DNA of 64,000 nucleotides from Nitrososphaerota archaeon (lineage in GTDB: Archaea; Thermoproteota; Nitrososphaeria; Nitrososphaerales; Gagatemarchaeaceae). Location: NCBI GenBank assembly GCA_029785825.1, contig JAFLYY010000001.1:124001-188000 (forward strand), given 5' to 3'. The notes below the pieces were generated by a model. That model made no database searches and was not told the origin of the DNA. It saw nothing but the letters and a program-made list of their open reading frames with translations. This document shows positions 1-64,000 of the stretch, in pieces (position 1 is the first letter of the stretch; each line of letters begins with the position of its first letter). The position numbers and the translations under genes are program-made.

Positions 1-112
1 CACTCTGCACAATCCTTCGCGGATACTCTCTTTCGTACTCTAGAGTCAAACGTTCTGCCTCCTGCCCACAGCTTCCGCATTTGCCATTTCTACCACCTGT
101 GACACTACTGCC

Positions 113-137
113 ATACACTACCAAAATAGTAGTGTAT
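113..137. promoter_or_regulatory. Perfect inverted repeat upstream of the first gene
   Basis: ATACACTAC and GTAGTGTAT form 9-bp arms around a 7-base spacer. A second short palindrome, TTGGAA-GCT-TTCCAA, lies at 144-158, and a TATA-like GTTTAAATC follows at about 161-169, some 25-30 bases before the ATG at 194. The pair of palindromes just upstream of a TATA box looks like operator DNA, perhaps bound by the AbrB-like protein encoded next. The first could instead be the end hairpin of a gene left of the window. Confidence 0.45.
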
Positions 138-193
138 AAGGTCTTGGAAGCTTTCCAAAGGGTTTAAATCATTAGACTTAGAAAGCTTAGAAT

Positions 194-676
194 ATGCCGC
201 GCTATAGTAGGCCCGTATGGCAGATGATAAAGGAGGCTGTGGAGGAGCTGGGCGACATCACTGGCCCCACCACCGTTCAATATGTCCATGACCACTTCCC
301 GGACGACAACGTAAACAGCAATACGATTCAGACACAGTTGATCGCATGCTCAGTCAACCATACCTCGGCGGGCAAATTTGACGACCCGAATAGATTTCTG
401 TGGTATCTCGGAAACGGACGCTACAGGGCTTACGACCCTGGATCAGACAGGATTGAGGTGAAGGAGAGGTGGAGAATTGTTGAGGTGAAGCGCAGACCTC
501 CCAGAGTGCCGCCATTCGACGAGGTTCCGTTCAGCAGGGTCGAAGGGGGTAATCGCATCGCCCTGCCGACCGCAGTAATTCAGGGGTTGGGCCTTGGTCC
601 AAACGACATCGTCGTATTCGTCAGTGAGAATGGGGGCTTCCACCTAAAGAAAGGGCGCCTTAGAATCGAAGTCTAG
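194..676 (+). CDS. DUF7669-like domain fused to AbrB/SpoVT-like DNA-binding domain
   Basis: The 160-residue protein has two parts. Residues about 7-85 resemble the DUF7669 domain found near or inside restriction proteins: a helical start (VWQMIKEAVEELG) followed by a GNGRYRAYDP-type strand. Residues about 113-160 resemble an AbrB/SpoVT swapped-hairpin DNA-binding domain (RIALPTAVIQGLGLGPNDIV). The ATG follows a TATA-like box by about 25 bases, so the transcript has a very short leader. It lies beside a drmABC cluster read towards it, so it is probably a regulator of that defence locus or of itself. The target is unknown. Confidence 0.6.
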   Translation: MPRYSRPVWQMIKEAVEELGDITGPTTVQYVHDHFPDDNVNSNTIQTQLIACSVNHTSAGKFDDPNRFLWYLGNGRYRAYDPGSDRIEVKERWRIVEVKRRPPRVPPFDEVPFSRVEGGNRIALPTAVIQGLGLGPNDIVVFVSENGGFHLKKGRLRIEV

Positions 677-943
677 TACTCCGAGAAGACGGACTAGCAG
701 AAAGGCAAGACCAGGGTGTGGTTCGTCGGATTTATCACTACCTAGGTGGGCTCAAATCCGAGTCGCATAAGGCAAAAGCCGAATGATTATGTGGCTACTG
801 ACGTATCGATGAGTTCGAGTCAAGGAGCAACTAGCTTTCGAACGCCCAAGTTGAAGGTTGTAATCCTCGAAGTCTGACCCCATTTCTGACCCACCGCTTG
901 ATAAATCTCGACTATGGCGTTCGAGATGTGGGTTGGCGCGAAT

Positions 944-1612
944 TCATAGGCCTCTCACAGCTGGTGCCGCCTTTGCTCCTTGGATGGTAATTGGCTTGGC
1001 GGACTTCCAAATGTGGTAGAACGCTTCTCTGAATGTCCTTACTAAAGCGCCAGCCAAGATGAAGCCCGCTTCGAAATTGGCGTAAAGTGAATTCATTCTC
1101 AGCTCGGCGGAACCCACGTAACACAAGCTGCTGTCAGAGATCATTATCTTGGCATGGACCGACTCATAATGGAACCGATCATCCACGGAGGGGAGGGAAG
1201 CAGTGACGTCTCCCAACTGAACATGATATTCCCTAAACTGAATCCGCGATGGGTCACCCCAGGATAGATAGATGTCAGAAAGTCTCCTAGCCGCTTTCTG
1301 GACCTGAAGATTCGTGTCGTATTCTCTGGTTAGGCAACGCACAAACACGCGATTGCGAGCCAACCGCCTAAGCAAGTCAGCGTAGAGGAGAACGGCGTGC
1401 TCCTCAAGGAAAGGCGCTGAAATGAGTAGTTCCTCCTTTGCTGAGTACTGTATGACCCTGAACGCAACGGCCGTTGGGACAACGCCTGGGAACTTCAGCT
1501 GAAATCCCGATAGTTGTGCTTCGGGCATGGAAAAGACAGGTACGACGCCCTCTTGCTCGACTCTTCGTATGAGCTCGTCCGCTACCGAATCGGTATTGGA
1601 CGTGTCAAGCAT
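944..1612 (-). CDS. drmC: DrmC-like phospholipase D-family protein (DISARM core)
   Basis: The 222-residue protein has one clear PLD-type HKD motif near residue 152 (HAKIMISD, then GSAELRMNSLYANFEAG), the arrangement seen in single-motif PLD proteins that dimerise to build the active site. It is the last gene of a three-gene minus-strand run, and its start overlaps the end of the upstream DUF1998 gene by 8 bases. Helicase, DUF1998 protein and PLD protein in this order are the drmA-drmB-drmC core of DISARM anti-phage systems. The name rests on that order plus the HKD motif. PLD proteins can be nucleases or lipases, and activity here is not shown. Confidence 0.78.
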   Translation of the reverse strand: MLDTSNTDSVADELIRRVEQEGVVPVFSMPEAQLSGFQLKFPGVVPTAVAFRVIQYSAKEELLISAPFLEEHAVLLYADLLRRLARNRVFVRCLTREYDTNLQVQKAARRLSDIYLSWGDPSRIQFREYHVQLGDVTASLPSVDDRFHYESVHAKIMISDSSLCYVGSAELRMNSLYANFEAGFILAGALVRTFREAFYHIWKSAKPITIQGAKAAPAVRGL

Positions 1613-3329
1613 TAGTACCGACCCTCCATAGTTTGAGCACGTCCTTCCTGCTCAGGAGGTTGTTCGGTGTGTAGAACCGGTCGCCTCCCTCAGCAGGAAT
1701 CAGCGGGTGACACAATGCGTCTCGAACAAAAAGGCACTTCACGCAGGCGGTTTGGCAATCATAACGACAGTCACTCACCTTGATCTGAGCTGTTGAGAGC
1801 CACTCAGTCAGCTTACGCTGTACTATGTAATCTACTCCGCTTGTTTCCACGTCCTCCCTTTCTGCGATTAGGACACCGCAGTCGCGTAGCAGGATCTTTC
1901 CAGCAAATGCGCTGTCAGCCAGCCCCGTCACTAGGGATGCTTGCGAAATCAACGCGTGTTCCACCCCATGGAGTATGGGGATCAGTGTGTCCCCTCTCTC
2001 TTTGAGCTCACGCGAAGATAGGTTCTTGACGCTGAGGACGCTGTTTGATGCCACGCTGTTGTATTCTGCCGGCTTGATGCCTATCACCTTGGAGACGGCC
2101 TCCTTGTTGAGCTTGACGTACAGCCCCTTTCCTTCTGCCCCCACGGCATACGCCTTGTAGGACGGCCTCTTTGTCCTGGGGTCGATGCTTGAATAGAGTC
2201 TTACTTTCAAGTCCGGGTCATAGCTTGCGAAAGTGTACCCATAGTTGATTGTGTAGCTCCGGACGCTATCGACCACCCAGATGTCGTCTATGGCATATCG
2301 CACCAGTAGTTCACGCTTCTCGTTCCACTCATCTCCCTCCTGGCCGCCTAGTTTCCACGACGCCGCCCCAGCGAGCAACTCCTCCGAGATATCCAAGGTG
2401 GACCCCACCCTCATCAGCGAGAGTATTCTCGGGCGCAGGTAATTGGACGACGCCGCTCTGAGCCTCATCATGACTGGCCTTCTTGGCTCCCCGTTCTTCC
2501 CCCAGGTCGAGCATTCCGGACAGAACTGGTTCACCCTCCTGCTCTCACTTCGAAGGCATTGGTGTGACGGGTCACTTGAACACTCCCAGCTCCACTTCGT
2601 CATCGGGCCGTCGACGTTGAGTCTAAGGGGCTTCCCACACTCTTCGCATTCGAACATTGCTTTGGCGTTTTCGGGCCTCACGAAAGGAGGGCAGATCTCT
2701 TCTTGCCTTGCGCAGCGTGGACACACGAAGAGTATGCTCAGCTGATACAGCCTCAGGTTGCCCGTCGGGAACCCACATGCCGCACAGGGGTCTTGCCGGG
2801 GGACGGGTCGGTTCTTCCTGGCGCACTTCGGGTTGCGACAGGCGGAGTACTTTCCTCTGCACCAGGGACATTCGAGGCTCTTTAGGACGCCAGGGGAAGC
2901 CAGCCGGTAGTATCCGCAGTTCTTGCAGAACCATGTCCTCGGGTATATGTCGACCTTCCCCTCCAGAGGCACCTCGACTAGGACCTCTCCGGCACCCGCG
3001 TTCTCCAACTGGGGCAGGACAATCGGGGTAGCCTCCTCTCCGTCGAGTCCGAGGGCCTCGCTCAGCTCGTCCACCTCTTTCGGGAGTGTGGTCGTGTTCA
3101 GGCTCCGTTCGACCTCTGCCGTCACTTCGGCTTCCGTCTGCTTGATCACGTTTGAGACGACCGGTCTCAGCAGAAGTGCGTCTTCATCCGAAATAGGCGG
3201 GCCCTCCAACTTTGATACTCTGACGCTCCGGTTCCTGTAGTGGAAGGTGATATTGTCAAACCCTCCATAGATTGCCTCGAAACTCGTTTTGTTTATCTTC
3301 TCTTCATCTTCACCGAGGGCCGACATCAC
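1605..3329 (-). CDS. drmB: DrmB-like DUF1998 protein (DISARM core)
   Basis: The protein is 574 residues, close to the usual size of DrmB. Several zinc-ribbon CxxC pairs begin near residue 133 (CKNCGYY) and continue through the first half. The C-terminal third has DUF1998 features: a helix with HGVEHALISQASLVTGL near residue 457, then a cysteine cluster (CQTACVKC) near residue 522 and an N-N-L-L-S-R-x-D ending. It overlaps drmA by 4 bases and drmC by 8, so the three are probably translated together. In characterised DISARM, DrmA and DrmB form a DNA-binding complex that recognises invading DNA. The same role here is inferred from family and context. Confidence 0.8.
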   Translation of the reverse strand: MMSALGEDEEKINKTSFEAIYGGFDNITFHYRNRSVRVSKLEGPPISDEDALLLRPVVSNVIKQTEAEVTAEVERSLNTTTLPKEVDELSEALGLDGEEATPIVLPQLENAGAGEVLVEVPLEGKVDIYPRTWFCKNCGYYRLASPGVLKSLECPWCRGKYSACRNPKCARKNRPVPRQDPCAACGFPTGNLRLYQLSILFVCPRCARQEEICPPFVRPENAKAMFECEECGKPLRLNVDGPMTKWSWECSSDPSHQCLRSESRRVNQFCPECSTWGKNGEPRRPVMMRLRAASSNYLRPRILSLMRVGSTLDISEELLAGAASWKLGGQEGDEWNEKRELLVRYAIDDIWVVDSVRSYTINYGYTFASYDPDLKVRLYSSIDPRTKRPSYKAYAVGAEGKGLYVKLNKEAVSKVIGIKPAEYNSVASNSVLSVKNLSSRELKERGDTLIPILHGVEHALISQASLVTGLADSAFAGKILLRDCGVLIAEREDVETSGVDYIVQRKLTEWLSTAQIKVSDCRYDCQTACVKCLFVRDALCHPLIPAEGGDRFYTPNNLLSRKDVLKLWRVGTNA

Positions 3330-6292
3330 GCCTTCACCTCGCCAGATGTGTCCTCATCTGATTCAGGAGGCGTCTCTTCGGAGCGTGATTCGTCGATTAG
3401 AGCAGTATCTTCCGTCTCGTTGTCAACTTCGATCGAATCCATCACCTGATACTGGATTGTTGGGCTGTACTCGACGAACCGAGATTCGCCCCTCAGACTT
3501 GTCAGCAAGAGGCCCTTGTCCCTGAGCATTCTTACGAGGTCCTCGTTCTTCGACTGGCATGACGAGAAGAGAAATTTCAGTCTCTCTCGGATTATGCCTC
3601 TTATGTCTGCCATTTCCTGTGCCGTCGCGAAGGATCGCTTGTAGACATCAACTACATCGCCCATTAGAGCTTCGGCATTCCTCTCCTTGACGTAGTACTG
3701 GTACGTCTTGTCGCAGTACCTGACAGAAGGAACCTTGTCGCTCCGCGCCAGGATTAGGCCTAGAACGATGTTCAGAGAGGACTGGTAAATCGCGTATCTG
3801 TTCAGCGCGTTGATCGGCGTCGGTTCAAAGTGGACCCCTGGTTTCGCCATTATCTGATCGAAAAACTCGTAGACGAAGTTGTCCCGGGGGTTGGGTGGAT
3901 AGAGGTGTAGGAAGACCAGCGCAGGGAGGCCTGTCCTCCCAATCCTGCCAATTATCTGAATCAAGTCAACAATCGTGTCAGGCACTCCGAAGAATTGGAG
4001 CACATTCAGGTCTCCGAAGTCCATTCCGAGTGAGTAGATTTTGGTCGCTATGACTACCGTTGTTCTGTGCTCGATCACTGCTTTGCTCTTTAAGGCGAGT
4101 TGCCTGCTCGAGTCGTCTCCGGATACGAAGGTGGTCTGGGGCGGAGCGGAGAACGTCTCTGTAATCGTCTTTTGGAGGGTGGACCCGTCCTTCTTCCGAT
4201 TGACATAGACGAATTGTTGCTCATATTTCGCCTCGAAGCTGGGATTGGATTCCTTCAACCTCGAGACTAGTGTCTTGATCTCCTCGGATGCAGCTGATTT
4301 CACGCTCCTCAGGTATTCGTCGTAGGCTCCGATCCCCCTGGAAACCAAACTTCTCGTCGCTCTGTCCAGAGGCTCGGTAACCACGAACCTGTACTGCAGC
4401 TCGTCGGACTCGACAAAATAGTTCCCGAAATCCTCCTCTGAGGGGAAGACCTCTGGCTTGGTGTCCACCAGGTTCAGTAGGAGGGCTGATTCGTTGGCTA
4501 CAGTGGCTGTCGCCCCGATGACCGCGATGTCGCCGTTCCCGAACTCAGCATTCAGTTTCTTGAGGAGGCTGATGAAGTGAGCGGTCAGGTTGCCCGTCGT
4601 AGCATACAGGGAATGGACCTCATCGAAAACTAGGAGGGCTATCGATGATCTCGCAGTTTTGCTTGGAAGTGTAGCGCTGCACTTCCTGCAGACCGCGTCG
4701 TCGCCCGCGTATTTGGCGAAAGATTTCAGGTGCCAGGTGCCGCAGTTTCCGCATACGCGGGACTCGGCACCGAAGAGCGTGTATGAGAAGAAGCTTTGCG
4801 AGACTTCGTACGCTAACTTGTCAATGGTAGCAATCAGGATATCGGGTGGTCTCTGCTCGGCCGCCGAGTCTGACAGGGCGACGAAATCCAGTTGCGTCCC
4901 ACAGTTGGAGCACTTGGGGACAACCAAGTCGTCTTCTGGCTTGTGCGCGACTATGTCCTTTGCATGACACTCCGGGCAGCGGGTTATGTGGGGTAACGGA
5001 TCCCCTTCGGTCACAAACTTGGGGATAACTGACCCCAGTGTTCCTCCCCGGCCCATGTAGAGGGCAACCCGGACCTTCTTTCCGACCTTCATGTTGAGCC
5101 TGTAGAGCATTGCGATGAACTCGTTGAGTTGCTGTGCCGTGAGGGCTCTTGTAGGGAAGGTCAGGATCACCTTGGTCCCTTCGCTGCCTGAGAAAAGAGC
5201 CGTCATGATGGACGCAAAAGCGAAGACCAGAGTCTTCCCCTTGCCGGTTGGCGCCCTCAAGATGAATGGGGTCGACTCTCCTTTCAGTTGTCTTACAATA
5301 ATCCGTTGTATGGCATCGAACTGCCATGCATAGAGTTGCTTCACGTGGGGCAGAGCTTCGGACATCGAGGCAAGGATTTGTGATATGCTCTCCACTTGAC
5401 CCGATCCTTGCAGGTTCCTCTTGTCTCCGGCGCTGAGCGCTGCGAGTTCAGAGAGCAATCCATGGGGAGTCGACAGTTTCTTGAATTCCGGACCGGGGAC
5501 CGGATCAAGCCTGGGGACATCTAGAATGGCTACCGGGGAGGCGACGAGAGTTTCTCCCTTCATCTTCGCATGAGTGTTCCGGGCCCGCGCGGGGACCTCC
5601 ACTCCCCCTACCTTGATCGGCATGAAAGTCGCTCCTTCAGTATTGACCACAATGCCCAAGCCATAGATTGTGCCCCCTACGGTTCTGATATTGCTGCTCG
5701 ATTGGTTACGAAGGACCAACGATACAGTGAATACCGAACCTTCGAACCTGGTCGACGTTATTTCGTATCGAACCTTGACTTCGGGGGTGGTGATTGTCTC
5801 CCTACTCGAGGATGTCTCTGTCTCGACTATCTCCTCCTTCGACCTCGTGATCCATCCGGAAGCGGACTCTCCCAACTCCACTTCGAGGGGCTTGTTGGAC
5901 TTGATCCATCCCATGTAGTGGAATTCCCCAACGGCCCTGGCGGTAGACGGGTACTTCTGCCACTGGTCCACTCCTCGCTTGCTTACCGTCTTCTTGGACG
6001 TCATTCCGATCTTCGGGATGGAGAACTCAACGAGGAAAGATACCTTTGCCCCTGGTTTCGCCTTCTTCACCCTGAACGTGATGCTGTGGAAGGATGGGGT
6101 GATGATGTTGGGGATATGCTGGCGGTTCTCACTGTAGGAGTCGGTGAACATGCAGCCAACTATTCCCAACTCTTTGAGCGGCTTTCTGATGTCGAACGTC
6201 AGTTCTCGAACCACCTCTTCCGTCGCCGAATCCACGAATGGCCGGACCGGCGACTTCAGGCCCGACATCTGGCCTTCAACCAAACCCATCAT
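3326..6292 (-). CDS. drmA: DrmA-like superfamily 2 helicase (DISARM core)
   Basis: This is a 988-residue SF2 helicase. Walker A APTGKGKT is near residue 347, a DEVH Walker B near 557, a GATAT motif III follows, and the second RecA lobe ends in QIIGRIGRTG near 780. Two zinc ribbons sit between the lobes' first motifs (CPEC...CSNC near 439-462 and CGNC...CRKC near 514-536). About 340 residues precede the helicase core, including beta-rich sequence. It opens the drmABC run and is divergent from two unknown genes. It is slightly shorter than many DrmA proteins. No SNF2-type drmD, drmE or methylase gene touches the cluster, so it matches neither described DISARM class exactly. Confidence 0.8.
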   Translation of the reverse strand: MMGLVEGQMSGLKSPVRPFVDSATEEVVRELTFDIRKPLKELGIVGCMFTDSYSENRQHIPNIITPSFHSITFRVKKAKPGAKVSFLVEFSIPKIGMTSKKTVSKRGVDQWQKYPSTARAVGEFHYMGWIKSNKPLEVELGESASGWITRSKEEIVETETSSSRETITTPEVKVRYEITSTRFEGSVFTVSLVLRNQSSSNIRTVGGTIYGLGIVVNTEGATFMPIKVGGVEVPARARNTHAKMKGETLVASPVAILDVPRLDPVPGPEFKKLSTPHGLLSELAALSAGDKRNLQGSGQVESISQILASMSEALPHVKQLYAWQFDAIQRIIVRQLKGESTPFILRAPTGKGKTLVFAFASIMTALFSGSEGTKVILTFPTRALTAQQLNEFIAMLYRLNMKVGKKVRVALYMGRGGTLGSVIPKFVTEGDPLPHITRCPECHAKDIVAHKPEDDLVVPKCSNCGTQLDFVALSDSAAEQRPPDILIATIDKLAYEVSQSFFSYTLFGAESRVCGNCGTWHLKSFAKYAGDDAVCRKCSATLPSKTARSSIALLVFDEVHSLYATTGNLTAHFISLLKKLNAEFGNGDIAVIGATATVANESALLLNLVDTKPEVFPSEEDFGNYFVESDELQYRFVVTEPLDRATRSLVSRGIGAYDEYLRSVKSAASEEIKTLVSRLKESNPSFEAKYEQQFVYVNRKKDGSTLQKTITETFSAPPQTTFVSGDDSSRQLALKSKAVIEHRTTVVIATKIYSLGMDFGDLNVLQFFGVPDTIVDLIQIIGRIGRTGLPALVFLHLYPPNPRDNFVYEFFDQIMAKPGVHFEPTPINALNRYAIYQSSLNIVLGLILARSDKVPSVRYCDKTYQYYVKERNAEALMGDVVDVYKRSFATAQEMADIRGIIRERLKFLFSSCQSKNEDLVRMLRDKGLLLTSLRGESRFVEYSPTIQYQVMDSIEVDNETEDTALIDESRSEETPPESDEDTSGEVKA

Positions 6293-6338
6293 ACCCCGTG
6301 CATATCACCTCGCACGGTTAAAGTGCGCGAAATCGATA

Positions 6339-6366
6339 AACTTATTTCGCTTAAACTAAATAAGTT
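6339..6366. promoter_or_regulatory. Inverted repeat in the divergent drmA / unknown-gene promoter
   Basis: AACTTATTT (6339-6347) and AAATAAGTT (6358-6366) are perfect 9-bp arms 10 bases apart. TATA-like sequences for both directions (AGTTTATCG read leftward, GCTTAAACT read rightward) lie inside or beside the arms. A protein bound here could control drmA and the rightward pair together. The site ends two bases before the candidate ATG at 6368. Confidence 0.5.
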
Positions 6367-6367
6367 G

Positions 6368-7309
6368 ATGGGAATCGCGATGGTGACATTCCTCGTCTAT
6401 GATGGGTCCTTCCCGATGGACCCGGCGCTCCGTATCCTAGAGAGTTATCGAATCAAGGCAGACCTAGGATTGTACGTGGAGAGGAAGGCACCGTTAGACG
6501 AAACAGGTACTCAACTCGCTCCAACTCTGACCGTCGATCAAGTCAGACATTCGTTTGGTCTGTCACGCATTCTAGCGGTGGGAGAAAAGGATGTCCAAGA
6601 AGCGGGCGATATCCGCGGTGACCTTAACTTCAGCTCGCCTGTAGCTCAGCTTGTTTCGCAAGTACTGGCTACCAGCCAACGAGACTGCGAGCTGGTCTAC
6701 CTTGTCCCGCCACGCCCTGACAATTTCTATTTGGTTGATATCATGTCTAGGTTGCTAAACGTCTTTGGGATTAACACGGTGGGTTCGCTTGCTTTTAGCA
6801 TTCAAACAGAAACTGGCATAACTTCAGAGGGTCTTCTTTCCCTCCTGCCTGCTCCAGCCTTCGAGGAGCTCATGACCGACACCGACACCGTGAGTCTCGT
6901 CATCTTCTTCGACCTCCTCGGTAGGCTCGCATCGCACGACTGGAACGTGACCGATTACCCGCTTACTATCTCCAAAGTCAGCACGATTGTCCAGCCCGCT
7001 CTTCATCCGCAAAGAGGAAAACACAGAGGGTTCCAGGGAACATATCAACGGCTGACTGTACAAGCCGAGGAGCTAAGGAAACAAGGGATATTGTCGCTGA
7101 CTTTGAAGGATAACTTCGCCTTTTACTCCCTGACCCGCTTCGGTCGCATCGTAGCGCGAGTCCTTCAAAAAGAGACCGTCCTAAAGCACTCAAACGAGCC
7201 TGTCCGAGAGATGTTCCTCACCTCGGAGGAAGGAGAAGAGAGGCTAAGAGTAGACAGTATCCTGGACTTGGTCAAGAAGGCGAAGACCCTCGGGTGGATC
7301 AAACCTTGA
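6368..7309 (+). CDS. Unknown protein divergent from drmA; possible C-terminal winged helix
   Basis: I do not recognise this 313-residue protein. The reading frame is open far upstream, but that part is antisense to drmA. The ATG at 6368, or the ATG at 6380 (MVTFLVYDG), follows the TATA-like box and is the sensible start. It has a globular composition with no membrane segment. The last third (from about residue 205, RLTVQAEELRKQGILSL, ending DLVKKAKTLGWIKP) alternates short helices and a hairpin in a way that suggests a winged helix. It overlaps the next gene by 16 bases and shares a palindromic promoter region with drmA, so it may be an accessory part of the DISARM-like system. Confidence 0.6.
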   Translation: MGIAMVTFLVYDGSFPMDPALRILESYRIKADLGLYVERKAPLDETGTQLAPTLTVDQVRHSFGLSRILAVGEKDVQEAGDIRGDLNFSSPVAQLVSQVLATSQRDCELVYLVPPRPDNFYLVDIMSRLLNVFGINTVGSLAFSIQTETGITSEGLLSLLPAPAFEELMTDTDTVSLVIFFDLLGRLASHDWNVTDYPLTISKVSTIVQPALHPQRGKHRGFQGTYQRLTVQAEELRKQGILSLTLKDNFAFYSLTRFGRIVARVLQKETVLKHSNEPVREMFLTSEEGEERLRVDSILDLVKKAKTLGWIKP

Positions 7310-8178
7310 GTGAGGAGAAGATCTATGACTGCTCCTTCGTCTACGGTCCTAACGTTCCTTACGAGGCCGATGTTTGTGAAAGGTTCCGCCTTTGCTTCAC
7401 GACCCCGAAGTACTTGATTGCAGGACAATACGGGTTCGTCCGCCAGACCTTCGAGAAGTTCGGAGGGGCACAGGAGATGAGAACATGGCGGTTCCCGTAC
7501 GAAAATGTGGAACCCATGATCGTCGAGTTAGAGCGAGGAGGGTACGCTGTTGATACCATAGCAAAGGCCATCGCATGGCTGAAGAGTATGATGTACAATT
7601 CGTCTCTTCGGCGAGACCCTGGCGAGGATGTCTTCACGAAGCTTCCCGATGTCCCGGGCATCGACTGGTTCTATCTCGATCCCGGAAGCAGGTCATGGGG
7701 CCCAATCAGGATAGAGAAAAACCCCGAGGAGGGCTCCTTCTGCTTTGTCCCGAGCGGAACCGCACTGAAACATCGCTATGGGGGCGATGATTCGTATTAT
7801 CGGGTCCAAAAGGGGGTCGACCTTATCCCTGTCAGCAAGAGAGCCGCTATCGTCTTTGCATCAAGAACATTCAAGAGGAGAACAATTGGGTATTCTGTAT
7901 CAGGGGACTACCTAGCCGTTCGGCGCGACGAAGTCGGCGTCCTCCCTGACGACGTTTTCTCTCTCGCCGTACGCATGAGGCCGACCAAAGAACACAAGAA
8001 TGACTTGTACCTGTTTCTATCGAAAGATCGCGATATGGTCTCCGAGCTATTCTCTCTCGTGAACCTGTCAATCGAAGAAGGTCCGTTCAGAATGGACAGC
8101 AGAAGGAAGTACGCCAAGCGCCGGGGTTTCTCCTATAAGGACGACGAAAGAGAATTTCTTCGGGGGAGAAACTACTAG
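7294..8178 (+). CDS. Unknown protein, partner of the preceding gene
   Basis: The 294-residue protein starts at a GTG inside the end of the preceding gene (a TTG twelve bases on is an alternative), so the two are translationally linked. I find no known catalytic motif. It is soluble, rich in Tyr, Phe, Arg and charged residues, and ends in a strongly basic tail (residues about 270-294, RRKYAKRRG and DDEREFLRGRN), which would suit nucleic-acid contact. Its constant association with the unknown protein before it and its divergence from drmA point to a defence accessory role. That is inference from position only. Confidence 0.6.
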   Translation: MDQTLSEEKIYDCSFVYGPNVPYEADVCERFRLCFTTPKYLIAGQYGFVRQTFEKFGGAQEMRTWRFPYENVEPMIVELERGGYAVDTIAKAIAWLKSMMYNSSLRRDPGEDVFTKLPDVPGIDWFYLDPGSRSWGPIRIEKNPEEGSFCFVPSGTALKHRYGGDDSYYRVQKGVDLIPVSKRAAIVFASRTFKRRTIGYSVSGDYLAVRRDEVGVLPDDVFSLAVRMRPTKEHKNDLYLFLSKDRDMVSELFSLVNLSIEEGPFRMDSRRKYAKRRGFSYKDDEREFLRGRNY

Positions 8179-8252
8179 AAGCGCGTGGTTACGTCCACGT
8201 CCCCGTTTCTTCTACCGATTCGCAGTCTGGGTTTGCGACAATCATTCACCGG

Positions 8253-9332
8253 CTAGACCTCCGCAGAGGCCTTGTGGAACTGATCAGCACCCTCGACAGT
8301 AAGGATCATGTGATGTATCCGACCACTAGCCAACGCACGCACTACCTTTGGCTGTGATTTCACGCATGTGTAGTGGTAATGAAGCCCACCGTCACCAAGG
8401 TCTCCATAGTACACTGCAGAAGGGCAGTCAGGAAATGAAGCACATTTCGAGTCTAGCTCCTGCAAATTCGAGTTGACAAGATCTATTTTCTGCTTGGAAT
8501 ACTCTTCGATTGTGGTCTTACAATAGAGAATCCATTTGCCGCAAGCAGGGCAGCGGTAGGACGCGTTATTAATTGGAGAATTCACGAGCAGAGTTATGAC
8601 TGGTGCTCCTGTACTAGCCATGAACGTGTTACCCTGCCCCACTTTCCCTATTCCGCCAGGTCCGGCGCCAACCTCGAAACCAAACAGCCTGCCCCTGCGA
8701 ATGAGAACGAAATCTGGCGGAGCGATTACATCACCTTGAGGACCACGTACTCTCTGGTAAGTTAACAGAGGTAATACATACCCCCACTGGGAGTTCACCA
8801 AGTAAGCGAAGACAAGGAGCTCACTAGCGGTGCCAAGTGATTTCGGCAGCAGAGAGTCGACTACTCTGTATAGAGGCTTGCGTGCCCCATCTACATCAGA
8901 GTTTGGTGCAGTTTTTGCCAGGGAGTACTTGCTCTTCCAATCTGAATCTGGACCTTTGAAGAAGTTCCTTTTCCCTTTCGCTTCCATGGAGTCCATGAAC
9001 TTCTTTCGGAGTGAGGGGTTTCGAATCACATTCTCTTGAATCAAGACTTGATTCGCCATGTGGAAGAGGATCTTCACGTACGATTCGGGTTTGGAGTACC
9101 CCGTGTAGAGTAGCCTCCCGGTAATCATATACTCTACAACGTCGCCCAAAATCATCTGTCGGCCATCTTGTCCAAAATAGAGATCAGCCATAAGATCATT
9201 GAAACCGGGAATGACTCGTATGGACTCCTCTTCCACCCTGTAGTTGGAGTCATTGAGCATGAAAAAGCGGTCCACTTCCGCCAGATGGTGCACAGATTCG
9301 GACATCCTATCTAAGAGCCGACGCATCTCCAA
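8253..9332 (-). CDS. Candidate nuclease with zinc-binding cysteines
   Basis: The 359-residue protein may start at TTG 9332, ATG 9326 or ATG 9305. A TATA-like GTTATAAG just upstream on the minus strand favours one of the first two. Around residue 205 a PDFVLI segment is followed by GRLFGFEVG, the spacing of a PD-(D/E)XK active site but with Gly where Lys is expected. A CPAC...C cluster and later Cys/His residues (CASFPDC and HYHYTC) probably bind zinc. It stands alone between the DISARM-like locus and a restriction-modification unit. A type II restriction-like role is a guess. Confidence 0.5.
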   Translation of the reverse strand: MEMRRLLDRMSESVHHLAEVDRFFMLNDSNYRVEEESIRVIPGFNDLMADLYFGQDGRQMILGDVVEYMITGRLLYTGYSKPESYVKILFHMANQVLIQENVIRNPSLRKKFMDSMEAKGKRNFFKGPDSDWKSKYSLAKTAPNSDVDGARKPLYRVVDSLLPKSLGTASELLVFAYLVNSQWGYVLPLLTYQRVRGPQGDVIAPPDFVLIRRGRLFGFEVGAGPGGIGKVGQGNTFMASTGAPVITLLVNSPINNASYRCPACGKWILYCKTTIEEYSKQKIDLVNSNLQELDSKCASFPDCPSAVYYGDLGDGGLHYHYTCVKSQPKVVRALASGRIHHMILTVEGADQFHKASAEV

Positions 9333-9467
9333 CGCTAAGCTGGCTCATCTTATAACCAACTCTTCGGCTTCGGCCCAGTCAAAAGCAACGACTACGCCTG
9401 GGCTTCCATAGGAAGACGGTCCTCCATTAAATATCGCGGGCAAAGCCACTCGGCCGCGACATCACTC

Positions 9468-10250
9468 TTGCAGAGTTCCACGCACAGGGAAGTTGTCCGA
9501 ATCGTCTCGTCATTCATAGATGGCATTCCCCAAATCGATAGGAGCCAAATCGAGTTCATTCGAAGAGCGTACCCATTCCATGCCGCCATCTTCAGCGAAG
9601 AGGCCATCCTTTATTCTAAGCAAGAGCGAAGCATTGTCACACGAATGGGCATGACGCTTTTCCCAACACTAGCTAAGGTCATAGCACTTGACTCGCACAA
9701 GGATGTTCAGAGTAATTACAGTATTAGAGGAACTATTGACGCAGGTTCCTTATCGCAAATTGATACCATCATGAACGAATTGAGGGAAGGCGGAGGCAAG
9801 AGGAGGCCAAATCATCAGAAGGAGACCGAGTCAATAATTGCCAACAGGACTGGAAAGACAACAGAGGCCCGAGTTATAGCAGACCTTTACATCGGCGACC
9901 ATGAGGAAGGGCCAGTTTTCATGGAGATCAAGAGCCCCCTTCCTAACATCGATGTAGCAGCGGAGAGCAAGAAGAAGATTCTCATCTTTGAATTGATGAA
10001 GGGCAAAGAGAATGGCCGTGGGTATCTCGCTTTTGCCTACAATCCATTCATAACCAGGGAGAAGTATGCTCATTCGTTCACGAAGGCAATTATGGACATG
10101 GATGAAGAGGTCCTGATGGGCGTCGAAATGTGGGACAAGATTGGCGGAACAGGCAGTTACGACGAACTAATCAAAGCAGTAGATGAAGCAGGCGAAGAGA
10201 AACGAAAGGAGCTACTTGGCAACAATACCGGGGAAGGAAGGCTTAACTAG
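9468..10250 (+). CDS. TdeIII-family type II restriction endonuclease
   Basis: The 260-residue protein resembles the TdeIII family of type II restriction enzymes. The likely PD-(D/E)XK site is ADLYIGD near residues 137-143 followed by FMEIKSP near 151, with the family's later AFAYNPF and WDKIGGTGSYDEL segments. The start is TTG 9468, about 40 bases after a TATA-like ATTAAATATC. A ribbon-helix-helix-like gene and a DNA methyltransferase follow at once, as expected for an R-M unit. Known TdeIII cuts GGNCC. The specificity of this relative cannot be read from sequence. Confidence 0.75.
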   Translation: MQSSTHREVVRIVSSFIDGIPQIDRSQIEFIRRAYPFHAAIFSEEAILYSKQERSIVTRMGMTLFPTLAKVIALDSHKDVQSNYSIRGTIDAGSLSQIDTIMNELREGGGKRRPNHQKETESIIANRTGKTTEARVIADLYIGDHEEGPVFMEIKSPLPNIDVAAESKKKILIFELMKGKENGRGYLAFAYNPFITREKYAHSFTKAIMDMDEEVLMGVEMWDKIGGTGSYDELIKAVDEAGEEKRKELLGNNTGEGRLN

Positions 10251-10279
10251 GGATAACTGTATCCCACGGTGATACTTAA

Positions 10280-10441
10280 GTGCCAAAGGACACGAGGGCT
10301 AACATCAAGATAAAGCGGGAAACCCGCGACGAACTCTCCAGGTATGCGCGCAAGCTTGCCGTCGAACTTGATCGAAGGGTGACGATCGACGAAGCGATTG
10401 TTCGTGCGATCAAGGCTGTTGAGGGGAAGCATCAGCATTGA
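10280..10441 (+). CDS. Small ribbon-helix-helix-like protein between R and M genes
   Basis: This 53-residue protein starts at GTG 10280 and is too short for most gene finders. It begins with a strand-like basic stretch (ANIKIKRETRDELSRYA) and continues with two helices (VTIDEAIVRAIKAVE), matching the ribbon-helix-helix fold of Arc/CopG-type repressors. It sits 29 bases after the restriction gene, and its TGA overlaps the TTG start of the methyltransferase. In many R-M systems a small controller protein times restriction against methylation, and this may be the equivalent. The function is inferred. Confidence 0.6.
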   Translation: MPKDTRANIKIKRETRDELSRYARKLAVELDRRVTIDEAIVRAIKAVEGKHQH

Positions 10442-11607
10442 CCCAAGTAGTTACGAGGTTCGTAGAAGAGCTCAGTTGGAAAGAGAGGGATCTACCCCAA
10501 AAAGAGCGAACAAAACACGTCCATGGGATTCATCCGTACATGGGCAAGTACGTTCCTCAGCTCGTGGATTACTTCCTAGACAGACACTTCAAGATAGGTG
10601 ACACAATTCTGGATCCATTCGTAGGGTCAGGAACTACTTTGATAGAAGCGAACACGCATTCGATGAATGGTGTTGGAATTGATATCAGCGAATTCAATAT
10701 CCTGCTCTCTAAAGTCAAGACTGATTCGTATGATCTCCCCCTTCTCAAGAAAGAGTTTGCGGACATAGTTCGCAGGGTTAAGGAGGACATCAAGACAAAC
10801 AATATTGAGACGAAGATAGATGATTTCTTGTCAGGCAATCCAATTGGCGAAAAGCAACCTTCAGTAAGGATGGAAGAAGCAAGCGAGTATCTTCGAACTT
10901 GGTATCACCCCATCGCCCTCTATCCTCTATTGGCTATGAGAAACATGATTCAGGAGTATCACTATCAAGACGCATTGAAGGTCCTGCTCTCAAGAACAGC
11001 TAGGTCTTCGCGGCTTGCTCCACATTACCAACTTGACTTCCCAGACCATCCGTTTACCGAAGATTACTACTGTCACAAACACGCGAGGACGTGCCACCCG
11101 ACAACCAATGCAATGGGCTTCCTTGTTCGATATTCAATCGATACTTACAACAGAATTGCGGCATTTCAGAAACTAAGGACCAACAATAGCGTATCGCTGA
11201 TACATGGAGATTCTCGAAATGTGGACCTTCCGAAGAGCTCTGGTGTCATCACATCACCACCATACGTTGGGCTAATTGATTACCACGAACAACATAGGTA
11301 TGCTTACGAACTCCTGGGACTACAGGACAAATCTGAGAAGGAGATAGGTGCCAAGAAGGCCAAGAATGGAAAGAAGGCAACCGAGGCGTATAGGGATTCA
11401 ATAACAAAAGTAATTTCGAGATTAGGTAGGTCTACCGAAGGGCCAATCGTTTTCGTCGTTAATGACAAGTATGGATTGTATGAAACAATATCTCAAGATG
11501 CAGGTGTGCGCATAGTTGAGAGATTGAAACGAAAAGTGGACAGGAGAACAGGACGGCGTTCCAGTGGAGACTTCTTCGAAGATATGATTGTCATGATGCC
11601 CCCATAG
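10438..11607 (+). CDS. Site-specific DNA methyltransferase (amino-methylating type)
   Basis: The 389-residue protein carries the SAM-binding motif DPFVGSGTT near residue 57 and the catalytic motif TSPPY near residue 271, which together mark N6-adenine or N4-cytosine DNA methyltransferases. HGIHPYMGKYVPQLV near the N-terminus is also common in this group. The SAM motif comes before the catalytic motif, with about 210 residues between them that probably hold the target-recognition part. The start is TTG 10438, overlapping the stop of the small regulator. It is presumably the partner of the TdeIII-like endonuclease three genes back. Target and methylated base are unknown. Confidence 0.85.
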   Translation: MTQVVTRFVEELSWKERDLPQKERTKHVHGIHPYMGKYVPQLVDYFLDRHFKIGDTILDPFVGSGTTLIEANTHSMNGVGIDISEFNILLSKVKTDSYDLPLLKKEFADIVRRVKEDIKTNNIETKIDDFLSGNPIGEKQPSVRMEEASEYLRTWYHPIALYPLLAMRNMIQEYHYQDALKVLLSRTARSSRLAPHYQLDFPDHPFTEDYYCHKHARTCHPTTNAMGFLVRYSIDTYNRIAAFQKLRTNNSVSLIHGDSRNVDLPKSSGVITSPPYVGLIDYHEQHRYAYELLGLQDKSEKEIGAKKAKNGKKATEAYRDSITKVISRLGRSTEGPIVFVVNDKYGLYETISQDAGVRIVERLKRKVDRRTGRRSSGDFFEDMIVMMPP

Positions 11608-11643
11608 GATGGCACTCCAGCGAACCTATGGATCCCATGGGCA

Positions 11644-11907
11644 TTACCAGGAAAGTCGAGATAGGAGCAGCTCAGGTGTTGCTTCCCCCATTATTCCCTG
11701 ATACTTGACGATTCGATATTCCGAACTATCACTGGGCTCAAAGCACTGATCCTGCTCGCTCCATTTCATCTTCGCCCTGAGAAAAGCCCCTGTGACCTTG
11801 AGTGCTTTCTTGTTCGCATCCAGTTCATGCTGAGCTGAGACTATCCCGAGTTGCAGATACTCGTGATCGCCATCCAATATGGAGAAGGAGAATAGGAAGT
11901 TCTTCAT
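11644..11907 (-). CDS. Small hypothetical protein
   Basis: An 87-residue frame opens with ATG, is soluble, and has a strand-rich start (MKNFLFSFSILDGDHEYLQLG) and a WSEQDQCFE segment. I recognise no family. It lies convergent to the methyltransferase. Coding status is likely from its balanced composition but is not proven. Confidence 0.45.
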   Translation of the reverse strand: MKNFLFSFSILDGDHEYLQLGIVSAQHELDANKKALKVTGAFLRAKMKWSEQDQCFEPSDSSEYRIVKYQGIMGEATPELLLSRLSW

Positions 11908-12293
11908 TACAGTAGTAATAAGGACAATTCATTTAACGAACAATGAAGTTATGGACTCTCCACTCTGGGTGATTCTCGAAAGCGGAAAGAACGCTTCGAG
12001 AAAGCTGAAAAGGCCTGCTTGTTTCAATGGAAGCGATTCCCTGTGAGGGGAATAGGATGACATGCAGCGAAAGTGATATCGATTCTTAACATATTCAAGA
12101 GGCCCCCGCACTAGCAACCAGTGCGTTTGCCTGTCGGCCTCAGTCTCCCCTTTTCTGTCGATGCCCTCTCGCGAGAGTCCGCTTACCGGTTCCTCCCAAT
12201 TACCGTCGCCCGAACCTGAGATATCGTGGCGTTAATCATTCGTTAGCTCTTTGATAACTAGATCAATATCATTCGTTAAGTGACCTGTTGTGA
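11908..12293. other. Gene-poor spacer with two direct repeats
   Basis: No convincing gene is seen. The useful content is two exact copies of ATCATTCGTTA at 12235-12245 and 12268-12278, 33 bases apart, which is about three helical turns. The second ends 15 bases before the ATG of a winged-helix regulator, so they are probable operator half sites. Confidence 0.45.
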
Positions 12294-12572
12294 ATGTCGT
12301 GGGACGCCATAAGCTTCGTCCTTCGGGGCAAGAACCGGAAGGCGGTCTTAGTCAGCCTCGCCACCCCAAAGACTCCGACGATTCTTGCTTCGGAGCTTCA
12401 TACAAGTATCCCAAACATTAGCCGGACGCTGCGCGAACTACGGTCTAGACATCTGATTGAATCTCTCACCCCTGACGCACATGCTGGGAAATTATACGTT
12501 GTCACAGACCAGGGCAAAGCTGTTTCGCAGAAGGTGGAAGAAATCTCAGGTTCAGGGGGCCGAAGGCAATAA
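12294..12572 (+). CDS. Winged-helix transcriptional regulator
   Basis: The 92-residue protein is a single MarR/ArsR-like winged helix. Residues about 13-75 run KNRKAVLVSLATPKTP, a recognition-helix region (SIPNISRTLRELRSRHLIE) and a beta wing (GKLYVVTDQGKAV). The ATG at 12294 follows two spaced direct repeats, which suggests autoregulation. The gene is followed within 40 bases by a nuclease-like gene and a DpnI-like gene read the same way, so it probably controls that set. Confidence 0.75.
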   Translation: MSWDAISFVLRGKNRKAVLVSLATPKTPTILASELHTSIPNISRTLRELRSRHLIESLTPDAHAGKLYVVTDQGKAVSQKVEEISGSGGRRQ

Positions 12573-12610
12573 CCAAGAAACTCCTTTCACCCTCTGAGAT
12601 AGAACAACTA

Positions 12611-13141
12611 GTGCAACTGCTCAAAGGAGTCTTTGCTCACATCGCGGATTTGAAGGCCAAGAATCCCCTTGCAGCCCACATCCAGTACCCAAAGGTGCCC
12701 CCTAGTTTGACGGAATCATTGGCGATTTACCTGCTCCAGACAGGAGTGATCAAGGGATTGGGCCAGTGCCAGTTTCAGTTTGGAGGAAACGAGGCCGACA
12801 TCATTGGCATGAATACGCGAGCCCGATTTAGAATTGAAGTTAAGGGGACAACAAAGGGTTTCGAATACTTTGGAGAGAAAGACGTCAAGTCCGATTATCT
12901 AATGTGGTTCGATCTTGCTGACCTCCTAAGAGGGAACGGTAATGATCATCTACGACTTTATCTAATCTCTCATCCAAGCGACCACTTCGACAAACCCGTC
13001 AAGATAGTGATTTCTAGGCTGAAGCAAATCGTTCAAGACGATGTGTCTTCGTTCGACTATGGGCTGTCTGCTCTGCTAAATCAGCTGGCTAGTACCCAGA
13101 CCCCCCAAAGTGGAGAAATGAAGCTACAGAATTGGACCTAA
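12611..13141 (+). CDS. PD-(D/E)XK-like nuclease paired with DpnI-like protein
   Basis: The frame encodes 176 residues from GTG 12611. Sequence just upstream in the same frame (KKLLSPSEIEQL) also looks coding, so the true start may be earlier, overlapping the regulator gene. Near residues 61-77, EADIIGM followed by FRIEVKG gives the D...E-x-K layout of PD-(D/E)XK nucleases, with an intact acidic pair and Lys. The following DpnI-like gene overlaps its end by 10 bases. A restriction-type role, possibly as catalytic partner of the next protein, is inferred from motif and overlap. Confidence 0.6.
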   Translation: MQLLKGVFAHIADLKAKNPLAAHIQYPKVPPSLTESLAIYLLQTGVIKGLGQCQFQFGGNEADIIGMNTRARFRIEVKGTTKGFEYFGEKDVKSDYLMWFDLADLLRGNGNDHLRLYLISHPSDHFDKPVKIVISRLKQIVQDDVSSFDYGLSALLNQLASTQTPQSGEMKLQNWT

Positions 13142-13893
13142 GTCTGCCAGGCTATCCCTCCACTCTAACCAGTCGGCCACAAATTGCGCGTATTTCGACA
13201 GAAGGTTGGACCCTAAGGAACTTCTATTGCGCGTCTTGTGGGGCGGGACTATCTTCCTATCCTGTAGGCACCCCTCTTTACGACTTCCATTCTCCGACAT
13301 GCAAGGAAAGATTTCAACTGAAGGCATCTAGTAGGCAATTTGGTAGATCCGTGTTAGACTCGGAGTACCACACCGCTCTCAACGGAGTCCTCAGAGATGC
13401 TTATCCTTCTTTGATTCTTATGCGTTACGACCCTGCAAGATGGGCCGTTTCTGATTTGGAGCTTGTCCACAGGGCGTGTATCACCACGAGTTGCTTGGTC
13501 CGTCGAAAGCCGCTTGGCTCCGGAGCCAGGCGTGCAGGGTGGGAAGGGTGCACGATCTCCTTGGCCAGTATCCCATCCCTTGGGCGGATTGGGGTTGTCC
13601 GGAATGGGGTGGTTCGTCCGAAATCGGCAGTTCTTGAACAGTGGAATCGCAGCAACCGGCTCTTGGAGACCGAACCTAACGCGAGGGGTTGGGTGGCTGA
13701 CGTGCTAGTATGCGTCGAACGGCTATATTCGACATTTACCCTGGAGAACGTATACTCGTGCGAAGGCGAGCTTGCTGCAAAACACCCAAGGAATCACTTT
13801 GTCAAAGCAAAGATTCGTCAACAGTTGCAAGTTCTTCGTGAGCTTGGCATTATAGAATTCATTTCGCCTGGCGTCTACCGGCGTATCAGATAG
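13132..13893 (+). CDS. DpnI-like methyl-directed restriction protein with altered active site
   Basis: The 253 residues align along the DpnI family: N-terminal FYCASCG zinc pair, nuclease core, RRKPLGSGARRAGWEGC, then a C-terminal winged helix (HFVKAKIRQQLQVLRELG, ending YRRIR) that in DpnI also reads the methylated site. DpnI cuts DNA carrying N6-methyladenine in GATC. In the active-site block DFHSPTCKERFQLK, the Asp (about residue 50) and Lys (about 63) are present. The position of the catalytic Glu is Gln (codon CAA), and one zinc Cys is Ser. It may therefore be a weak or dead nuclease that still binds methylated DNA. The start TTG 13132 overlaps the previous gene. Confidence 0.85.
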   Translation: MDLSLPGYPSTLTSRPQIARISTEGWTLRNFYCASCGAGLSSYPVGTPLYDFHSPTCKERFQLKASSRQFGRSVLDSEYHTALNGVLRDAYPSLILMRYDPARWAVSDLELVHRACITTSCLVRRKPLGSGARRAGWEGCTISLASIPSLGRIGVVRNGVVRPKSAVLEQWNRSNRLLETEPNARGWVADVLVCVERLYSTFTLENVYSCEGELAAKHPRNHFVKAKIRQQLQVLRELGIIEFISPGVYRRIR

Positions 13894-13974
13894 AGATGTT
13901 CTTCTTCATACTGGCTAATCTCTTCTTCGAAGTCAATGAAGCGTGAGGAGGTTGCAACGGTCCAAAGCCCTACG

Positions 13975-14445
13975 TTACGACTTCGCCAAGTCGTAAACTC
14001 CTACTAGTACCCCGAGGATGAGGAAGACGTTGATGACGTAGAACCACGGGCCAAGGACCCATGAAGGTATCGCGAAATCAAGGATCAACAGGAAGAAGAC
14101 GATGAACGCTACCGATCCGGCCGTGCTGCTGTCGAGGGCTGATTTCTTGGCTTCCCACTCTCTTTCTTCTTCGCGCCTGGCCGTTTCCTGGTTCAGCCGG
14201 TAGAACAGGACCTCCCGCGGGTCGTCATACTTCTCGGGACCAAGCACATCGTACAGCCTGCGCTTCTCGGGATTGGAGAGGACGAAGTAGGCCTCCGAGA
14301 TCTCCTTGAATCTTGCCTCCGCTTCCGGAGAACTGTTCCGGTCCGGGTGGTACTGGGGTGCCAGCTTCCTGTAAGCTGCTTTGATCTCTACACCCGAAGC
14401 CGTCTTCGGGACGCCAAGGATGCCGTAGAAGTCCCTCTCGATCAT
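13975..14445 (-). CDS. Membrane-anchored J-domain protein
   Basis: The 156-residue protein has an N-terminal J domain (residues about 4-70) with the HPD triad in YHPDRNSS, which stimulates Hsp70 ATPase. A charged linker follows, then two membrane helices near residues 108-128 and 131-151. The G/F-rich and zinc domains of full DnaJ are absent. It is transcribed away from a small AbrB-like gene, with TATA-like sequence (GCTTATACT on the minus strand) in the shared spacer. It probably recruits DnaK to the membrane. Its client is unknown. Confidence 0.8.
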
Positions 14446-14543
14446 CCTATGATATACACGAGAGTATAAGCGTACGTATACCTATAACGACCCCCATTCC
14501 GTGTACCGAGGTGTTATATCATGAGCCTACGCAAAGCCTTCCC

Positions 14544-14702
14544 GTGACAGCGCAAGCCAAGGTCAAAATCTACGTGTCCGGGGGGAGGCACAGCATCAAC
14601 CTCCCCGGCGAGTTCGTCAGGGACAGCGCCTTCCCGTTCAAGCCCTTGGAAGAGCTGATCGCCAGGATAGACGGCAAGCGGATAGTGATTGAAAAGCCGT
14701 AG
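14544..14702 (+). CDS. Small AbrB-like protein
   Basis: The frame is open from ATG 14523, but the TATA-like GTTATATC at about 14512-14519 covers that region, so GTG 14544 fits better and gives 52 residues (VTAQAKVKIYVSGG...). The sequence alternates short strands (INLPGEFVRD, then LIARIDGKRIVIEK) like a single AbrB/SpoVT DNA-binding unit, which works as a dimer. It is divergent from the J-domain gene. A regulatory role is inferred. Confidence 0.5.
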   Translation: MTAQAKVKIYVSGGRHSINLPGEFVRDSAFPFKPLEELIARIDGKRIVIEKP

Positions 14703-14797
14703 GGTTCACTAGGCCTGCTCCGGGAAATTTCACCCAAATGGCAGCCTGGTAATCACCTGATTTGCCCTTAAATCCAAGGGACTCGCATCCCTCACAA

Positions 14798-15397
14798 TTG
14801 AGGATTCTGAGTAGCCGGGGAGGAATCGGCGGCTACCAAGACCGGAACAGGAAGGAAAAGCATCCCCTACGGGACAAGATAATTGTTGCAGTGATTAGCG
14901 CCATATTGGGAGCCGGTGCGGTTGGGTTATATTTCACGCAAAATGACTTCTTGGTTACCTCGAACAATTCTAACGTGTTCACGGTGACGAATTCGGGTTC
15001 GACTGAGACCATCCGCGAGACTGTCACAGTCACCAATACGACAGAAATCAATCGGTTGAATCAGCAGATTTCAAATCTGCAAAACGAGGTAAACCAGTTG
15101 AACCAACAGGTATCGAGTCTAACTCCTGTGGCCATCTTTGGACCAGTTAATGTCACCGGCTGGTTCAATAGCGCGTCTTCAATTAGCTTCTCTTCGCAAG
15201 GAATAACCTACACTGTCACAATCGACTCCGGCTCTTTCCAGATCTATTTGCCGAGAGGGCAAGTGTACCAAGTCGTCGTCCATGGGACTGGATGGTTTGG
15301 GGTAGGGTGGGACCAACCACCTGCATCTTCACCGCAATTGGACCTTACCAGCTATTCGCTAAGAAGCTACCATGTGTCGTACATCGTTCACAGATAG
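14798..15397 (+). CDS. Membrane-anchored coiled-coil exported protein
   Basis: The frame is open from 14762, but a TATA-like CCTTAAATC at about 14766-14774 overlaps that start, so TTG 14798 is a better, leaderless start (about 199 residues). After a basic N-terminus there is one membrane helix (IIVAVISAILGAGAVGLYF), a Thr/Asn-rich stretch, a heptad coiled coil (INRLNQQISNLQNEVNQL and on), then a beta-rich domain of about 90 residues. The layout suggests an outward-facing anchored surface protein. I recognise no family. Confidence 0.6.
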   Translation: MRILSSRGGIGGYQDRNRKEKHPLRDKIIVAVISAILGAGAVGLYFTQNDFLVTSNNSNVFTVTNSGSTETIRETVTVTNTTEINRLNQQISNLQNEVNQLNQQVSSLTPVAIFGPVNVTGWFNSASSISFSSQGITYTVTIDSGSFQIYLPRGQVYQVVVHGTGWFGVGWDQPPASSPQLDLTSYSLRSYHVSYIVHR

Positions 15398-15560
15398 GTC
15401 TCCATTCGAACTGCATGTTTGTCAGTCTCCATGTATCACGAATCAAGAAGTTGGTTTCCTGGTTGGTGGGACGAGTCATAACGCCGGGTATAGGGTTCAT
15501 TGCGCTCCGCCGGGAAACGCCTTACTTTGGGATGAAGGAGCAGTTTGATGCGCATTTGGC

Positions 15561-15977
15561 CTAGTCGTCCCTTCGCGCGTAGACTCGTGAATAGTAGACC
15601 CAACCCAACACAATCAACAAAGGGTAGCCAATCAATAGTACCAAGCTGATATCGTTCTCCAAAGAGGTTTGGAAAGCGAAGTTCAGCAGAGAACCCAATA
15701 TCGCGGTTGTAAAAATGAGTTCGATAAAAGCAACAGCTCTCAACGTTTTGAATTTGATGCTGAAGGTCTTGCATATCCGGTCAAAGAGATGGTGTTCCGT
15801 GAAGTCAGTAAGCATGTATGATGCGACAGCGCTCAATCCATAAGACCAGAAGAAATAGAACCAGCCGACATTCAAGAGCAACCAAGCGGTCGCAGCTACC
15901 AAGCCTATGTATCCAAGGACCACCAGAATCAGAATCAACGGTCCCAGAAAATAACGGCCGGCTCTGGTCCTAGACAA
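15561..15977 (-). CDS. Four-helix membrane protein
   Basis: The 138-residue protein is mostly hydrophobic, with about four membrane spans (LGPLILILVVLGYIGLV, a WFYFFWSYGLSAVASYM segment, AFIELIFTTAILGSLLN, and LVLLIGYPLLIVLGWVYY). It overlaps the end of the upstream membrane-protein gene by 8 bases, so the two form one unit. No known family was recognised. Confidence 0.6.
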   Translation of the reverse strand: MSRTRAGRYFLGPLILILVVLGYIGLVAATAWLLLNVGWFYFFWSYGLSAVASYMLTDFTEHHLFDRICKTFSIKFKTLRAVAFIELIFTTAILGSLLNFAFQTSLENDISLVLLIGYPLLIVLGWVYYSRVYARRDD

Positions 15978-16737
15978 GGAGAACCACCGTTAGTGTGATT
16001 ACGACAAAGAGGATAGCACGCGCAGACTCGCCAAGCAAAGCCCTGGGCAATCTCCGAACGGGTGGAGTACCTAGCTCAGTCCAAAGAAGAAGGGATGTTA
16101 GGGCAAGGCCCCCACCAGTCAAATGAATCATCCAAGAAGGGTTCTGCCACAGGTATCCGTAGAAACCTACAACCAGACCCAGGGTCCCCATTATACTAGT
16201 TGCAAGAAATTTGACGAACTCTTTCATACCTGGCCCGCGATCTCCCTTTCGCCTTCGGGACTCGTACAGGTCGGCGAACGCGGTGCATGACAAGGCTGTA
16301 CAGAAACAGAAACCGATGATTGAAGTTCCGGTGGATGGTAGTGGGGTAACCTTCCATACAACATCAGCCACAATGTATGTCCCAATCACGCTCGCCCCGA
16401 ATATTGATGGTACAGATACAAACCGCCTTAGGCGGCGCGATAGATTGATGTTGTACAACATCGCAAAGAGCATCATGGCTGATGGGACGAAGAGGTTGTT
16501 GATTAGACCCTGAGTGGTTTCCGAAGGGGTTTTTCCGACTGCTTCGATGAAGCTGAAAGGACTTGTAACCAGCATCATGATTCCTGTCTCGTACATGTCC
16601 AAAGAACCATAAGGCAGAAGATTGCCCAATTCTATCGCAGCCAAGTAAAGAACCCAGAACAGGACAAATGGGTATACCTCGAAGCCTATTGACCTGAGTG
16701 CTCGGACAGATTCCCCTAGGATGGCGTTGCTTTTCAA
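15970..16737 (-). CDS. Multi-pass membrane protein
   Basis: The 255-residue protein has roughly six to seven membrane spans from residue 18 onward, with a cytosolic basic loop (YESRRRKGDRGPG). It starts with ATG and overlaps the next membrane-protein gene by 8 bases, suggesting a two-part membrane complex. I see no catalytic signature. The sequence around its start (GGGTTCATTGCGC at about 16770) is repeated beyond the end of its partner at about 15490. Confidence 0.6.
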   Translation of the reverse strand: MKSNAILGESVRALRSIGFEVYPFVLFWVLYLAAIELGNLLPYGSLDMYETGIMMLVTSPFSFIEAVGKTPSETTQGLINNLFVPSAMMLFAMLYNINLSRRLRRFVSVPSIFGASVIGTYIVADVVWKVTPLPSTGTSIIGFCFCTALSCTAFADLYESRRRKGDRGPGMKEFVKFLATSIMGTLGLVVGFYGYLWQNPSWMIHLTGGGLALTSLLLWTELGTPPVRRLPRALLGESARAILFVVITLTVVLLV

Positions 16738-16894
16738 CGGTATCTGTGGGGGTCATCGTTGCCGTACATGGGGTTCATTGCGCCTCCACCGGGAATACCT
16801 CATCCTGCATTACGCTAAGCAACTGTGTCGTCGACCCTCTTTGAGTCTTTGATCTCCGGACGATACCTTGGTCTTCATCCGCGGAAGTCACAAG

Positions 16895-17104
16895 CTAGAA
16901 CCTCAAGTTTCGGGCAATGGTCATGACGATGAAAATCAACCAGATGACGAAACAGATTATGAAGATAGGCTCTCCAACGGCCGCCATCTGCGACCCTACT
17001 GAGTAGTCATATGACTTGATGTAGATTCCTCCGAGCCACGCTAGTAAACTAACGGCGGTGAGGAATGCCAAGAGGCTCCGTGGCTGGTAACTGATCTTTG
17101 TCAA
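16895..17104 (-). CDS. Small two-helix membrane protein
   Basis: The 69-residue protein has two membrane spans (LLAFLTAVSLLAWLGGIYI and IFIICFVIWLIFIVMTIA) separated by a short loop. It is probably a real small gene because hydrophobicity is confined to two well-sized blocks. The function is unknown. Confidence 0.5.
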   Translation of the reverse strand: MTKISYQPRSLLAFLTAVSLLAWLGGIYIKSYDYSVGSQMAAVGEPIFIICFVIWLIFIVMTIARNLRF

Positions 17105-17436
17105 CTTGGCTTGTCTTGCATATCTCGTGGAACCGATGTATTAAGGACTTGGAGTCATTGAAAATCTGAAATTCATTCGTTCAGAAGGGGGCACCGTGAA
17201 TAAGGTTCTTTGTACTTCTATTTCTCTCGGCGACTTGGTTCGACGAATGGGCCATATTCTGGAAAGAAGGGGTGGCAGATAAGGAGGTGTGGGTGCGCGG
17301 ATTGTCGCGAAGCGGAAGGTGGCCAAAAGGAGGCTCTGCTTAATAATAAAGAAGGGTGTGTCACTGGTAGCGGCCGGGCAACATAGGACAGCTTTCGCCT
17401 GTCGCGACAATGCCATGACAATGACATGCCGACTTC
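17105..17436. other. Gene-less spacer
   Basis: I see no convincing gene or RNA here. Reading frames are short, Pro/Arg-rich and without recognisable segments. Confidence 0.35.
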
Positions 17437-18696
17437 TCAGAGCAGGTTGAGCGCCATCTGCAGGGTCTCCTTGCAGGTCTTCTCCGCCTGGGGGTCGCCC
17501 TCCACCAGCATCGGCGGGGTGGTCTGTCCGGTGAAATCCTTCAGCTCATCCACTGGTATGACCTTGGTCCATATCCTCCCGTTGGTGAAGTTCATGACGA
17601 ATAGGATCATGGGGACGGCGTACTTCGTCGCCATCCTCAGCTCCGCGAGCACCTTCCTCCTGGGTATGTGCCTCTGCCTCGTCCCGTCTTCTCTCAGTGT
17701 CAGCGCCTTGAACGCGCCGACGGCCTTCGCCTTCCGTGACTCGGGAGACCCGGGAGCCCAGAAGATGTAATCAGGGGTCCCTTCCCTTATGCTGTTGTCG
17801 TACAGCTTCCCGGCTCCGCGCAGGACCTCCTCGGCGAACTTCAGCTGGGCCTTGTTCCCCCTCTCCCTGTTCGCCATCCCTTGCAACTTGGTCAGCTTGC
17901 CATGAATGACCGGAGGAGTCTCGCCGCTGATGGGCGGGTTTGCAGTCTGCCCTTGTGGAGCCCCAGCCTCGGTCTTACCAGCCATCCCCGGCACTGGCGG
18001 TTCTGGCTCCACCAGGTCGATGAAGTCGTCCATCTCGTCCATGACGATGTAGCATCTGTTCAGCATTTCATCGGCTTCCAAGATTAGGTCCTTCAGCGCC
18101 AGGTCGGCCTCTGCGCGCTTGTTGTACCATTTCTCGTATTGGACCGCGATGTCCCTGTAGGAGGCCTCCCTCATTTGGTACTGCTCGGCAATCTCGTTCG
18201 TAGCCTCCGCCTGGGATGACACGGTGGCAGTGAGGGCGTCGGCCGAATTGGACATCTCCTCCACTTTGGGTCTCAGCGCCGAGACCTCAGACAGGCCGTT
18301 CTGGACCCCGACTATTGCACCCTCCAACGGCTTCAGGCGGCCCGCCAGCTGCTGGTCGATGTAGTCGGCCACCTTCACCTTGTTGGCTTCTTCTCGCTTC
18401 GAGGTGTCGCGGGCAGCACCAAAGGAATCTGACGCCACGATGATGAGGATGATGGTGGAGGCGGGCTGTATGATGAACAGGGCGGACCCTTGGAGGAGCC
18501 CCCACGGGACTGAACTGGAGACCTCCGAGACGATCGCGGTCAAAGCCATGGAGTACAACACGACCATGGCGGATACCGTGGCCACCCTCCTTCGGGTCTC
18601 GTGGGCGGTTCCCTCCTCCAAGCGAGCTCCGATGTCCTTCGCGATGTACCCGAGTAGGGGGATAATGGTGACAAGAAACAGCAATAGGTCGTTCAT
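17437..18696 (-). CDS. Membrane protein with coiled coil and nuclease-like C-terminus
   Basis: The longer frame starts in low-quality sequence. ATG 18696 overlaps the stop of the upstream gene (ATGA) and starts a good membrane helix, giving 419 residues. Residues 1-100 hold about three membrane spans (MNDLLLFLVTIIPLLGYIA first). A long helical or coiled-coil region follows (ALRPKVEEMSNSADALTATV onward), then an acidic Pro-rich linker and a C-terminal domain of about 130 residues. That domain contains TPDYIFWAPG and, about 16 residues later, GAFKAL, which resembles a PD-(D/E)XK layout with the Glu replaced. The role is unknown; a membrane-linked defence or plasmid function is a guess. Confidence 0.6.
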   Translation of the reverse strand: MNDLLLFLVTIIPLLGYIAKDIGARLEEGTAHETRRRVATVSAMVVLYSMALTAIVSEVSSSVPWGLLQGSALFIIQPASTIILIIVASDSFGAARDTSKREEANKVKVADYIDQQLAGRLKPLEGAIVGVQNGLSEVSALRPKVEEMSNSADALTATVSSQAEATNEIAEQYQMREASYRDIAVQYEKWYNKRAEADLALKDLILEADEMLNRCYIVMDEMDDFIDLVEPEPPVPGMAGKTEAGAPQGQTANPPISGETPPVIHGKLTKLQGMANRERGNKAQLKFAEEVLRGAGKLYDNSIREGTPDYIFWAPGSPESRKAKAVGAFKALTLREDGTRQRHIPRRKVLAELRMATKYAVPMILFVMNFTNGRIWTKVIPVDELKDFTGQTTPPMLVEGDPQAEKTCKETLQMALNLL

Positions 18697-18944
18697 GGTC
18701 GGTCCTCCAGGTCCTCCCTGAGGACCGTGAGCCAAGTTCCTACCTTCCCCACGATCTCCGTAACCGGGACGAAGTCGGGCTCCACCAGCATCACCTTCCC
18801 GATGAGCGAGTGCGACCCGAACTTGCTGGCAACCCATCGCTTCAGCGCCCTGATGTCCACTTCGCGTCTATCGGCCGAGACGCTTGTCTGGCCAGCGACC
18901 ACGCCTTCCTTCTGCGCCGATTCTCCTGGAGTGGACGCGGACAT
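18693..18944 (-). CDS. Small protein co-translated with the membrane protein
   Basis: The 83-residue protein has a flexible Ser/Thr-rich start and a compact second half (DIRALKRWVASKFGSHSLIG, then VTEIVGKVGTWLTVLREDL). Its TGA overlaps the ATG of the following gene, so the two products are probably made in step and may interact. I recognise no family. Confidence 0.5.
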   Translation of the reverse strand: MSASTPGESAQKEGVVAGQTSVSADRREVDIRALKRWVASKFGSHSLIGKVMLVEPDFVPVTEIVGKVGTWLTVLREDLEDRP

Positions 18945-19276
18945 CAGGAGCCTGCGGCCTACGGGCGTATTTGGTAATGCGTCCGTATGATTTGAGCGTG
19001 GGCCGTGCTCAAACTATCCGTATCCACCAATGACCGCGGTGTCCGACCAGTGCGGGGGGGCGAAAGGACCACTGCGCGTCCGCCGGGACAGGCTCATCCA
19101 AGTGTTGGGCTATGATCATCCGTCGGGCTGAACTGGATCCCACCAGAGGCGAGCTCTCGGCAAGCGCCGAGCCACCTGGTCGCGGATTCGATCATGGCGT
19201 CTCTACAAAGACGCTTTGGAATAAATTCCAAAGTCTTAAGTAGGAGCCCTAGGCCTGGCAGGCAGGTGACTGGAGA
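18945..19276. promoter_or_regulatory. Spacer with a 20-bp palindrome before a winged-helix gene
   Basis: No gene is seen. CTTTGGAAT-AA-ATTCCAAAG at 19214-19233 is a perfect palindrome, preceded by a small hairpin (GCGTCT...AGACGC at about 19197-19213). A TATA-like CTTAAGTAG follows at about 19235-19243, roughly 35 bases before the ATG at 19277. The palindrome is a likely operator for the downstream winged-helix protein. Confidence 0.45.
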
Positions 19277-19576
19277 ATGAAGGTCAAGTACGAAACCGCT
19301 GGTCCGTTGTCTTCCGTCTTCACCAGCCCCGAAGCGCGGATCCTAGACCAGGCTTTCCTGGTCGGCAACATGAAGCAGACGATTCCTATGCTCGAGGAGT
19401 CGACCGGCTTGAGCTTCAAGACCGTCCAGAAGGTCCTCCAGAGACTCTCTGGAAAGGGCTTCGTGGCTCCCGCAGGGAAGATCGGGAACGCCAAGGCCTA
19501 CCAGTTCAGGGTCGAGAACGACCTACACGAGCTGATCGAGTGGGCGACGAAGTACCAGTTCGCTAGGACTGACTAG
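19277..19576 (+). CDS. Winged-helix regulator
   Basis: The 99-residue protein has a winged-helix fold: helix (SPEARILDQAFLV), a recognition region (SFKTVQKVLQRLSGKGFV) and a wing (GNAKAYQFRVENDL). It is preceded by a perfect palindrome and converges on the integrase operon, overlapping the end of the opposite gene by 14 bases. It probably controls element functions and its own promoter. Confidence 0.65.
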   Translation: MKVKYETAGPLSSVFTSPEARILDQAFLVGNMKQTIPMLEESTGLSFKTVQKVLQRLSGKGFVAPAGKIGNAKAYQFRVENDLHELIEWATKYQFARTD

Positions 19577-20108
19577 ACAGACCCAAGTCGTCCATCATCT
19601 TCTTCGTCCTCTCGCGGTACTCCCTGGACCTCTTCTCTTTGTCCGATTCCCGACTAGTAGCCGGCAGCTTCTCCTGGGACAGACTGCGATCCTCCGTGAA
19701 GAAGCGGTTCAGAGGGGGAAGGCCTACGCCCTTTCTGTACCTGTTGCATAGCTCCAGGCCTTCCGCGACCGCGTCGTCCTCGTTCAAAGCGCAGATGTGG
19801 TCCTCGCCGGTGGAACGGAAGACCAAGACGAGCCTGTTCTTCATCTTCTGGCACGCCGAGTTCACGTGTCCCCTCTTGTCCGGAGGGTAGCCCTTTTGCA
19901 TGTTGCTCAGCTCCGTGTGCCTCCCATGCCTGAGGTCGTTCCTCTTCGCGAAACACTTCAGTGTGTAGAGTTTGTTGAGGACGAAACCTGCTGCGGTCTC
20001 TTCTTCCCTGTCCGAGAAGGCGACAAGTGGGACCAAGATGCGCGCCTTGCCTAGTTGGGAAGCTTCAGCACGACCTTTCCGGTAGGCAACGTCGCCACGT
20101 ACTCCCAC
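19563..20108 (-). CDS. Hypothetical protein downstream of the integrase
   Basis: The open frame gives up to 181 residues, but its first part lies antiphase inside the integrase end. A start near 20036 (TTG, giving VPLVAFSDREEETAAGF...) is as plausible. Sequence from there (GFVLNKLYTLKCFAKRNDLR, then KNRLVLVFRSTGEDHICAL) looks like a compact domain, followed by a charged helical tail (KEKRSREYRERTKKMM). It is probably co-transcribed with the integrase. I recognise no family. Confidence 0.45.
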   Translation of the reverse strand: MGVRGDVAYRKGRAEASQLGKARILVPLVAFSDREEETAAGFVLNKLYTLKCFAKRNDLRHGRHTELSNMQKGYPPDKRGHVNSACQKMKNRLVLVFRSTGEDHICALNEDDAVAEGLELCNRYRKGVGLPPLNRFFTEDRSLSQEKLPATSRESDKEKRSREYRERTKKMMDDLGLSSQS

Positions 20109-21301
20109 CCCTCCGTCAGATAGGCCTCGACCTCGCTGACTGGTATGGCCCTTTGGTGATTCCCGTTGTTCGCCGTAGCCCCAAGCAGCCTTTCCCGTAC
20201 CATCTTCTGAATCGTCGTGTCCCCCATTTCTGCAAGGTTGAGCTTATCGATTTCCTCCTTGCTGTACCCACCCACCTTGAGGAGGATCTCCCGCTTGAAC
20301 TCGGCATTCCTGTCTCCTCTCTCTCCCGACCCGCTGAGGATCGTCAGGTTGGGGATCGCCTTCACATATTCGCTGACCATCTCATCCTGAGTCGGCTTCA
20401 TGTAGCTCCCAGACACACCGATCGTGTGCCCCATCAGCATCTCCGTAATGATAGGCTTGACCCCGGACATCTCCATCCTTGTCTTGAAGAACTTCCTGAA
20501 AGAATGGCACTGTTTCCACTCGTAGCTCCGGTAGTTCTTGGTGTCGGTGAGCTTCTCCCTCATCTTCATCTGGTTCAGGAGCTCCCCCATCTGGTTCTTC
20601 AGGGTCCTGACGCCGACCGGCTTCACCTTGCTCTGGTCGAACCGCCTCTTGTTCACTTCTCTGACGAAGACCGGGGACGAAGGGGTGATGACCTCCCCCA
20701 CTTTCTCGCGGATCTCCCGGTACTTCAGTAGGTAATCGTAGCACTCCGGTGAAGCGAAGCTGTCATACTCCTCCGGTTCGCCCCTGTAGATCGTGACATT
20801 GGCGAGCTTCCACCCCTCGAACTCCACCTCCTGTATGTCCCTCCACCGGAGGTACTCCGTCGAACCAATCCTTGCGCCGGATGATGTCAGGAAGAGTATG
20901 AGGCACTTCGTCCTGAGGTCTGCGACCGCCACCACCTTGCGGATCTCCTCGAGCGTCGGCGCCCTGTCCTGGCCCGACTTCCTCACCTTCGGGATGAACT
21001 GGTTGACGTAGTCCCAATCGACCCCCTTCACCCTGTTGATCTCAAGGAACCTCCGAAGGGAGTCCCGCCAGAACGCGGTGGTGGAAGAAGCCGAGCCCCT
21101 GCTCACCTCGGCGATGAACCTGACGAAATCCTCCTCGAACGCCTTCGGGTCTGTACTGACAGTTTGGATGAATTGGTCGGGGGACATCCCCACCCGCCTG
21201 AGATACGCCCTTATCCTGAGGATGTAGTTCTCCTTGGTCTGATGCGCGAGCTTCCCCGACGCCCTGAGGGTCGCGACAGACGACTCTTCTAACTGGTCCA
21301 T
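20051..21301 (-). CDS. int: Tyrosine-family site-specific integrase
   Basis: The 416-residue protein has an N-terminal SAM-like DNA-binding domain (to about residue 115) and a catalytic domain with the expected residues: Arg in SGARIGS near 140, His-x-x-Arg in CHSFRKFF near 265, His in LMGHT near 290 and Tyr in SGSYMKP near 300. About 115 residues follow the catalytic Tyr, an unusually long tail. Its start lies only 41 bases from a 19-bp repeat of the tRNA-Phe 3' end at 21343, the usual position of an integrase beside its att site. Unlike SSV-type integrases, the gene is not split by the site. Confidence 0.88.
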   Translation of the reverse strand: MDQLEESSVATLRASGKLAHQTKENYILRIRAYLRRVGMSPDQFIQTVSTDPKAFEEDFVRFIAEVSRGSASSTTAFWRDSLRRFLEINRVKGVDWDYVNQFIPKVRKSGQDRAPTLEEIRKVVAVADLRTKCLILFLTSSGARIGSTEYLRWRDIQEVEFEGWKLANVTIYRGEPEEYDSFASPECYDYLLKYREIREKVGEVITPSSPVFVREVNKRRFDQSKVKPVGVRTLKNQMGELLNQMKMREKLTDTKNYRSYEWKQCHSFRKFFKTRMEMSGVKPIITEMLMGHTIGVSGSYMKPTQDEMVSEYVKAIPNLTILSGSGERGDRNAEFKREILLKVGGYSKEEIDKLNLAEMGDTTIQKMVRERLLGATANNGNHQRAIPVSEVEAYLTEGWEYVATLPTGKVVLKLPN

Positions 21302-21342
21302 GCTCTATAAGCTGAACCGGATATATAACGACCAATGCTTGG

Positions 21343-21361
21343 ACACGCATAGGCGTGCCGC
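21343..21361. repeat. Putative att repeat beside the integrase
   Basis: The 19 bases ACACGCATAGGCGTGCCGC are identical to 25836-25854, where the last six overlap the 3' end of the tRNA-Phe gene. Flanking bases differ at once on both sides. Together with the neighbouring integrase this marks an integration boundary. Confidence 0.7.
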
Positions 21362-21489
21362 AGGCATCTTTCGATGTCAAGAACCACGCCAAACACGGAA
21401 GCTTTTCTCATCCTTTGGAATGGGCATCTTGGAGGACGAATCATGTGCGACTATCATGCAGCAGGAAGGGGGACATTCACTAGTTCGTC

Positions 21490-22173
21490 ATGAGCCGGAC
21501 TTCGATCACAATCGGGTTCATCGTCGATATCCACGGCAAACCGGAAACGATGACCTGGCTGGAGGAGTCTGTGCATAGATACGACGTGGTCGCAATAGGG
21601 GGTGACATAGGAGAGTTGTCCCTCCTCTACAGGATCGTCGATTTCGCCATCTACAAGCCGGTGTTCATTGTGCTGGGCAACCACGACTACCCCGTAAGAG
21701 AGATGTTCGCCGCAAAGAAAGTCCTGCACGGGACCTCAACCAGGTTCGGTGGGTATACAATAGGTGGGCTGGGAGGCTCCCTTCCTGTCCAGGGAGGGCC
21801 CCTCGAACTGGACGAGACGGAGTACCTCGTCCTGACCAAGAACCTTGGACCTGTAGACGTCCTGATATCGCACCAGCCGCCAATTAACACCAAGACCGAC
21901 CTCTCTTACGATGGTTCGACCGAAACAGGCACAAGAAACATCGGATCGATTGCCATAAGGAAGTACATCGAGGAGACTCAACCTCTCCTGGCCCTCGTCG
22001 GGCATGTCCACGAAAGCCCTGGAGTCGACACGGTAGGGAGGACAACAATTGTCAATCCAGGGCCTTTCATGACCGGCAACTATGCAGAAGTGGTCCTGAC
22101 GAACCAAGACAAACCCCGGGTAGAATTGAGGAACAAGGGGGCCGGAGCCTCACAAGAACGGCCGAAGTCTTGA
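21490..22173 (+). CDS. Calcineurin-like metallophosphoesterase
   Basis: The 227-residue protein carries the metal-binding set of this superfamily in order: DIHG (replacing the usual DxH at residues 13-16), GGDIGE, GNHDY, SHQPP and GHVHES. Such enzymes hydrolyse phosphomonoesters or diesters at a two-metal centre. The substrate cannot be told. It lies just inside the att copy at 21343 and is followed 27 bases on by a small membrane-protein gene. Some mobile elements carry such enzymes as cargo. Confidence 0.8.
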   Translation: MSRTSITIGFIVDIHGKPETMTWLEESVHRYDVVAIGGDIGELSLLYRIVDFAIYKPVFIVLGNHDYPVREMFAAKKVLHGTSTRFGGYTIGGLGGSLPVQGGPLELDETEYLVLTKNLGPVDVLISHQPPINTKTDLSYDGSTETGTRNIGSIAIRKYIEETQPLLALVGHVHESPGVDTVGRTTIVNPGPFMTGNYAEVVLTNQDKPRVELRNKGAGASQERPKS

Positions 22174-22200
22174 CAAAGTTAGACGCAGACTGATTAGGGG

Positions 22201-22647
22201 GTGTCTCTTGCCTTGACCGTGGGCGTTCCTGATTCTAGGGCGGAGCAGGACAAGTTTGACGAGCTCCTCAGGGAGATTAAGACAGGCAACAGGGTTCAGC
22301 TTCTGATGTCGCTACTTGCCCTAATCCCTGGCGTAGTCGCAGCAGTCGCGCAATCGGGGATTACCATCGTCGCTCTGGCCTTCGTGCTTCCTGTGGCGGC
22401 AGTCACCTCTTACCTCTTCGCCTATCCCTCAGGCTCGCGAGGAACCGGGAACTGGCGCAACCTGACCCTCGCGCGGGAGCGGCTCAGGCTCTTCGATAGA
22501 TACTACAAGAAGCATCTCGGGGTCGCTGGCTATCACGACGCCTATCTTATGGTTCTCCGCACGCACTATCAATTCGCCCTCGCAGAAGGGAGGAAAGACC
22601 TTGCAGAGTATCTGAAGCAGGAACTCGACAAAGAGAAATCTAACTAA
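22201..22647 (+). CDS. Small two-helix membrane protein with C-terminal helical domain
   Basis: From GTG 22201 the protein is 148 residues. A soluble helix of about 30 residues precedes two membrane spans (LLMSLLALIPGVVAAVA and TIVALAFVLPVAAVTSYLF). A charged helical tail follows (LARERLRLFDRYYKKHLG onward). The layout recalls SLATT-type membrane proteins linked to defence, but the match is too loose to name. It follows the phosphoesterase gene closely and may be co-transcribed. Confidence 0.5.
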   Translation: MSLALTVGVPDSRAEQDKFDELLREIKTGNRVQLLMSLLALIPGVVAAVAQSGITIVALAFVLPVAAVTSYLFAYPSGSRGTGNWRNLTLARERLRLFDRYYKKHLGVAGYHDAYLMVLRTHYQFALAEGRKDLAEYLKQELDKEKSN

Positions 22648-22748
22648 TCAGAACAGCGGTTGTTTCGATCGGAGGCGACGCCCTAACTGGGAAGTCAGAG
22701 GACTCTCCGGTATGCATTTTATAGCAATCCAAGACCCAAAGCAACCTC

Positions 22749-23319
22749 GTGTACCCCAGGGTTGTCCTGGATCTGGTTGGTTTTTGGTTCCCATTCTTTG
22801 TCGCGGCAGATATTGTAATCATACTCGGATACAGAATCAGGCGACACATCAGCCGAATGGGTCTAGCCAAGTATGTAGGTTTGGTCCTTTGGATATCGAT
22901 GCTCACAGACCTCTTGTTTCTTCGGTCGGGCAATTCTGAAGGGCTCCCGCAGAGTTCCGCGCGACTCCTCATACTTGTTTCCACGCTGTCGTACGGAGTG
23001 TTGTTCTACAGGAGCAAGCCCGTAATCTCGTCTGCATTCGAATGTTACGTGGTAGGCGTCTACGCAGAGATTCTCAGTGACTTCGAGGTCATACATAATC
23101 CCAGTCGCCTTCTCCCCAGTCTACTGGGGTGGGGCGGGAACCAACGATCTAATCTACCAATTGGGCCTCCTGATGGGTCTCCTCTATCTCCCGAGTGCGT
23201 TGATTCCTACCTTCAGCTATGCAATCATAAGGAGGAACGCGAACATCTTCATTGAGAAATTGATTGGGAAGCAGGCACTTGAATGGCTTTTGAGGAAATA
23301 TCCACATCCCATTCATTGA
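22749..23319 (+). pseudogene. Membrane-protein gene interrupted by a frameshift
   Basis: The first frame (from 22749) encodes about 115 residues with membrane spans (VVLDLVGFWFPFFVAADIVII and others), then turns into low-quality sequence. A second frame entering near 23077 continues the protein with TNDLIYQLGLLMGLLYLPSA and ends at 23319. The switch lies between about 23090 and 23145, in G/C runs (GGGGTGGGGCGGG). Either the gene is broken by a one-base indel or the assembly has an error. The family was not recognised. Confidence 0.5.
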
Positions 23320-23397
23320 GCTGACGCCGGAGGTCGCACTCGCGAACTGGCAGAACAAAAGAGCCCGAGAGAGCGCGTTTGTATGTATGAGGAGGAA

Positions 23398-23889
23398 TCA
23401 GGCCGCGCCGAATATTTGTCTGTTGACTCTTACATTGTTCAGATAGAAGAGTACGTCGGTGGCCCTTCTTACAGTCCGTGGGATTGTCAAGACAAGAAAG
23501 AGGTGGAGGTCCTTCCTCACCCCAAGATGTTCCAACCCATCTTGTATAATCTCTGTTATCCTAATCACGTTCTCTCCGTCCTGATTGGTTGGAACAATAA
23601 AGACGAGCTTCGAGATACCTGGACAGAGATACGCCCTGAAGATATCTGCTTCAATCTCTCTGAACTTCCTAGTCTGAGATTCGAGTACCTGAAATGCGAC
23701 TTTAGTTCTGTCGCTAAGAGTGAATGTCCTGTCTGGTTTGAATGTGATTGGCATTAACGGCTTCGTCCCATGAGCGATTGCGAGTCTCTCGCCTCCCCTT
23801 GAAATACTGAGCACGCTCTTGCGCATGTGTAGATTACCGTATTCGGAGATGCCATCTTGGATCACCCTGTGATACGTTAACAAGAGCAA
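23398..23889 (-). CDS. Hypothetical protein
   Basis: The frame runs from TTG 23889 (ATG 23826 is an alternative) and gives 163 residues. It has a mixed alpha/beta composition, with an N-terminal strand-rich part (RKSVLSISRGGERLAIAHG) and a core (KLVFIVPTNQDGENVIRITE). The overlapping plus-strand frame looks much less protein-like. I recognise no family. Confidence 0.45.
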   Translation of the reverse strand: MLLLTYHRVIQDGISEYGNLHMRKSVLSISRGGERLAIAHGTKPLMPITFKPDRTFTLSDRTKVAFQVLESQTRKFREIEADIFRAYLCPGISKLVFIVPTNQDGENVIRITEIIQDGLEHLGVRKDLHLFLVLTIPRTVRRATDVLFYLNNVRVNRQIFGAA

Positions 23890-24072
23890 ACCACCCCATC
23901 AGGATGCAAGGAAGCTTACCTTCTTTCGCCGCTTTCCCCTGCGTTTGACGTAGAAAGTCACCCGTCTGCGCCGGGCCATAACAAGAGTATTCCAAGGCTG
24001 GCTCTTATTCCTTCGTGCTTTTCCCCGTCAATGAACCCTTAAGAATCGAGGGCGGTCGAACGGTACGAGGAC

Positions 24073-24576
24073 ATGGAGAGCGGGCAGCCGCAGAGACCGA
24101 TTCCGAAGAAGGTTACATACGTATGCCCGTCTTGTGGCAACGAGCTTGAAGTAGGCCTCGTCAACGGCCTGCTGCCTGGCTCCGCTCAGTGCTCGAAGTG
24201 TGGGACAGTCTACGTATTCCCAACGCGTGAGCAGCCAAATCCACAGCAACAGCAGTGGAAGCCCGAAGATGTCGAGAATCTAATCAAACTGATTGACACG
24301 CTTGCAGCCAAATATCTTACCTACAAGAAGGACGAAGCAGAAGCAGGCCACAAAGACCTCAGAGCGTTGACAAGATACAACACAATCCTCACATTCACCC
24401 TATCAGCTTTCCTTGCTGTAATCATTGGCCTAATGAGCTATTTGACTGTCAGAGGAAGTGTTAGTGGTGATGCCTTGCTATTTCTTGTGGGAACCGTAAC
24501 GGGGTATATCCTTCTCTTTATTCAGCGGCTCACCAAGAACGCGCTAACCGAAAGAGAGCAGGAGGAAGAGGATTGA
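24073..24576 (+). CDS. Zinc-ribbon protein with two membrane helices
   Basis: The 167-residue protein starts with a zinc ribbon (CPSCG near residue 18 and CSKCG near 41). A Gln/Pro linker and a helical stretch follow, then two membrane spans (LTFTLSAFLAVIIGLMSYL and LLFLVGTVTGYILLFI), ending in an acidic tail. ATG 24073 follows a TATA-like CCCTTAAGAA by about 35 bases. It may be a membrane-tethered adaptor. The function is unknown. Confidence 0.55.
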   Translation: MESGQPQRPIPKKVTYVCPSCGNELEVGLVNGLLPGSAQCSKCGTVYVFPTREQPNPQQQQWKPEDVENLIKLIDTLAAKYLTYKKDEAEAGHKDLRALTRYNTILTFTLSAFLAVIIGLMSYLTVRGSVSGDALLFLVGTVTGYILLFIQRLTKNALTEREQEEED

Positions 24577-24773
24577 ACTCTGACGCGCCACAACCTACAG
24601 TCGCTGTGTCACCGCCTATGTCCCGTCGCCCCTCCGGCGTCGGGCCCTTTAGAAGGTCTGCAGGACCTCTAGAGTGAACTTGGATGCATAGACGGCGTGA
24701 ACGAAGGAAACCACCGCGGCGTGAGCAGGGGCATTTCGCCGTGACTTGAGCCCGTGCCTGAACCTGCCTGCAA

Positions 24774-25160
24774 TCAGGGAAGTTTCTGTTTGACTTTCGA
24801 CAGAATCCTGCCCGCCCTGGTAACGGCGTCTCGTGCCTGAGAGGGCTTCATCAGGTCGGGCTGGTATTCGGCTTCGTTCTTCAGGGCAATCAGACCTCCG
24901 AACTGCTTGGACAACTCCTTGAATTCGGACGAATCAACCGCCCCCTTGACGGCACCTACTGCTCCTTCATGTCCTCCGCTGTGGCGTTTCCCAAGATAGA
25001 AGACAGAAAGTGCGTCTATGGCATTGATCGCACAGTGGACAGACGCCGTAACTGCGGCATTGTTCTTCGACTGTTTCGCAGCGTACTCCGCGACGTCGAG
25101 CATCTCCTCTGCCTTCTGCAGGTAGTTCCTGTAGAGGCTCTTATTGACGGTCTTGGACAT
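24774..25160 (-). CDS. HEPN-domain protein
   Basis: The 128-residue all-helical protein matches HEPN proteins (YLQKAEEMLDVAEYAAKQ, then NNAAVTASVHCAINAIDALS and a late LKNEAEY). The usual RNase motif R-x4-6-H is not evident: LKNEAEY stands where an Arg and His would be, so RNase activity is doubtful. It overlaps the end of the upstream nucleotidyltransferase gene by 20 bases. HEPN/MNT pairs are often toxin-antitoxin modules in archaea, in which the MNT partner adenylylates the HEPN protein. Confidence 0.75.
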   Translation of the reverse strand: MSKTVNKSLYRNYLQKAEEMLDVAEYAAKQSKNNAAVTASVHCAINAIDALSVFYLGKRHSGGHEGAVGAVKGAVDSSEFKELSKQFGGLIALKNEAEYQPDLMKPSQARDAVTRAGRILSKVKQKLP

Positions 25161-25761
25161 CTCCTATCTTCCTCAGGTCTTTGCCCCAGACCATCCTGTA
25201 GGACTCGAGTATCGACCTACCCAGATCCTTGTTCTTCTTTCTGGCGAACGTGGCTTCGTCCATGATCAAGGGAGACAACCCAAATCCGAACTTCGAAACA
25301 GTTTCGGCGGAGGCGTCCGCAACGCGCTCGCTGGCGAGCTGTCTGTCACCCGCTACGACGAATATGTCGATGTCGCTCTGCTTCCCCTCGAGTCCCTTCG
25401 CAGCGCTCCCGAAGACGGCCACCGATCTGATCGACCTGTCTTCAAAGAACGGCCTGATCGTGGACAAGATCGCACTGAGGGTATCTTCCTCGGCTTTGAT
25501 CGCGGGCCAGACTATCGAATTCAGCACGTAGCTCTCCTCGTTCAGGATGACCTGCTGGGCCCTCCCAACAGGTTGGAGCCTCACAACCCCTCTTTTTTCC
25601 AGAGTCCTGGCCACAAGGGCGACTTCGGGGTGCGACAGGCCAGCCGTCCTCGCCAAGTCCCTCATGGTGAACACCTTCCCCCTGTAGCGGACCAAAGTCT
25701 TGAGCACTCTAATGCTGGCCTTGCTGCCCAGGACCTCGGTCAGGTAGTCGTGGAGGGACAC
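25141..25761 (-). CDS. Winged-helix plus minimal nucleotidyltransferase (MNT)
   Basis: The open frame extends into the tRNA-Phe gene, so a start at GTG 25761 (VSLHDYLTEVLGS) or ATG 25821 is preferred. From GTG it is 206 residues. Residues about 1-85 form a winged helix (RDLARTAGLSHPEVALVART). The next domain has the MNT signature GSAAKGLEGKQSDIDIFVV, with the two metal-binding Asp residues. It overlaps the HEPN gene, and the fused DNA-binding part may repress the pair. It lies directly next to the tRNA-Phe att copy, at the right end of the integrated DNA. Confidence 0.78.
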   Translation of the reverse strand: MSLHDYLTEVLGSKASIRVLKTLVRYRGKVFTMRDLARTAGLSHPEVALVARTLEKRGVVRLQPVGRAQQVILNEESYVLNSIVWPAIKAEEDTLSAILSTIRPFFEDRSIRSVAVFGSAAKGLEGKQSDIDIFVVAGDRQLASERVADASAETVSKFGFGLSPLIMDEATFARKKNKDLGRSILESYRMVWGKDLRKIGDVQDRQ

Positions 25762-25835
25762 TATCTCGCAGGGCAGGGATACTGGTAGAAAAACATTCCA
25801 TATGGTAGGGAATACTGCCATAACGGGCGATTTGA

Positions 25836-25854
25836 ACACGCATAGGCGTGCCGC
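25836..25854. repeat. att repeat overlapping the tRNA-Phe 3' end
   Basis: This copy of the 19-bp ACACGCATAGGCGTGCCGC contains the final six bases of the tRNA-Phe gene (25849-25854) and continues 13 bases beyond. Integration here keeps the tRNA complete. The identical partner is at 21343-21361. Confidence 0.7.
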
Positions 25855-25970
25855 GGGTCGGATTTGAGCCGACGACACTCCGGTCTTCAGCCGGATGATG
25901 AAGGGAGGTTTCAACTCCTCTCTCCATAGCCCAAGAGTGTCAAACTCTAGCCAGGCTGAGCTACCGCGGC
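25849..25970 (-). tRNA. tRNA-Phe(GAA) with a non-canonical insertion
   Basis: The 7-bp acceptor stem (GCCGCGG/CCGCGGC, discriminator A), T arm (GTCGG/CCGAC) and anticodon arm (TCCGG-CTGAAGA-CCGGA, anticodon GAA) are all clear. The gene is 122 bases, about 47 more than a tRNA. The extra bases lie between the D-stem 3' strand and the anticodon stem, not at the canonical position 37/38. They can form hairpins (GAGTTTGACACTC and a GGAG...CTCC stem), as expected for an archaeal intron cut by the splicing endonuclease. The T loop starts with C instead of T. A TATA-like CTTAATTC lies about 25 bases upstream. Confidence 0.82.
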
Positions 25971-26275
25971 ACCGAGCACGCTCCTTTCAAGAGCAGAATT
26001 AAGAGTTTCATCAGGAACTTGCTTGCGCTCGCCCTGCTCGAGAGGAAGGCCAGAGCGCTGCCGCAGTAGTTTAGCCAGACGAGCCTGACCGTGAACAGAT
26101 AGCTCTTCGCATCACCATCGCCTTCATGTTTTGAGACGCGGCTCCCGCCCGTCAGACGAGGTTCAAGCCCATCAGGAACGAGCTCGCCTTCTGCGAGCCG
26201 AAGACGAAGCAGTGGACAGGGAAGCCGAGGTTTAAGGGGACACCCCATGACCCGTGCGCCTCAGGACAGCCCAAG
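25971..26275. other. Spacer between tRNA-Phe and the DUF47 gene
   Basis: It contains the leftward tRNA-Phe promoter (TATA-like CTTAATTC near 25992-26001) and a rightward TATA-like GGTTTAAGG near 26229, about 45 bases before the next gene. I see no confident gene. Two short similar stretches (TTCCTGATG on the minus strand, near 26008 and 26175) hint at a small internal duplication. Confidence 0.35.
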
Positions 26276-26926
26276 TTGAAGATCAGGTTCCTCGTGGCCG
26301 GAGAGAAGGGGATATTCGAGCGCCTGAAGGGGCTCGCCGAAAAGGCGCGGGAAGAGACACCGCTCGCCACCAGGCTGTTCCGGGAGCGCCTGGACGACCC
26401 CAGCGTGCTCGAAAAAATCAAAGCTCTAGAGAAGGAGAGCGACGAGCTGACCTTCAAGCTCAGCGAGGACATCATGAACGGCGCCGTCAACCCGTCAGTC
26501 CTCAGGGACCTCCTCCACGTGTCCGACCTGATGGACGGCATTTTCGACGACTACTACTTCGTCGCCCGCGAGGTGAACAGGATCGTGATGAGCGGCATCG
26601 AGCTCCCGATGCTCGAAAAGATGGTCCAGACCTTCGTGAAGATGATCGGCCTCGCCGACAGGGAGCTGGAGACGTTCGAGAAGCTCCTGGAGGCCGGAAG
26701 CATGGAGGAGGCGAGGTCGCTCAGGAAAGACATCGAAGCTCTGGAGGAGCAGGGGGACGAGCTCAAGGACTCCGGCTTCGACTCCTTGTACGCGAACCGC
26801 GGCCTCTTCGACTACTTTTCGTTCCAGCACTACACCGAAGTGATGAGGAAGCTGGACCACATACAGGACGGAGTGGAGGACATGTCCGACCTCGTCATCG
26901 CGATCGCTAACGCCATCTCAAGGTGA
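26276..26926 (+). CDS. DUF47/PhoU-like regulator of phosphate transporter
   Basis: The 216-residue all-helical protein matches the DUF47 (PhoU-related) family, whose helical bundles bind metal clusters through acidic motifs such as ELTFKLSEDIMNG and LMDGIFDDYYFVAREV. The start is TTG 26276. A PiT-type permease gene begins 5 bases after its stop, the standard DUF47-pit pairing, so it very probably modulates that transporter. Confidence 0.85.
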   Translation: MKIRFLVAGEKGIFERLKGLAEKAREETPLATRLFRERLDDPSVLEKIKALEKESDELTFKLSEDIMNGAVNPSVLRDLLHVSDLMDGIFDDYYFVAREVNRIVMSGIELPMLEKMVQTFVKMIGLADRELETFEKLLEAGSMEEARSLRKDIEALEEQGDELKDSGFDSLYANRGLFDYFSFQHYTEVMRKLDHIQDGVEDMSDLVIAIANAISR

Positions 26927-26930
26927 TGGA

Positions 26931-27833
26931 TTGGACGTCCTCGGAGCCCTCCTGCTAGCGGTCGCCACCCTTCTGGTTCTCATCGTCTCGGGGAACAACG
27001 CCCAGGCGTGCGTGGGGAACCTCATAGGCGCACGGGTGGTCAGGAGGAAGACGGCGCTGGCCCTGGAGGCGGCCGGGGTGTCTCTCGGGCTCCTGTTCCA
27101 GGGGACCAGCATGGCGACCGCCGCCTCTCATCTGGCCAGGGGGCTCTCCGCCGAGGTTCTCCTGGTCGTCTTGGCGCTGAGCCTGGTGCTCTTCACGGCC
27201 GCGCAGCTCGTCCGGCTCCCCCTCCCGCTGACGCTCACCCTCCCTGCGCTCCTCGCGGGGGTCTCCCTGGGATTCAGCGAATACTTCTTCCTGATGATAC
27301 TGGTGTGGGTCGCCGCCCCCGTCGCGGCGCTCCTAGCCACCCCCCTGATCACAAGACTCGCGTCCAGGCTGGGGGCCAACAGCTTCTGGACAAAAGTGGA
27401 GGCATACAAGGCGCTCCTTCTCCTGGTATCGTTCGGGTTCGCCTTCACCCTGGGGGCGAACACGATAGGGCTGATAGTCGCGGTCGAAGGTTTCGGCGCG
27501 CTTTCGGTCGCGCTCGCGATAATCGGAGTCGTCCTCGGCACCTTCTTCCTCAGCGCCGGGGTGATCAGGAGGGTGAGCACCGAGATGTTCGACCTCGGGT
27601 ACTCGAACGCGACGTCGTCGATGCTGACTTCTGCTCTCCTGGTGGAGGCTTCCACCCTGGCGGGGATCCCCATGTCCAACACCATGGTCCAGAACGCGGC
27701 GGTCTTCGGGGCAGGGCTCTCGTACAAGACCAGGTTCTTCTCTGCCAGGCCGTTCTATCTGGTGGCCCTTGGGTGGCTCGTCTTTCCGGCCGTGGGCATC
27801 GCCGCCGGTGTGCTTGTCTCCCTTCTCCTGTGA
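26931..27833 (+). CDS. pit: PiT-family phosphate permease
   Basis: The 300-residue protein is strongly hydrophobic, with eight to ten membrane spans. Its two halves each have the family signature in modified form: SGNNAQACVGNLIGARV near residue 20 and TLGANTIGLIVAV near 165 (classical GANDVANA). PiT proteins import phosphate, often as a metal complex, driven by H+ or Na+. It is co-transcribed with the DUF47 gene. Phosphate is the usual substrate of this pairing; sulfate or others cannot be excluded. Confidence 0.82.
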   Translation: MDVLGALLLAVATLLVLIVSGNNAQACVGNLIGARVVRRKTALALEAAGVSLGLLFQGTSMATAASHLARGLSAEVLLVVLALSLVLFTAAQLVRLPLPLTLTLPALLAGVSLGFSEYFFLMILVWVAAPVAALLATPLITRLASRLGANSFWTKVEAYKALLLLVSFGFAFTLGANTIGLIVAVEGFGALSVALAIIGVVLGTFFLSAGVIRRVSTEMFDLGYSNATSSMLTSALLVEASTLAGIPMSNTMVQNAAVFGAGLSYKTRFFSARPFYLVALGWLVFPAVGIAAGVLVSLLL

Positions 27834-27921
27834 GCGGGCCCCTCGAGTAATGCGCTTCATCAGTGCGAACCCATAAAAGCCCAGAGATTTGTCAGAGCGA
27901 AGGGCAGGGGGATTGGCAGGG

Positions 27922-28467
27922 GTGTTCTGTCAGAGCTGCGGGAAGGAGATGCCTGACGGCGCCGCTTACTGTCCCGGCTGCGGGGCCCAGGCGAGCGCCT
28001 CCTCAGGCGCTTCTCCGACATCCAGGGGCTTCGACGCGCTCACAAAGGACCGGAAGGCCCAGGAGTACTGGTTCGAGAGGCTCCTTGCATACGTCGTGGA
28101 CGCGATCATCGTCTTCGTGGCTCTCGCCATAGTCGGGGCCATCGTAGCGTTTCCGCTCTTCTTCGCCGGCGTTTCGGTTCGTTCCGCCTTCGGTCCGTAC
28201 GCCATCGTCGGAGGCCTCATCTTCGTCCTCTACTTCGCCCTGATGGAGTCATCATCGGGGGCGACCTTCGGCAAGAGGCTCTTCCATCTCAAGGTCGTCT
28301 CGAAGTCCGGCTCGAACCCCACTCTGGGGGAAGCCTTCGTCAGGAACCTAAGCAAGTTCTATCCGCTCCTGCTCCTCCTGGACGTCATAGCCGGTCTCGC
28401 CCTGTCGAAGGGGTACCAGCAGCGCTTCAGCGACCACTTTCTCGGGACGAGCGTGGCCCACGCCTGA
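27922..28467 (+). CDS. Zinc-ribbon RDD-family membrane protein
   Basis: GTG 27922 begins directly before a zinc ribbon (CQSCG...CPGCG). TTG 27889 would add eleven residues. From GTG the product is 181 residues. After the ribbon and a Ser-rich linker comes an RDD domain: the Arg-containing first helix (FERLLAYVVDAIIVFVALAI), two further spans and the late KRLFHLKVVS motif. RDD proteins are small membrane proteins of mostly unknown role, some linked to ion transport. Confidence 0.75.
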   Translation: MFCQSCGKEMPDGAAYCPGCGAQASASSGASPTSRGFDALTKDRKAQEYWFERLLAYVVDAIIVFVALAIVGAIVAFPLFFAGVSVRSAFGPYAIVGGLIFVLYFALMESSSGATFGKRLFHLKVVSKSGSNPTLGEAFVRNLSKFYPLLLLLDVIAGLALSKGYQQRFSDHFLGTSVAHA

Positions 28468-28519
28468 GCGTCAGGGAACCGTTTTACGGGGCTCATTTCA
28501 CGCGCGTCTGGAACCGGGT

Positions 28520-29635
28520 TTGGGAGCGGAGTTCGGCACCAGGGCGATAGTGGTCACCTACCCCGACGAGTTCGCCAAACGCGAGATACTCGAGCTCGCG
28601 AAGGCCGGCGGGTACGAGGTGGCAGAGGTGGTGACCCAGAGGGCGATCATCCGGTCCGAATACGGGGTCGGGTCGGGGAAGGCTCAGGAGCTGGAGGGGA
28701 AGGTGGCTGAGAGCAAGGCAGACGTCATCATAATCGACGAGAGCGTCACCTCCGCCCAGGCGAACAACCTGTCGAAGCTGACCCATGCGGCCGTCGTCGA
28801 CAGGGAGAGGCTGATACTGAACATATTCGCGAAGCGGGCCGCGACCACGGAGGCGAAGCTCCAGGTCCAGCTGGCCGAACTCCGCTACGAGCTCCCCAGG
28901 GCGAGGGACGAGGTGCGCCATTCGACCAAGGGAGAGCAGGCGGGGTTCATGGGGATGGGGGAGTACGAGGTCGACGTCAGGTTCAGGACCCTCAAGCGCC
29001 AGATGGGGTTCATCAAGCAAAAGCTCGAGAAGACCAGGACGGTCAGGGACCTCCACGCGGCGGAGAGGAAGAAGCTCGGCGTCCCCTTCGTGTCGCTCGC
29101 GGGGTACACCAGCAGCGGAAAGACCACCCTCTTCAACCGTCTGACAGCGGAGTCGAAGGAGATTTCACCGGACCTCTTCACAACCCTCACCACCACTATC
29201 CGCATGGTCACTTTTCCAAAGTCGAAGAACAAGGTCCTCCTCTCCGACACGGTCGGGTTCATCTCCCGGCTCCCGGCCTACCTCGTCGAGTCGTTCAAGT
29301 CGACCCTGGATGAGCTCAGGCACGCTGACCTCGTCCTGCTCATGGTCGACGCGAGCGAGAGCCCTGAGAGCATCGGGATCAAGCTCACCAGCTGCAGGGA
29401 CACCCTTAGCGAGCTCGAGGTCGACCCGGCAAAGGTGATCCTGGTCTTGAACAAGGTGGACCTGCTGGACTCGAAGACGAGGGCGGGAATCCAGGCAGAC
29501 CCACTCTTCAGCGACTATACCACCGTCAAGGTGTCTGCGGTGAGAGGGGACGGGATGAGGCAGCTCAGGAACAGGATTCTGGAGCTCGCCGGAGGCCGGC
29601 GGGAATCCAGGGCGGCCGTTCAGGGGAAGCGGTGA
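28520..29635 (+). CDS. hflX: HflX-type ribosome-associated GTPase
   Basis: The 371-residue protein has the HflX N-terminal domain (residues 1-185, with VGSGKAQELEGKV) and a G domain with P-loop GYTSSGKTT near residue 195, G3 DTVGFI, and G4 NKVD. HflX binds the large ribosomal subunit and splits or rescues stalled ribosomes. The start is TTG 28520. The next gene starts within its stop codon (GTGA), so a DExH helicase is co-translated with it. Confidence 0.9.
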   Translation: MGAEFGTRAIVVTYPDEFAKREILELAKAGGYEVAEVVTQRAIIRSEYGVGSGKAQELEGKVAESKADVIIIDESVTSAQANNLSKLTHAAVVDRERLILNIFAKRAATTEAKLQVQLAELRYELPRARDEVRHSTKGEQAGFMGMGEYEVDVRFRTLKRQMGFIKQKLEKTRTVRDLHAAERKKLGVPFVSLAGYTSSGKTTLFNRLTAESKEISPDLFTTLTTTIRMVTFPKSKNKVLLSDTVGFISRLPAYLVESFKSTLDELRHADLVLLMVDASESPESIGIKLTSCRDTLSELEVDPAKVILVLNKVDLLDSKTRAGIQADPLFSDYTTVKVSAVRGDGMRQLRNRILELAGGRRESRAAVQGKR

Positions 29636-31482
29636 AGGGCGTGGCAGAGTCTCCCGGGAGCGAAACGGACGACTCCTTCGAGCCCCTGGCTCCCCTGACC
29701 GAAGACGTCCCGGCGGCCAAGAGCGTCCCCCGGCCTCCTATCTTCTCGATCCTGGGCTCCATCGACTTCTCGGGGCACTTCGTACTGCTCGGCGATGTCG
29801 GGACGGGGAAGAGCACGGTGGTCCCGATACACGAGTTCGAGTCGGCCGGGCGGACGAGGACCATACTCATCCGGGAGCCGTCCAGGGCTTCTTGCAACGC
29901 ACTCTACTACTCCCTCTCGGCTCTCCACCCGAAGGTCAAAGACGAGCTGGCGGTCATCACCAAGGACACCAAGGTCAACACCGGGGGGAGGGTCAAGATC
30001 GTCACCGACGGCGTCCTCCTCAGGATGCTGGCGGAAGGGTCGGTGAAGGGGGCCTCGATCTACTTCGACGAGAGCCATCAGATGACCTCTCAGCTCGAGC
30101 TCTGCATGTCCCTTGCAAAGAAGCAGGAGCATGAGGCGGGGAACCTGTTAAGGGTCATGAGCGCCACCATCGACCCGGCCGAGTTCCTCTCGTTCCTGGG
30201 GATCAGGAACCTCTACTCGGTCTCAGGGCGGAGGTTCCCGGTCGGCATCGAAACAGTCCATGCTAGGGACCTCGACGGGATGTTCGACGCGCTCGTCAGG
30301 TTCCTCCACACCAGGCCCCGGGGGGAGTCCTGGCTGGTCTTCCTTCCCACCAGGCGCGTGGTAGAGAAGTACGCCCGGAGCGGCGACGGGGTCTACATCC
30401 ACGGGGGGCTCGACGGGTCCGAGGTCAATAAGATACAGAAGCGGGCCGAGACCGACAGGAGCCTCAAGGTCTTCGCGACCAACGTCATAGCTTCGTCAGT
30501 GAACATATACCTCGACAACGTCCTGATCTTCAACGACGCCATAGAGAGCAAGGACAGTCTGGGGAGGAAGGCGCTGCGGTACGGGAGCATCGACAACAAC
30601 ACGCTCCTGCAGATGATAGGGAGGATAGGCCGTTTCAAGCCCGGGAGGGCGGTCATCATCTCCGACACCCCGGTCCCGAGGGACATCGCACCCACCGCGG
30701 TGAAGAAGGCGCTCGAGTTCGAAACCCCCTTCGACCTGGTCCTCCTCATGTCCAAGTACGGCCTGAAGTTCTCGGAGCTGGAGCTGATGTCGAAGGTGAG
30801 CAGCAAGGAGGTCGCCTTCGCCGAAAACTGGCTCGTCGACGTGGGCGCTATCCATCCTCTGACGCAGAACATAACCAGGAAAGGGGTTCTGATGAGCGAG
30901 ATCCCGTACGACCCGGACTTCGCTCACATGGTCGCTTCGGCCATCGTCAGGAGGGACTATCCAGCCGCCAGGTTCTTCCTCGCCTGCGGGGCGTTCGGCG
31001 ACTCCCTGAACCACGCCTACAAGATCGACTTCGAGGTCCAGGCCCGCCAGTTCCTCTACGCCTTCGACAACTCCAACGAGCTCAACATCAAGGCCCACCT
31101 GCTGAAGAGGTATTCTGAGGACAAAGAGGGCGCCTTCGCCGGCCGCCTGGCGTCCAACGGCATATTTCCGAGGTTCATCGAGGAAGCCCACAAGAACTAT
31201 AATGCCGCCAGGGACTCGCTGAACGACGTCCTCGAGTCGTCAAATCAGGAGCCTCTCCCCGAGGAGGTGGTCGTGGACCCGGACGTACGGGGCCTGGAGC
31301 CCTACTTTGAAGAGTGCCTCTCCTTCGAGAGGTTCAACGAACACGAGAAGAGGGAGCACGACCTCAAGAACCTATACATCGGGGGGCCGTTCTACGCCAG
31401 GACGCTCACCGTGAACTTCAGGACGATACTCTACGACGTGGTGGCCCTGGACAGGAAGAAGGACAAGAAAGGGCACAGGTGA
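29632..31482 (+). CDS. DExH-box SF2 helicase
   Basis: The 616-residue helicase has GDVGTGKST near residue 56, DESH near 147, MSATI for motif III and QMIGRIGRFKPG for motif VI. It resembles the DEAH/NS3-like branch of SF2. About 200 residues beyond the core are not assigned. Its start overlaps the hflX stop, suggesting joint expression and perhaps a role on RNA or ribosomes. The substrate is unknown. Confidence 0.78.
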   Translation: MKGVAESPGSETDDSFEPLAPLTEDVPAAKSVPRPPIFSILGSIDFSGHFVLLGDVGTGKSTVVPIHEFESAGRTRTILIREPSRASCNALYYSLSALHPKVKDELAVITKDTKVNTGGRVKIVTDGVLLRMLAEGSVKGASIYFDESHQMTSQLELCMSLAKKQEHEAGNLLRVMSATIDPAEFLSFLGIRNLYSVSGRRFPVGIETVHARDLDGMFDALVRFLHTRPRGESWLVFLPTRRVVEKYARSGDGVYIHGGLDGSEVNKIQKRAETDRSLKVFATNVIASSVNIYLDNVLIFNDAIESKDSLGRKALRYGSIDNNTLLQMIGRIGRFKPGRAVIISDTPVPRDIAPTAVKKALEFETPFDLVLLMSKYGLKFSELELMSKVSSKEVAFAENWLVDVGAIHPLTQNITRKGVLMSEIPYDPDFAHMVASAIVRRDYPAARFFLACGAFGDSLNHAYKIDFEVQARQFLYAFDNSNELNIKAHLLKRYSEDKEGAFAGRLASNGIFPRFIEEAHKNYNAARDSLNDVLESSNQEPLPEEVVVDPDVRGLEPYFEECLSFERFNEHEKREHDLKNLYIGGPFYARTLTVNFRTILYDVVALDRKKDKKGHR

Positions 31483-31648
31483 GTCCGCGGTCTGCCGCTG
31501 GAGCCTCCGTCTAGGCGGCGAGTACGAAGAGCTCAACCTGGAGGCGTGTCGTGGACATAGCGTCTAGCCCGACTTGGCTGCGGACGCGCTCCCGATGGGG
31601 CCCGCGTTGCGGCCGAACCGACGTCCTGGAAAAAGAGCGTCCTCCGGT

Positions 31649-33181
31649 TCAGCCCTTAACCTGCCTCGAGAGCAGGTCGTCCAGCTCCTCGAAGTATGAC
31701 CGTACCCCCTGAGGCATGGATTCTACGTTCTTCCTGATGGCGTCGACTAGGTAAGGGATCGCGGTCTGAGAGACCTCGACCGCCTGGCCTTTCTTGCCGA
31801 TGCCGACCCTCGGGACCTTGACCCTCTCCCTCACCTCCGGGGGCGCAGCCTCCCTGGCGTCGTCCTCCACGGTCTTCAGCCACTTCTCCAGTTGGTCCTG
31901 GTCAAGCCCCTCGACCATGCCGCTCAGCTCCCGCACCAGCGGTCCGACCGACGCGAGAGTGCCTAGGTCCAGGCTCTGGCTGGAACCCAGGAAGAGGCGG
32001 ACCCCGGCGGCGGCGACGACGTTAGTGAATACGATCACAAGAGCCGCTATCGGGAGTATCTGTGACGATCCGCTCACGGCGTCGGCGATCAGGGTCGTCG
32101 CGAGGAGGGCCGGGGTGAGCCCCTGGGCCATCATGGACACAATGAATCTCCTGTCTCCGACGGCCATCTTACGGTCCACCAGCTCGGTGCTGATGTACCT
32201 GGCCACCAGCAGGATGCCGAGCACCGCGAGCGACTCGAAGTAGACGCTGGAGCTCGACAGGACGCTCAGCGGCATCGAAAACCCGAGGAAGAAAAGGAAG
32301 AAAGTCCGAAGGAAGAACGAAATCTCGGTCTGGAAGGCCGAAATGTAGTTCAGCGAAAGAGCAGGCATGACGTTAGGCACGGCGAGGGGTCCAGGAAGGT
32401 CTGCGAAGTTCTTCATGACCAGCCCTATGGCAAGCGTCGTGATCACGCCGCTCCCTCCGATCTCCCCGACCAGCACGTAGGTCAGGAGGACGTAGCCCAC
32501 TGTCGCCATGTAAAAGAAGTCCGAGTGGCCGAGGCTCTTGGCGACCCGGACCCATGCGAGCCCCAGCAGCACCCCCCCGACTAGGCCGATGGAGAGCTCC
32601 TCGAAGAAGCTCTTGGAGATCACCGAGAGCCCCTGCAGGTCCAGGGGAGCACCCTGGTTGTACCCGTTGAGCAGGACTGTGAAGAGTATGATGAGGACCA
32701 GGGAGTCGAACACGGACTCGAGAGCCAGATTGGAGACCAGGCCGCGCTGGGAGATCCGCCTCGCGAGATAGGGGACGATTATCATGGATATCTCCCCGCC
32801 GACTATGGACCCGAGGAACAGCGACTGGTAGAGGCTCCAGTGGAGGCCCCCTGCGAAAAAGAGGGTTACCCCCATTATCGAGAGCAGCATATAGAGCGAC
32901 GAGCGCGTCACCGCCGACCTACCCTCCAACATTATGTCGCGAAGCTTCAGGCTCATGCCGATGTCGAAGACCACCATCGCCAGTGTGAGGTCCGACAGGA
33001 TCGGGAGCATCGCGTTGACGGCGGTCGTCGGCAGGACGGCGAACCACCGGGTCGCAATGCCCGCCGCGATGAGGAACAGTGTCTGGGGGATGCCCTTCTT
33101 ACTGAGTAGGATGTTCCCTACGAAGCCGATGAAGATGATGGCTGAGATTACCAGCAGGAATGTCTCCGCGGAGAGCGCCAT
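31649..33181 (-). CDS. CPA-family cation/proton antiporter
   Basis: The 510-residue protein has about twelve to thirteen membrane spans in residues 1-390, followed by a cytosolic tail of about 110 residues (EKWLKTVEDDAREAAPPEVR onward). The span pattern and VVFDIGMSLKLRDIM segment fit the Kef/NhaP-type monovalent cation:proton antiporters, which control internal pH, K+ or Na+. The tail is not an RCK domain. Ion specificity is not evident. Confidence 0.8.
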   Translation of the reverse strand: MALSAETFLLVISAIIFIGFVGNILLSKKGIPQTLFLIAAGIATRWFAVLPTTAVNAMLPILSDLTLAMVVFDIGMSLKLRDIMLEGRSAVTRSSLYMLLSIMGVTLFFAGGLHWSLYQSLFLGSIVGGEISMIIVPYLARRISQRGLVSNLALESVFDSLVLIILFTVLLNGYNQGAPLDLQGLSVISKSFFEELSIGLVGGVLLGLAWVRVAKSLGHSDFFYMATVGYVLLTYVLVGEIGGSGVITTLAIGLVMKNFADLPGPLAVPNVMPALSLNYISAFQTEISFFLRTFFLFFLGFSMPLSVLSSSSVYFESLAVLGILLVARYISTELVDRKMAVGDRRFIVSMMAQGLTPALLATTLIADAVSGSSQILPIAALVIVFTNVVAAAGVRLFLGSSQSLDLGTLASVGPLVRELSGMVEGLDQDQLEKWLKTVEDDAREAAPPEVRERVKVPRVGIGKKGQAVEVSQTAIPYLVDAIRKNVESMPQGVRSYFEELDDLLSRQVKG

Positions 33182-33581
33182 GGCGCGTCATCCTTCTGGT
33201 CCAGTCGGCCGCCCCTCTTTGCCCTCCCTATGACCGGGCCGGTTCCGCGATTCCAAGCACAAAGGCAATCACGGGTTCCGTATTTGAACATGGAGACGTG
33301 GGGCTCTGCAGAGGCCCTCGCTTCAAGAGTACGTCCGGGCGAGACACCCTTTCGCGGCAGGCTCTGGTCTCTTCCAGGCAGCGGCATTTGCCGTCCTTCC
33401 GATTCAGTACAGGGGGAGAAGAAAACTGCGTTCTCTTTCGGTTCAGAGGCACCAGCAGATGCGGGTACTATGTCGCCAAGGGCAACCTGCCCAAGATGCT
33501 CGGCAGCACGGTCGCCGAAGTCCCAGGCCAGGTTGACCCTTCAAGAACCCGTAAATGCAACACATCGCCAGAAGCTAGCTA
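33182..33581. other. Spacer without a confident gene
   Basis: Frames across this 400-base stretch lack protein-like composition. A CGTAAATGC near 33552 may serve as TATA element for the small gene at 33582. No repeat or RNA was recognised. Confidence 0.35.
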
Positions 33582-33794
33582 ATGCCCGCTACCCACTTGA
33601 AGTGCCCCAACTGCGGAAGGGAGTTCGACTACGTTATGAGCGCCACATCATATCTGGTTCACGCTCCGGGCAACGCGACCATAATAACCTCAGACGGGCA
33701 AGAGCACGTGGCCACATCCGGTAAGCTGTGGAACAGGCACCACATCAAATGTCCTTATTGCAACAAGGCCTCCTGGCATCGAGTCAATATCTGA
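33582..33794 (+). CDS. Small zinc-ribbon protein
   Basis: The 70-residue protein has one zinc-binding site built from CPNCGREF near residue 8 and CPYCNKASWH near 57, separated by a beta-rich loop. Such stand-alone ribbons usually mediate protein or nucleic-acid contacts. No partner is evident from the neighbours. Confidence 0.6.
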   Translation: MPATHLKCPNCGREFDYVMSATSYLVHAPGNATIITSDGQEHVATSGKLWNRHHIKCPYCNKASWHRVNI

Positions 33795-33877
33795 CGCACA
33801 AACCCTGACGGTACGAACCATGGCTTAAGGCAGAAAGTACATCCATCCGCCGCACAAGAAGAGGACAGAGGAGGTAG

Positions 33878-33946
33878 GGTGAAAGCCCGGCGATGCGAAA
33901 GTATCACGCCTGGTTTGGGGTCTCCTGATTGAAATCAGCTAAACCG
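33878..33946 (+). ncRNA. Candidate structured RNA with three consecutive hairpins
   Basis: Three stems follow one another: GGG-tgaaag-CCC (33878-33889); GGC-GATGC-GAAA-GTATC-AC-GCC (33890-33911), capped by a GNRA tetraloop; and GGTTT (33913-33917) pairing with AAACC (33942-33946) around an inner hairpin CTGAT-TGAA-ATCAG (33926-33939). It ends about 190 bases before a DUF4382 gene, in a 341-base gap with no other gene. The strand is chosen because the GNRA loop reads GAAA on plus. It matches no riboswitch or small RNA I know well enough to name. Confidence 0.4.
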
Positions 33947-34135
33947 TCATGTCTGATTTATGAGGTGATCGACCTGGTCGGAGGGTTCTGTGTATGGCGG
34001 ATCCCCCCAATCTTGTCGGGGTGCTTTCATGAGCCTCGGGTTCGCTTCCTCCCTGAAGCGGGCCGCCGCGCCCCGGGATGACTCACCAGCGCCTGGTGTC
34101 CTTTCAAAACTGATGGAATATATATCCCGGCAAAG

Positions 34136-34663
34136 ATGTCCGTCAGAGACTTGAAGACCACAGTCGTTGCCGCGATAGTCGTAGTTGCCGTCGTGGTCGT
34201 CGGGGCAGCCGCCGCAGTCTTCCTGATGGCCCCCAGCGGAAGTCTGATAGTAGGAGTGACAGATGCGCCGTCGACTGGGGCCGTCTCTCACATCTATCTT
34301 ACAATCACGGATATCACCCTCCAGGGCGCGGGTAACTCCAGCACCACCTTCAAGGTCAACGCGACGACCTTCGACTTGCTGGCGCTGCAGAATGTGACCA
34401 AGATGCTAGGGAAGAACAGCATCCCCGTGGGCAACTACACGATGGCCAGGTTTGGAGTCACCGCTGCGATAGCTACGGTGAGCGGGAAGAACGTGACCCT
34501 CACAGTCCCAAGCGGCCAGATCAAGGTTCCAATGCACTTCGCAATCGCTGCCGGGAAGACGACTACCATCGTGCTCGATATCACGGCAGACATGACCGCC
34601 ATCAGCGCCTCGAACAACCTCAGGCCGACGGTCACGGGTGAAGAAACCGTCCCGCCGAGCTGA
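34136..34663 (+). CDS. Exported DUF4382 protein
   Basis: The 175-residue protein has an N-terminal membrane anchor or signal (VVAAIVVVAVVVVGAAAAVFL). A DUF4382 domain follows, beginning GSLIVGVTDAPSTGAVSHIYL and rich in strands, Thr and Asn. Such domains are extracytoplasmic and of unknown function. Possible N-glycosylation sites (N-x-S/T) occur several times, for example NSS, NAT and NVT. Confidence 0.7.
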   Translation: MSVRDLKTTVVAAIVVVAVVVVGAAAAVFLMAPSGSLIVGVTDAPSTGAVSHIYLTITDITLQGAGNSSTTFKVNATTFDLLALQNVTKMLGKNSIPVGNYTMARFGVTAAIATVSGKNVTLTVPSGQIKVPMHFAIAAGKTTTIVLDITADMTAISASNNLRPTVTGEETVPPS

Positions 34664-34681
34664 GGGTCGACCGCAGGTTCC

Positions 34682-34782
34682 AAAGAGAGAAACAAAGGCG
34701 CGCGCTCTCTCCAGTGGGCTGAGAAGTCAACTGCCGCAGAGTCTTCCAGAAAGATCACAGCAGCTGGGTCAGAAGACTAACC
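34682..34782 (+). repeat. Decayed, shortened copy of the element's repeat
   Basis: The block begins like the 25-bp direct repeat plus junction (AAAGAGAGAAACAAAGGCGC, then GCGCTCTCTC). It continues with parts of the 174-bp inverted repeat in the same orientation as the left copy (CAACTGCCGCAGAGTCTTCC against CAACTGCTGCAGAATTTTCT) and ends GGGTCAGAAGACTAACC against GGGTCAGGCTACTAACC. About half of the repeat is deleted in between. It marks an older insertion of the same kind of element. Confidence 0.6.
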
Positions 34783-34794
34783 CGACTACGGACA

Positions 34795-34977
34795 CGAGCC
34801 GGACGTTGAACCTCAGTTTCACCTTCCTGGCGAGGGCCGCCTGCTCTCTGGCCATCGCCGGGTCGGTGTGGGAGAGGGCCACGGCCGACTCGATCAGGAA
34901 CCTGATAGATGCTGCAGCGTCATCCTTCGCGCCCCTTCTCTGCCTCGCGGGGGCAACACCGGCCCGTCAGGTCTTAA
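34795..34977 (-). pseudogene. Truncated, inverted copy of the RNase P Rpp21 gene
   Basis: Bases 34795-34905 read on the minus strand match the intact Rpp21 gene at 39135-39245 with only about two differences in 111. Further 5', to about 34977, similarity drops and is seen mainly in the translation (RRGAKDDAAASIRFLIESAV against RKGAKEEAAEVVRFLTESAV) and in the GGTTAAGACC promoter element. The match stops abruptly at 34795, so both zinc-binding Cys pairs are missing and the product would be non-functional. The GTG start is replaced by GCG. Confidence 0.65.
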
Positions 34978-35110
34978 CCGTAGTCACTGGAGTTGGGTTG
35001 TTCGGAGAACGGGACAGAAGAGGCCCCCGCGGATGGACCCACGGCCGTTCAGCTCTCCACGGAAGAGAACGGCAGTTCACTTTATTAGGTCCCGCGGGTT
35101 CGAACGGGGC

Positions 35111-35260
35111 ATGTCGTTCCTGAAGAAGATGAAGGACAAGACTGAGGAAGCCGCGAAGAAGGGCGTCGAGGTAGGGAAGGAAGCGGGAGAGAAGGGCGTA
35201 GACGTAGGGAAGAAGGGTGTCAAGAAGACCGACGAAGCCGTCAGAGGAAAGGACGACTAG
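35111..35260 (+). CDS. Small Lys-rich helical protein
   Basis: From ATG 35111 a 49-residue protein is built of 11-residue-like repeats (KGVEVGKEAGEKGVDVGKKG), a pattern typical of amphipathic, partly disordered LEA-like or apolipoprotein-like small proteins. It sits in the segment between the two repeat copies of the tRNA-Gly locus. Coding status is moderately supported by the regular repeat. Confidence 0.5.
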   Translation: MSFLKKMKDKTEEAAKKGVEVGKEAGEKGVDVGKKGVKKTDEAVRGKDD

Positions 35261-35564
35261 ACAGGCCGCCGCTCGGGCCACGAAAGCCGACCCCTAAGAA
35301 ACGCCTAATCGTGCTCGGCTGACACAGCATCTGCATTGCTCGACCTCATCTTCTCCGAGTCTGCGCTCGAGCTGACTCCCAGGGAGGTGGCCCGAGAGGG
35401 CGCGCGCATGTGTGCATATCAGCATGTGTCTGAGAGAGGACGACTGCGTGGGCCCCCCACAGGCGCTTCAGCGCCCGCTCGCATGTTTCTGATCGCTCGC
35501 TAGTACTTGCGTCTGTGCTTGCTCGCCTGCCTGTCCGCCTTCCCTCTTATCCCGTAAGTGGAGG
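35261..35564. other. Gene-less spacer left of the inverted-repeat element
   Basis: No gene is seen. The sequence contains many alternating GT/CA-like words (GCATGTGTGCATAT, GCTCGCTCGC) and runs into the purine tract of the direct repeat. Confidence 0.35.
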
Positions 35565-35589
35565 AAGAGAGAGAGGAAACAAAGGTGCG
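35565..35589 (+). repeat. 25-bp direct repeat, left copy
   Basis: Identical to 38223-38247: a GA-rich tract followed by GGAAACAAAGGTGCG. The copy at the tRNA side includes the tRNA-Gly 3' terminal bases, so this left copy is the expected other end of an insertion. Confidence 0.65.
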
Positions 35590-35597
35590 CGCTCTCT

Positions 35598-35771
35598 CTC
35601 TCTCTCTTTGTAGGCTGAACGCGTCAGGGGCGTTGCTGTGTGTTTGTGTGCCTGTGGTGAGAGGTCCAGCCAACTGCTGCAGAATTTTCTGAAAAATTTC
35701 AGCACATGTGTCAGGACTGACTGCTGCAAAAAATTACCTGAAAGAAATAACAGGCAGTTGGGTCAGGCTAC
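35598..35771 (+). repeat. 174-bp terminal inverted repeat, left
   Basis: It is the exact reverse complement of 38060-38233, with no mismatch found by eye. It begins in a CT microsatellite tract and ends GGGTCAGGCTAC. Internal palindromic words such as CTGAAAAATTTCAG and CTGCTGCAAA occur. Perfect identity implies recent insertion or continuing copy correction. Confidence 0.85.
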
Positions 35772-35775
35772 TAAC

Positions 35776-36147
35776 CTATGCCCCGGAGAGCAACTGTTTG
35801 ACTCGTCCTCGGATGTTATCTGACACACTTGAGAGCTTCTTCTTCGCTCCTCCCGTCAATAGAGCGGTATGCATTAAGGCGTCGCGTATTGGTTTGTATT
35901 CTGCCGCGTCTCTGGAAAGCGCAGCTTCTTTCGTTGGACTCCGGGTCTTGTCAACCAGATTCGCCAGGCCATCCATTGAGAGGTAGCTCGTGTCGTCCGG
36001 CTTTGTTCTGATTTGGATACTGATATTGCCTTTCTCCATGTTCGCTTTCTCTTTCCCTCTCATTTCCTCGATGTCTCGAACGGCTTCCTTGCTGCTAAGA
36101 CCTTTGTCAGAGATGTGTTTTCTTATCAAGTCCGAAGGCATGGTCAA
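35776..36147 (-). CDS. Hypothetical protein of the inverted-repeat element
   Basis: The 123-residue protein ends just inside the left inverted repeat. A helical, basic N-terminal half (SDLIRKHISDKGLSSKEAVR) is followed by NISIQIRTKPDDTSYLSMDG and a helical tail (EYKPIRDALMHTALLTGGAK). It is probably soluble. It is divergent from the 564-residue gene, with small palindromes (GGTTAG-A-CTAACC at 36202-36214) in the shared spacer. I recognise no family. Confidence 0.55.
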   Translation of the reverse strand: MTMPSDLIRKHISDKGLSSKEAVRDIEEMRGKEKANMEKGNISIQIRTKPDDTSYLSMDGLANLVDKTRSPTKEAALSRDAAEYKPIRDALMHTALLTGGAKKKLSSVSDNIRGRVKQLLSGA

Positions 36148-36296
36148 AGGAAAGAGGGTCGGAAGGCAGAACCAGTGGATGTTGACTGACGAAGGAAGAC
36201 GGGTTAGACTAACCAGCTAGTCTTGGTATTCGCGAATTGTTGCCGACGCAATGAATTACTTAAAGAAGCGAAGTTGATTGCCGCGTCCGCCATAGG

Positions 36297-37991
36297 ATGA
36301 AGAAGAAGCAGATTGGGTTGCTAGTAACGGAGATCGGCTTACCCATAGGTATGGGGACCTTAATCTGGGCAGTCTTCAACGAACCTGTTATCGCTGTTAC
36401 TTTCGGCTTCCTGTTATCCATACTGTCACTCCAAGTGAACTCTGTTTTCAATGAAGAGCGGAGTAACATTACTTTTGCGACACCATCGCTCAGGAATGTT
36501 AACGACCATGTGACCAGATTACTGAAGGATTCCTCGGGTAACAAACTCTTCAGCGAAGTAATGGGTGCCAAGCTGAGCAAGTTGGACTCTGAAATAGGTT
36601 CGTCGTCCATCGAGTTTGCCCAAGCAGACATAGAGCCGAAGGCAAAGCTAATGATTGAGCGGTGCGAAAAGGGGGGAAGAGCTACTTCTCTTGTGAATCT
36701 TGGAGAATACTGGACAACAGTGGGAGATTACTTCGAGCTATGTAGAAAGGCTACAAAAGAGGGCAAGAAAATCACAAGAATGTTCATACTTCAAAAATCT
36801 GTTCTTGCGGAACAAACGCAAAAGAAAACTAGAGAAGCCCTTCTAAAGCAGATTAGTGAAGACAGCCAAGCTGGCATCGAAGTCTATGTTATAGATTCAG
36901 ACATGGTAGGGGACGCGGAAGCAATCCAAGATTTCGGGATTTGGGACGAAAAAGTACTCTGCCATGTTCAGCCAACGGGCCGAAGAAGCAAGGAGGTCAA
37001 AGCGACATACTCCGCAATTCAAGAAGACTTGGACAAAGCTAACAGATGGTGGGAAGTCTTGGTCAGAGCCAGAGTTGCCCCAATGCAAGCGTTAGATTCA
37101 TTCGTTGATTCCAACTTGAAAGGTTCGGGCTCTTTCTTATCGAAGGACGCAGCCATTGAACTTCGAGATACGGCGAAGAAAACGGAAGAACTATCGAAGG
37201 GTTGCCGAAGCACTTTCCTGAGTGGCGGGAAAAGCGAGAGTTGCTCATGGTATCACGGTGCCTGGCAATACCTAAGACTCTTGGACATGGTATCGACACC
37301 AGACTGGCACGCCGAGTTCTATCACAATGCATTAACAACTGTCATGCAAACGAAGCCAGGTGCAAGTATACTGATTTCTGGACTTGCAGATTATGCTATG
37401 CTTGGACACGTTAGACAGGCGGTGCGATATGTGAATGCCAACCCGAGCATAGTGGTCACAGACATCTGTTCTACCCCGCTACGAATGTCCGAATGGTACG
37501 CAAACAAGTACGGCTTCACCATTCAGACAGTGGAAGGTCACATAGTCAATACACCTGCACTCAAGAACTCCTCATTCGATGTAATTGTTACAGACGCGTT
37601 TGTGACGCGGTTCCGGCAAGACGAAACTGAAGATGTAATCAAACGCTGGAAGAACCTACTCGTTCACCATGGCAAGGTAATCACTACAATAAGGATATCA
37701 GATGAGAGCCGTTCGTTTACTGCAACACAAGAACAACAGTCCGAATTCGTCGACAGAGCCTGGTCCAGAGCGGTGGACCGCGGTGGGTTGGTTCTCGAGG
37801 CAATTGGCTATGAAAGGCTCAAAGAAATTGCCAGAAGCTACGCGGCGAGAATAGGGAGTTATCCGTTCAAATCGGATGAGGCTCGGAGTCTCTTCCTGAA
37901 AGAGGGATTTACGCTAAAGTTTGACGAGAGAACGACCCCAGGCGAGTTTGAACCAACAAAATACCTAGAGATTATTGCAGAGAAGTCCTGA
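36297..37991 (+). CDS. Membrane-anchored protein with C-terminal methyltransferase-like fold
   Basis: The 564-residue protein begins with two adjoining membrane helices (LLVTEIGLPIGMGTLIWAV and VIAVTFGFLLSILSL). A middle alpha/beta domain follows (residues about 130-235, KKITRMFILQKSV then AGIEVYVIDSDMV). The C-terminal third (about 355-480) resembles a class I SAM methyltransferase: GASILISGLADYAMLGHV for the SAM loop, IVVTDICSTPLRMSEWYA for strand two and SFDVIVTDAFVTRF for motif IV. It is the main cargo of the element. ATG 36297 lies 40 bases after a TATA-like ACTTAAAGAAG. The substrate is unknown. Confidence 0.6.
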   Translation: MKKKQIGLLVTEIGLPIGMGTLIWAVFNEPVIAVTFGFLLSILSLQVNSVFNEERSNITFATPSLRNVNDHVTRLLKDSSGNKLFSEVMGAKLSKLDSEIGSSSIEFAQADIEPKAKLMIERCEKGGRATSLVNLGEYWTTVGDYFELCRKATKEGKKITRMFILQKSVLAEQTQKKTREALLKQISEDSQAGIEVYVIDSDMVGDAEAIQDFGIWDEKVLCHVQPTGRRSKEVKATYSAIQEDLDKANRWWEVLVRARVAPMQALDSFVDSNLKGSGSFLSKDAAIELRDTAKKTEELSKGCRSTFLSGGKSESCSWYHGAWQYLRLLDMVSTPDWHAEFYHNALTTVMQTKPGASILISGLADYAMLGHVRQAVRYVNANPSIVVTDICSTPLRMSEWYANKYGFTIQTVEGHIVNTPALKNSSFDVIVTDAFVTRFRQDETEDVIKRWKNLLVHHGKVITTIRISDESRSFTATQEQQSEFVDRAWSRAVDRGGLVLEAIGYERLKEIARSYAARIGSYPFKSDEARSLFLKEGFTLKFDERTTPGEFEPTKYLEIIAEKS

Positions 37992-38059
37992 TTTTGTAAC
38001 GAAGAGGACTTCATTGCCTCCGCAGGCTCGAATCTTCGCTCCATAGACACATTCCCCTT

Positions 38060-38233
38060 GTAGCCTGACCCAACTGCCTGTTATTTCTTTCAGGTAATTT
38101 TTTGCAGCAGTCAGTCCTGACACATGTGCTGAAATTTTTCAGAAAATTCTGCAGCAGTTGGCTGGACCTCTCACCACAGGCACACAAACACACAGCAACG
38201 CCCCTGACGCGTTCAGCCTACAAAGAGAGAGAG
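38060..38233 (-). repeat. 174-bp terminal inverted repeat, right
   Basis: Exact reverse complement of 35598-35771. It ends in a GA tract that merges with the 25-bp direct repeat and lies 10 bases from the tRNA-Gly 3' end. Confidence 0.85.
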
Positions 38234-38247
38234 GAAACAAAGGTGCG
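38223..38247 (+). repeat. 25-bp direct repeat, right copy, overlapping tRNA-Gly
   Basis: Its last four bases (38244-38247) are the 3' end of the tRNA-Gly gene and its first eleven lie within the right inverted repeat. It is identical to 35565-35589. A weaker relative begins at 34682. Confidence 0.65.
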
Positions 38248-38336
38248 GTCGCCGGGATTTGAACCCGGGTTACCAGCTTGGAGGGCTGATGTCCTGGACC
38301 AGACTGTCCCCTCGGAGAGGACTGGACGACGACCGC
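38244..38336 (-). tRNA. tRNA-Gly(TCC) with an 18-base insertion in the D loop
   Basis: The acceptor stem (GCGGTCG/CGACCGC, A), T arm (CCGGG-TTCAAAT-CCCGG) and anticodon arm (TCAGC-CCTCCAA-GCTGG, anticodon TCC) are clear. The gene is 93 bases. Removing 18 (CCTCTCCGAGGGGACAGT or a shifted equivalent) leaves a standard 75-base tRNA with D arm GTCC-AGTCTGGTCCA-GGAC. The inserted bases form a GTCC...GGAC hairpin, as expected for a bulge-helix-bulge intron at a non-canonical position. Exact splice points are ambiguous by up to five bases because CAGTC is repeated. Base 33 is C, not the usual U. Confidence 0.85.
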
Positions 38337-38364
38337 ACGAGCGACCGAGCGTCCCAGACTGTTT

Positions 38365-39036
38365 TTAATCCTTGAACCCTTCCACGGCCTTCTCGATCTC
38401 GTAGAGCACTCTCGCTGCGACGACGTGGGCCTCCAGCGGCTTCGGGTGCACCCTGACCACCTCGTCCAGCGCGGCCGCCGTCTCCTTCGAAAAGTGCCCG
38501 CGGGGGAACCCTCCGACCACCACGACCGGGTCGTCCGACGCGGCCGCCTCCTCCGCGAACCCCCTGGGGGTCGACCTCCGCCCGAGCACGGACAGCCCGA
38601 ACACCCTGCCGCCCCCGACCCTCCTCACAAGCTCCTTCACCCCCCAGTCATGGACCCGGAGCAGCCCCCCCTCAGAGCCCCCCGTCAGGGCTTCCTCCAT
38701 CAGGCCCCTGAACCTGATGTAGTTCTTGGGGATCCGTGTCTTCTCGGCCACCTCGACCACCCTCCCTGGCCATGTGTGGACGTATGCCCTCGCCTTCCCG
38801 TCCAGGTATAGTGGGGTCCCGGTGACGCTCAGGAGCGCGACGTGGACCAGGTCAGGCCTCCCTCTCTTCTCGGAGTCAGGGAGCCTCTCCATGGCCGAGT
38901 GATGGAAGCTCCTGTCCAGGAGTATCTCCCCTGGCTCCTTCCCCCTCCGCGTGGCGTCGCTCGCGACCGCCGGCCGCCCCCATATCTCCCTGGGGACCAG
39001 CTCCAGGGCAGACTCCGCCAGCACGAAGCTGATCAA
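38365..39036 (-). CDS. nep1: 16S rRNA pseudouridine N1-methyltransferase Nep1
   Basis: The 223-residue protein matches the Emg1/Nep1 SPOUT methyltransferases, which methylate a conserved pseudouridine in the small-subunit rRNA during assembly. Signature segments are LLDRSFHHSAM, RPDLVHVALLSVTGTPL, PKNYIRFRGLMEEAL and the knot-forming late region (DPVVVVGGFPRGHF). It lies just upstream of the tRNA-Gly on the same strand and divergent from the Rpp21 gene, in a neighbourhood of ribosome-biogenesis genes. Confidence 0.9.
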   Translation of the reverse strand: MISFVLAESALELVPREIWGRPAVASDATRRGKEPGEILLDRSFHHSAMERLPDSEKRGRPDLVHVALLSVTGTPLYLDGKARAYVHTWPGRVVEVAEKTRIPKNYIRFRGLMEEALTGGSEGGLLRVHDWGVKELVRRVGGGRVFGLSVLGRRSTPRGFAEEAAASDDPVVVVGGFPRGHFSKETAAALDEVVRVHPKPLEAHVVAARVLYEIEKAVEGFKD

Positions 39037-39091
39037 GCCGGCCCCGAGGGTCCGGGAGCACGGTTAAGACCTTCGCCACACGACAGGGGCT

Positions 39092-39403
39092 GTGAAGTCC
39101 CGGAAGGGGGCCAAGGAGGAGGCCGCCGAAGTCGTCAGGTTCCTGACCGAGTCGGCCGTGGCCCTCTCCCACACCGACCCGGCGATGGCCAGAGAGCAGG
39201 CGGCCCTCGCCAGGAAGGTGAAACTGAGGTTCAACGTCCGGCTCGACCCCTCCCTCAGGAGGTTCACCTGCCACGGGTGCAAGGAGCTCCTCGTCCCCGG
39301 CGTCAACGCCAGGGTCCGACTGGGTCACGGCAAGCAGGCCGTCATCAGGGTGACGTGCGCCGATTGCGGCCACGTAAACCGAAAAATCGTCGGAACGCCT
39401 TAA
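39092..39403 (+). CDS. rnp4: RNase P protein subunit Rpp21/Rpr2 (Rnp4)
   Basis: From GTG 39092 the 103-residue protein has the helical N-terminus and zinc ribbon (CHGC near residue 63 and CADC near 92) of archaeal RNase P protein 4, which joins Rnp3 and the catalytic RNA to process tRNA 5' ends. A GGTTAAGACC TATA-like element precedes it. The stop overlaps a TATA-like CCTTAAATAC for the next gene. A truncated inverted copy of its 5' part lies at 34795-34977. Confidence 0.88.
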   Translation: MKSRKGAKEEAAEVVRFLTESAVALSHTDPAMAREQAALARKVKLRFNVRLDPSLRRFTCHGCKELLVPGVNARVRLGHGKQAVIRVTCADCGHVNRKIVGTP

Positions 39404-39406
39404 ATA
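39397..39406 (+). promoter_or_regulatory. TATA box of the eS19 operon
   Basis: CCTTAAATAC overlaps the Rpp21 stop codon and lies 40 bases before the eS19 ATG, a normal archaeal spacing with a short leader. Confidence 0.5.
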
Positions 39407-39445
39407 CAGTTGGAAAGGGCTCGGAAATCCGCTTCGTGAAACGAA

Positions 39446-39898
39446 ATGGTGAACGCCCACGACGTCCCGTCAGGCAAGCTGATATCCGCCTTGGCCGAGC
39501 AGATGAAATCGGTCTCCGCTGTCCAGGAGCCCGACTGGGCGAAGTACGTCAAGACAGGCTCCCACGCTGAAAGGCCCCCTACGAACTCCGACTGGTGGTT
39601 CACCCGCGCTGCTTCGCTGCTTCGGAAGCTCTACCTCCACGGCCCGGTGGGCCTGGGGGACCTCGAAAGGGCCTACGGCGGCACGAAGGCGCTGCACTAT
39701 TATCCGAAGCACCATAGAGACGCGGGCGGCTCCTCCATCCGGAAGATCCTGAAGCAGCTGGAGCAGGCTGAGCTCGTGTCCAAGACCCCCAAGGGGAGGG
39801 TCCTGACTTCGAAGGGGCGGGCGATGCTGGACAAGACGAGCAGGGAGGTCTTCACGACGCTCGCCGCCGAAGACAAGGCGCTCGCGAGGTACGCGTAG
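39446..39898 (+). CDS. rps19e: 30S ribosomal protein eS19
   Basis: The 150-residue protein matches the archaeal/eukaryotic S19e family (PDWAKYVKTGSHAERPP, DWWFTRAASLLRKLYLHGPVG, GGSSIRKILKQLEQAELV). It is a winged-helix-like protein of the small-subunit head. It heads a run of ribosome-linked genes with gaps of 1-10 bases. Confidence 0.95.
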   Translation: MVNAHDVPSGKLISALAEQMKSVSAVQEPDWAKYVKTGSHAERPPTNSDWWFTRAASLLRKLYLHGPVGLGDLERAYGGTKALHYYPKHHRDAGGSSIRKILKQLEQAELVSKTPKGRVLTSKGRAMLDKTSREVFTTLAAEDKALARYA

Positions 39899-39900
39899 CC

Positions 39901-40176
39901 ATGTCCGAGCAGCCCCAGAAGCAGCCCGACAAGGAGGCTTCCGAGAGGAAGATGATGAGGGAAGGAGCCCTCAGGATGGCGCTCACTTCTGACGCGAGGC
40001 AGCGGCTCGCGAACGTCAGGATGGTCCGCCCAGACCTAGCTTCCTCCATAGAGGAATATGTCATCCAGCTCGCATCGTCCGGAAAGCTCGCGAAGCCGGT
40101 GGATGACGAGCAGGTCAAGCAGATGCTGACGGCGCTGCAGGGCAAGAAGCGCGAGATCAGCATCAGGAGAATATGA
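39901..40176 (+). CDS. PDCD5-family DNA-binding protein
   Basis: The 91-residue protein matches the PDCD5/TFAR19-related family ([20 protein letters not shown], then a helical C-terminus). A three-helix core binds DNA weakly in archaeal members. The eS19-PDCD5-eL39-eL31 order is conserved in archaea. The gene starts two bases after the eS19 stop. Confidence 0.9.
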
Positions 40177-40177
40177 A

Positions 40178-40336
40178 ATGGCCCGAGTGAAGGACGCTTC
40201 GAAGAAGAACAGGCTGACCAAGGCCACCAGGCAGGCGCGTTCCGTCCCAACCTGGGTCATAGTGAAGACCAACCGCAAAGTCCGGTCCAACCCGCAGCGG
40301 AGGCACTGGCGCCAGCGGAAACTGAAACTCAGGTGA
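40178..40336 (+). CDS. rpl39e: 50S ribosomal protein eL39
   Basis: This 52-residue basic protein ([20 protein letters not shown] and on, with [20 protein letters not shown]) is a clear L39e, which lies in the ribosomal exit tunnel. It begins one base after the PDCD5 stop. Confidence 0.95.
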
Positions 40337-40342
40337 TAACAG

Positions 40343-40627
40343 TTGTCTGAAGATAAGAAAGGAGAGTTGACCAGGACCTACGTCGTCCCGCTCGGCGTGG
40401 TCTATGAGGCCCCGCCCTACCGGAGGGCGAAGAAGGCGGTGGCGGTCATAAGGGAGTTCGCGACCCGCCACATGAAGGCCGAGCAGGTCAGCATCGACAC
40501 CGAAGTCAACGAAGTGATCTGGGCGAGGGGGATCGAGCACCCCCCGAGGCGCATCACCCTCGAAATGGAGCGGGATGAGGACGGCGTCGTCAAGGTCAGC
40601 CTCCCCCCAGCGCCAGAAAAAGTGTGA
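40343..40627 (+). CDS. rpl31e: 50S ribosomal protein eL31
   Basis: The 94-residue protein from TTG 40343 matches L31e (RTYVVPLGVVYEAPPYRRAK, then EVNEVIWARGIEHPPRRITL). It sits near the tunnel exit and contacts SRP-type factors. It directly follows eL39 in the same unit. Confidence 0.95.
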   Translation: MSEDKKGELTRTYVVPLGVVYEAPPYRRAKKAVAVIREFATRHMKAEQVSIDTEVNEVIWARGIEHPPRRITLEMERDEDGVVKVSLPPAPEKV

Positions 40628-40631
40628 CCCG

Positions 40632-41297
40632 ATGGGTCTCCACCTGCTGGACATCTACCGCAGCCCCAACATAGGGATCTTCATGCGGGCCAACGACAGG
40701 TTCCTCCTCTTACCCAAGGGGCTCGCCCAGACGAAGTCTGACAAGCTCTGCGAAGCGCTTCAGGTGACCGCCGTCCCGACTTCGATCGGCGAGTCGAGGC
40801 TCCTGGGGGCGCTCGCGTCCATGAACGGCAACGGAGTGCTTGTCTCCAGGCTGGCTGAGGACGCCGAGATCGCTGAGATCAGGAGCGCCACCGGGCTGAA
40901 CGTCTCAAGGCTAGAATCCAAGCTGACGGCCGCGGGGAACCTCGTGGTAGCCAATGACAGGCGGGCCATCGCCTCCCCTGCCCTCGAAGCCAGGGCGCTC
41001 GCCCAGGTGAAAGACGTCCTGGGGACCGAGGTGGAGAGGGTCCCCATAGGGGAGTACCACCAGGTGGGGTCCCTAGCGGTAGCCACCAACAGCGGCGCTG
41101 CCGTCTATCCGGGGCTCGACGAAGCAGAGGCGGCCCGGTTCGGGGAGCTGCTGGGGGTCGACGCGTATCCGACGTCCGTGAACGGCGGGGTCCCTTACAT
41201 AGCCTCGGGGCTGGTTGCCAACTCGAGGAACGCGGTGGCCGGGAGCCTGACGACCGGACCGGAGCTTGTGTTTATAACGCGGGCGCTGAGCGTTTGA
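40632..41297 (+). CDS. eif6: Translation initiation factor aIF6
   Basis: From ATG 40632 the 221-residue protein shows the five-fold repeated alpha/beta units of aIF6 (IYRSPNIGIFMRANDRFLL, MNGNGVLVSRLAEDAEI, AAGNLVVANDRRAIASP, YHQVGSLAVATNSGA, VPYIASGLVANSRNAVAG). It binds the 50S subunit and prevents premature joining with 30S. Gene order with eL31 is conserved. Confidence 0.95.
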   Translation: MGLHLLDIYRSPNIGIFMRANDRFLLLPKGLAQTKSDKLCEALQVTAVPTSIGESRLLGALASMNGNGVLVSRLAEDAEIAEIRSATGLNVSRLESKLTAAGNLVVANDRRAIASPALEARALAQVKDVLGTEVERVPIGEYHQVGSLAVATNSGAAVYPGLDEAEAARFGELLGVDAYPTSVNGGVPYIASGLVANSRNAVAGSLTTGPELVFITRALSV

Positions 41298-41307
41298 AAA
41301 TCCTGAA

Positions 41308-41730
41308 ATGAGCCAGCAGCCTTCGGCCGAAGAGGCGGTCAACGAAATACTCGTTGAGATCAGGGTCCTCGAAGGGACCTACAACGAGCTCACAGCGAGA
41401 CAGAACCTCCTCGAGAGGGCGCTCCTGGAGGGCCGGGCAGCCCTCGACGCGATAAAGGGGCTCCAGGAACAGACCTCAGAGGTCCTCACGCAGATAGGGG
41501 GAGGGGTGATGCTGAGGACAGAGCCGCCGGCAACCGACAAAGTGCTCGTGCAGGTTGGCGCCAACATAGTGCTCGAAAAGCCCAGGGAAGAAGCGGTGGC
41601 CATCTTGGAGGAGAGGAGCCGCGACATCGAGAAGTCCCTCGTGGCCATCGTGAGCCAGAGGAACGAGATCGCTCAGAGGCTGAACGCAGACAGGGAAGCG
41701 CTGAACAGCCTGATGGGCCGAAGCCAGTAG
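41308..41730 (+). CDS. pfdA: Prefoldin alpha subunit
   Basis: The 140-residue protein has two long coiled-coil arms (EILVEIRVLEGTYNELTARQ and EERSRDIEKSLVAIVSQRNE) flanking a central beta-hairpin region (GGGVMLRTEPPATDKVLVQV). This is the prefoldin alpha layout, which forms jellyfish-like hexamers with the beta subunit to hold unfolded proteins. It is followed 8 bases on by ftsY. Confidence 0.9.
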   Translation: MSQQPSAEEAVNEILVEIRVLEGTYNELTARQNLLERALLEGRAALDAIKGLQEQTSEVLTQIGGGVMLRTEPPATDKVLVQVGANIVLEKPREEAVAILEERSRDIEKSLVAIVSQRNEIAQRLNADREALNSLMGRSQ

Positions 41731-41738
41731 GGGTCCCG

Positions 41739-42647
41739 TTGTTCGACCGGCTGAAGCAGGCTTTCTCGTCCATAACCAGCGCGGTAAAGGAGAAGGAACT
41801 CAGCGGCGAAGGCCTCGACAAGGCAGTGTTCGACTTCCAGCTCTCGCTCATCGAGAGCGACGTAGCTCAGGGGGTGGCTGAGGCGCTAACCACGGAGGTC
41901 CAGAAAAGCCTCGCCGGGACCAAGGTCGACCGCTCGGTGGACCTCTCCGAGGTGGTCGGGGAGAGGCTCACGTCCGCCCTGAAAGCCGCGTTCGAGAAGG
42001 CGGGGACGGTGGACCTGGCGGCGAACGTCAGGGAGAAGTCGAAAAGAGGAGAGCCCTACGTCGTCCTGTTCCTCGGGATAAACGGGACAGGGAAGACCAC
42101 GTCGGTCGCCAAGCTCGCCAGCTTCCTGAAGAAGAGCGGCCTGTCTGTGGTCTGCGCGGCCGGGGACACCCACAGGCCCGGGGCCATAGAGCAGCTCACC
42201 GAGCACGCTGACAGGCTGTCGCTCAAGGTGGTCTCGCAGCGCTACGGCGCGGACCCGGCGGCGGTCGGAAGGGACGGGGTCCTGTACGCCAGAGCCCACC
42301 ACGTCGACTGCCTCCTCATAGACACCGCCGGGAGGATGCAGACCAACCAGAACCTGATGGAAGAGATGTCGAAGATAGCCAGGGTCGTCAAGCCAGACTT
42401 CCGCATCTTCGTCGCCGACGCCCTGACCGGGAACGACGCGGTGTCCCAGGCCGAGCTCTTCAACCAGCACGTCGGGTTCGACGGGGCCATCCTCACAAAG
42501 TCTGACGCCGACGTGCGGGGAGGCGCCGCGCTATCGATAGTCTACTCCACCGGGAAGCCGGTCATCTTCCTGGGTGTGGGGCAGGGGTATGACGACCTCG
42601 TCCCCTTCGACTCACAGAAGTTCCTCGGCTCGCTGCTGCAGCGCTAG
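41739..42647 (+). CDS. ftsY: Signal recognition particle receptor FtsY
   Basis: The 302-residue protein from TTG 41739 has the helical N domain and the SRP-type GTPase domain: P-loop GINGTGKTT, AAGDTHRPGAIEQL, DTAGRMQTN, DALTGNDAV, and TKSDAD for G4. It pairs with SRP54 to deliver nascent membrane proteins to the translocon. The acidic A domain of bacterial FtsY is absent, as is usual in archaea. Its end overlaps the convergent nitrilase gene by 4 bases. Confidence 0.93.
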   Translation: MFDRLKQAFSSITSAVKEKELSGEGLDKAVFDFQLSLIESDVAQGVAEALTTEVQKSLAGTKVDRSVDLSEVVGERLTSALKAAFEKAGTVDLAANVREKSKRGEPYVVLFLGINGTGKTTSVAKLASFLKKSGLSVVCAAGDTHRPGAIEQLTEHADRLSLKVVSQRYGADPAAVGRDGVLYARAHHVDCLLIDTAGRMQTNQNLMEEMSKIARVVKPDFRIFVADALTGNDAVSQAELFNQHVGFDGAILTKSDADVRGGAALSIVYSTGKPVIFLGVGQGYDDLVPFDSQKFLGSLLQR

Positions 42648-43411
42648 TCCGGCTCTAGGGCGTCCCTCGGGTACGTCTTCTTGGCGTCCCTGGCCACCTT
42701 CCCGTCTATCTCGACGGTGGCGAAAGGGCGCTCCCTGCTGGTCGTCGCCAGGACGTTCCCGTCAGGGTCCACCGCCCATCCAACCCCGCCAAACCTCGCC
42801 GCCCCCCGCTTCCCCGTCCTGTTCGAGGATATGCAGTAGGCGCCGGAGACCACGGCCGCGACCTTCCCTCCGGCGAGCCACTTGTCCGTGCTCAGCCCCG
42901 TGCACCTCGGGACGGCTATGAGCCCAGCCCCCTTCTTGCCGTAGGACCTCGCGTCCGCCATCGACCAGAGGTCGCTGCAAATCAGGAACCCGACTTTCCA
43001 CCCTTCTGCCTCGAACAGAGAGGACCTCCTGCTCCCCCTCGCATACCATCTCGCTTCGTAGAAGCCTTCCTGGTCGGGGAGGTACCGCTTGCGGTGGGAG
43101 GAGACAAACCCATCCGGCGTCCAGGCGAACCCTTCGTTGAACCTCCGCCCCGCCGACTCCACGGGCCTGGAGCCCAGGACGGCGCGAGCTCCCAGCTCCG
43201 GCACCCTCCGCGTCCAGCTCCGGTGCGCCTCGACCGCCTCGCTCCACGCCTCTTCGTCATACCTCGCCCCGGCGAAGACCCATTCCATGAAGGGGACCTC
43301 TGGGAGGAGCACCATGTCCGACGACTCCTCCCTCACGTGCCTGGCCAGCCTCAGCCACTCGGAGGCGAAGGCTCCCCTGTCGTCCGGGAGCTCACAGACG
43401 GTCACCCTCAT
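42644..43411 (-). CDS. Carbon-nitrogen hydrolase (nitrilase superfamily)
   Basis: The 255-residue protein has the catalytic triad of the family: Glu in LLPEVPF near residue 38, Lys in SHRKRYLPDQEG near 109, and Cys in GFLICSDLW near 145. Such enzymes hydrolyse amides or nitriles, with widely varying substrates. None can be assigned here. It stands between ftsY and the ACT-like gene, read with the latter. Confidence 0.85.
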   Translation of the reverse strand: MRVTVCELPDDRGAFASEWLRLARHVREESSDMVLLPEVPFMEWVFAGARYDEEAWSEAVEAHRSWTRRVPELGARAVLGSRPVESAGRRFNEGFAWTPDGFVSSHRKRYLPDQEGFYEARWYARGSRRSSLFEAEGWKVGFLICSDLWSMADARSYGKKGAGLIAVPRCTGLSTDKWLAGGKVAAVVSGAYCISSNRTGKRGAARFGGVGWAVDPDGNVLATTSRERPFATVEIDGKVARDAKKTYPRDALEPD

Positions 43412-43433
43412 CTCCGCCCTCTCCCCGGGTCCA

Positions 43434-44147
43434 TCACTTGTCCCGCTCCCCCAGCTTCCTCTGCTCCTCCCCCACGAGCTCGGTGAGCGCCTCGAAAGCC
43501 CTGCTCGCGTCCTTCATCTCGACCAGCATGATGGTGTCCGTGTAGCAGCTGACCGTGTCCTCCACGTTGATGCGCCTCCTGAAGAGCTGGTTGTAGAAGG
43601 CGCTGATGCACCCCGGGGTCGTCACTATGGCCTCCGGGCTGTGGACCGTTATGGCTGCCTCTCCCTCCCCCTCGTCCAGCACCTCAGCGGCCGCCAGAGA
43701 CCGCCTGACCCTGGCGTGCAGCTTCTGGTCGAAGATCAGGGTGATGTAGGACTGCGACTCTGACACCTGGATGAAGTCCTCTTGGTTCCCCGAGAGCAAC
43801 GCAGTGACGGTCTGGAGGGTCCTCCTCGTCCTCTCGACAGAGAGGCGCGAGACGTGGGTCCTGACGTTGACTACGCTCTCGGCGATGACCCTCCCCACTC
43901 CGGGAGACGGGACCGAATAGGACCTCCTCAGGCGCTTGAGCGCCGTCGCGACCCCCACCTCGCTGACCCCCTTCGCCTTCTTCCCCGTCCTGGTGGCCAC
44001 CTTGGGGACCAGGACTCTCGCGAGGGCGCTCAGGTTCGCATAGTCCCTGGCCATGGCGTCCTGTATCGACAGGTCGGAGTCGACCTCTTCCTTGACGGCC
44101 CTGGTCACCGAACGGGCGTTGACCAGTTTTGGGTCATGTTTGACCAA
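43434..44147 (-). CDS. ACT-domain-like regulatory protein
   Basis: The 237-residue protein begins at TTG 44147. A helical N-terminal region (residues 1-115, possibly DNA-binding: VSEVGVATALKRLRRSYSV) is followed by two ACT-like beta-alpha units (FIQVSESQSYITLIFDQKL near 123, and VEDTVSCYTDTIMLVEMKDA near 199). ACT domains bind amino acids. It is divergent from argG and the arginine/lysine genes, with a palindrome at its start, so it may be an amino-acid-responsive regulator of that cluster. This role is inference. Confidence 0.5.
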   Translation of the reverse strand: MVKHDPKLVNARSVTRAVKEEVDSDLSIQDAMARDYANLSALARVLVPKVATRTGKKAKGVSEVGVATALKRLRRSYSVPSPGVGRVIAESVVNVRTHVSRLSVERTRRTLQTVTALLSGNQEDFIQVSESQSYITLIFDQKLHARVRRSLAAAEVLDEGEGEAAITVHSPEAIVTTPGCISAFYNQLFRRRINVEDTVSCYTDTIMLVEMKDASRAFEALTELVGEEQRKLGERDK

Positions 44148-44150
44148 AAC
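44126..44150. promoter_or_regulatory. Palindrome at the ACT gene start, upstream of argG
   Basis: GTTTTGG-G-TCA (44126-44136) and TGACC-AAAAC (44141-44150) form a near-perfect inverted repeat with one bulged G. It overlaps the TTG start of the ACT-like gene and lies about 20 bases upstream of the argG TATA box. TTGACCA also recurs at about 44120. It fits an operator controlling both directions. Confidence 0.5.
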
Positions 44151-44170
44151 ATGTTTTTCCTGTCCATAAT

Positions 44171-44180
44171 CTATAAAAAT
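44171..44180 (+). promoter_or_regulatory. TATA box of the argG-lys operon
   Basis: CTATAAAAAT lies about 28-37 bases before the TTG start of argG, so the transcript is nearly leaderless. It is one of the clearest archaeal promoters in the window. Confidence 0.6.
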
Positions 44181-44207
44181 ATTGGCTCGGCCCGCGGTGA
44201 AAGAAGA

Positions 44208-45452
44208 TTGCGCAGAACCGTCGTCCTTGCTTTCTCAGGCGGGCTTGACACCTCGGTTTCGGTAAAATGGCTAGGTGAGAAGTATGACGCCGACGTCGTC
44301 ACAGTGACCCTCGACCTCGGCCAGCGCGACGACCTGAAGGAGGTGGAGCGGCGCTCCAGGCAGATAGGGGCGCGGAACCACTACACCATTGACGCGAAGT
44401 CGGAGTTCCTCAAAGACTACGTGTGGCCGTCTGTCATGGCCAACGCCCTCTACGAGGGGAAGTACCCCCTCAGCACGGCCCTGGGGCGTCCTCTGATCGG
44501 CAAGAAGCTGGTGGAGGTGGCCGAGAGGGAGGGAGCTGACGCCGTCGCCCACGGGTGCACGGGGAAGGGGAACGACCAGGTCAGGATCGACGTGACCGTG
44601 AGGGCCATGAGCCCGGGGCTCCAGGTTATCGCCCCCGTCCGTGAGTGGAACATGAGCAGGGACGAGGAGATCGCCTATGCACAGAAGAGGGGGCTCCCGG
44701 TGAAGCCTTCGAAGTCCATCTACAGCGTCGACCAGAACATCTGGGGGAGATCCATGGAAAGCGGCCCCCTGGAGAACCCGGGGACAGAGCCCCCCGAAGA
44801 CGCCTTCGAGTGGACCGTCTCCCCGGAAGAGGCTCCCGACGAGCCGGGGTACCTCGACATCGAGTTCCGGGAGGGGGTCCCCACCAGGGTGAATGGGCGC
44901 TCGATGGAGCCGCTCAAGCTGGTGAGCTACCTGAACGAGGTCGCAGGCTCGCACGGAGTGGGGAGGATAGATCACATAGAGGACAGGCTGGTGGGGATAA
45001 AATCACGCGAAGTCTACGAGTGCCCCGCCGCCTCCGTGATCCTGGAGGCTCACAGGGACCTGGAAAAGCTGGTGCTCACCCGCCACGAGCTCGACTTCAA
45101 GGCCCAGGTGGAGCGGGAGTGGGCCTGGCTCGTCTACGCGGGGCTCTGGCTCGAGCCCTTGCGCACGGCGCTGGACCGGTTCATCTCAGCGACCCAGCAC
45201 AGGGTCACCGGCTCTGTCAGGGTGAAGCTCTACAAGGGGTCCGCCAGGGTCGTGGGGAGGTCGTCGGAGTACTCCGTCTACGACGTCGGGCTCGCGACAT
45301 ACGGCCGCGGGTCCAAGTTCGACCAGAAGAGCGCCGTGGGGTTCATCGAGCTGTGGGGGCTCCAGTCGAGGGTCGCCGCGGGATTGAGCTCGCAGGTTGA
45401 GGAAGGCAGGAAAAATGGACATACGAGGACCAAGGCTAAGGAAGCAAAGTGA
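44208..45452 (+). CDS. argG: Argininosuccinate synthase
   Basis: The frame is open far upstream, but TTG 44208, placed about 30 bases after the TATA box, gives a 414-residue protein starting LRRTVVLAFSGGLDTSV. The ATP-binding SGGLDTS and the GCTGKGNDQVRID segment are diagnostic. It joins citrulline and aspartate with ATP to form argininosuccinate in arginine synthesis. argH overlaps its last 38 bases. Confidence 0.95.
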   Translation: MRRTVVLAFSGGLDTSVSVKWLGEKYDADVVTVTLDLGQRDDLKEVERRSRQIGARNHYTIDAKSEFLKDYVWPSVMANALYEGKYPLSTALGRPLIGKKLVEVAEREGADAVAHGCTGKGNDQVRIDVTVRAMSPGLQVIAPVREWNMSRDEEIAYAQKRGLPVKPSKSIYSVDQNIWGRSMESGPLENPGTEPPEDAFEWTVSPEEAPDEPGYLDIEFREGVPTRVNGRSMEPLKLVSYLNEVAGSHGVGRIDHIEDRLVGIKSREVYECPAASVILEAHRDLEKLVLTRHELDFKAQVEREWAWLVYAGLWLEPLRTALDRFISATQHRVTGSVRVKLYKGSARVVGRSSEYSVYDVGLATYGRGSKFDQKSAVGFIELWGLQSRVAAGLSSQVEEGRKNGHTRTKAKEAK

Positions 45453-46890
45453 CGAGGCCCTCAGCTTCACCTCATCTATGGCGGACGACGGACGGATCGC
45501 CCGCCGGGTCGTCGAGGTGAACATGGCCCACATGGCAGCCCTTGTGAAGGCCGAGGAGGTAGACCGCCAGGTGGGGGCGAGATGCCTGAAGTTCCTCCTC
45601 AGCGCGTCGTCCGAGATCTCCCCAGGGGCCAAGGCCGAGGACTTCCACCAGCAGCTTGAGCAGGACGCCGTCGACGCACTGGGGGTCGAGACCGCCGGGT
45701 TCCTCAACTACGGCAAGAGCAGGAACGACCAGGTCGCCACCGCCATCAGGATGGAGCTCAGAGCGGCGATAGTCGAGCTCGTACGGGCGATCGGCGCCCT
45801 GCAGGCGGCGCTCCTCGGGCAGGCCAGGAAGAGCGGCGTCCTGACGCTCCCGGGATACACCCACCTCCAGCGGGCCCAGCCCGTCACCCTCGCCCACCAC
45901 CTCTTCGCGCACTTTGACGCCTTCCAGAGGGACGCCGAAAGGGCGCTCCAGCTCTACGGCAGGGTGAACCTCTCTCCTATGGGGTCCGCCGCCATGGCCG
46001 GGACCTCTGTCAGGATAGACAGGGGGTACGTCGCCCGGCTCCTGGGGTTCCCGGGGCTGGTCGCGAACGCCATGGACGGGGTGTCGTCGAGGGACACGGC
46101 GGTCGAGTCCCTCTCGTGCGCCGCCATCGCCATGCTCGACGCGAGCCGCCTCGCCGAGGAGCTCATCCTCTGGAGCTCGGCCGAGTTCGGGCTCGTCGAG
46201 CTCTCCGACTCCTACGCCGCCTCGAGCAGCATAATGCCCCAGAAGAAGAACGCCGTCGTGGCAGAGATGGTCAGGGCCAAGGCGGGTTCCGTGATCGGGG
46301 ACCTGGTTGGGGCCTGCGTCATACTCAAGGCCCTCCCCTATTCGTACAACCTCGACCTGCAGGAGGTCACCCCCCACCTCTGGCGGGCCCTGGACGACGC
46401 CACGGACTCGACGCGCCTCCTCGCCGGGATGGTCGGCACTGCGATGTTCAGGGAGGATGTCGCACGGTCCGCCGCCTCCGGAGGCAACTCCACGGCCGTC
46501 GCCCTAGCCAACCACCTGGCGAGCGAACAGGGGCTCTCGTTCCGACAGGCGCACGCCGTAGTCGGCCAGCTCGTCCGAATCTCAGAAGAGACCGGGGAGC
46601 CGCTCCAGGAGACCGCCGCGAAGCGCCTCCCTGAAGTCTCCTCAAAGTTCGGAAAGAAGGTCGCCCTGGACCGGGGCACCATCGACGGCCTTCTGGACCC
46701 CGCGAAGTTCCTCGGGCGCATATCGACGGAAGGGGGGTCGAATCCAAGGCAGATCAAGAAGGGGCTGGGGGACCGCGAGCGGGACCTGGCCTCCATCGAG
46801 GCATCGGTGGCCCTCCTCAGCTCGGCTCTGAAGGCGTCAGAGAAGAGGTTGCACGCCGCTGCTTCGGGCATCGCCAGGGAGGTGAAATAG
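45415..46890 (+). CDS. argH: Argininosuccinate lyase
   Basis: From ATG 45415 the product is 491 residues (TTG 45397 would add six). The fumarase/lyase-superfamily signature SSSIMPQKKN near residue 270 carries the catalytic loop, with Ser in place of the first Gly of the usual GSS. It cleaves argininosuccinate to arginine and fumarate. It is followed 5 bases on by lysW. Confidence 0.95.
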   Translation: MDIRGPRLRKQSDEALSFTSSMADDGRIARRVVEVNMAHMAALVKAEEVDRQVGARCLKFLLSASSEISPGAKAEDFHQQLEQDAVDALGVETAGFLNYGKSRNDQVATAIRMELRAAIVELVRAIGALQAALLGQARKSGVLTLPGYTHLQRAQPVTLAHHLFAHFDAFQRDAERALQLYGRVNLSPMGSAAMAGTSVRIDRGYVARLLGFPGLVANAMDGVSSRDTAVESLSCAAIAMLDASRLAEELILWSSAEFGLVELSDSYAASSSIMPQKKNAVVAEMVRAKAGSVIGDLVGACVILKALPYSYNLDLQEVTPHLWRALDDATDSTRLLAGMVGTAMFREDVARSAASGGNSTAVALANHLASEQGLSFRQAHAVVGQLVRISEETGEPLQETAAKRLPEVSSKFGKKVALDRGTIDGLLDPAKFLGRISTEGGSNPRQIKKGLGDRERDLASIEASVALLSSALKASEKRLHAAASGIAREVK

Positions 46891-46895
46891 AGAGA

Positions 46896-47069
46896 TTGAA
46901 CACAAGCTGCGCAGAGTGCGGAGCGGAGCTGGCCGTCCCCAACGACGCGATAGTGGGGGAGATAGTCTCCTGCAAGGACTGTTCCACCGAATACGAAGTG
47001 GCTGAGATTTCCAACGGCAACGTGCTCCTGAAGCCCGCAGAACAGGTCGGAGAGGACTGGGGAGAGTAA
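46896..47069 (+). CDS. lysW: Amino-group carrier protein LysW
   Basis: This 57-residue acidic protein (TTG start) has a zinc ribbon (CAECG and CKDCS) and ends EDWGE, the characteristic C-terminus whose final Glu gamma-carboxyl is joined to the amino group of aminoadipate or glutamate. It shields and carries the intermediates of lysine or arginine synthesis. It stands directly before lysX. Confidence 0.95.
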   Translation: MNTSCAECGAELAVPNDAIVGEIVSCKDCSTEYEVAEISNGNVLLKPAEQVGEDWGE

Positions 47070-47921
47070 GTGAAGCTAACCATAACCTTCGACAGGCTCA
47101 GGTGGGAGGAGAAGGCGCTCAGCGACGCGGCCGAGTCGGCAGGGCTCAACCCTTCGCTGGTGGACGTCAAGGGGCTCGTCTTCGAAATACCGAAGAAGCG
47201 TCAGGAGTTCGGGGACGTGGTCCTGCAGCGTTGCATCAGCCACTACCGGTCGTCTCTCCTCACCCGGACCCTCGAAGGGTCGGGGCTGAAGGTGGTCAAC
47301 AGCTTCGACGTGGCCGAGACCTGCAGCAACAAGCTAGCGACGAGCATCGCCCTGGCAAACGCCGGGGTCCCGACCCCGAGGACGCTGCTGGCCCTGACCT
47401 CAGAGGCGGCGGAGGCAGCGGCGGAGGAGCTAGGATACCCTCTGGTCCTCAAGCCGTTCACAGGGAGCTGGGGGCGCATGGTGACCGTGGTGCGCGACAG
47501 GGCCACTCTCCAGTCGCTGATCGAGTTCAAGGAGGAGCTGGCGAACCCCGCCGAGCAGCACATGTACTACCTGCAGGAGTACGTGCGAAGGCCCCCGCGG
47601 GACATACGCGCCGTGGTCGCCGGGGACTCCATAGTCGCCTGCGTCCACAGGATCGCCCCTAGGGGAGAGTGGAGGACCAACGTGGCGCGGGGGGCCGTGT
47701 CGAAGTCGTTCAAGCCGGACGGAGAGCTGAAGGAGATCATACTCAAAGCCGCGGAGGCGGTAGGAGGCGGCATCCTCGGCGTGGACGCCATGGAACCGGA
47801 GTCCGGGTACCTCGTCCACGAGGTGAACAACACCGTCGAGTTCAAGGGGGCCCAGTCAGCGGTGGACGCCGACATCCCCGCCCAGCTCGTGAAGTACGCA
47901 GCCGAGTCAGCGAGGAGATAG
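47070..47921 (+). CDS. lysX: LysW ligase (LysX/ArgX, ATP-grasp)
   Basis: The 283-residue ATP-grasp ligase starts at GTG 47070, directly after the lysW stop. ATP-grasp features include PLVLKPFTGSWGRMV and, near the end, GVDAMEP...VHEVNNTVEFKG. It ligates aminoadipate (LysX) or glutamate (ArgX) to the LysW C-terminus. Only one copy is in the window and it sits between argGH and the rest, so it may serve both pathways. Specificity was not decided. Confidence 0.92.
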   Translation: MKLTITFDRLRWEEKALSDAAESAGLNPSLVDVKGLVFEIPKKRQEFGDVVLQRCISHYRSSLLTRTLEGSGLKVVNSFDVAETCSNKLATSIALANAGVPTPRTLLALTSEAAEAAAEELGYPLVLKPFTGSWGRMVTVVRDRATLQSLIEFKEELANPAEQHMYYLQEYVRRPPRDIRAVVAGDSIVACVHRIAPRGEWRTNVARGAVSKSFKPDGELKEIILKAAEAVGGGILGVDAMEPESGYLVHEVNNTVEFKGAQSAVDADIPAQLVKYAAESARR

Positions 47922-47922
47922 C

Positions 47923-48984
47923 ATGGTCAGGGTGGGGATCCTGGGGGCCTCCGGCTACATCGGAGGGGAGCTGCTGCGGCTCCTCCTTCAGCACCCGGGC
48001 GCCGAGATCACGGCGGCCACCTCGAGGAGGCACGCCGGGGAGTATGTCTTCAGGGTCCACCCCAACCTGAGGGGGATGACGGAGCTGAAGTTCTCCCCCG
48101 ACGATGCTTCCAAGGTGATTGAGAGTTCCGACGTGGTCTTCGCCGCCCTCCCTCACGGCGAGTCCGTCAAGGTCGTCCCCCAGATAGCAGACGCGGGGCT
48201 CAGGGTGGTCGACCTGAGCGCCGACTTCCGGCTCAGCGACAAGGGGCAGTACCCCGGGTGGTACGGCTACGAGCACCCCCGGCCCGACCTCCTCGAAAGG
48301 TTCGTCCTCTCGATTCCGGAGATAAACCGCGACCAGGTCAGGGGCGCGCGCCTCGTCTCGTCCCCCGGCTGCATGGCCATCACGGCCATCCTCGCCCTCG
48401 CCCCTCTCTTCAGGGAGAAGTCCCTGGGGGTAGACAGGGACCACGTCGTGGTGGACGCCAAGGTAGGCTCGTCTGGGGCGGGGGGGAAGCCCTCACTCGC
48501 CACGCACTTCTCTGAGAGGTACAGCGTGGTGCGTCCCTACAAGCCCGCCGGGCACAGGCACTCGGCGGAGGTCGAGCAGGTCCTTACCGCCATGGCTGGA
48601 GAGCGGGTCAAGGTCTCCATGTCCGCCCACGCCGTGAACATGGTCAGGGGGATACTCGTCACCTCCCACGTCTTCACGGCAGGTCCGGTCAAGGCACTGG
48701 ACGTGTGGAAGGCCTATCGCTCGATGTACGCGGGGAGCTATTTCGTCCGCCTCGTGAGGGACAAGCAGGGCCCCTTCAGGCTCCCAGACCCTAAGCTCGT
48801 GGTGGGGTCCAACTTCTGCGACGTAGGGTTCGAAATCGAGGAGAGGACGGGCCGACTCGTCGCCCTCTCTGCGACAGACAACCTCGTCAAGGGGGCGGCC
48901 GGAAACGCCGTCCAGTCGATGAACCTGATGCTGGGGCACGACGAGAAGGAGGGGCTCACAATGGCGCCCCTGCACCCGGTGTAG
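47923..48984 (+). CDS. lysY: LysW-gamma-aminoadipate/glutamate semialdehyde dehydrogenase (LysY)
   Basis: The 353-residue protein is an ArgC/LysY-type reductase with N-terminal Rossmann motif GILGASGYIGGELLR and catalytic Cys in SSPGCMA near residue 147. It reduces the LysW-bound acyl phosphate with NADPH. It starts one base after lysX. Confidence 0.93.
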   Translation: MVRVGILGASGYIGGELLRLLLQHPGAEITAATSRRHAGEYVFRVHPNLRGMTELKFSPDDASKVIESSDVVFAALPHGESVKVVPQIADAGLRVVDLSADFRLSDKGQYPGWYGYEHPRPDLLERFVLSIPEINRDQVRGARLVSSPGCMAITAILALAPLFREKSLGVDRDHVVVDAKVGSSGAGGKPSLATHFSERYSVVRPYKPAGHRHSAEVEQVLTAMAGERVKVSMSAHAVNMVRGILVTSHVFTAGPVKALDVWKAYRSMYAGSYFVRLVRDKQGPFRLPDPKLVVGSNFCDVGFEIEERTGRLVALSATDNLVKGAAGNAVQSMNLMLGHDEKEGLTMAPLHPV

Positions 48985-48988
48985 CGCG

Positions 48989-49795
48989 ATGAGGGTCGTG
49001 GTGAAGATAGGAGGGAGCCTGATGAAGAACGAGCCCCCCGCCGGCCTCGTCCGGGACTTCGCGCGGCTCGCCCCTGAACACCAGCTCATCCTGGTCCATG
49101 GCGGGGGAGACGTCGTGACAGACTACGCCACCCGCCTGGGAAAGGAGCAGCGCTTCGTCGTCTCTCCAGAGGGGGTCAGGAGCAGGTACACCGACAAGGA
49201 CACGGCAGAGATATACCAGATGGTCATGTCCGGGCTGCTCGCCAAGAGGCTGGTGCAGGCCCTCGGCCAGGAAGGGCTCAGGGGGGTCTCAATCTCGGGG
49301 AGCGACGGCGGGCTCCTCCAGGGAAAGAGGAAGTCGAAGCTCGTGGTGGTGGACGAAAGGGGAAGGAAGGTCGCCATAGAGGGGGGGTACACAGGTAAGG
49401 TCCAGGAGGTCGACCCGACCCTCCTGAACGCGTTCCTGGAGAAGGGGTACGTCCCTGTCATATCCCCGGTCGCGAGGGGAGAAGCAGGAGAGCCCCTCAA
49501 CATCGACGGGGACAGGGCAGCGTCGTCCGTCGCGGCAGGGACAGGTGCAGACGCGGTGGTATTCGCTACAAACGTCGACGGCCTAATGCTCGACGGCCGG
49601 CTCGCGGAACGCCTTTCGGCGGCCGAAGCCTCCTCCAGGCTCCCGACCGTCGGCTACGGGATGCAAAAGAAGGTCATGGCCGCCGTGGAGGCCGTGGAGG
49701 GCGGAGTGAAGGAGGCGATAATCTGCTCGGGGGTGCGGGAGTCTCCCCTGTCCCGCGCCCTGGCGCGCGAGGGGTGCACGGTGATAACACCATGA
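48989..49795 (+). CDS. lysZ: LysW-aminoadipate/glutamate kinase (LysZ)
   Basis: The 268-residue amino-acid kinase fold protein has VVKIGGSLMKNEPP at the N-terminus, LVHGGGDVV, and NIDGDRAASSVAAG. It phosphorylates the carboxyl of the LysW-bound substrate. It acts before LysY although its gene follows. Its TGA overlaps the ATG of lysJ. Confidence 0.93.
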   Translation: MRVVVKIGGSLMKNEPPAGLVRDFARLAPEHQLILVHGGGDVVTDYATRLGKEQRFVVSPEGVRSRYTDKDTAEIYQMVMSGLLAKRLVQALGQEGLRGVSISGSDGGLLQGKRKSKLVVVDERGRKVAIEGGYTGKVQEVDPTLLNAFLEKGYVPVISPVARGEAGEPLNIDGDRAASSVAAGTGADAVVFATNVDGLMLDGRLAERLSAAEASSRLPTVGYGMQKKVMAAVEAVEGGVKEAIICSGVRESPLSRALAREGCTVITP

Positions 49796-50982
49796 CAGGG
49801 CGGACCGAAAGGATAGAAGACTCGCTCGAGGTCCGCGCCTTCAACAAGTTCCCCGTCGCCATAGTCAGGGGGAAAGGGTCTGTCGTCTGGGACTCCGCAG
49901 GGAAGGAGTACATCGACTTCATGAGCGGGATAGGGGTGGCCCTCGTGGGGCACTGCAACGACTCGGTCCTGGCAGCCATCAGGGTCCAGTCCGAGAAGCT
50001 GATCACCTGCCACGGTTCCTACTATAACGACGCCAGGGCCGACTTCGTCGAGCGCCTCGTCGGGTGCGCGCCGAGGGGGCTGGAGAGAGCCCTGCTGACA
50101 AACACTGGCACCGAGTCCGTGGAGGCGGCCATCAAACTGGCCAGGCGCAAGACGGCGAGGAAGAAGGTCGTCTCGATGAAGGGAGGGTTCCACGGGAAGA
50201 CGCTGGGGGCGCTCTCCGCCACCTGGAACAGGAAATACCGGGACCCGTTCGGGCCCCTCCTCGACGGATTCGAGTTCGCGGAGTACGGAGACCCGCAGTC
50301 GCTGGACTCGGTGGTCGACGGCGACACGGCTGCCGTCCTGGCCGAGCCAATCCAGGGGGAGAGCGGGGTCATAATCCCCCCAGCGGACTACTTCAGGCAG
50401 GTGAGGGAAGTCTGCGACCGGAAGGGGGCGCTCCTCATCTTCGACGAAATCCAGTCGGGGCTGGGAAGGACCGGGAAGATGTGGGCCTCGGAGCACTGGG
50501 GGGTGGTCCCGGACATAATGACGGTCTCCAAGGGTCTCGGGGGAGGGCTCCCGATCGGGGCGGCCCTGGCCACCCCTGAAGTCGCGGAGAGCCTGAAAGG
50601 GGGGGAGCACACCAGCACCTTCGCAGGGAACCCTCTGTCCTGCGCCGCCGGGTCGGCGACCCTGGACTTCATAGGGAAGAACGACCTCCCGGGGCAGGCA
50701 AGGGAAAAGGGGGAGTACATGAAAGCCGCCCTCTCGAAAATCGCCTCTGGCCACAAACTGGCCAAGGAGGTCCGAGGGCTGGGGCTGATGCTGGCCCTGC
50801 AGTCCAGGGTGGACATCCACTCCCAGCTCCTCTCGGCGCAGTCGAAGGGGCTCATCACGGCATACTCCGGGAGGGACACCTTCAGGTTCCTTCCAGCCCT
50901 CACAATCGATCGCGATCAGATCTCCAAGGGCCTAGGGACGCTCGAGGGTGCGATAGGTGAAGAGGAAGCCGCAAGGGCCTGA
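49792..50982 (+). CDS. lysJ: LysW-lysine/ornithine aminotransferase (LysJ)
   Basis: The upstream GTG 49774 lies inside lysZ. ATG 49792 in the overlap ATGA is preferred and gives 396 residues. It is a class III PLP aminotransferase with FDEIQSGLGRTGKMW and the PLP Lys in TVSKGLGGGLPIGA. It converts the LysW-bound semialdehyde to the amine with glutamate as donor. It overlaps lysK by 26 bases. Confidence 0.93.
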   Translation: MTGRTERIEDSLEVRAFNKFPVAIVRGKGSVVWDSAGKEYIDFMSGIGVALVGHCNDSVLAAIRVQSEKLITCHGSYYNDARADFVERLVGCAPRGLERALLTNTGTESVEAAIKLARRKTARKKVVSMKGGFHGKTLGALSATWNRKYRDPFGPLLDGFEFAEYGDPQSLDSVVDGDTAAVLAEPIQGESGVIIPPADYFRQVREVCDRKGALLIFDEIQSGLGRTGKMWASEHWGVVPDIMTVSKGLGGGLPIGAALATPEVAESLKGGEHTSTFAGNPLSCAAGSATLDFIGKNDLPGQAREKGEYMKAALSKIASGHKLAKEVRGLGLMLALQSRVDIHSQLLSAQSKGLITAYSGRDTFRFLPALTIDRDQISKGLGTLEGAIGEEEAARA

Positions 50983-52075
50983 CGGATCCCACGCGGGGGC
51001 GGTCGAACTCCTCTTGGGGGCTTTGAAGATCTACTCTCCAACGGGAGAGGAGGCGGGGCTGGGGGCCTATCTGGCCGAAAACATGGTCAGGGTGGGGTAC
51101 TCGAACGTGCGGACCGACAGGGCAGGGAACGTCCTCGGGGAAGTGGGGAAAGGGAAGGTCCGACTCCTCCTCTGCGGCCACATGGACACGGTCCCCGGCA
51201 AGCTCCCGGTCCGCAGGACAAAGGACGAGGTCTTCGGGAGGGGGGCCGCCGACGCGAAGTCCCCGCTCTGCGCGCTGCTCCTTGCGGGGGCGAAGGCCGC
51301 AGACAGCGGCGTGAAGGTGACCTTCGCCGGGGTCACAGAGGAAGAAGGAGACGGCGCGGGGATCGAGAGTCTGGCCGGCGGCGCCGCAAGGTACGACTAC
51401 GCGGTCTTCGGAGAGCCGAGCGGAGCCGACAGGATCGCCATCGGAGCCAGAGGGAGGATGAGCCTGAAGTTGGAAGTGAAGACCTCCGGGGGGCACGCGT
51501 CCTCTCCCTGGGCCAACCTGAGCGCCTTCGACGCCTTCACCGCGGTCCTCGCCAAGCTCCGCAGCTACGAAAGCTCGAAGCAGGTCGACGGCGACCACTT
51601 CAGGTCGGTCTCCATATCGCCTACCATGGTGAGCGCGGGGACCTACCAGAACGTGATACCCGGCCTCTGCAAAGCGACCCTCGACCTTCGCCTTCCGCCG
51701 TCGCTCTCGTCTTCCCAGGCGGTCAGAGAAATCCGCTCTATAGTCGAGGGGTCGGCGGACGGCGCGAGGGTCGCCATCACGCCAGGCCCTCCCACTGAAG
51801 CCTACGAGGCTGACCCGGGCTCCACGCTGGTCAGGGCGTTCCAGAGGGCCATCATCGTCAGGCTGAAAGCGAAGCCGGTCCTGGTCCGGAAGACGGGGAC
51901 CGGGGACATGAACACCTTCGCCCAGAAGCGGGCTATAGGGTGCCTGACCTACGGCCCAGGTATGTCGAGCTCCAGCCACACCGACTCCGAGCTCGTCCGC
52001 ATCAGAGATTATCTCGACAGCATAGAGGTCGCGAAAGAGGCCATAGGCCAGCTCGCGGCGCTGAACCCAGGCTGA
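50957..52075 (+). CDS. lysK: LysW-lysine/ornithine hydrolase (LysK)
   Basis: From GTG 50957 the protein is 372 residues. M20-type zinc peptidase motifs are present: CGHMDTVPG, GRGAADAKSP, and the catalytic TEEEGDGAG. It releases free lysine or ornithine from LysW, the last step, closing a complete W-X-Y-Z-J-K set. Ornithine would then feed to ArgG and ArgH after carbamoylation. Confidence 0.93.
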   Translation: MKRKPQGPDGSHAGAVELLLGALKIYSPTGEEAGLGAYLAENMVRVGYSNVRTDRAGNVLGEVGKGKVRLLLCGHMDTVPGKLPVRRTKDEVFGRGAADAKSPLCALLLAGAKAADSGVKVTFAGVTEEEGDGAGIESLAGGAARYDYAVFGEPSGADRIAIGARGRMSLKLEVKTSGGHASSPWANLSAFDAFTAVLAKLRSYESSKQVDGDHFRSVSISPTMVSAGTYQNVIPGLCKATLDLRLPPSLSSSQAVREIRSIVEGSADGARVAITPGPPTEAYEADPGSTLVRAFQRAIIVRLKAKPVLVRKTGTGDMNTFAQKRAIGCLTYGPGMSSSSHTDSELVRIRDYLDSIEVAKEAIGQLAALNPG

Positions 52076-52078
52076 GCG

Positions 52079-52906
52079 TCAGACCCTGACCTCTTCGAGG
52101 CCGAACTGCCTGACCAGGCCGACTACCTTCTCCTTCTGCGGGCCCAGCCCCTTCCAGTCGAGGACTGCGTACCTGACGGGGGCGGTGGACCTTTGGAGCA
52201 TCTGTCCCACCATCTTCTCGTCGAGGTGCTCCAGTGCGTACTTGGGGGCGACGTAGGCAAGCGCCATCTCCTCTTCTACCAGGATTCTGGTGAACTTCTC
52301 CGAGTAGTGCGTCCCCCCGAACGCCACCGCCACCTTGGACCAAATCTGCCGGTCGGCGAGGCTCTCCACGAGCGCCCTGGCCACGACCCCGGCCGCCCTC
52401 TTGTCCCCCCAGTACTTCTCTGAAGAGCCGAGCTCCACGAACAGCACAGGCTTCTGCAGGGAAGTGGGCCCATGGTGGGTCGCCTCGAGCGCGATCTCGT
52501 ATCCCTTCACGTCTTCCTGTCGCTTCCAGAGCGCGGTGAGGTAGTTCTTCAGCAGGGACGGGTCGGACCTCCCGAGCTCCCTCCCGGACCCGCCGAACTT
52601 CGCCTCCGACGCGAAGTTCCCCGTGGTGTGAGCTGTAAGCGAAGCGATCCCCGAGGCGGCGCTGTGCCTCGACAGGAAGATGTACGCCTGGGGGTTGAAG
52701 TATTCGTCCAGGCCAGGAGGTTCTACGATAGTCCCCTCGAACTGCGCGAGGAGAAGGGAGCCCTTCTGGTACACCGCCTTCCCCAGCAGGTTGACCCCGG
52801 TGGACCCGAACCCCTCGGATCCGATCAGGGCTGAAGCGAGGGTCCTGGAAGCGAGGTCGGTGGTGGAGGCGACGATGACGGTGGCAGGCTCACCCTGAGG
52901 GGTCAA
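52079..52906 (-). CDS. dtdA: D-aminoacyl-tRNA deacylase (DtdA)
   Basis: The 275-residue protein from TTG 52906 matches the archaeal/plant GEK1-type DtdA, a zinc enzyme that frees tRNA from D-amino acids. It has FLSRHSAASGIASLTAHTTG, ATHHGPTSLQKPVLFVELGS and VAFGGTHYSEKFT segments. A TATA-like GTTATAATC lies just upstream on the minus strand, so translation may be leaderless. Confidence 0.92.
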   Translation of the reverse strand: MTPQGEPATVIVASTTDLASRTLASALIGSEGFGSTGVNLLGKAVYQKGSLLLAQFEGTIVEPPGLDEYFNPQAYIFLSRHSAASGIASLTAHTTGNFASEAKFGGSGRELGRSDPSLLKNYLTALWKRQEDVKGYEIALEATHHGPTSLQKPVLFVELGSSEKYWGDKRAAGVVARALVESLADRQIWSKVAVAFGGTHYSEKFTRILVEEEMALAYVAPKYALEHLDEKMVGQMLQRSTAPVRYAVLDWKGLGPQKEKVVGLVRQFGLEEVRV

Positions 52907-53080
52907 CGCGTCCCGCCAGACGGGCGGTGATTATAACGCTGGGGCGTCGACGCGCAGTTCCGGAAGACTGGCACAAGACGCTGGACGAACCAGAAGGAAC
53001 CCCGACAGGGCACGGCGGCGGCCGGTTGAAAGAGTCCGACACTAAGCATATAAGCTGACCATGGGTCCAGCCCTGCTGAA

Positions 53081-53248
53081 ATGGGGTTCCGCGACTTCTT
53101 CAGGTCGTCTGCGGCCATCTTCAGGCTGGCCCACAAGAGCGACAGGGACGAGTTCACCCTCTACCTCAAGCTAGTCTCGCTCGGCGTAGTCGTGGTCGGG
53201 ACCATAGGCTTCATCATCAAGCTGGTAGGCAGCATCTTCTTCGGCTGA
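53081..53248 (+). CDS. secE: Protein translocase subunit SecE/Sec61-gamma
   Basis: The 55-residue protein has an amphipathic N-terminal helix (MGFRDFFRSSAAIFRLAHKS) and a single membrane span (LYLKLVSLGVVVVGTIGFII), as in archaeal SecE. TATA-like GCATATAAG lies about 30 bases upstream. It is not adjacent to spt5, with which secE is joined in many archaea; about 1.9 kb and two exporter genes intervene. Its stop is 9 bases from the convergent permease gene. Confidence 0.88.
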   Translation: MGFRDFFRSSAAIFRLAHKSDRDEFTLYLKLVSLGVVVVGTIGFIIKLVGSIFFG

Positions 53249-53257
53249 AAAGCCGCT

Positions 53258-54025
53258 CTAGGTGTAGGAAACGTCCGATCGCATGTAGGCTCTCACCGCG
53301 ATGAACAGGGTCGCCGCCGTGAGGACCGACAGCCCCGCTAGCTGGTAGACGTCTCCCACCCCCACGGCTCCGTTGTAGCCGTCCCTGACCACGTTGACCA
53401 CGTACGTGAGCGGGTTCACCATGAAAAGCGCCCGTATCGGAATCGGGAGTCCCGAGCTGAGCGGGTAGAAGACGGGGCTGGCGAAGTTCACTACGAATAT
53501 GACGAGCACCTGGACGCTGTTGTAGGCGTTGTTCGACTTCACAAGCGCCGAGATCAGAAGCATGAGAGACCCGAAGAAGATCGAGCCGACCAGGAGCGAG
53601 ACCAAGACGGCCAGCGCTCCCAGCGCCGAGATCGAGGTCACCCCTGTCAGGAGATACGACCCCAGGAGCATCACCATCGCGCCCGCGAGGCCGAACATCA
53701 CCGTGGTGAACATTATCCCAAGCAGGTACTGGAGCCGCGTGAAGGGCCCCACGAGAAGCTGCGCGAGCATCCCCCATCTCCTGTCCGCCCAGAGCATGCT
53801 CCCTCCCACGGTCCCCGCTATGATGGTCTGGAACGACATGATCCCGGGGGTGAGGAAGATGATGTAGGAGTTCGGTGCGCTCCCCGCGGGCGCGAAGGAC
53901 TGGAACCCGAACCCGAAGAACACCAGGTACAGGGCGGGAAGGCCTACCAGGAAGATGAGCGTCCCAACGTCAGTGTTCACCTTGATGTTCCTGTATACGA
54001 GCCTGGCCAGGTTCGGGAGCTCCAT
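53258..54025 (-). CDS. ABC-2 type exporter permease
   Basis: The 255-residue protein has six membrane spans and the ABC-2 layout of DrrB-like permeases (IYRN-I-K start after a short N-terminus, ending VRAYMRSDVSYT). Its start overlaps the stop of the ATPase gene by one base. The pair exports drugs, lipids or polysaccharides in other organisms. The cargo is unknown here. Confidence 0.85.
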   Translation of the reverse strand: MELPNLARLVYRNIKVNTDVGTLIFLVGLPALYLVFFGFGFQSFAPAGSAPNSYIIFLTPGIMSFQTIIAGTVGGSMLWADRRWGMLAQLLVGPFTRLQYLLGIMFTTVMFGLAGAMVMLLGSYLLTGVTSISALGALAVLVSLLVGSIFFGSLMLLISALVKSNNAYNSVQVLVIFVVNFASPVFYPLSSGLPIPIRALFMVNPLTYVVNVVRDGYNGAVGVGDVYQLAGLSVLTAATLFIAVRAYMRSDVSYT

Positions 54026-54999
54026 CAGTTGCTCCCCTCCTTAGAGACCGAGTCGATGAAGACATCCTCAAGCGTGTCCTTTCTCACGTTGAGCCACTCT
54101 ATCTGGGAGTCCGTCTCCCTCGCCACCGCCAGTATGGTGGCCAGCGCGTCCTTGGGGCTGTCAGAGAGTATCACGGCCGACCCTTCACCGCGCTTGACGG
54201 AGCCGCGGACGCCGAGGGCGTCGGAGAGCCGCAGGTAGAACCTCTCCGCGCCGGAGCTCTCCACCGTGACTTCGATCGCCCTCTTGCCTCTGTAGAGGTT
54301 CTTCAGGTTGTCCACGGTGTCCATCACCAGGATCTTGCCCTCGTCTATGACCGCGACGCGGTCACAGAGGTAGTCCGCCTCCTCGAGGTTGTGCGTCGTG
54401 AAAACCACGGTCAACCCTCTGCCGACCTCGGCCTTCACGAAATCCAGGAGCTGCCTCCTCATGATCACGTCGAGCCCGACGGTCGGCTCGTCAAGAAAGA
54501 GGACGTCCACGTCGTGAATCAGCTCCCGTGCCACCTGCACCCTCCGCTTCTGGCCTCCTGAGAGGTCGAAGGCCCGCTTCTTCCTGATCTCGTCCAGGCC
54601 GAACTTCTTCAGCAGCTCTTCTCTGCGCTTCACCCTCTCTGACGCGGGGACCCCCCAGAGTACCCCGTAGACGTCGAAGTTCCCCTGGACGGTGGTGAAG
54701 TCGAACGACTCGTCCTGCTGCACGACCCCTATCCTCTTTCTTATGCTGGTGCCGTCCTTCGACGGGTCCATCCCAAGGATCGACACAGAGCCTTCCGATG
54801 CCCTGATCAGGGTCGTAAGGATCTTGATGAGCGTGGACTTGCCTGCCCCGTTCTTCCCCAGCAGGCCGAAGACCTCCCCCTTCCTCACCTCGAAGTCGAC
54901 CCCTTTCAGGGCGTACTTCTTCCCGTCGTAGGTGTGCTTCAGACCGTTAACCTTGATGACCGGGTCTGGGGCCGCGCCTGCATGAGAAGCCGGGAGCAA
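54025..54999 (-). CDS. ABC exporter ATP-binding protein (DrrA-like)
   Basis: The 324-residue ATPase has Walker A GLLGKNGAGKSTLIK, signature LSGGQKRRVQVA, Walker B VLFLDEPTVGLD and a His switch in FTTHNLEEAD. A C-terminal domain of about 95 residues is typical of DrrA-type proteins. It starts at TTG 54999, about 25 bases after a strong TATA (ATATTTATAAAACC read on minus, at 55023-55036). Confidence 0.92.
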   Translation of the reverse strand: MLPASHAGAAPDPVIKVNGLKHTYDGKKYALKGVDFEVRKGEVFGLLGKNGAGKSTLIKILTTLIRASEGSVSILGMDPSKDGTSIRKRIGVVQQDESFDFTTVQGNFDVYGVLWGVPASERVKRREELLKKFGLDEIRKKRAFDLSGGQKRRVQVARELIHDVDVLFLDEPTVGLDVIMRRQLLDFVKAEVGRGLTVVFTTHNLEEADYLCDRVAVIDEGKILVMDTVDNLKNLYRGKRAIEVTVESSGAERFYLRLSDALGVRGSVKRGEGSAVILSDSPKDALATILAVARETDSQIEWLNVRKDTLEDVFIDSVSKEGSN

Positions 55000-55131
55000 G
55001 TCGGAAGCACGCGCCTTTCAGGTTTTATAAATATCCGGCGCACCTAAAGTGATGTAACGAAAGGCTGGGCCGTGTTTCTTCAACGGCGGGCCATAAGGTT
55101 ATTAGCCTAACCGAAGTCGGCCTTTTTCGCC

Positions 55132-55629
55132 GTGGCCGTTATCAGCGATCAAGAGAGAAGCAGTTCCATATTCCCGGTCAAGACCACCGGAGGTCAGGAA
55201 AGGACGGTCGCAACGTTCGTGGCTAACAGGGCGGTCCAGAAGGGGAAGCCGATCTATTCGGTCCTGGCGCTGGACACCTGGAAGGGGTACGTCCTCTTCG
55301 AGGCGCCGAACAGCCAGGTAGTGGACGAGAGCATCCAGGGGTTCAAGCACGTGAGGAGCAAGATCCCGGGCATGATGCAGTATTCTGACATCGAGAAGTT
55401 CCTCGTGACGAAGTCCATGGTCGCCGAGCTCAACGTCGAAGACACCATAGAGATCGTCGCCGGGCCTTTCAAGGGGATGCGCGCCAAGATATCGAGGGTG
55501 GAGAAAGAGAAGCAGGAGATTACAGTCTCGCTGCTGGACACCGCCTTCAGCATGCCTATCACCATTGATGCCGGTTATGCCAAGCTGGTGGGGAGGGCGA
55601 AGCCAGAGGCCCCACAGGCCCAGTCCTGA
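55132..55629 (+). CDS. spt5: Transcription elongation factor Spt5 (NusG)
   Basis: The 165-residue protein from GTG 55132 has an NGN domain (FPVKTTGGQERTVATFVANR onward) and a KOW domain (EIVAGPFKGMRAKISRVEKE). With Spt4 it clamps RNA polymerase. It starts the L11-L1-L10 ribosomal run. A TATA-like GGTTATTAGC lies about 35 bases upstream, divergent from the ABC exporter promoter. Confidence 0.92.
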   Translation: MAVISDQERSSSIFPVKTTGGQERTVATFVANRAVQKGKPIYSVLALDTWKGYVLFEAPNSQVVDESIQGFKHVRSKIPGMMQYSDIEKFLVTKSMVAELNVEDTIEIVAGPFKGMRAKISRVEKEKQEITVSLLDTAFSMPITIDAGYAKLVGRAKPEAPQAQS

Positions 55630-55640
55630 GTGAGAGCAAG

Positions 55641-56123
55641 ATGGGAGAAAAGCAGGTCATCAACGTACTGGTTACAGGCGGGGAAGCGAGTGCGGGCCCA
55701 CCGCTGGGCCCGGCGCTCGGTCCTCTGGGCGTGAACGTCCTCGGCATCGTGAACGAGATCAACAGTCAGACGGGCGACTTCAAGGGGATGAGGGTCCCGG
55801 TGAAGGTCGAGGTGGACAAGGAGACCAAGAAGTTCACCATCTCAGTGGGGACGCCTACGACCTCGGCACTGGTGGCGAAGGAATCTGGTATCCCGAAGGG
55901 GTCTTCGAAGCCGAACGTGGACTTCGTGGGGGACCTGACCATGGACAAGGTGATAACCATCGCCAAGAACAAGATGGCAGGGTCCTACGCGGCCTCGGTC
56001 CGGTCGGCGGTGAAGGAGGTCGTGGGGAGCTGTGTCAGCATGGGGGTCAAGGTCGAAGGGAAGGACGCCAGAGAGTCCATGAAAGAGATAGACGAAGGCA
56101 AGTGGGACGCAAAGTTCCAGTGA
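55641..56123 (+). CDS. rpl11: 50S ribosomal protein uL11
   Basis: The 160-residue protein has the L11 N-domain (GGEASAGPPLGPALGPLGVN) and the RNA-binding C-domain (MKEIDEGKWDAKF ending). It forms the base of the L12 stalk at the GTPase centre. It starts 11 bases after spt5. Confidence 0.95.
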   Translation: MGEKQVINVLVTGGEASAGPPLGPALGPLGVNVLGIVNEINSQTGDFKGMRVPVKVEVDKETKKFTISVGTPTTSALVAKESGIPKGSSKPNVDFVGDLTMDKVITIAKNKMAGSYAASVRSAVKEVVGSCVSMGVKVEGKDARESMKEIDEGKWDAKFQ

Positions 56124-56250
56124 CCGGCTCCTTTCTTGCAGCGTAGTGTCGCCGTCCGTGGTACATGGAATGCGCCGGTTCCAGACCTGCTTTCCGGGGG
56201 ACGAGCCGTTCCGAGCCCCGGCTTTCCTCGGCGTGCCATTTTAGCGCGCA

Positions 56251-56260
56251 CGGTTTTAAA
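56251..56260 (+). promoter_or_regulatory. TATA box of the L1-L10 unit
   Basis: GGTTTTAAATAGG (centre at about 56255) lies about 45 bases before the L1 ATG, within the 177-base gap after L11, so L1-L10 has its own promoter. The short leader would also be the place for L1 autoregulation known in other archaea, though I do not identify the L1-binding hairpin. Confidence 0.5.
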
Positions 56261-56300
56261 TAGGCCTCGGCGGGCCGGTGAAAAGAAACTGTGAAGTGGT

Positions 56301-56951
56301 ATGCTTACGAATCAGCAACTCGCAGACCTGGTCAAAAAGGGTAAGGGCCAGTCCAAGGAGACGAAGTTCACCCAGTCTGTTGAAGTGATGATCAGCCTCA
56401 AGGAAGTCGACCCCAAGAAGACCGACCTAAACATCAACGAGATAGTCTACCTCCCCCACCCCACGTCTAAGCAGTCGAGGATATGCTTCATCGGATCGGG
56501 GGACCTCGCGGTAAGGGCGAAGAACGCGAAGGCAAATCTGGTCTTGGACCCGGCGCAGCTCGAGAGCTATGGCGGGAGCAAGAGGGAAGCAAAGAAGCTC
56601 GCGCGCGCTTACGACTTCTTCCTTGCAGACACGGCGCTCATGCCAAGGGTGGGCAAGATCCTGGGGACGGCCCTCGGTCCGAAGGGGAAGATACCCTCTC
56701 CTGTCCCTCCCAACTCGCCCATCGAGACGATGATCAACAGGATGAGGACGGCGGTCAGGGTGAGGAGCAGGGGGTCCCTGGGTGTCATGTCGAAGGTCGG
56801 TGACAGCAAGCTGACGGAGCCGGAGCTGGCGGAGAACATCGTGGCCGTGGTGAACGCCGTCACGAAGAAGCTCCCCAACGGCGACAGGAACATCAGGACG
56901 GTCATGGTCAAGACGACGATGGGGAAGCCGGCCAAGCAGGCGGTGGAGTAG
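56301..56951 (+). CDS. rpl1: 50S ribosomal protein uL1
   Basis: The 216-residue protein matches archaeal L1 (FTQSVEVMISLKEVDPKKTD, FFLADTALMPRVGKILGTAL, KGKIPSPVPPNSPI). It forms the mobile L1 stalk near the E site. L10 starts immediately after its stop codon. Confidence 0.95.
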   Translation: MLTNQQLADLVKKGKGQSKETKFTQSVEVMISLKEVDPKKTDLNINEIVYLPHPTSKQSRICFIGSGDLAVRAKNAKANLVLDPAQLESYGGSKREAKKLARAYDFFLADTALMPRVGKILGTALGPKGKIPSPVPPNSPIETMINRMRTAVRVRSRGSLGVMSKVGDSKLTEPELAENIVAVVNAVTKKLPNGDRNIRTVMVKTTMGKPAKQAVE

Positions 56952-57824
56952 ATGAGCGAGACGGTCCAGGTCCACAAGCACCTCCCCGAAAAGGTGGAGA
57001 CCGTGGAACGGGTCTCGAGCCTGGCGAAGAAGTACCCGGTCCTCGCGATCACAAACCTCTCCAAGGTGAGGGCGAGCCAGCTCATGGCGGTGCGCAAGGC
57101 CCTGAGAGGGCACGCCGAGGTCTTCGTGGTGAAGAACACGCTCGCCATCCTGGGGCTCCAGAAGGCGGGCATCAAGAACGCCGACCAGTTGCTCTCCCAT
57201 CTCGCCGGTCAGAACGCGCTGATTTTCTCCACCTACGACCCGTTCAAGCTCTTCCTCACCCTCGACAAGAACAAGGTCTACCTGCCGGCAAGAGCCGGGG
57301 ACAAGGCCCCTGACGACATAATCGTCCCGGCCGGAAACACCAGCCTCCCGGCGGGTCCGGTCCTGAGCGAGTTCAGGGAAGCAGGCATCCAGACCAAGAT
57401 CGAAGGGGGGAGCATCTGGGTCAACAAGGACTCCGTCGCCGTAAAGAAAGGAGGCGAGATCACCCCGAAGCTGGCGAGCCTCCTCTCGAAGCTCAACATC
57501 AAGCCCATCCGCGCGGGGCTCGCCATCGCGCTGGCATACGAGAACGGGCTCATCTACGCAGGCGACCTGGTCGCCATAGACCTGGAGGAGTACAGGCGGA
57601 GTCTGGTGGAGGCCTACACGTCATCGCGAGGGCTGGCCATCGTCATAGGATACGTGACCAAGGAGACCGCCCCGGACATCCTGGCGAAGGCATACAGGGA
57701 GGCGATGAGCCTCTCCATCGAGGCAGGGATCCTAGACGGGGAGACGGCTCCGATGATATTCGCGAAGGCGGAGGCAGAAGCCGCCGCGCTCGAAGCGAAA
57801 GCCAGAGAGAAAGGCCTGCAGTAG
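56952..57824 (+). CDS. rpl10: 50S ribosomal protein uL10 (P0), without the acidic stalk tail
   Basis: The 290-residue protein has the rRNA-binding domain (KKYPVLAITNLSKVRASQLM), the archaeal insertion domain and the helices that carry L12 dimers (DILAKAYREAMSLSIEAGIL). It ends AALEAKAREKGLQ. The acidic Gly-Leu-x-x-x-Phe-Gly tail that many archaeal L10 proteins share with L12 is absent, so factor-binding tails would come only from L12. The L12 gene does not follow but faces it from the other strand. Confidence 0.93.
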   Translation: MSETVQVHKHLPEKVETVERVSSLAKKYPVLAITNLSKVRASQLMAVRKALRGHAEVFVVKNTLAILGLQKAGIKNADQLLSHLAGQNALIFSTYDPFKLFLTLDKNKVYLPARAGDKAPDDIIVPAGNTSLPAGPVLSEFREAGIQTKIEGGSIWVNKDSVAVKKGGEITPKLASLLSKLNIKPIRAGLAIALAYENGLIYAGDLVAIDLEEYRRSLVEAYTSSRGLAIVIGYVTKETAPDILAKAYREAMSLSIEAGILDGETAPMIFAKAEAEAAALEAKAREKGLQ

Positions 57825-57945
57825 ACGTAGCCCGTTTCAGAGCATCCTCAGCGGCTTAGACAGAGGCCCTGCCTTCAGCGGCCATGCGGAAGCTACGCTA
57901 ACTAACACGACATCCGGAAGAGACCCTGCGGATAGGTTTGAGCTT

Positions 57946-58248
57946 CTAGCCGAAGAGCGAAGCGAGACCCTGTAGGGCCTCTTCCTCCTTCTTCTCCTCT
58001 TCCTTTGGCTTCTCTTCAGCCTTAGCCGCCGGAGCGCCAGGTGCTGCCGCTGCCGCCGGAGCGGCGGCCATGGTGGCTGCGTTCTTCAGTGCCTCGTCGA
58101 TGTTGACCTCACCGAGGGCAGAAGCGAGCGCCTTGATCTTCACTTCGTCCGGGGCCACACCGGTGGCCTTCACCACGCTGGTCAGGTTCTCCTCGTTGAC
58201 CGGCTTCCTCAGCTTGTGCAGCAGGAGGGCCGCGTAAACGTACTCCAT
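57946..58248 (-). CDS. rpl12: 50S ribosomal protein L12 (P1)
   Basis: The start at ATG 58248 ([20 protein letters not shown]) is chosen over ATG 58275 because it matches the family start and lies 31-40 bases from a minus-strand TATA box (CTTAAATACGG at about 58278-58288). The 100-residue protein has the dimerisation domain, an Ala/Pro hinge and an acidic end ([13 protein letters not shown]) that binds translation factors. It is encoded on the strand opposite to L10, an unusual arrangement for a pair commonly in one operon. Confidence 0.93.
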
Positions 58249-58526
58249 CTTGATTCGAGAACAGGCGACCTGCATTCCGTATTTAAGAGTTTGAGGCGGA
58301 AGAGTCGCCCGTTTCCTTCCTTGACGTCAGATCCGGCGACGCCCCCTGGTTCCCTGGCGACAGTCATGCACGTCTCCTCGGCAGGCTCCCTGGTGGAGAC
58401 CCAGGAGGATGAGACGGAGGCGGCGCACGACGCTCGTCTAGGGCTACCTCCGAAACCACTTGGAGCGCGTTCCCAAGTTTATCTACTTCAGGGGGCGGAC
58501 TCCAGAAAGGCAGAGAAACAGCGAGA

Positions 58527-61256
58527 TTGAACGATAAGAAGCAGGCGCTGAAGGCAAAGTTCTCCTCCGACTACAAGAAGTACTACTATGTCGACCTCTT
58601 CAGGAGAGAGGGGTTCGTACGGAAGAAGTGCGAGAACTGCGGGAAGTTCTTCTGGACCCTCAAGCCCGAAAGAAAGCGCTGCGACGACCAGCCCTGCTCC
58701 CCATACTCGTTCATCGGAGACCCGCCCACTTCCAAGAAGCTAGGCTACGTCGAAGCCTGGAAGGCCGTCGAGTCCTTCTTCGCAAAGAACGGCCACACCA
58801 TAGTGAAGCGCTACCCGGTCGTGAGCCGGTGGCGGCCCGACCTCTACTTCACGGTCGCTTCGATAATCGACTTCCAGAGGGTCGAAGGGGGGAAGGTGAC
58901 CTTCTCCCTTCCTGCCAACCCGCTTGTGGTCCCTCAGATGTGCCTGAGGTTCAACGACGTCCCGATAGTCGGGCTCAGCGGGAGGCACGGGACCTCGTTC
59001 TGCATGATAGGCCAGACGGCCATCGCCAACCGGGAGGGCTACTGGAAGGACAGGACCATCGATCTCGACTTCGCCCTGCTCACGAAGACGTTCGGCATCC
59101 CCAAAGAAGAGATCTCCTTCAACGAGCAGGTCTGGCTGGGGTACGGCGCGTTCGGGTACTCCCTGGAATATCAGGTCCGGGGCCTGGAGACGGGGAACGC
59201 CGTCTTCACGGCGTTCGAAGGGAGCCCCGGGAAGTACGTCACTCTGAAGGAGCCCGTGGTGGACATGGGGGCGGGGCTCGAGCGGTTCACCTGGCTCACC
59301 CGGGGGACCCCTACCGCCTACGACTCGTACATGTCACCGGTCCTCAGGAGGATGATGGAGGACAATCACGTCGACTACGACACAGAGCTGTTCCAGAGGT
59401 ATTCGCCCCTCGCAGGCGAGATCAACCTGGATGACTATCGCAACCTGGACGAAGCGAAGTCGAAGATAGCGAAGACCCTCGGGGTGGAGGCGTCGACCCT
59501 GTCAAGGCAGTTCGGCGCGCTGGAGGCCATGTATGCCATCGCAGACCACACCAGGACCCTCCTGTTCGCCGTGGCAGACGGCATGCTCCCGAGCAACTCC
59601 GGAGGCGGCTACAACCTGAGGATGATCTACCGGAGGGCGAGGAACTTCATCAACTACCACAAGTTCAAACTCCTTGTCCCCGACCTGATCGACTGGCACA
59701 TCGCCCAGCTCAAGGAGATGTATCCCGAGCTCGCGGAGCACGGGCCGGACGTCAAGGAGGTCCTCGAGGTCGAGGAGTCCAGGTTCGTCTCATCGTCAGA
59801 AAGGGTCGCAAGGATAGTCTCTTCCCTTTCCGCCCAGGCGGGAGAGCTGACTGCCGACGACCTGGTGAAGCTCTACGACTCCGACGGCGTCACTCCGGAG
59901 CAGCTCATGGAGGCCGGCGCCAAGGTCGGCCCTTCCGAAGGGTTCTACGAGAAGGTCCAGGCGAGGCACATTACCCGGGAGCTCGAGGAGCCGGAGATGC
60001 AGTTCGACACCAAGAATGTCCCCCCGACCAAGCTCTGGTATTACGACGAGGAGTCCCCCTTCGACTTCCGGGCGAAGGTACTGAAGGTCTTCGAGGGGAA
60101 GTACGTCGTCCTCGACAGGACGGTCTTCTACCCGCGCGGCGGGGGGCAGGAGCCCGACAGGGGGACCATAGGGGCCGCGAAGGTCGTCGACATCGAGAAG
60201 TACGGGGACGTGGTCATCCACAAGGTCGAGGGGCGCCCCCCGAAGACGGGGACGACCGTGGAGTGCCATGTCGACCAGAGGCGGAGGAGGCGCGTCACCC
60301 AGATACACACCGCGACGCACATTGTGAACGGCTCGTCCCGCCAGGTCCTGGGTCCCTGGGTCTGGCAGCACTCCGCCTTCAAGGAGGAGGACTACGGGCG
60401 GATAGACATCACCCATTTCGCCCACCTCACCGAGGAACAGGTCCAGAAGATCGAGGACGTCGCCAACGAGGTGGTCAGGAAGGACCTGAAGGTGACCAAT
60501 ACCTTCATGCCCAGGCAGGATGCAGAGAAGAAGTATGGGTTCAGGCTCTATCAGGGAGGCGTGGTCCCAGGGAAGCTGGTCAGGGTGGTGAACATCGGAG
60601 GGTGGGACGTAGAGGCGTGCGGCGGGACCCACACGAAGACCACTGGAGAGGTGGGGCTCATCAAGATAGTCAAGGCGGAGCGGGTCCAGGACGGGGTGGA
60701 GAGGCTCGAGTTCGTCGCGGGCGAGGCTGCCATCGAGTACATGCACACCATGGACTCCGAGCTGAGGGAGCTCTCTGAGGTGTTGGGGACCCAGAGGGAG
60801 AACCTCCCAAGGGTGGCGAGGGGGGTGTTGGCCGACCTGGAGGGGTCACGGGCGCGCGAGAAGAGTCTGGGTGAACGCCTGGTTGATCTCTCGTCCGCGG
60901 GCGTCGCGTCCGGGGCGAAGACTCTCGGGAAGGCAAAGCTCTACGTCTCCAAGAACCCGTCTCTGGGAGAGGAACAGATTATTGCTCAGGGGCAGAAGAG
61001 CGTGGAAGAAGACCCTTCCCTGGTCTACCTGAGCATATTCTCCACAGGGAAGTCCGCAAGGGTCGTCTGCTTCGTCGGCCCCACAGCAAGACAGGAAGGG
61101 TTCTCGGCAGTCGAGGCGGTGAGGAAGGTCGCAGCTGTCCTCGGAGGATCAGGGGGCGGTTCTCCAGCCTTCGCCCAGGGGGGCGGCCCGAGGGTCGACA
61201 TGGTGGACGCGGCCTCGTCGCTGGCGGAGAGCTTGACGCCGGCGGCCGCGAGTTGA
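58527..61256 (+). CDS. alaS: Alanyl-tRNA synthetase
   Basis: The 909-residue protein from TTG 58527 has the archaeal N-terminal zinc finger (CENCGKFFWTLKPERKRC), the class II catalytic core (VSRWRPDLYFTVASIIDFQR and DMGAGLERFTW) and an editing domain with HTATH near residue 592 and CGGTH near 699. A shortened C-terminal region with GGGSP-type Gly-rich sequence follows. A TATA-like AGTTTATC lies about 45 bases upstream. Nearly abutting leuS (5 bases) suggests one transcript. Confidence 0.95.
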   Translation: MNDKKQALKAKFSSDYKKYYYVDLFRREGFVRKKCENCGKFFWTLKPERKRCDDQPCSPYSFIGDPPTSKKLGYVEAWKAVESFFAKNGHTIVKRYPVVSRWRPDLYFTVASIIDFQRVEGGKVTFSLPANPLVVPQMCLRFNDVPIVGLSGRHGTSFCMIGQTAIANREGYWKDRTIDLDFALLTKTFGIPKEEISFNEQVWLGYGAFGYSLEYQVRGLETGNAVFTAFEGSPGKYVTLKEPVVDMGAGLERFTWLTRGTPTAYDSYMSPVLRRMMEDNHVDYDTELFQRYSPLAGEINLDDYRNLDEAKSKIAKTLGVEASTLSRQFGALEAMYAIADHTRTLLFAVADGMLPSNSGGGYNLRMIYRRARNFINYHKFKLLVPDLIDWHIAQLKEMYPELAEHGPDVKEVLEVEESRFVSSSERVARIVSSLSAQAGELTADDLVKLYDSDGVTPEQLMEAGAKVGPSEGFYEKVQARHITRELEEPEMQFDTKNVPPTKLWYYDEESPFDFRAKVLKVFEGKYVVLDRTVFYPRGGGQEPDRGTIGAAKVVDIEKYGDVVIHKVEGRPPKTGTTVECHVDQRRRRRVTQIHTATHIVNGSSRQVLGPWVWQHSAFKEEDYGRIDITHFAHLTEEQVQKIEDVANEVVRKDLKVTNTFMPRQDAEKKYGFRLYQGGVVPGKLVRVVNIGGWDVEACGGTHTKTTGEVGLIKIVKAERVQDGVERLEFVAGEAAIEYMHTMDSELRELSEVLGTQRENLPRVARGVLADLEGSRAREKSLGERLVDLSSAGVASGAKTLGKAKLYVSKNPSLGEEQIIAQGQKSVEEDPSLVYLSIFSTGKSARVVCFVGPTARQEGFSAVEAVRKVAAVLGGSGGGSPAFAQGGGPRVDMVDAASSLAESLTPAAAS

Positions 61257-61261
61257 CAGCG

Positions 61262-64000
61262 ATGTCCAGCAGGGAGAAGTACTGGCTGAAGGTATGGAGC
61301 GACAGGCGGGTCTTCGAGCCAGACCCCGTCCAGGGGAAGAAGAAGATGTTCGTGACCGTCCCCTTCCCGTACATGAACGCGGCCGTCCACGTGGGGACCG
61401 CGTTCACAGCCGCGAGGGTCGAGTTCTACGCCAGGTTCAGGCGGCTCCAGGGGTACAACGTCCTCTTCCCCTGGGCCTGGCACTGGACCGGCAAGACGAT
61501 TGTGGGGATGAGCCAGAGGCTCAAGCAGGGGGACCCGGCCGCCCGCCGGACGTTCGTTGAGGTCGACGGGGTCCCCGAGAAGGAGGTCGAGAAGTTCACG
61601 GACCCCGAGTACCTGGCGTCCTACTACACGAAGGCGAGCCGCCAGGTGATGAAGGACACAGGCTTCTCCATCGACTGGAGGCGGGAGTTCAGGACCGTCG
61701 ACCCGGCGTTCAGGAAGTTCGTGGAGTGGCAGTACCTCCGCCTCAGGGAGATGGGGTACGTCGTCCAGGGGACCCACCCCGTGGTCTGGTGCCCCTTCGA
61801 CAAGAGCCCCACAGGGGACCACGACAGGATGGAAGGAGAAGGGGTGTCCCCGGAGGAGTTCACTCTGATCAAGTTCCACCTGGGCGAGTGGGCGCTGGCG
61901 GCCGCCACCCTCAGGCCAGAGACGATCTATGGGGCGACCAACGTCTGGGTCAACCCCGACGCGGAGTACAGCGAGGCAAGAGTAGACGGGGAGCTCTGGG
62001 TGGTCAGCTCCTCAGCCCTCACCAGGCTCGCCGAGCAGAAGCACGACGTGGTACCGGTCCGCTCCTTCAAGGGGTCGGAGCTCCTGGGGAGGTATGCCAT
62101 GGCCCCCCTGACTGGGAAAGCCCTCCCTGTCCTCCCAGCCCGGTTCGTCGACGACTCGCTGGCCACAGGGGTGGTGTACAGCGTCCCGGCCCACGCCCCC
62201 TACGACTACGTCGCCCTCAGGGACATCCAGCAGGGCAAAGTCGAAGCAGGGAGACAGATCAAGGAAATCGCCGACAAGCTGGTGCCCATCCCGATTCTCA
62301 CGCTCAAAGGATACTCCCAGATCCCGGCCAGGGACGCGGTGGAAAAGATGGGCATCGCCGACTCCGCTGACCCGCGCCTCGAAGCCGCCACCTCCGAGAT
62401 ATACAAGGCTGAGTTCCACGGCGGGGTCCTCACCCAGGCGTCGGGGCCGCTGGCGGGGCTGACCGTGGCGGAGGCCAAGCCGAAGTCTATCGAGCTCCTC
62501 GCCAAGACGGAGCGCCTCGCCAAGATGTTCGTCCTCCCGGAGAAGGTGGTCTGCAGGTGCGGAAACAGGTGCTACGTGAAGATACTGGAGAACCAGTGGT
62601 TCCTCAACTACTCGAACCCCGAGTGGAAGGCGAAGGCGAGGGAGGTCGTCGAGAAGGCCGCGGTGTTCCCGGAAGACGCCAGGCAGTGGTTCTACTCGAC
62701 CATAGAATGGCTCAACGACTGGCCCTGCGCCAGGCGCTCGGGGATGGGGACGAAGCTCCCCTGGGACAAAGAGTGGATAGTCGAGACGCTGAGCGACTCG
62801 ACCATCTATATGGCCTACTACACCCTGAGCAAGTTCGTCAACCTGGAGAAGGTCGGCCCCGACCACCTGACCCCCGAAGTCCTCGACTACGTCTTCTTCG
62901 GAAAGGGAAACCCGGCCAGCTTGGCGAAGTCGGTGAAGACTACAGACAAGCGGCTGAGGCAGCTCAGGGAAGAGTTCACGTACTGGTATCCCGTCGACCT
63001 GCGCAACTCGGCCAAGGAGCTCATCCCCAACCACCTGACGTTCTTCGCGTTCCATCACGCCGCGTTCTTCCCGGAGAGGCAGTGGCCCAGGGGGTTCGGC
63101 ATCAACGGCATGATCCTCGTCGAAGGGAAGAAGATGAGCAAGACCAAGGGGAACTTCGTCACCTGGAAGGGCGCCCTGGAGAAGTACGGGGCGGACGGCT
63201 TCAGGCTGGCCCTGGCGCTCACCGCCGACGGCATGGACGACGCCGACTGGCGAGGGAGGGCGGCGGAAGACGCGAAGGGGAAGGTCGAGGCCCTGATCCC
63301 CTTCGTGAAGAAGACCCTGAAATCGGCCGAAGCGAGGCCGGAGAACGAACTCGATTCCTGGCTGGTCTCCACCGTCCATAGAAGGATAGCCACGACGACT
63401 GAGGCGATGGAAGCGCTGAAGGTCAGGCGTGCGGCAGCCACCGTCTACCTGGATGTCTGGAACGACATCAGGTACTACCTCCACAGGGCCGGGAAGCCGC
63501 GGAGGCAGACCCTGACGGACGTCTTCGGGGCCTGGGTCAGGATGATATCCCCGTTCACCCCCTTCGTCGCCGAGGACCTGAACCATGAGCTCGGAGGAAA
63601 GGGGCTGGCCAGCCAGGCGGACTGGCCGGCTCTGAAGGACTTCCCCCTCGACGAAGGGGCTGAGCTCGCGGAGTGGGTTCTGGGCAGGGTGACCGAAGAC
63701 GCGAGGAACGTCCTGAACGTGGTCAAGGGGCCCAGGTCGAAGCTGAACGTCTACGTCGCCTCAGACCAGGCGAAGAGCTACTTCTTCGAGCTGGCCGCGG
63801 CGAAGCAGAAGAAGGAGAGCGTCGGGCAGGTGGTCAAGAAGTATTCGAGCCTGAAGATACAGCCCGACCGCGTCTTCAAGCTGTTCTATGAGATCGGTGA
63901 AGAAGCCCTGGCAAAGGTCGCGGCGCACAGGGGTTTCGACGAGTTCGCCACCCTCTCGGAGGCTTCTGGTTTCATCTCGAAGGAGTTGGGCATAAGCGTC
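61262..64000 (+). CDS. leuS: Leucyl-tRNA synthetase (cut by window end)
   Basis: The gene starts at ATG 61262 and is open to the window edge, giving 913 residues; archaeal LeuRS usually has about 940-970, so only the end is missing. HIGH appears as HVGT near residue 43 (PYMNAAVHVGTAF). KMSKS appears as KKMSKTKGN near 623. A zinc-like CRCGNRC and the CP1 editing insertion lie between. It is of the archaeal/eukaryotic type. Confidence 0.95.
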   Translation, partial: MSSREKYWLKVWSDRRVFEPDPVQGKKKMFVTVPFPYMNAAVHVGTAFTAARVEFYARFRRLQGYNVLFPWAWHWTGKTIVGMSQRLKQGDPAARRTFVEVDGVPEKEVEKFTDPEYLASYYTKASRQVMKDTGFSIDWRREFRTVDPAFRKFVEWQYLRLREMGYVVQGTHPVVWCPFDKSPTGDHDRMEGEGVSPEEFTLIKFHLGEWALAAATLRPETIYGATNVWVNPDAEYSEARVDGELWVVSSSALTRLAEQKHDVVPVRSFKGSELLGRYAMAPLTGKALPVLPARFVDDSLATGVVYSVPAHAPYDYVALRDIQQGKVEAGRQIKEIADKLVPIPILTLKGYSQIPARDAVEKMGIADSADPRLEAATSEIYKAEFHGGVLTQASGPLAGLTVAEAKPKSIELLAKTERLAKMFVLPEKVVCRCGNRCYVKILENQWFLNYSNPEWKAKAREVVEKAAVFPEDARQWFYSTIEWLNDWPCARRSGMGTKLPWDKEWIVETLSDSTIYMAYYTLSKFVNLEKVGPDHLTPEVLDYVFFGKGNPASLAKSVKTTDKRLRQLREEFTYWYPVDLRNSAKELIPNHLTFFAFHHAAFFPERQWPRGFGINGMILVEGKKMSKTKGNFVTWKGALEKYGADGFRLALALTADGMDDADWRGRAAEDAKGKVEALIPFVKKTLKSAEARPENELDSWLVSTVHRRIATTTEAMEALKVRRAAATVYLDVWNDIRYYLHRAGKPRRQTLTDVFGAWVRMISPFTPFVAEDLNHELGGKGLASQADWPALKDFPLDEGAELAEWVLGRVTEDARNVLNVVKGPRSKLNVYVASDQAKSYFFELAAAKQKKESVGQVVKKYSSLKIQPDRVFKLFYEIGEEALAKVAAHRGFDEFATLSEASGFISKELGISV

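Follow-up and report, generated by a model that had tools for sequence, protein, structure and literature searches.

Casposons are the group of transposons whose integrase gave rise to CRISPR, and the polarised, repeated insertion of DNA at one site is a feature thought to precede CRISPR arrays. The terminal inverted repeats of casposons range from 25 to 602 nt in length (PMC4046053). In family 2 casposons, the target-site duplication (TSD) starts with 5'-CGCA, the 4 bp with which the tRNA gene ends (PMC6977970), and the casposase of A. boonei targets the motif TCAAATC, 8 bp upstream of the TSD, requiring only about 5 terminal nt of the repeat itself (PMC6614799). Mobilisation in trans has been achieved in M. 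mazei with a mini-casposon devoid of cas1, including tandem insertion at the TSD (PMC10359463). The element described here, E1, lies in a 64-kb window (the whole stretch of DNA analysed, 64,000 nt) of a Nitrososphaerota archaeon from soil. With a probability of roughly 0.87, it is interpreted as derived from a casposon, non-autonomous and carrying cargo, and as having inserted beside a decayed element of greater age, E2 (Table 1).

E1 resembles the family 2 casposons of Methanosarcina mazei, Aciduliprofundum boonei and Ca. Nitrosotalea okcheonensis in its location at a tRNA 3' end, its 14-bp TSD starting with CGCA and the TCAAATC motif, as well as in having terminal inverted repeats, some with internal palindromes, and in tandem insertion; autonomous elements related to E1 furthermore encode, as family 2 casposons do, a Cas1 with a C-terminal helix-turn-helix (HTH). 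In contrast to family 2 casposons, E1 is without cas1, polB and HNH, the Nitrososphaerales casposons examined have no PolB in their ORFs, and the end sequences differ, some Nitrososphaerales elements even having two unrelated ends. The M. mazei mini-casposon likewise carries Cas1-less cargo between casposon ends and inserts in tandem at the TSD, the helper being a chromosomal Cas1; it is, however, a laboratory construct, whereas E1 is natural and has its own gene aboard. Solo casposon terminal repeats, reportedly found in M. mazei by Krupovic in 2016, are said to be similarly casposon-derived, Cas1-less and located at casposon target sites, whereas E1 has kept its two ends, TSDs that match each other and a cargo gene that is intact.

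Table 1. Features of the E1-E2 locus (window positions) and of related loci in the same and other genomes.
Feature	Position	Strand	Description
E1, non-autonomous casposon (main reading)	35590..38233	(-)	~2.64 kb
E1 terminal inverted repeat, tRNA-proximal	38060..38233	(-)	CT-rich terminus, GTAGGC, two copies of hairpin motif AACTGCTGCA
E1 terminal inverted repeat, distal	35598..35771	(+)	actual element end at 35590
Cargo ORF, 564 aa	36297..37991	(+)	weak C-terminal class I methyltransferase match
Small ORF, 123 aa	35776..36147	(-)	no match found
52-bp stretch in E1	36145..36196	(+)	79% identical to DNA beside the cas1 fragment of a decayed casposon in the same genome (C1:1694 kb)
tRNA-Gly(UCC), target gene	38244..38336	(-)	ends in CGCA, the 4 bp with which the TSD begins
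TCAAATC leader motif	38256..38262	(-)	8 bp upstream of TSD; motif of the A. boonei casposase
TSD copy 1, CGCACCTTTGTTTC	38234..38247	(-)	tRNA-proximal
TSD copy 2, CGCACCTTTGTTTC	35576..35589	(-)	between E1 and E2
TSD copy 3, CGCGCCTTTGTTTC	34689..34702	(-)	one mismatch; distal to E2
E2, decayed tandem neighbour of E1, the older of the two	34703..35575	(-)	
tRNA-Leu casposon, same genome	C1:532353-542365 (L112 5354-15366)		132-bp inverted repeats, exact 14-bp TSD CGCACTCGCTTCTT
G009 element next to tRNA-Gly	L057 556-5503		5.8 kb; N6/N4 DNA methyltransferase, AIPR/AbiU protein, RelA/SpoT-domain protein
Stand-alone tRNA-Gly 3' fragments	L059 ~285 (G022), L077 ~4435 (G005), L079 ~6475 (G064), L080 ~2321 (G023)		

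The G+C content of E1 is 47.8%, compared with 58.2% for the whole 64-kb window. An initial sequence-only reading of this DNA had described perfect 174-bp inverted repeats at the 3' end of tRNA-Gly, enclosing an element without recombinase, Cas1 or polymerase, and both descriptions are borne out. The two arms, 174 nt each and hence inside the range known for casposons, are 100% complementary and separated by 2288 nt, with inner flanks that differ, and recombinase, Cas1, polymerase (PolB) and HNH are all absent from the ORFs of E1; neither Cas1 nor an integrase was found in E2. The perfect identity of the arms points either to a recent insertion or to gene conversion, which the data do not separate, and the 174-bp repeat has no copy elsewhere in the 1.97-Mb genome (an 8-contig assembly). 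The 174-bp unit was also considered as a structured non-coding RNA and rejected, its folding being no better than that of shuffles (z 0.35 and 0.09) and a match in Rfam being absent. Searches of 397 further genomes of the phylum, of viral contigs and of the PDB gave no homologue for the 564-aa cargo protein, and its AlphaFold model, at a mean pLDDT of 37, is unusable.

The target gene, tRNA-Gly(UCC), is called by ARAGORN at 38242-38307, its 5' end being extended to 38336 on the basis of the acceptor pairing GCGGTCG/CGACCGC and the alleles of relatives. The gene contains a short D-arm intron, variable in length and sequence among relatives, and is misread by ARAGORN. Beyond it, outside E1, follow nep1 and then rpr2, and the pairing of nep1 with tRNA-Gly is conserved within the genus.

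A direct repeat of 25 nt, 100% identical between its copies at 35565-35589 and 38223-38247, marks the two sides of E1. Within it, the 14-mer GAAACAAAGGTGCG (window strand; 35576-35589 and 38234-38247) is the target duplication, whereas the remaining 11 bp, AAGAGAGAGAG, belong on the right to E1's own end and on the left to the end of the older E2; in tRNA orientation, the junction reads ...GGTTCAAATCCCGGCGAC / CGCACCTTTGTTTC / CTCTCTCTCTTTGTAGGC.... In the whole window, CGCACCTTTGTTTC is the sole 14-mer starting with CGCA that recurs within 4 kb. Over its proximal 123 bp, E2 shares 78% identity with a locus of another genome, G029, where a fragment of cas1 is present, and this homology ends exactly at ...GGAAGAGAGAG, the predicted E2 terminus, which supports the division of the repeat into a 14-bp TSD and 11 additional bp. 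The 25-bp repeat is thus best read as a composite of the TSD with 11 bp of E2: the flanking repeat noted in the sequence-only reading does occur twice as an exact 25-nt string, but only 14 bp of it represent duplication. The distal end of E2 (34702-34775) is of another type than its proximal one, namely the hairpin type, and is matched by the covariance model of E1-type ends (C1:158702, equivalent to window position 34702). Together with the three copies of the TSD, these end matches indicate two elements in tandem, the oldest TSD copy being slightly decayed.

E2 also contains decayed inverted copies of the 5' part of rpr2 (34795-34934, 91% over 140 nt) and the 5' part of nep1 (35336-35386, 71% over 51 nt), the intact rpr2 and nep1 genes being situated on the opposite side of tRNA-Gly from E2, and it seems that host DNA was captured or received by E2. 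Elsewhere in the window, a degenerate group II intron domain V is located at 33881-33929 (Rfam RF00029; 32.4 bits, the gathering score being 40), and the adjoining stretch 33914-34006 has one further copy in the genome at C1:1693507-1693600, 74% identical and near the decayed casposon.

Used as a query against 60 relatives, the 174-bp DNA returns weak matches. The end common to these relatives consists of a CT-rich tract, GTAGGC and a hairpin, AACTGCTGCA...CAGCAGTTA, and such hairpin-type ends immediately follow the 3' end of tRNA-Gly or of a 3' fragment resembling it; a covariance model of E1-type ends, R1, finds matches in 10 of 121 genomes, the genome of E1 counted. Genome G032 harbours a complete element of 1.1 kb with two hairpin-type ends and exact 14-bp TSDs, CGCACCTTCCTCAC, and G022 one of 3.3 kb with an exact 13-bp TSD, CGCAAGTTTCAAC, one of its ends being of the hairpin type and the other strongly resembling the repeat of the tRNA-Leu casposon in E1's own genome (z 15). 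The target rule of E1, a CGCA TSD at the tRNA end, is followed by the G032, G022 and tRNA-Leu elements as well, and the duplication measures 13-14 bp in all resolved cases. For G003, G024, G005, G064 and G009, no right-hand TSD was found, and these are therefore counted as single ends or remnants. Stand-alone tRNA-Gly 3' fragments, comprising the T arm and acceptor end, are the insertion sites in G022, G005, G064 and G023; they may be old integrase att sites, or may be carried by elements.

Several of these relatives, G064 more firmly than G009 and G027, connect E1-type ends with casposase genes. In G009, an element bounded by a 28-bp end pair contains a cas1 fragment beside its distal end, with TSDs that do not match and a distal end unlike that of E1 beyond the CT tract; its methyltransferase, AIPR/AbiU and RelA/SpoT cargo looks like anti-phage genes. 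G064 has part of a cas1 gene 6 kb from an E1-like end (z 6.9), with exclusively element-type genes in between, the end being a single one and the cas1 truncated, and in G027 a cas1 fragment at a contig end lies 11 kb from an E1-type end. Hairpin-type ends also occur in genomes without a detected cas1, such as the complete G005. In 12 tRNA-Gly alleles of other species that do not have such an end, the DNA examined contains the 14-mer once. The already doubled repeat at empty sites, named in the sequence-only reading as a refutation, is not seen among them, although these 12 are too distant to be true empty alleles; no close empty-site allele was found, and in the closest relative, G013, the tRNA-Gly site is absent from the assembly.

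The genome of E1 itself contains one Pfam Cas1 match, inside the 10-kb element at tRNA-Leu. Besides cas1, which has one in-frame TAG, this casposon carries genes for a C5 methyltransferase, a Vsr endonuclease and a ParA-like ATPase, and its target consists of TCGAATC, 8 bp and a 14-bp TSD starting from CGCA at the end of the tRNA gene. No PolB was recognised in the ORFs of the tRNA-Leu casposon or of the G064 element, whose largest ORFs measure 451 and 456 aa. Beside another tRNA, at C1:1694 kb, lies a second element, decayed, in which cas1 survives as a fragment. Enzyme-carrying full copies, anticipated in the sequence-only reading, accordingly exist as a class, represented by the tRNA-Leu casposon and by decayed copies in G064, G009 and G029; no intact helper cas1 is visible in E1's genome, the only full-length copy containing the TAG and the other copy being a fragment. 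The Cas1 of the tRNA-Leu casposon is 78% identical to an intact Cas1 of G012, for which the best match among solved structures is the M. mazei casposase 6opm (333 residues, 57-406, HTH included, 3.8e-37), compared with 1e-15 for the best CRISPR Cas1. By sequence comparison, the G012 protein would thus be nearest to casposase rather than CRISPR Cas1, including in its C-terminal HTH. Both G012 (JOPF187) and G064 (palsa_1368) fall within Nitrososphaerales/Thaumarchaeota. The Cas1 proteins of G010, G030 and L147 were set aside as other kinds, and one scan of viral contigs for Cas1 gave no match.

The 3' ends of tRNA genes are also the classic targets of integrases, and tRNA-Gly 3' fragments are present elsewhere in several genomes, as integrase att sites would leave; E1 might accordingly be an integrative element mobilised by a trans-acting tyrosine recombinase, in which case the direct repeat would represent attL and attR. 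This is improbable given that the terminal inverted repeats are flush with a fixed duplication of 13-14 bp, that just 4-5 bp of the tRNA are within the repeat, that no integrase gene was recognised in E1, the tRNA-Leu casposon or the G009, G022 and G064 elements, and that the E1-type end sequence is linked to cas1. Inverted repeats with a target duplication are, moreover, a generic transposon signature, and they would also be expected if E1 were MITE-like and descended from an ordinary DDE transposon (insertion sequence) whose stagger is unusually long. The constancy of the target, always a tRNA T-arm plus CGCA, and of the duplication, 13-14 bp in each resolved case, makes such an origin even less probable, and no DDE transposase was recognised among the members examined. 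Least probable of all is that the perfect inverted repeat of a partly real element arose as an assembly or recombination artefact (a false inversion or a duplicated end), as identity over 174 bp in a single assembly of 8 contigs might suggest, since the inner flanks differ, the TSDs follow the casposase rule, the independent G032 element has related inverted ends and 14-bp TSDs, and elements of the same build exist in G032, G022 and at tRNA-Leu.

The target motif, the length and CGCA start of the TSD and the linkage of its ends to casposases in relatives group E1 with the casposons, as an element from which Cas1 has been lost. It is a mobile, non-autonomous element targeted to a tRNA 3' end and with relatives elsewhere, as the sequence-only reading had proposed, whereas the same evidence does not support the proposal of an undescribed family set apart from casposons by its lack of Cas1. 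E1 accordingly represents no new class of recombinase. Among the features of casposon membership, E1 has the terminal inverted repeats and a TSD of ~14-15 bp flush with its ends, and it shows the family 2 target, with a TSD starting in the CGCA that forms the last 4 bp of the tRNA and TCAAATC 8 bp upstream; a Cas1-family integrase and a family B DNA polymerase are missing. In the absence of Cas1 from both E1 and E2, E1 is filed as a non-autonomous derivative and not as a casposon sensu stricto.

The integrase that moved E1 most likely belonged to another casposon. What the analysis shows is the build of the elements, the target rule, the TSDs, the order of E1 and E2 and the links, by sequence or position, to casposase-bearing elements; that Cas1, supplied from another element, catalysed the insertion is our inference. 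A family-2-like casposase, consisting of Cas1 with a C-terminal helix-turn-helix, would come in trans from another casposon in the cell and would recognise the T-arm/acceptor end of tRNA-Gly through TCAAATC, the 8-bp spacing and CGCA. It would then join the CT-rich ends of E1 to the target across a 14-bp stagger, repair by the host giving rise to the 14-bp TSD. Each insertion would restore the target on the tRNA side, so that later elements would enter between the tRNA and their predecessors, producing the E1-E2 order. If about 5 terminal nt suffice, this would explain why E1, E2, the G022 element and the tRNA-Leu casposon share little beyond the CT-rich terminus, and likewise how elements could have two different ends. 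Counted against this reading, besides the lack of cas1 in E1, the shortcomings of the G064, G009 and G027 loci and the hairpin-type ends in genomes without a detected cas1, is that the 174-bp repeat of E1 and the 132-bp repeat of the tRNA-Leu casposon are only weakly alike beyond the CT tract (z 3.6). With no intact helper visible in the genome today, E1 may now be stranded.

Apparently new here are natural casposons that are Cas1-less, cargo-carrying and in tandem, casposons in which no polymerase was found, and elements with two differing ends; a literature search, outside of which the 2016 solo-repeat work on M. mazei remained, found no earlier description of natural non-autonomous, cargo-carrying casposons. 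More speculatively, the PolB-less casposons of soil Nitrososphaerales could constitute a general cassette-capture system with a casposase needing little more than a CT-rich terminus, in which unrelated segments with mixed ends, bearing defence cargo as in G009 or host fragments as in E2, would be placed successively behind the same tRNA. Such a system might conceivably be a natural parallel, on a large scale, to the acquisition of CRISPR spacers. If the casposon origin of E1 is true, it would show that casposases also work for elements that do not encode them, in the manner of MITE-like satellites, and that polarised repeated insertion at one site occurs in nature with unrelated inserts. The known range of casposons would also grow by a lineage that yielded no PolB, a point relevant to whether 'self-synthesis' is a required part of the casposon life cycle.
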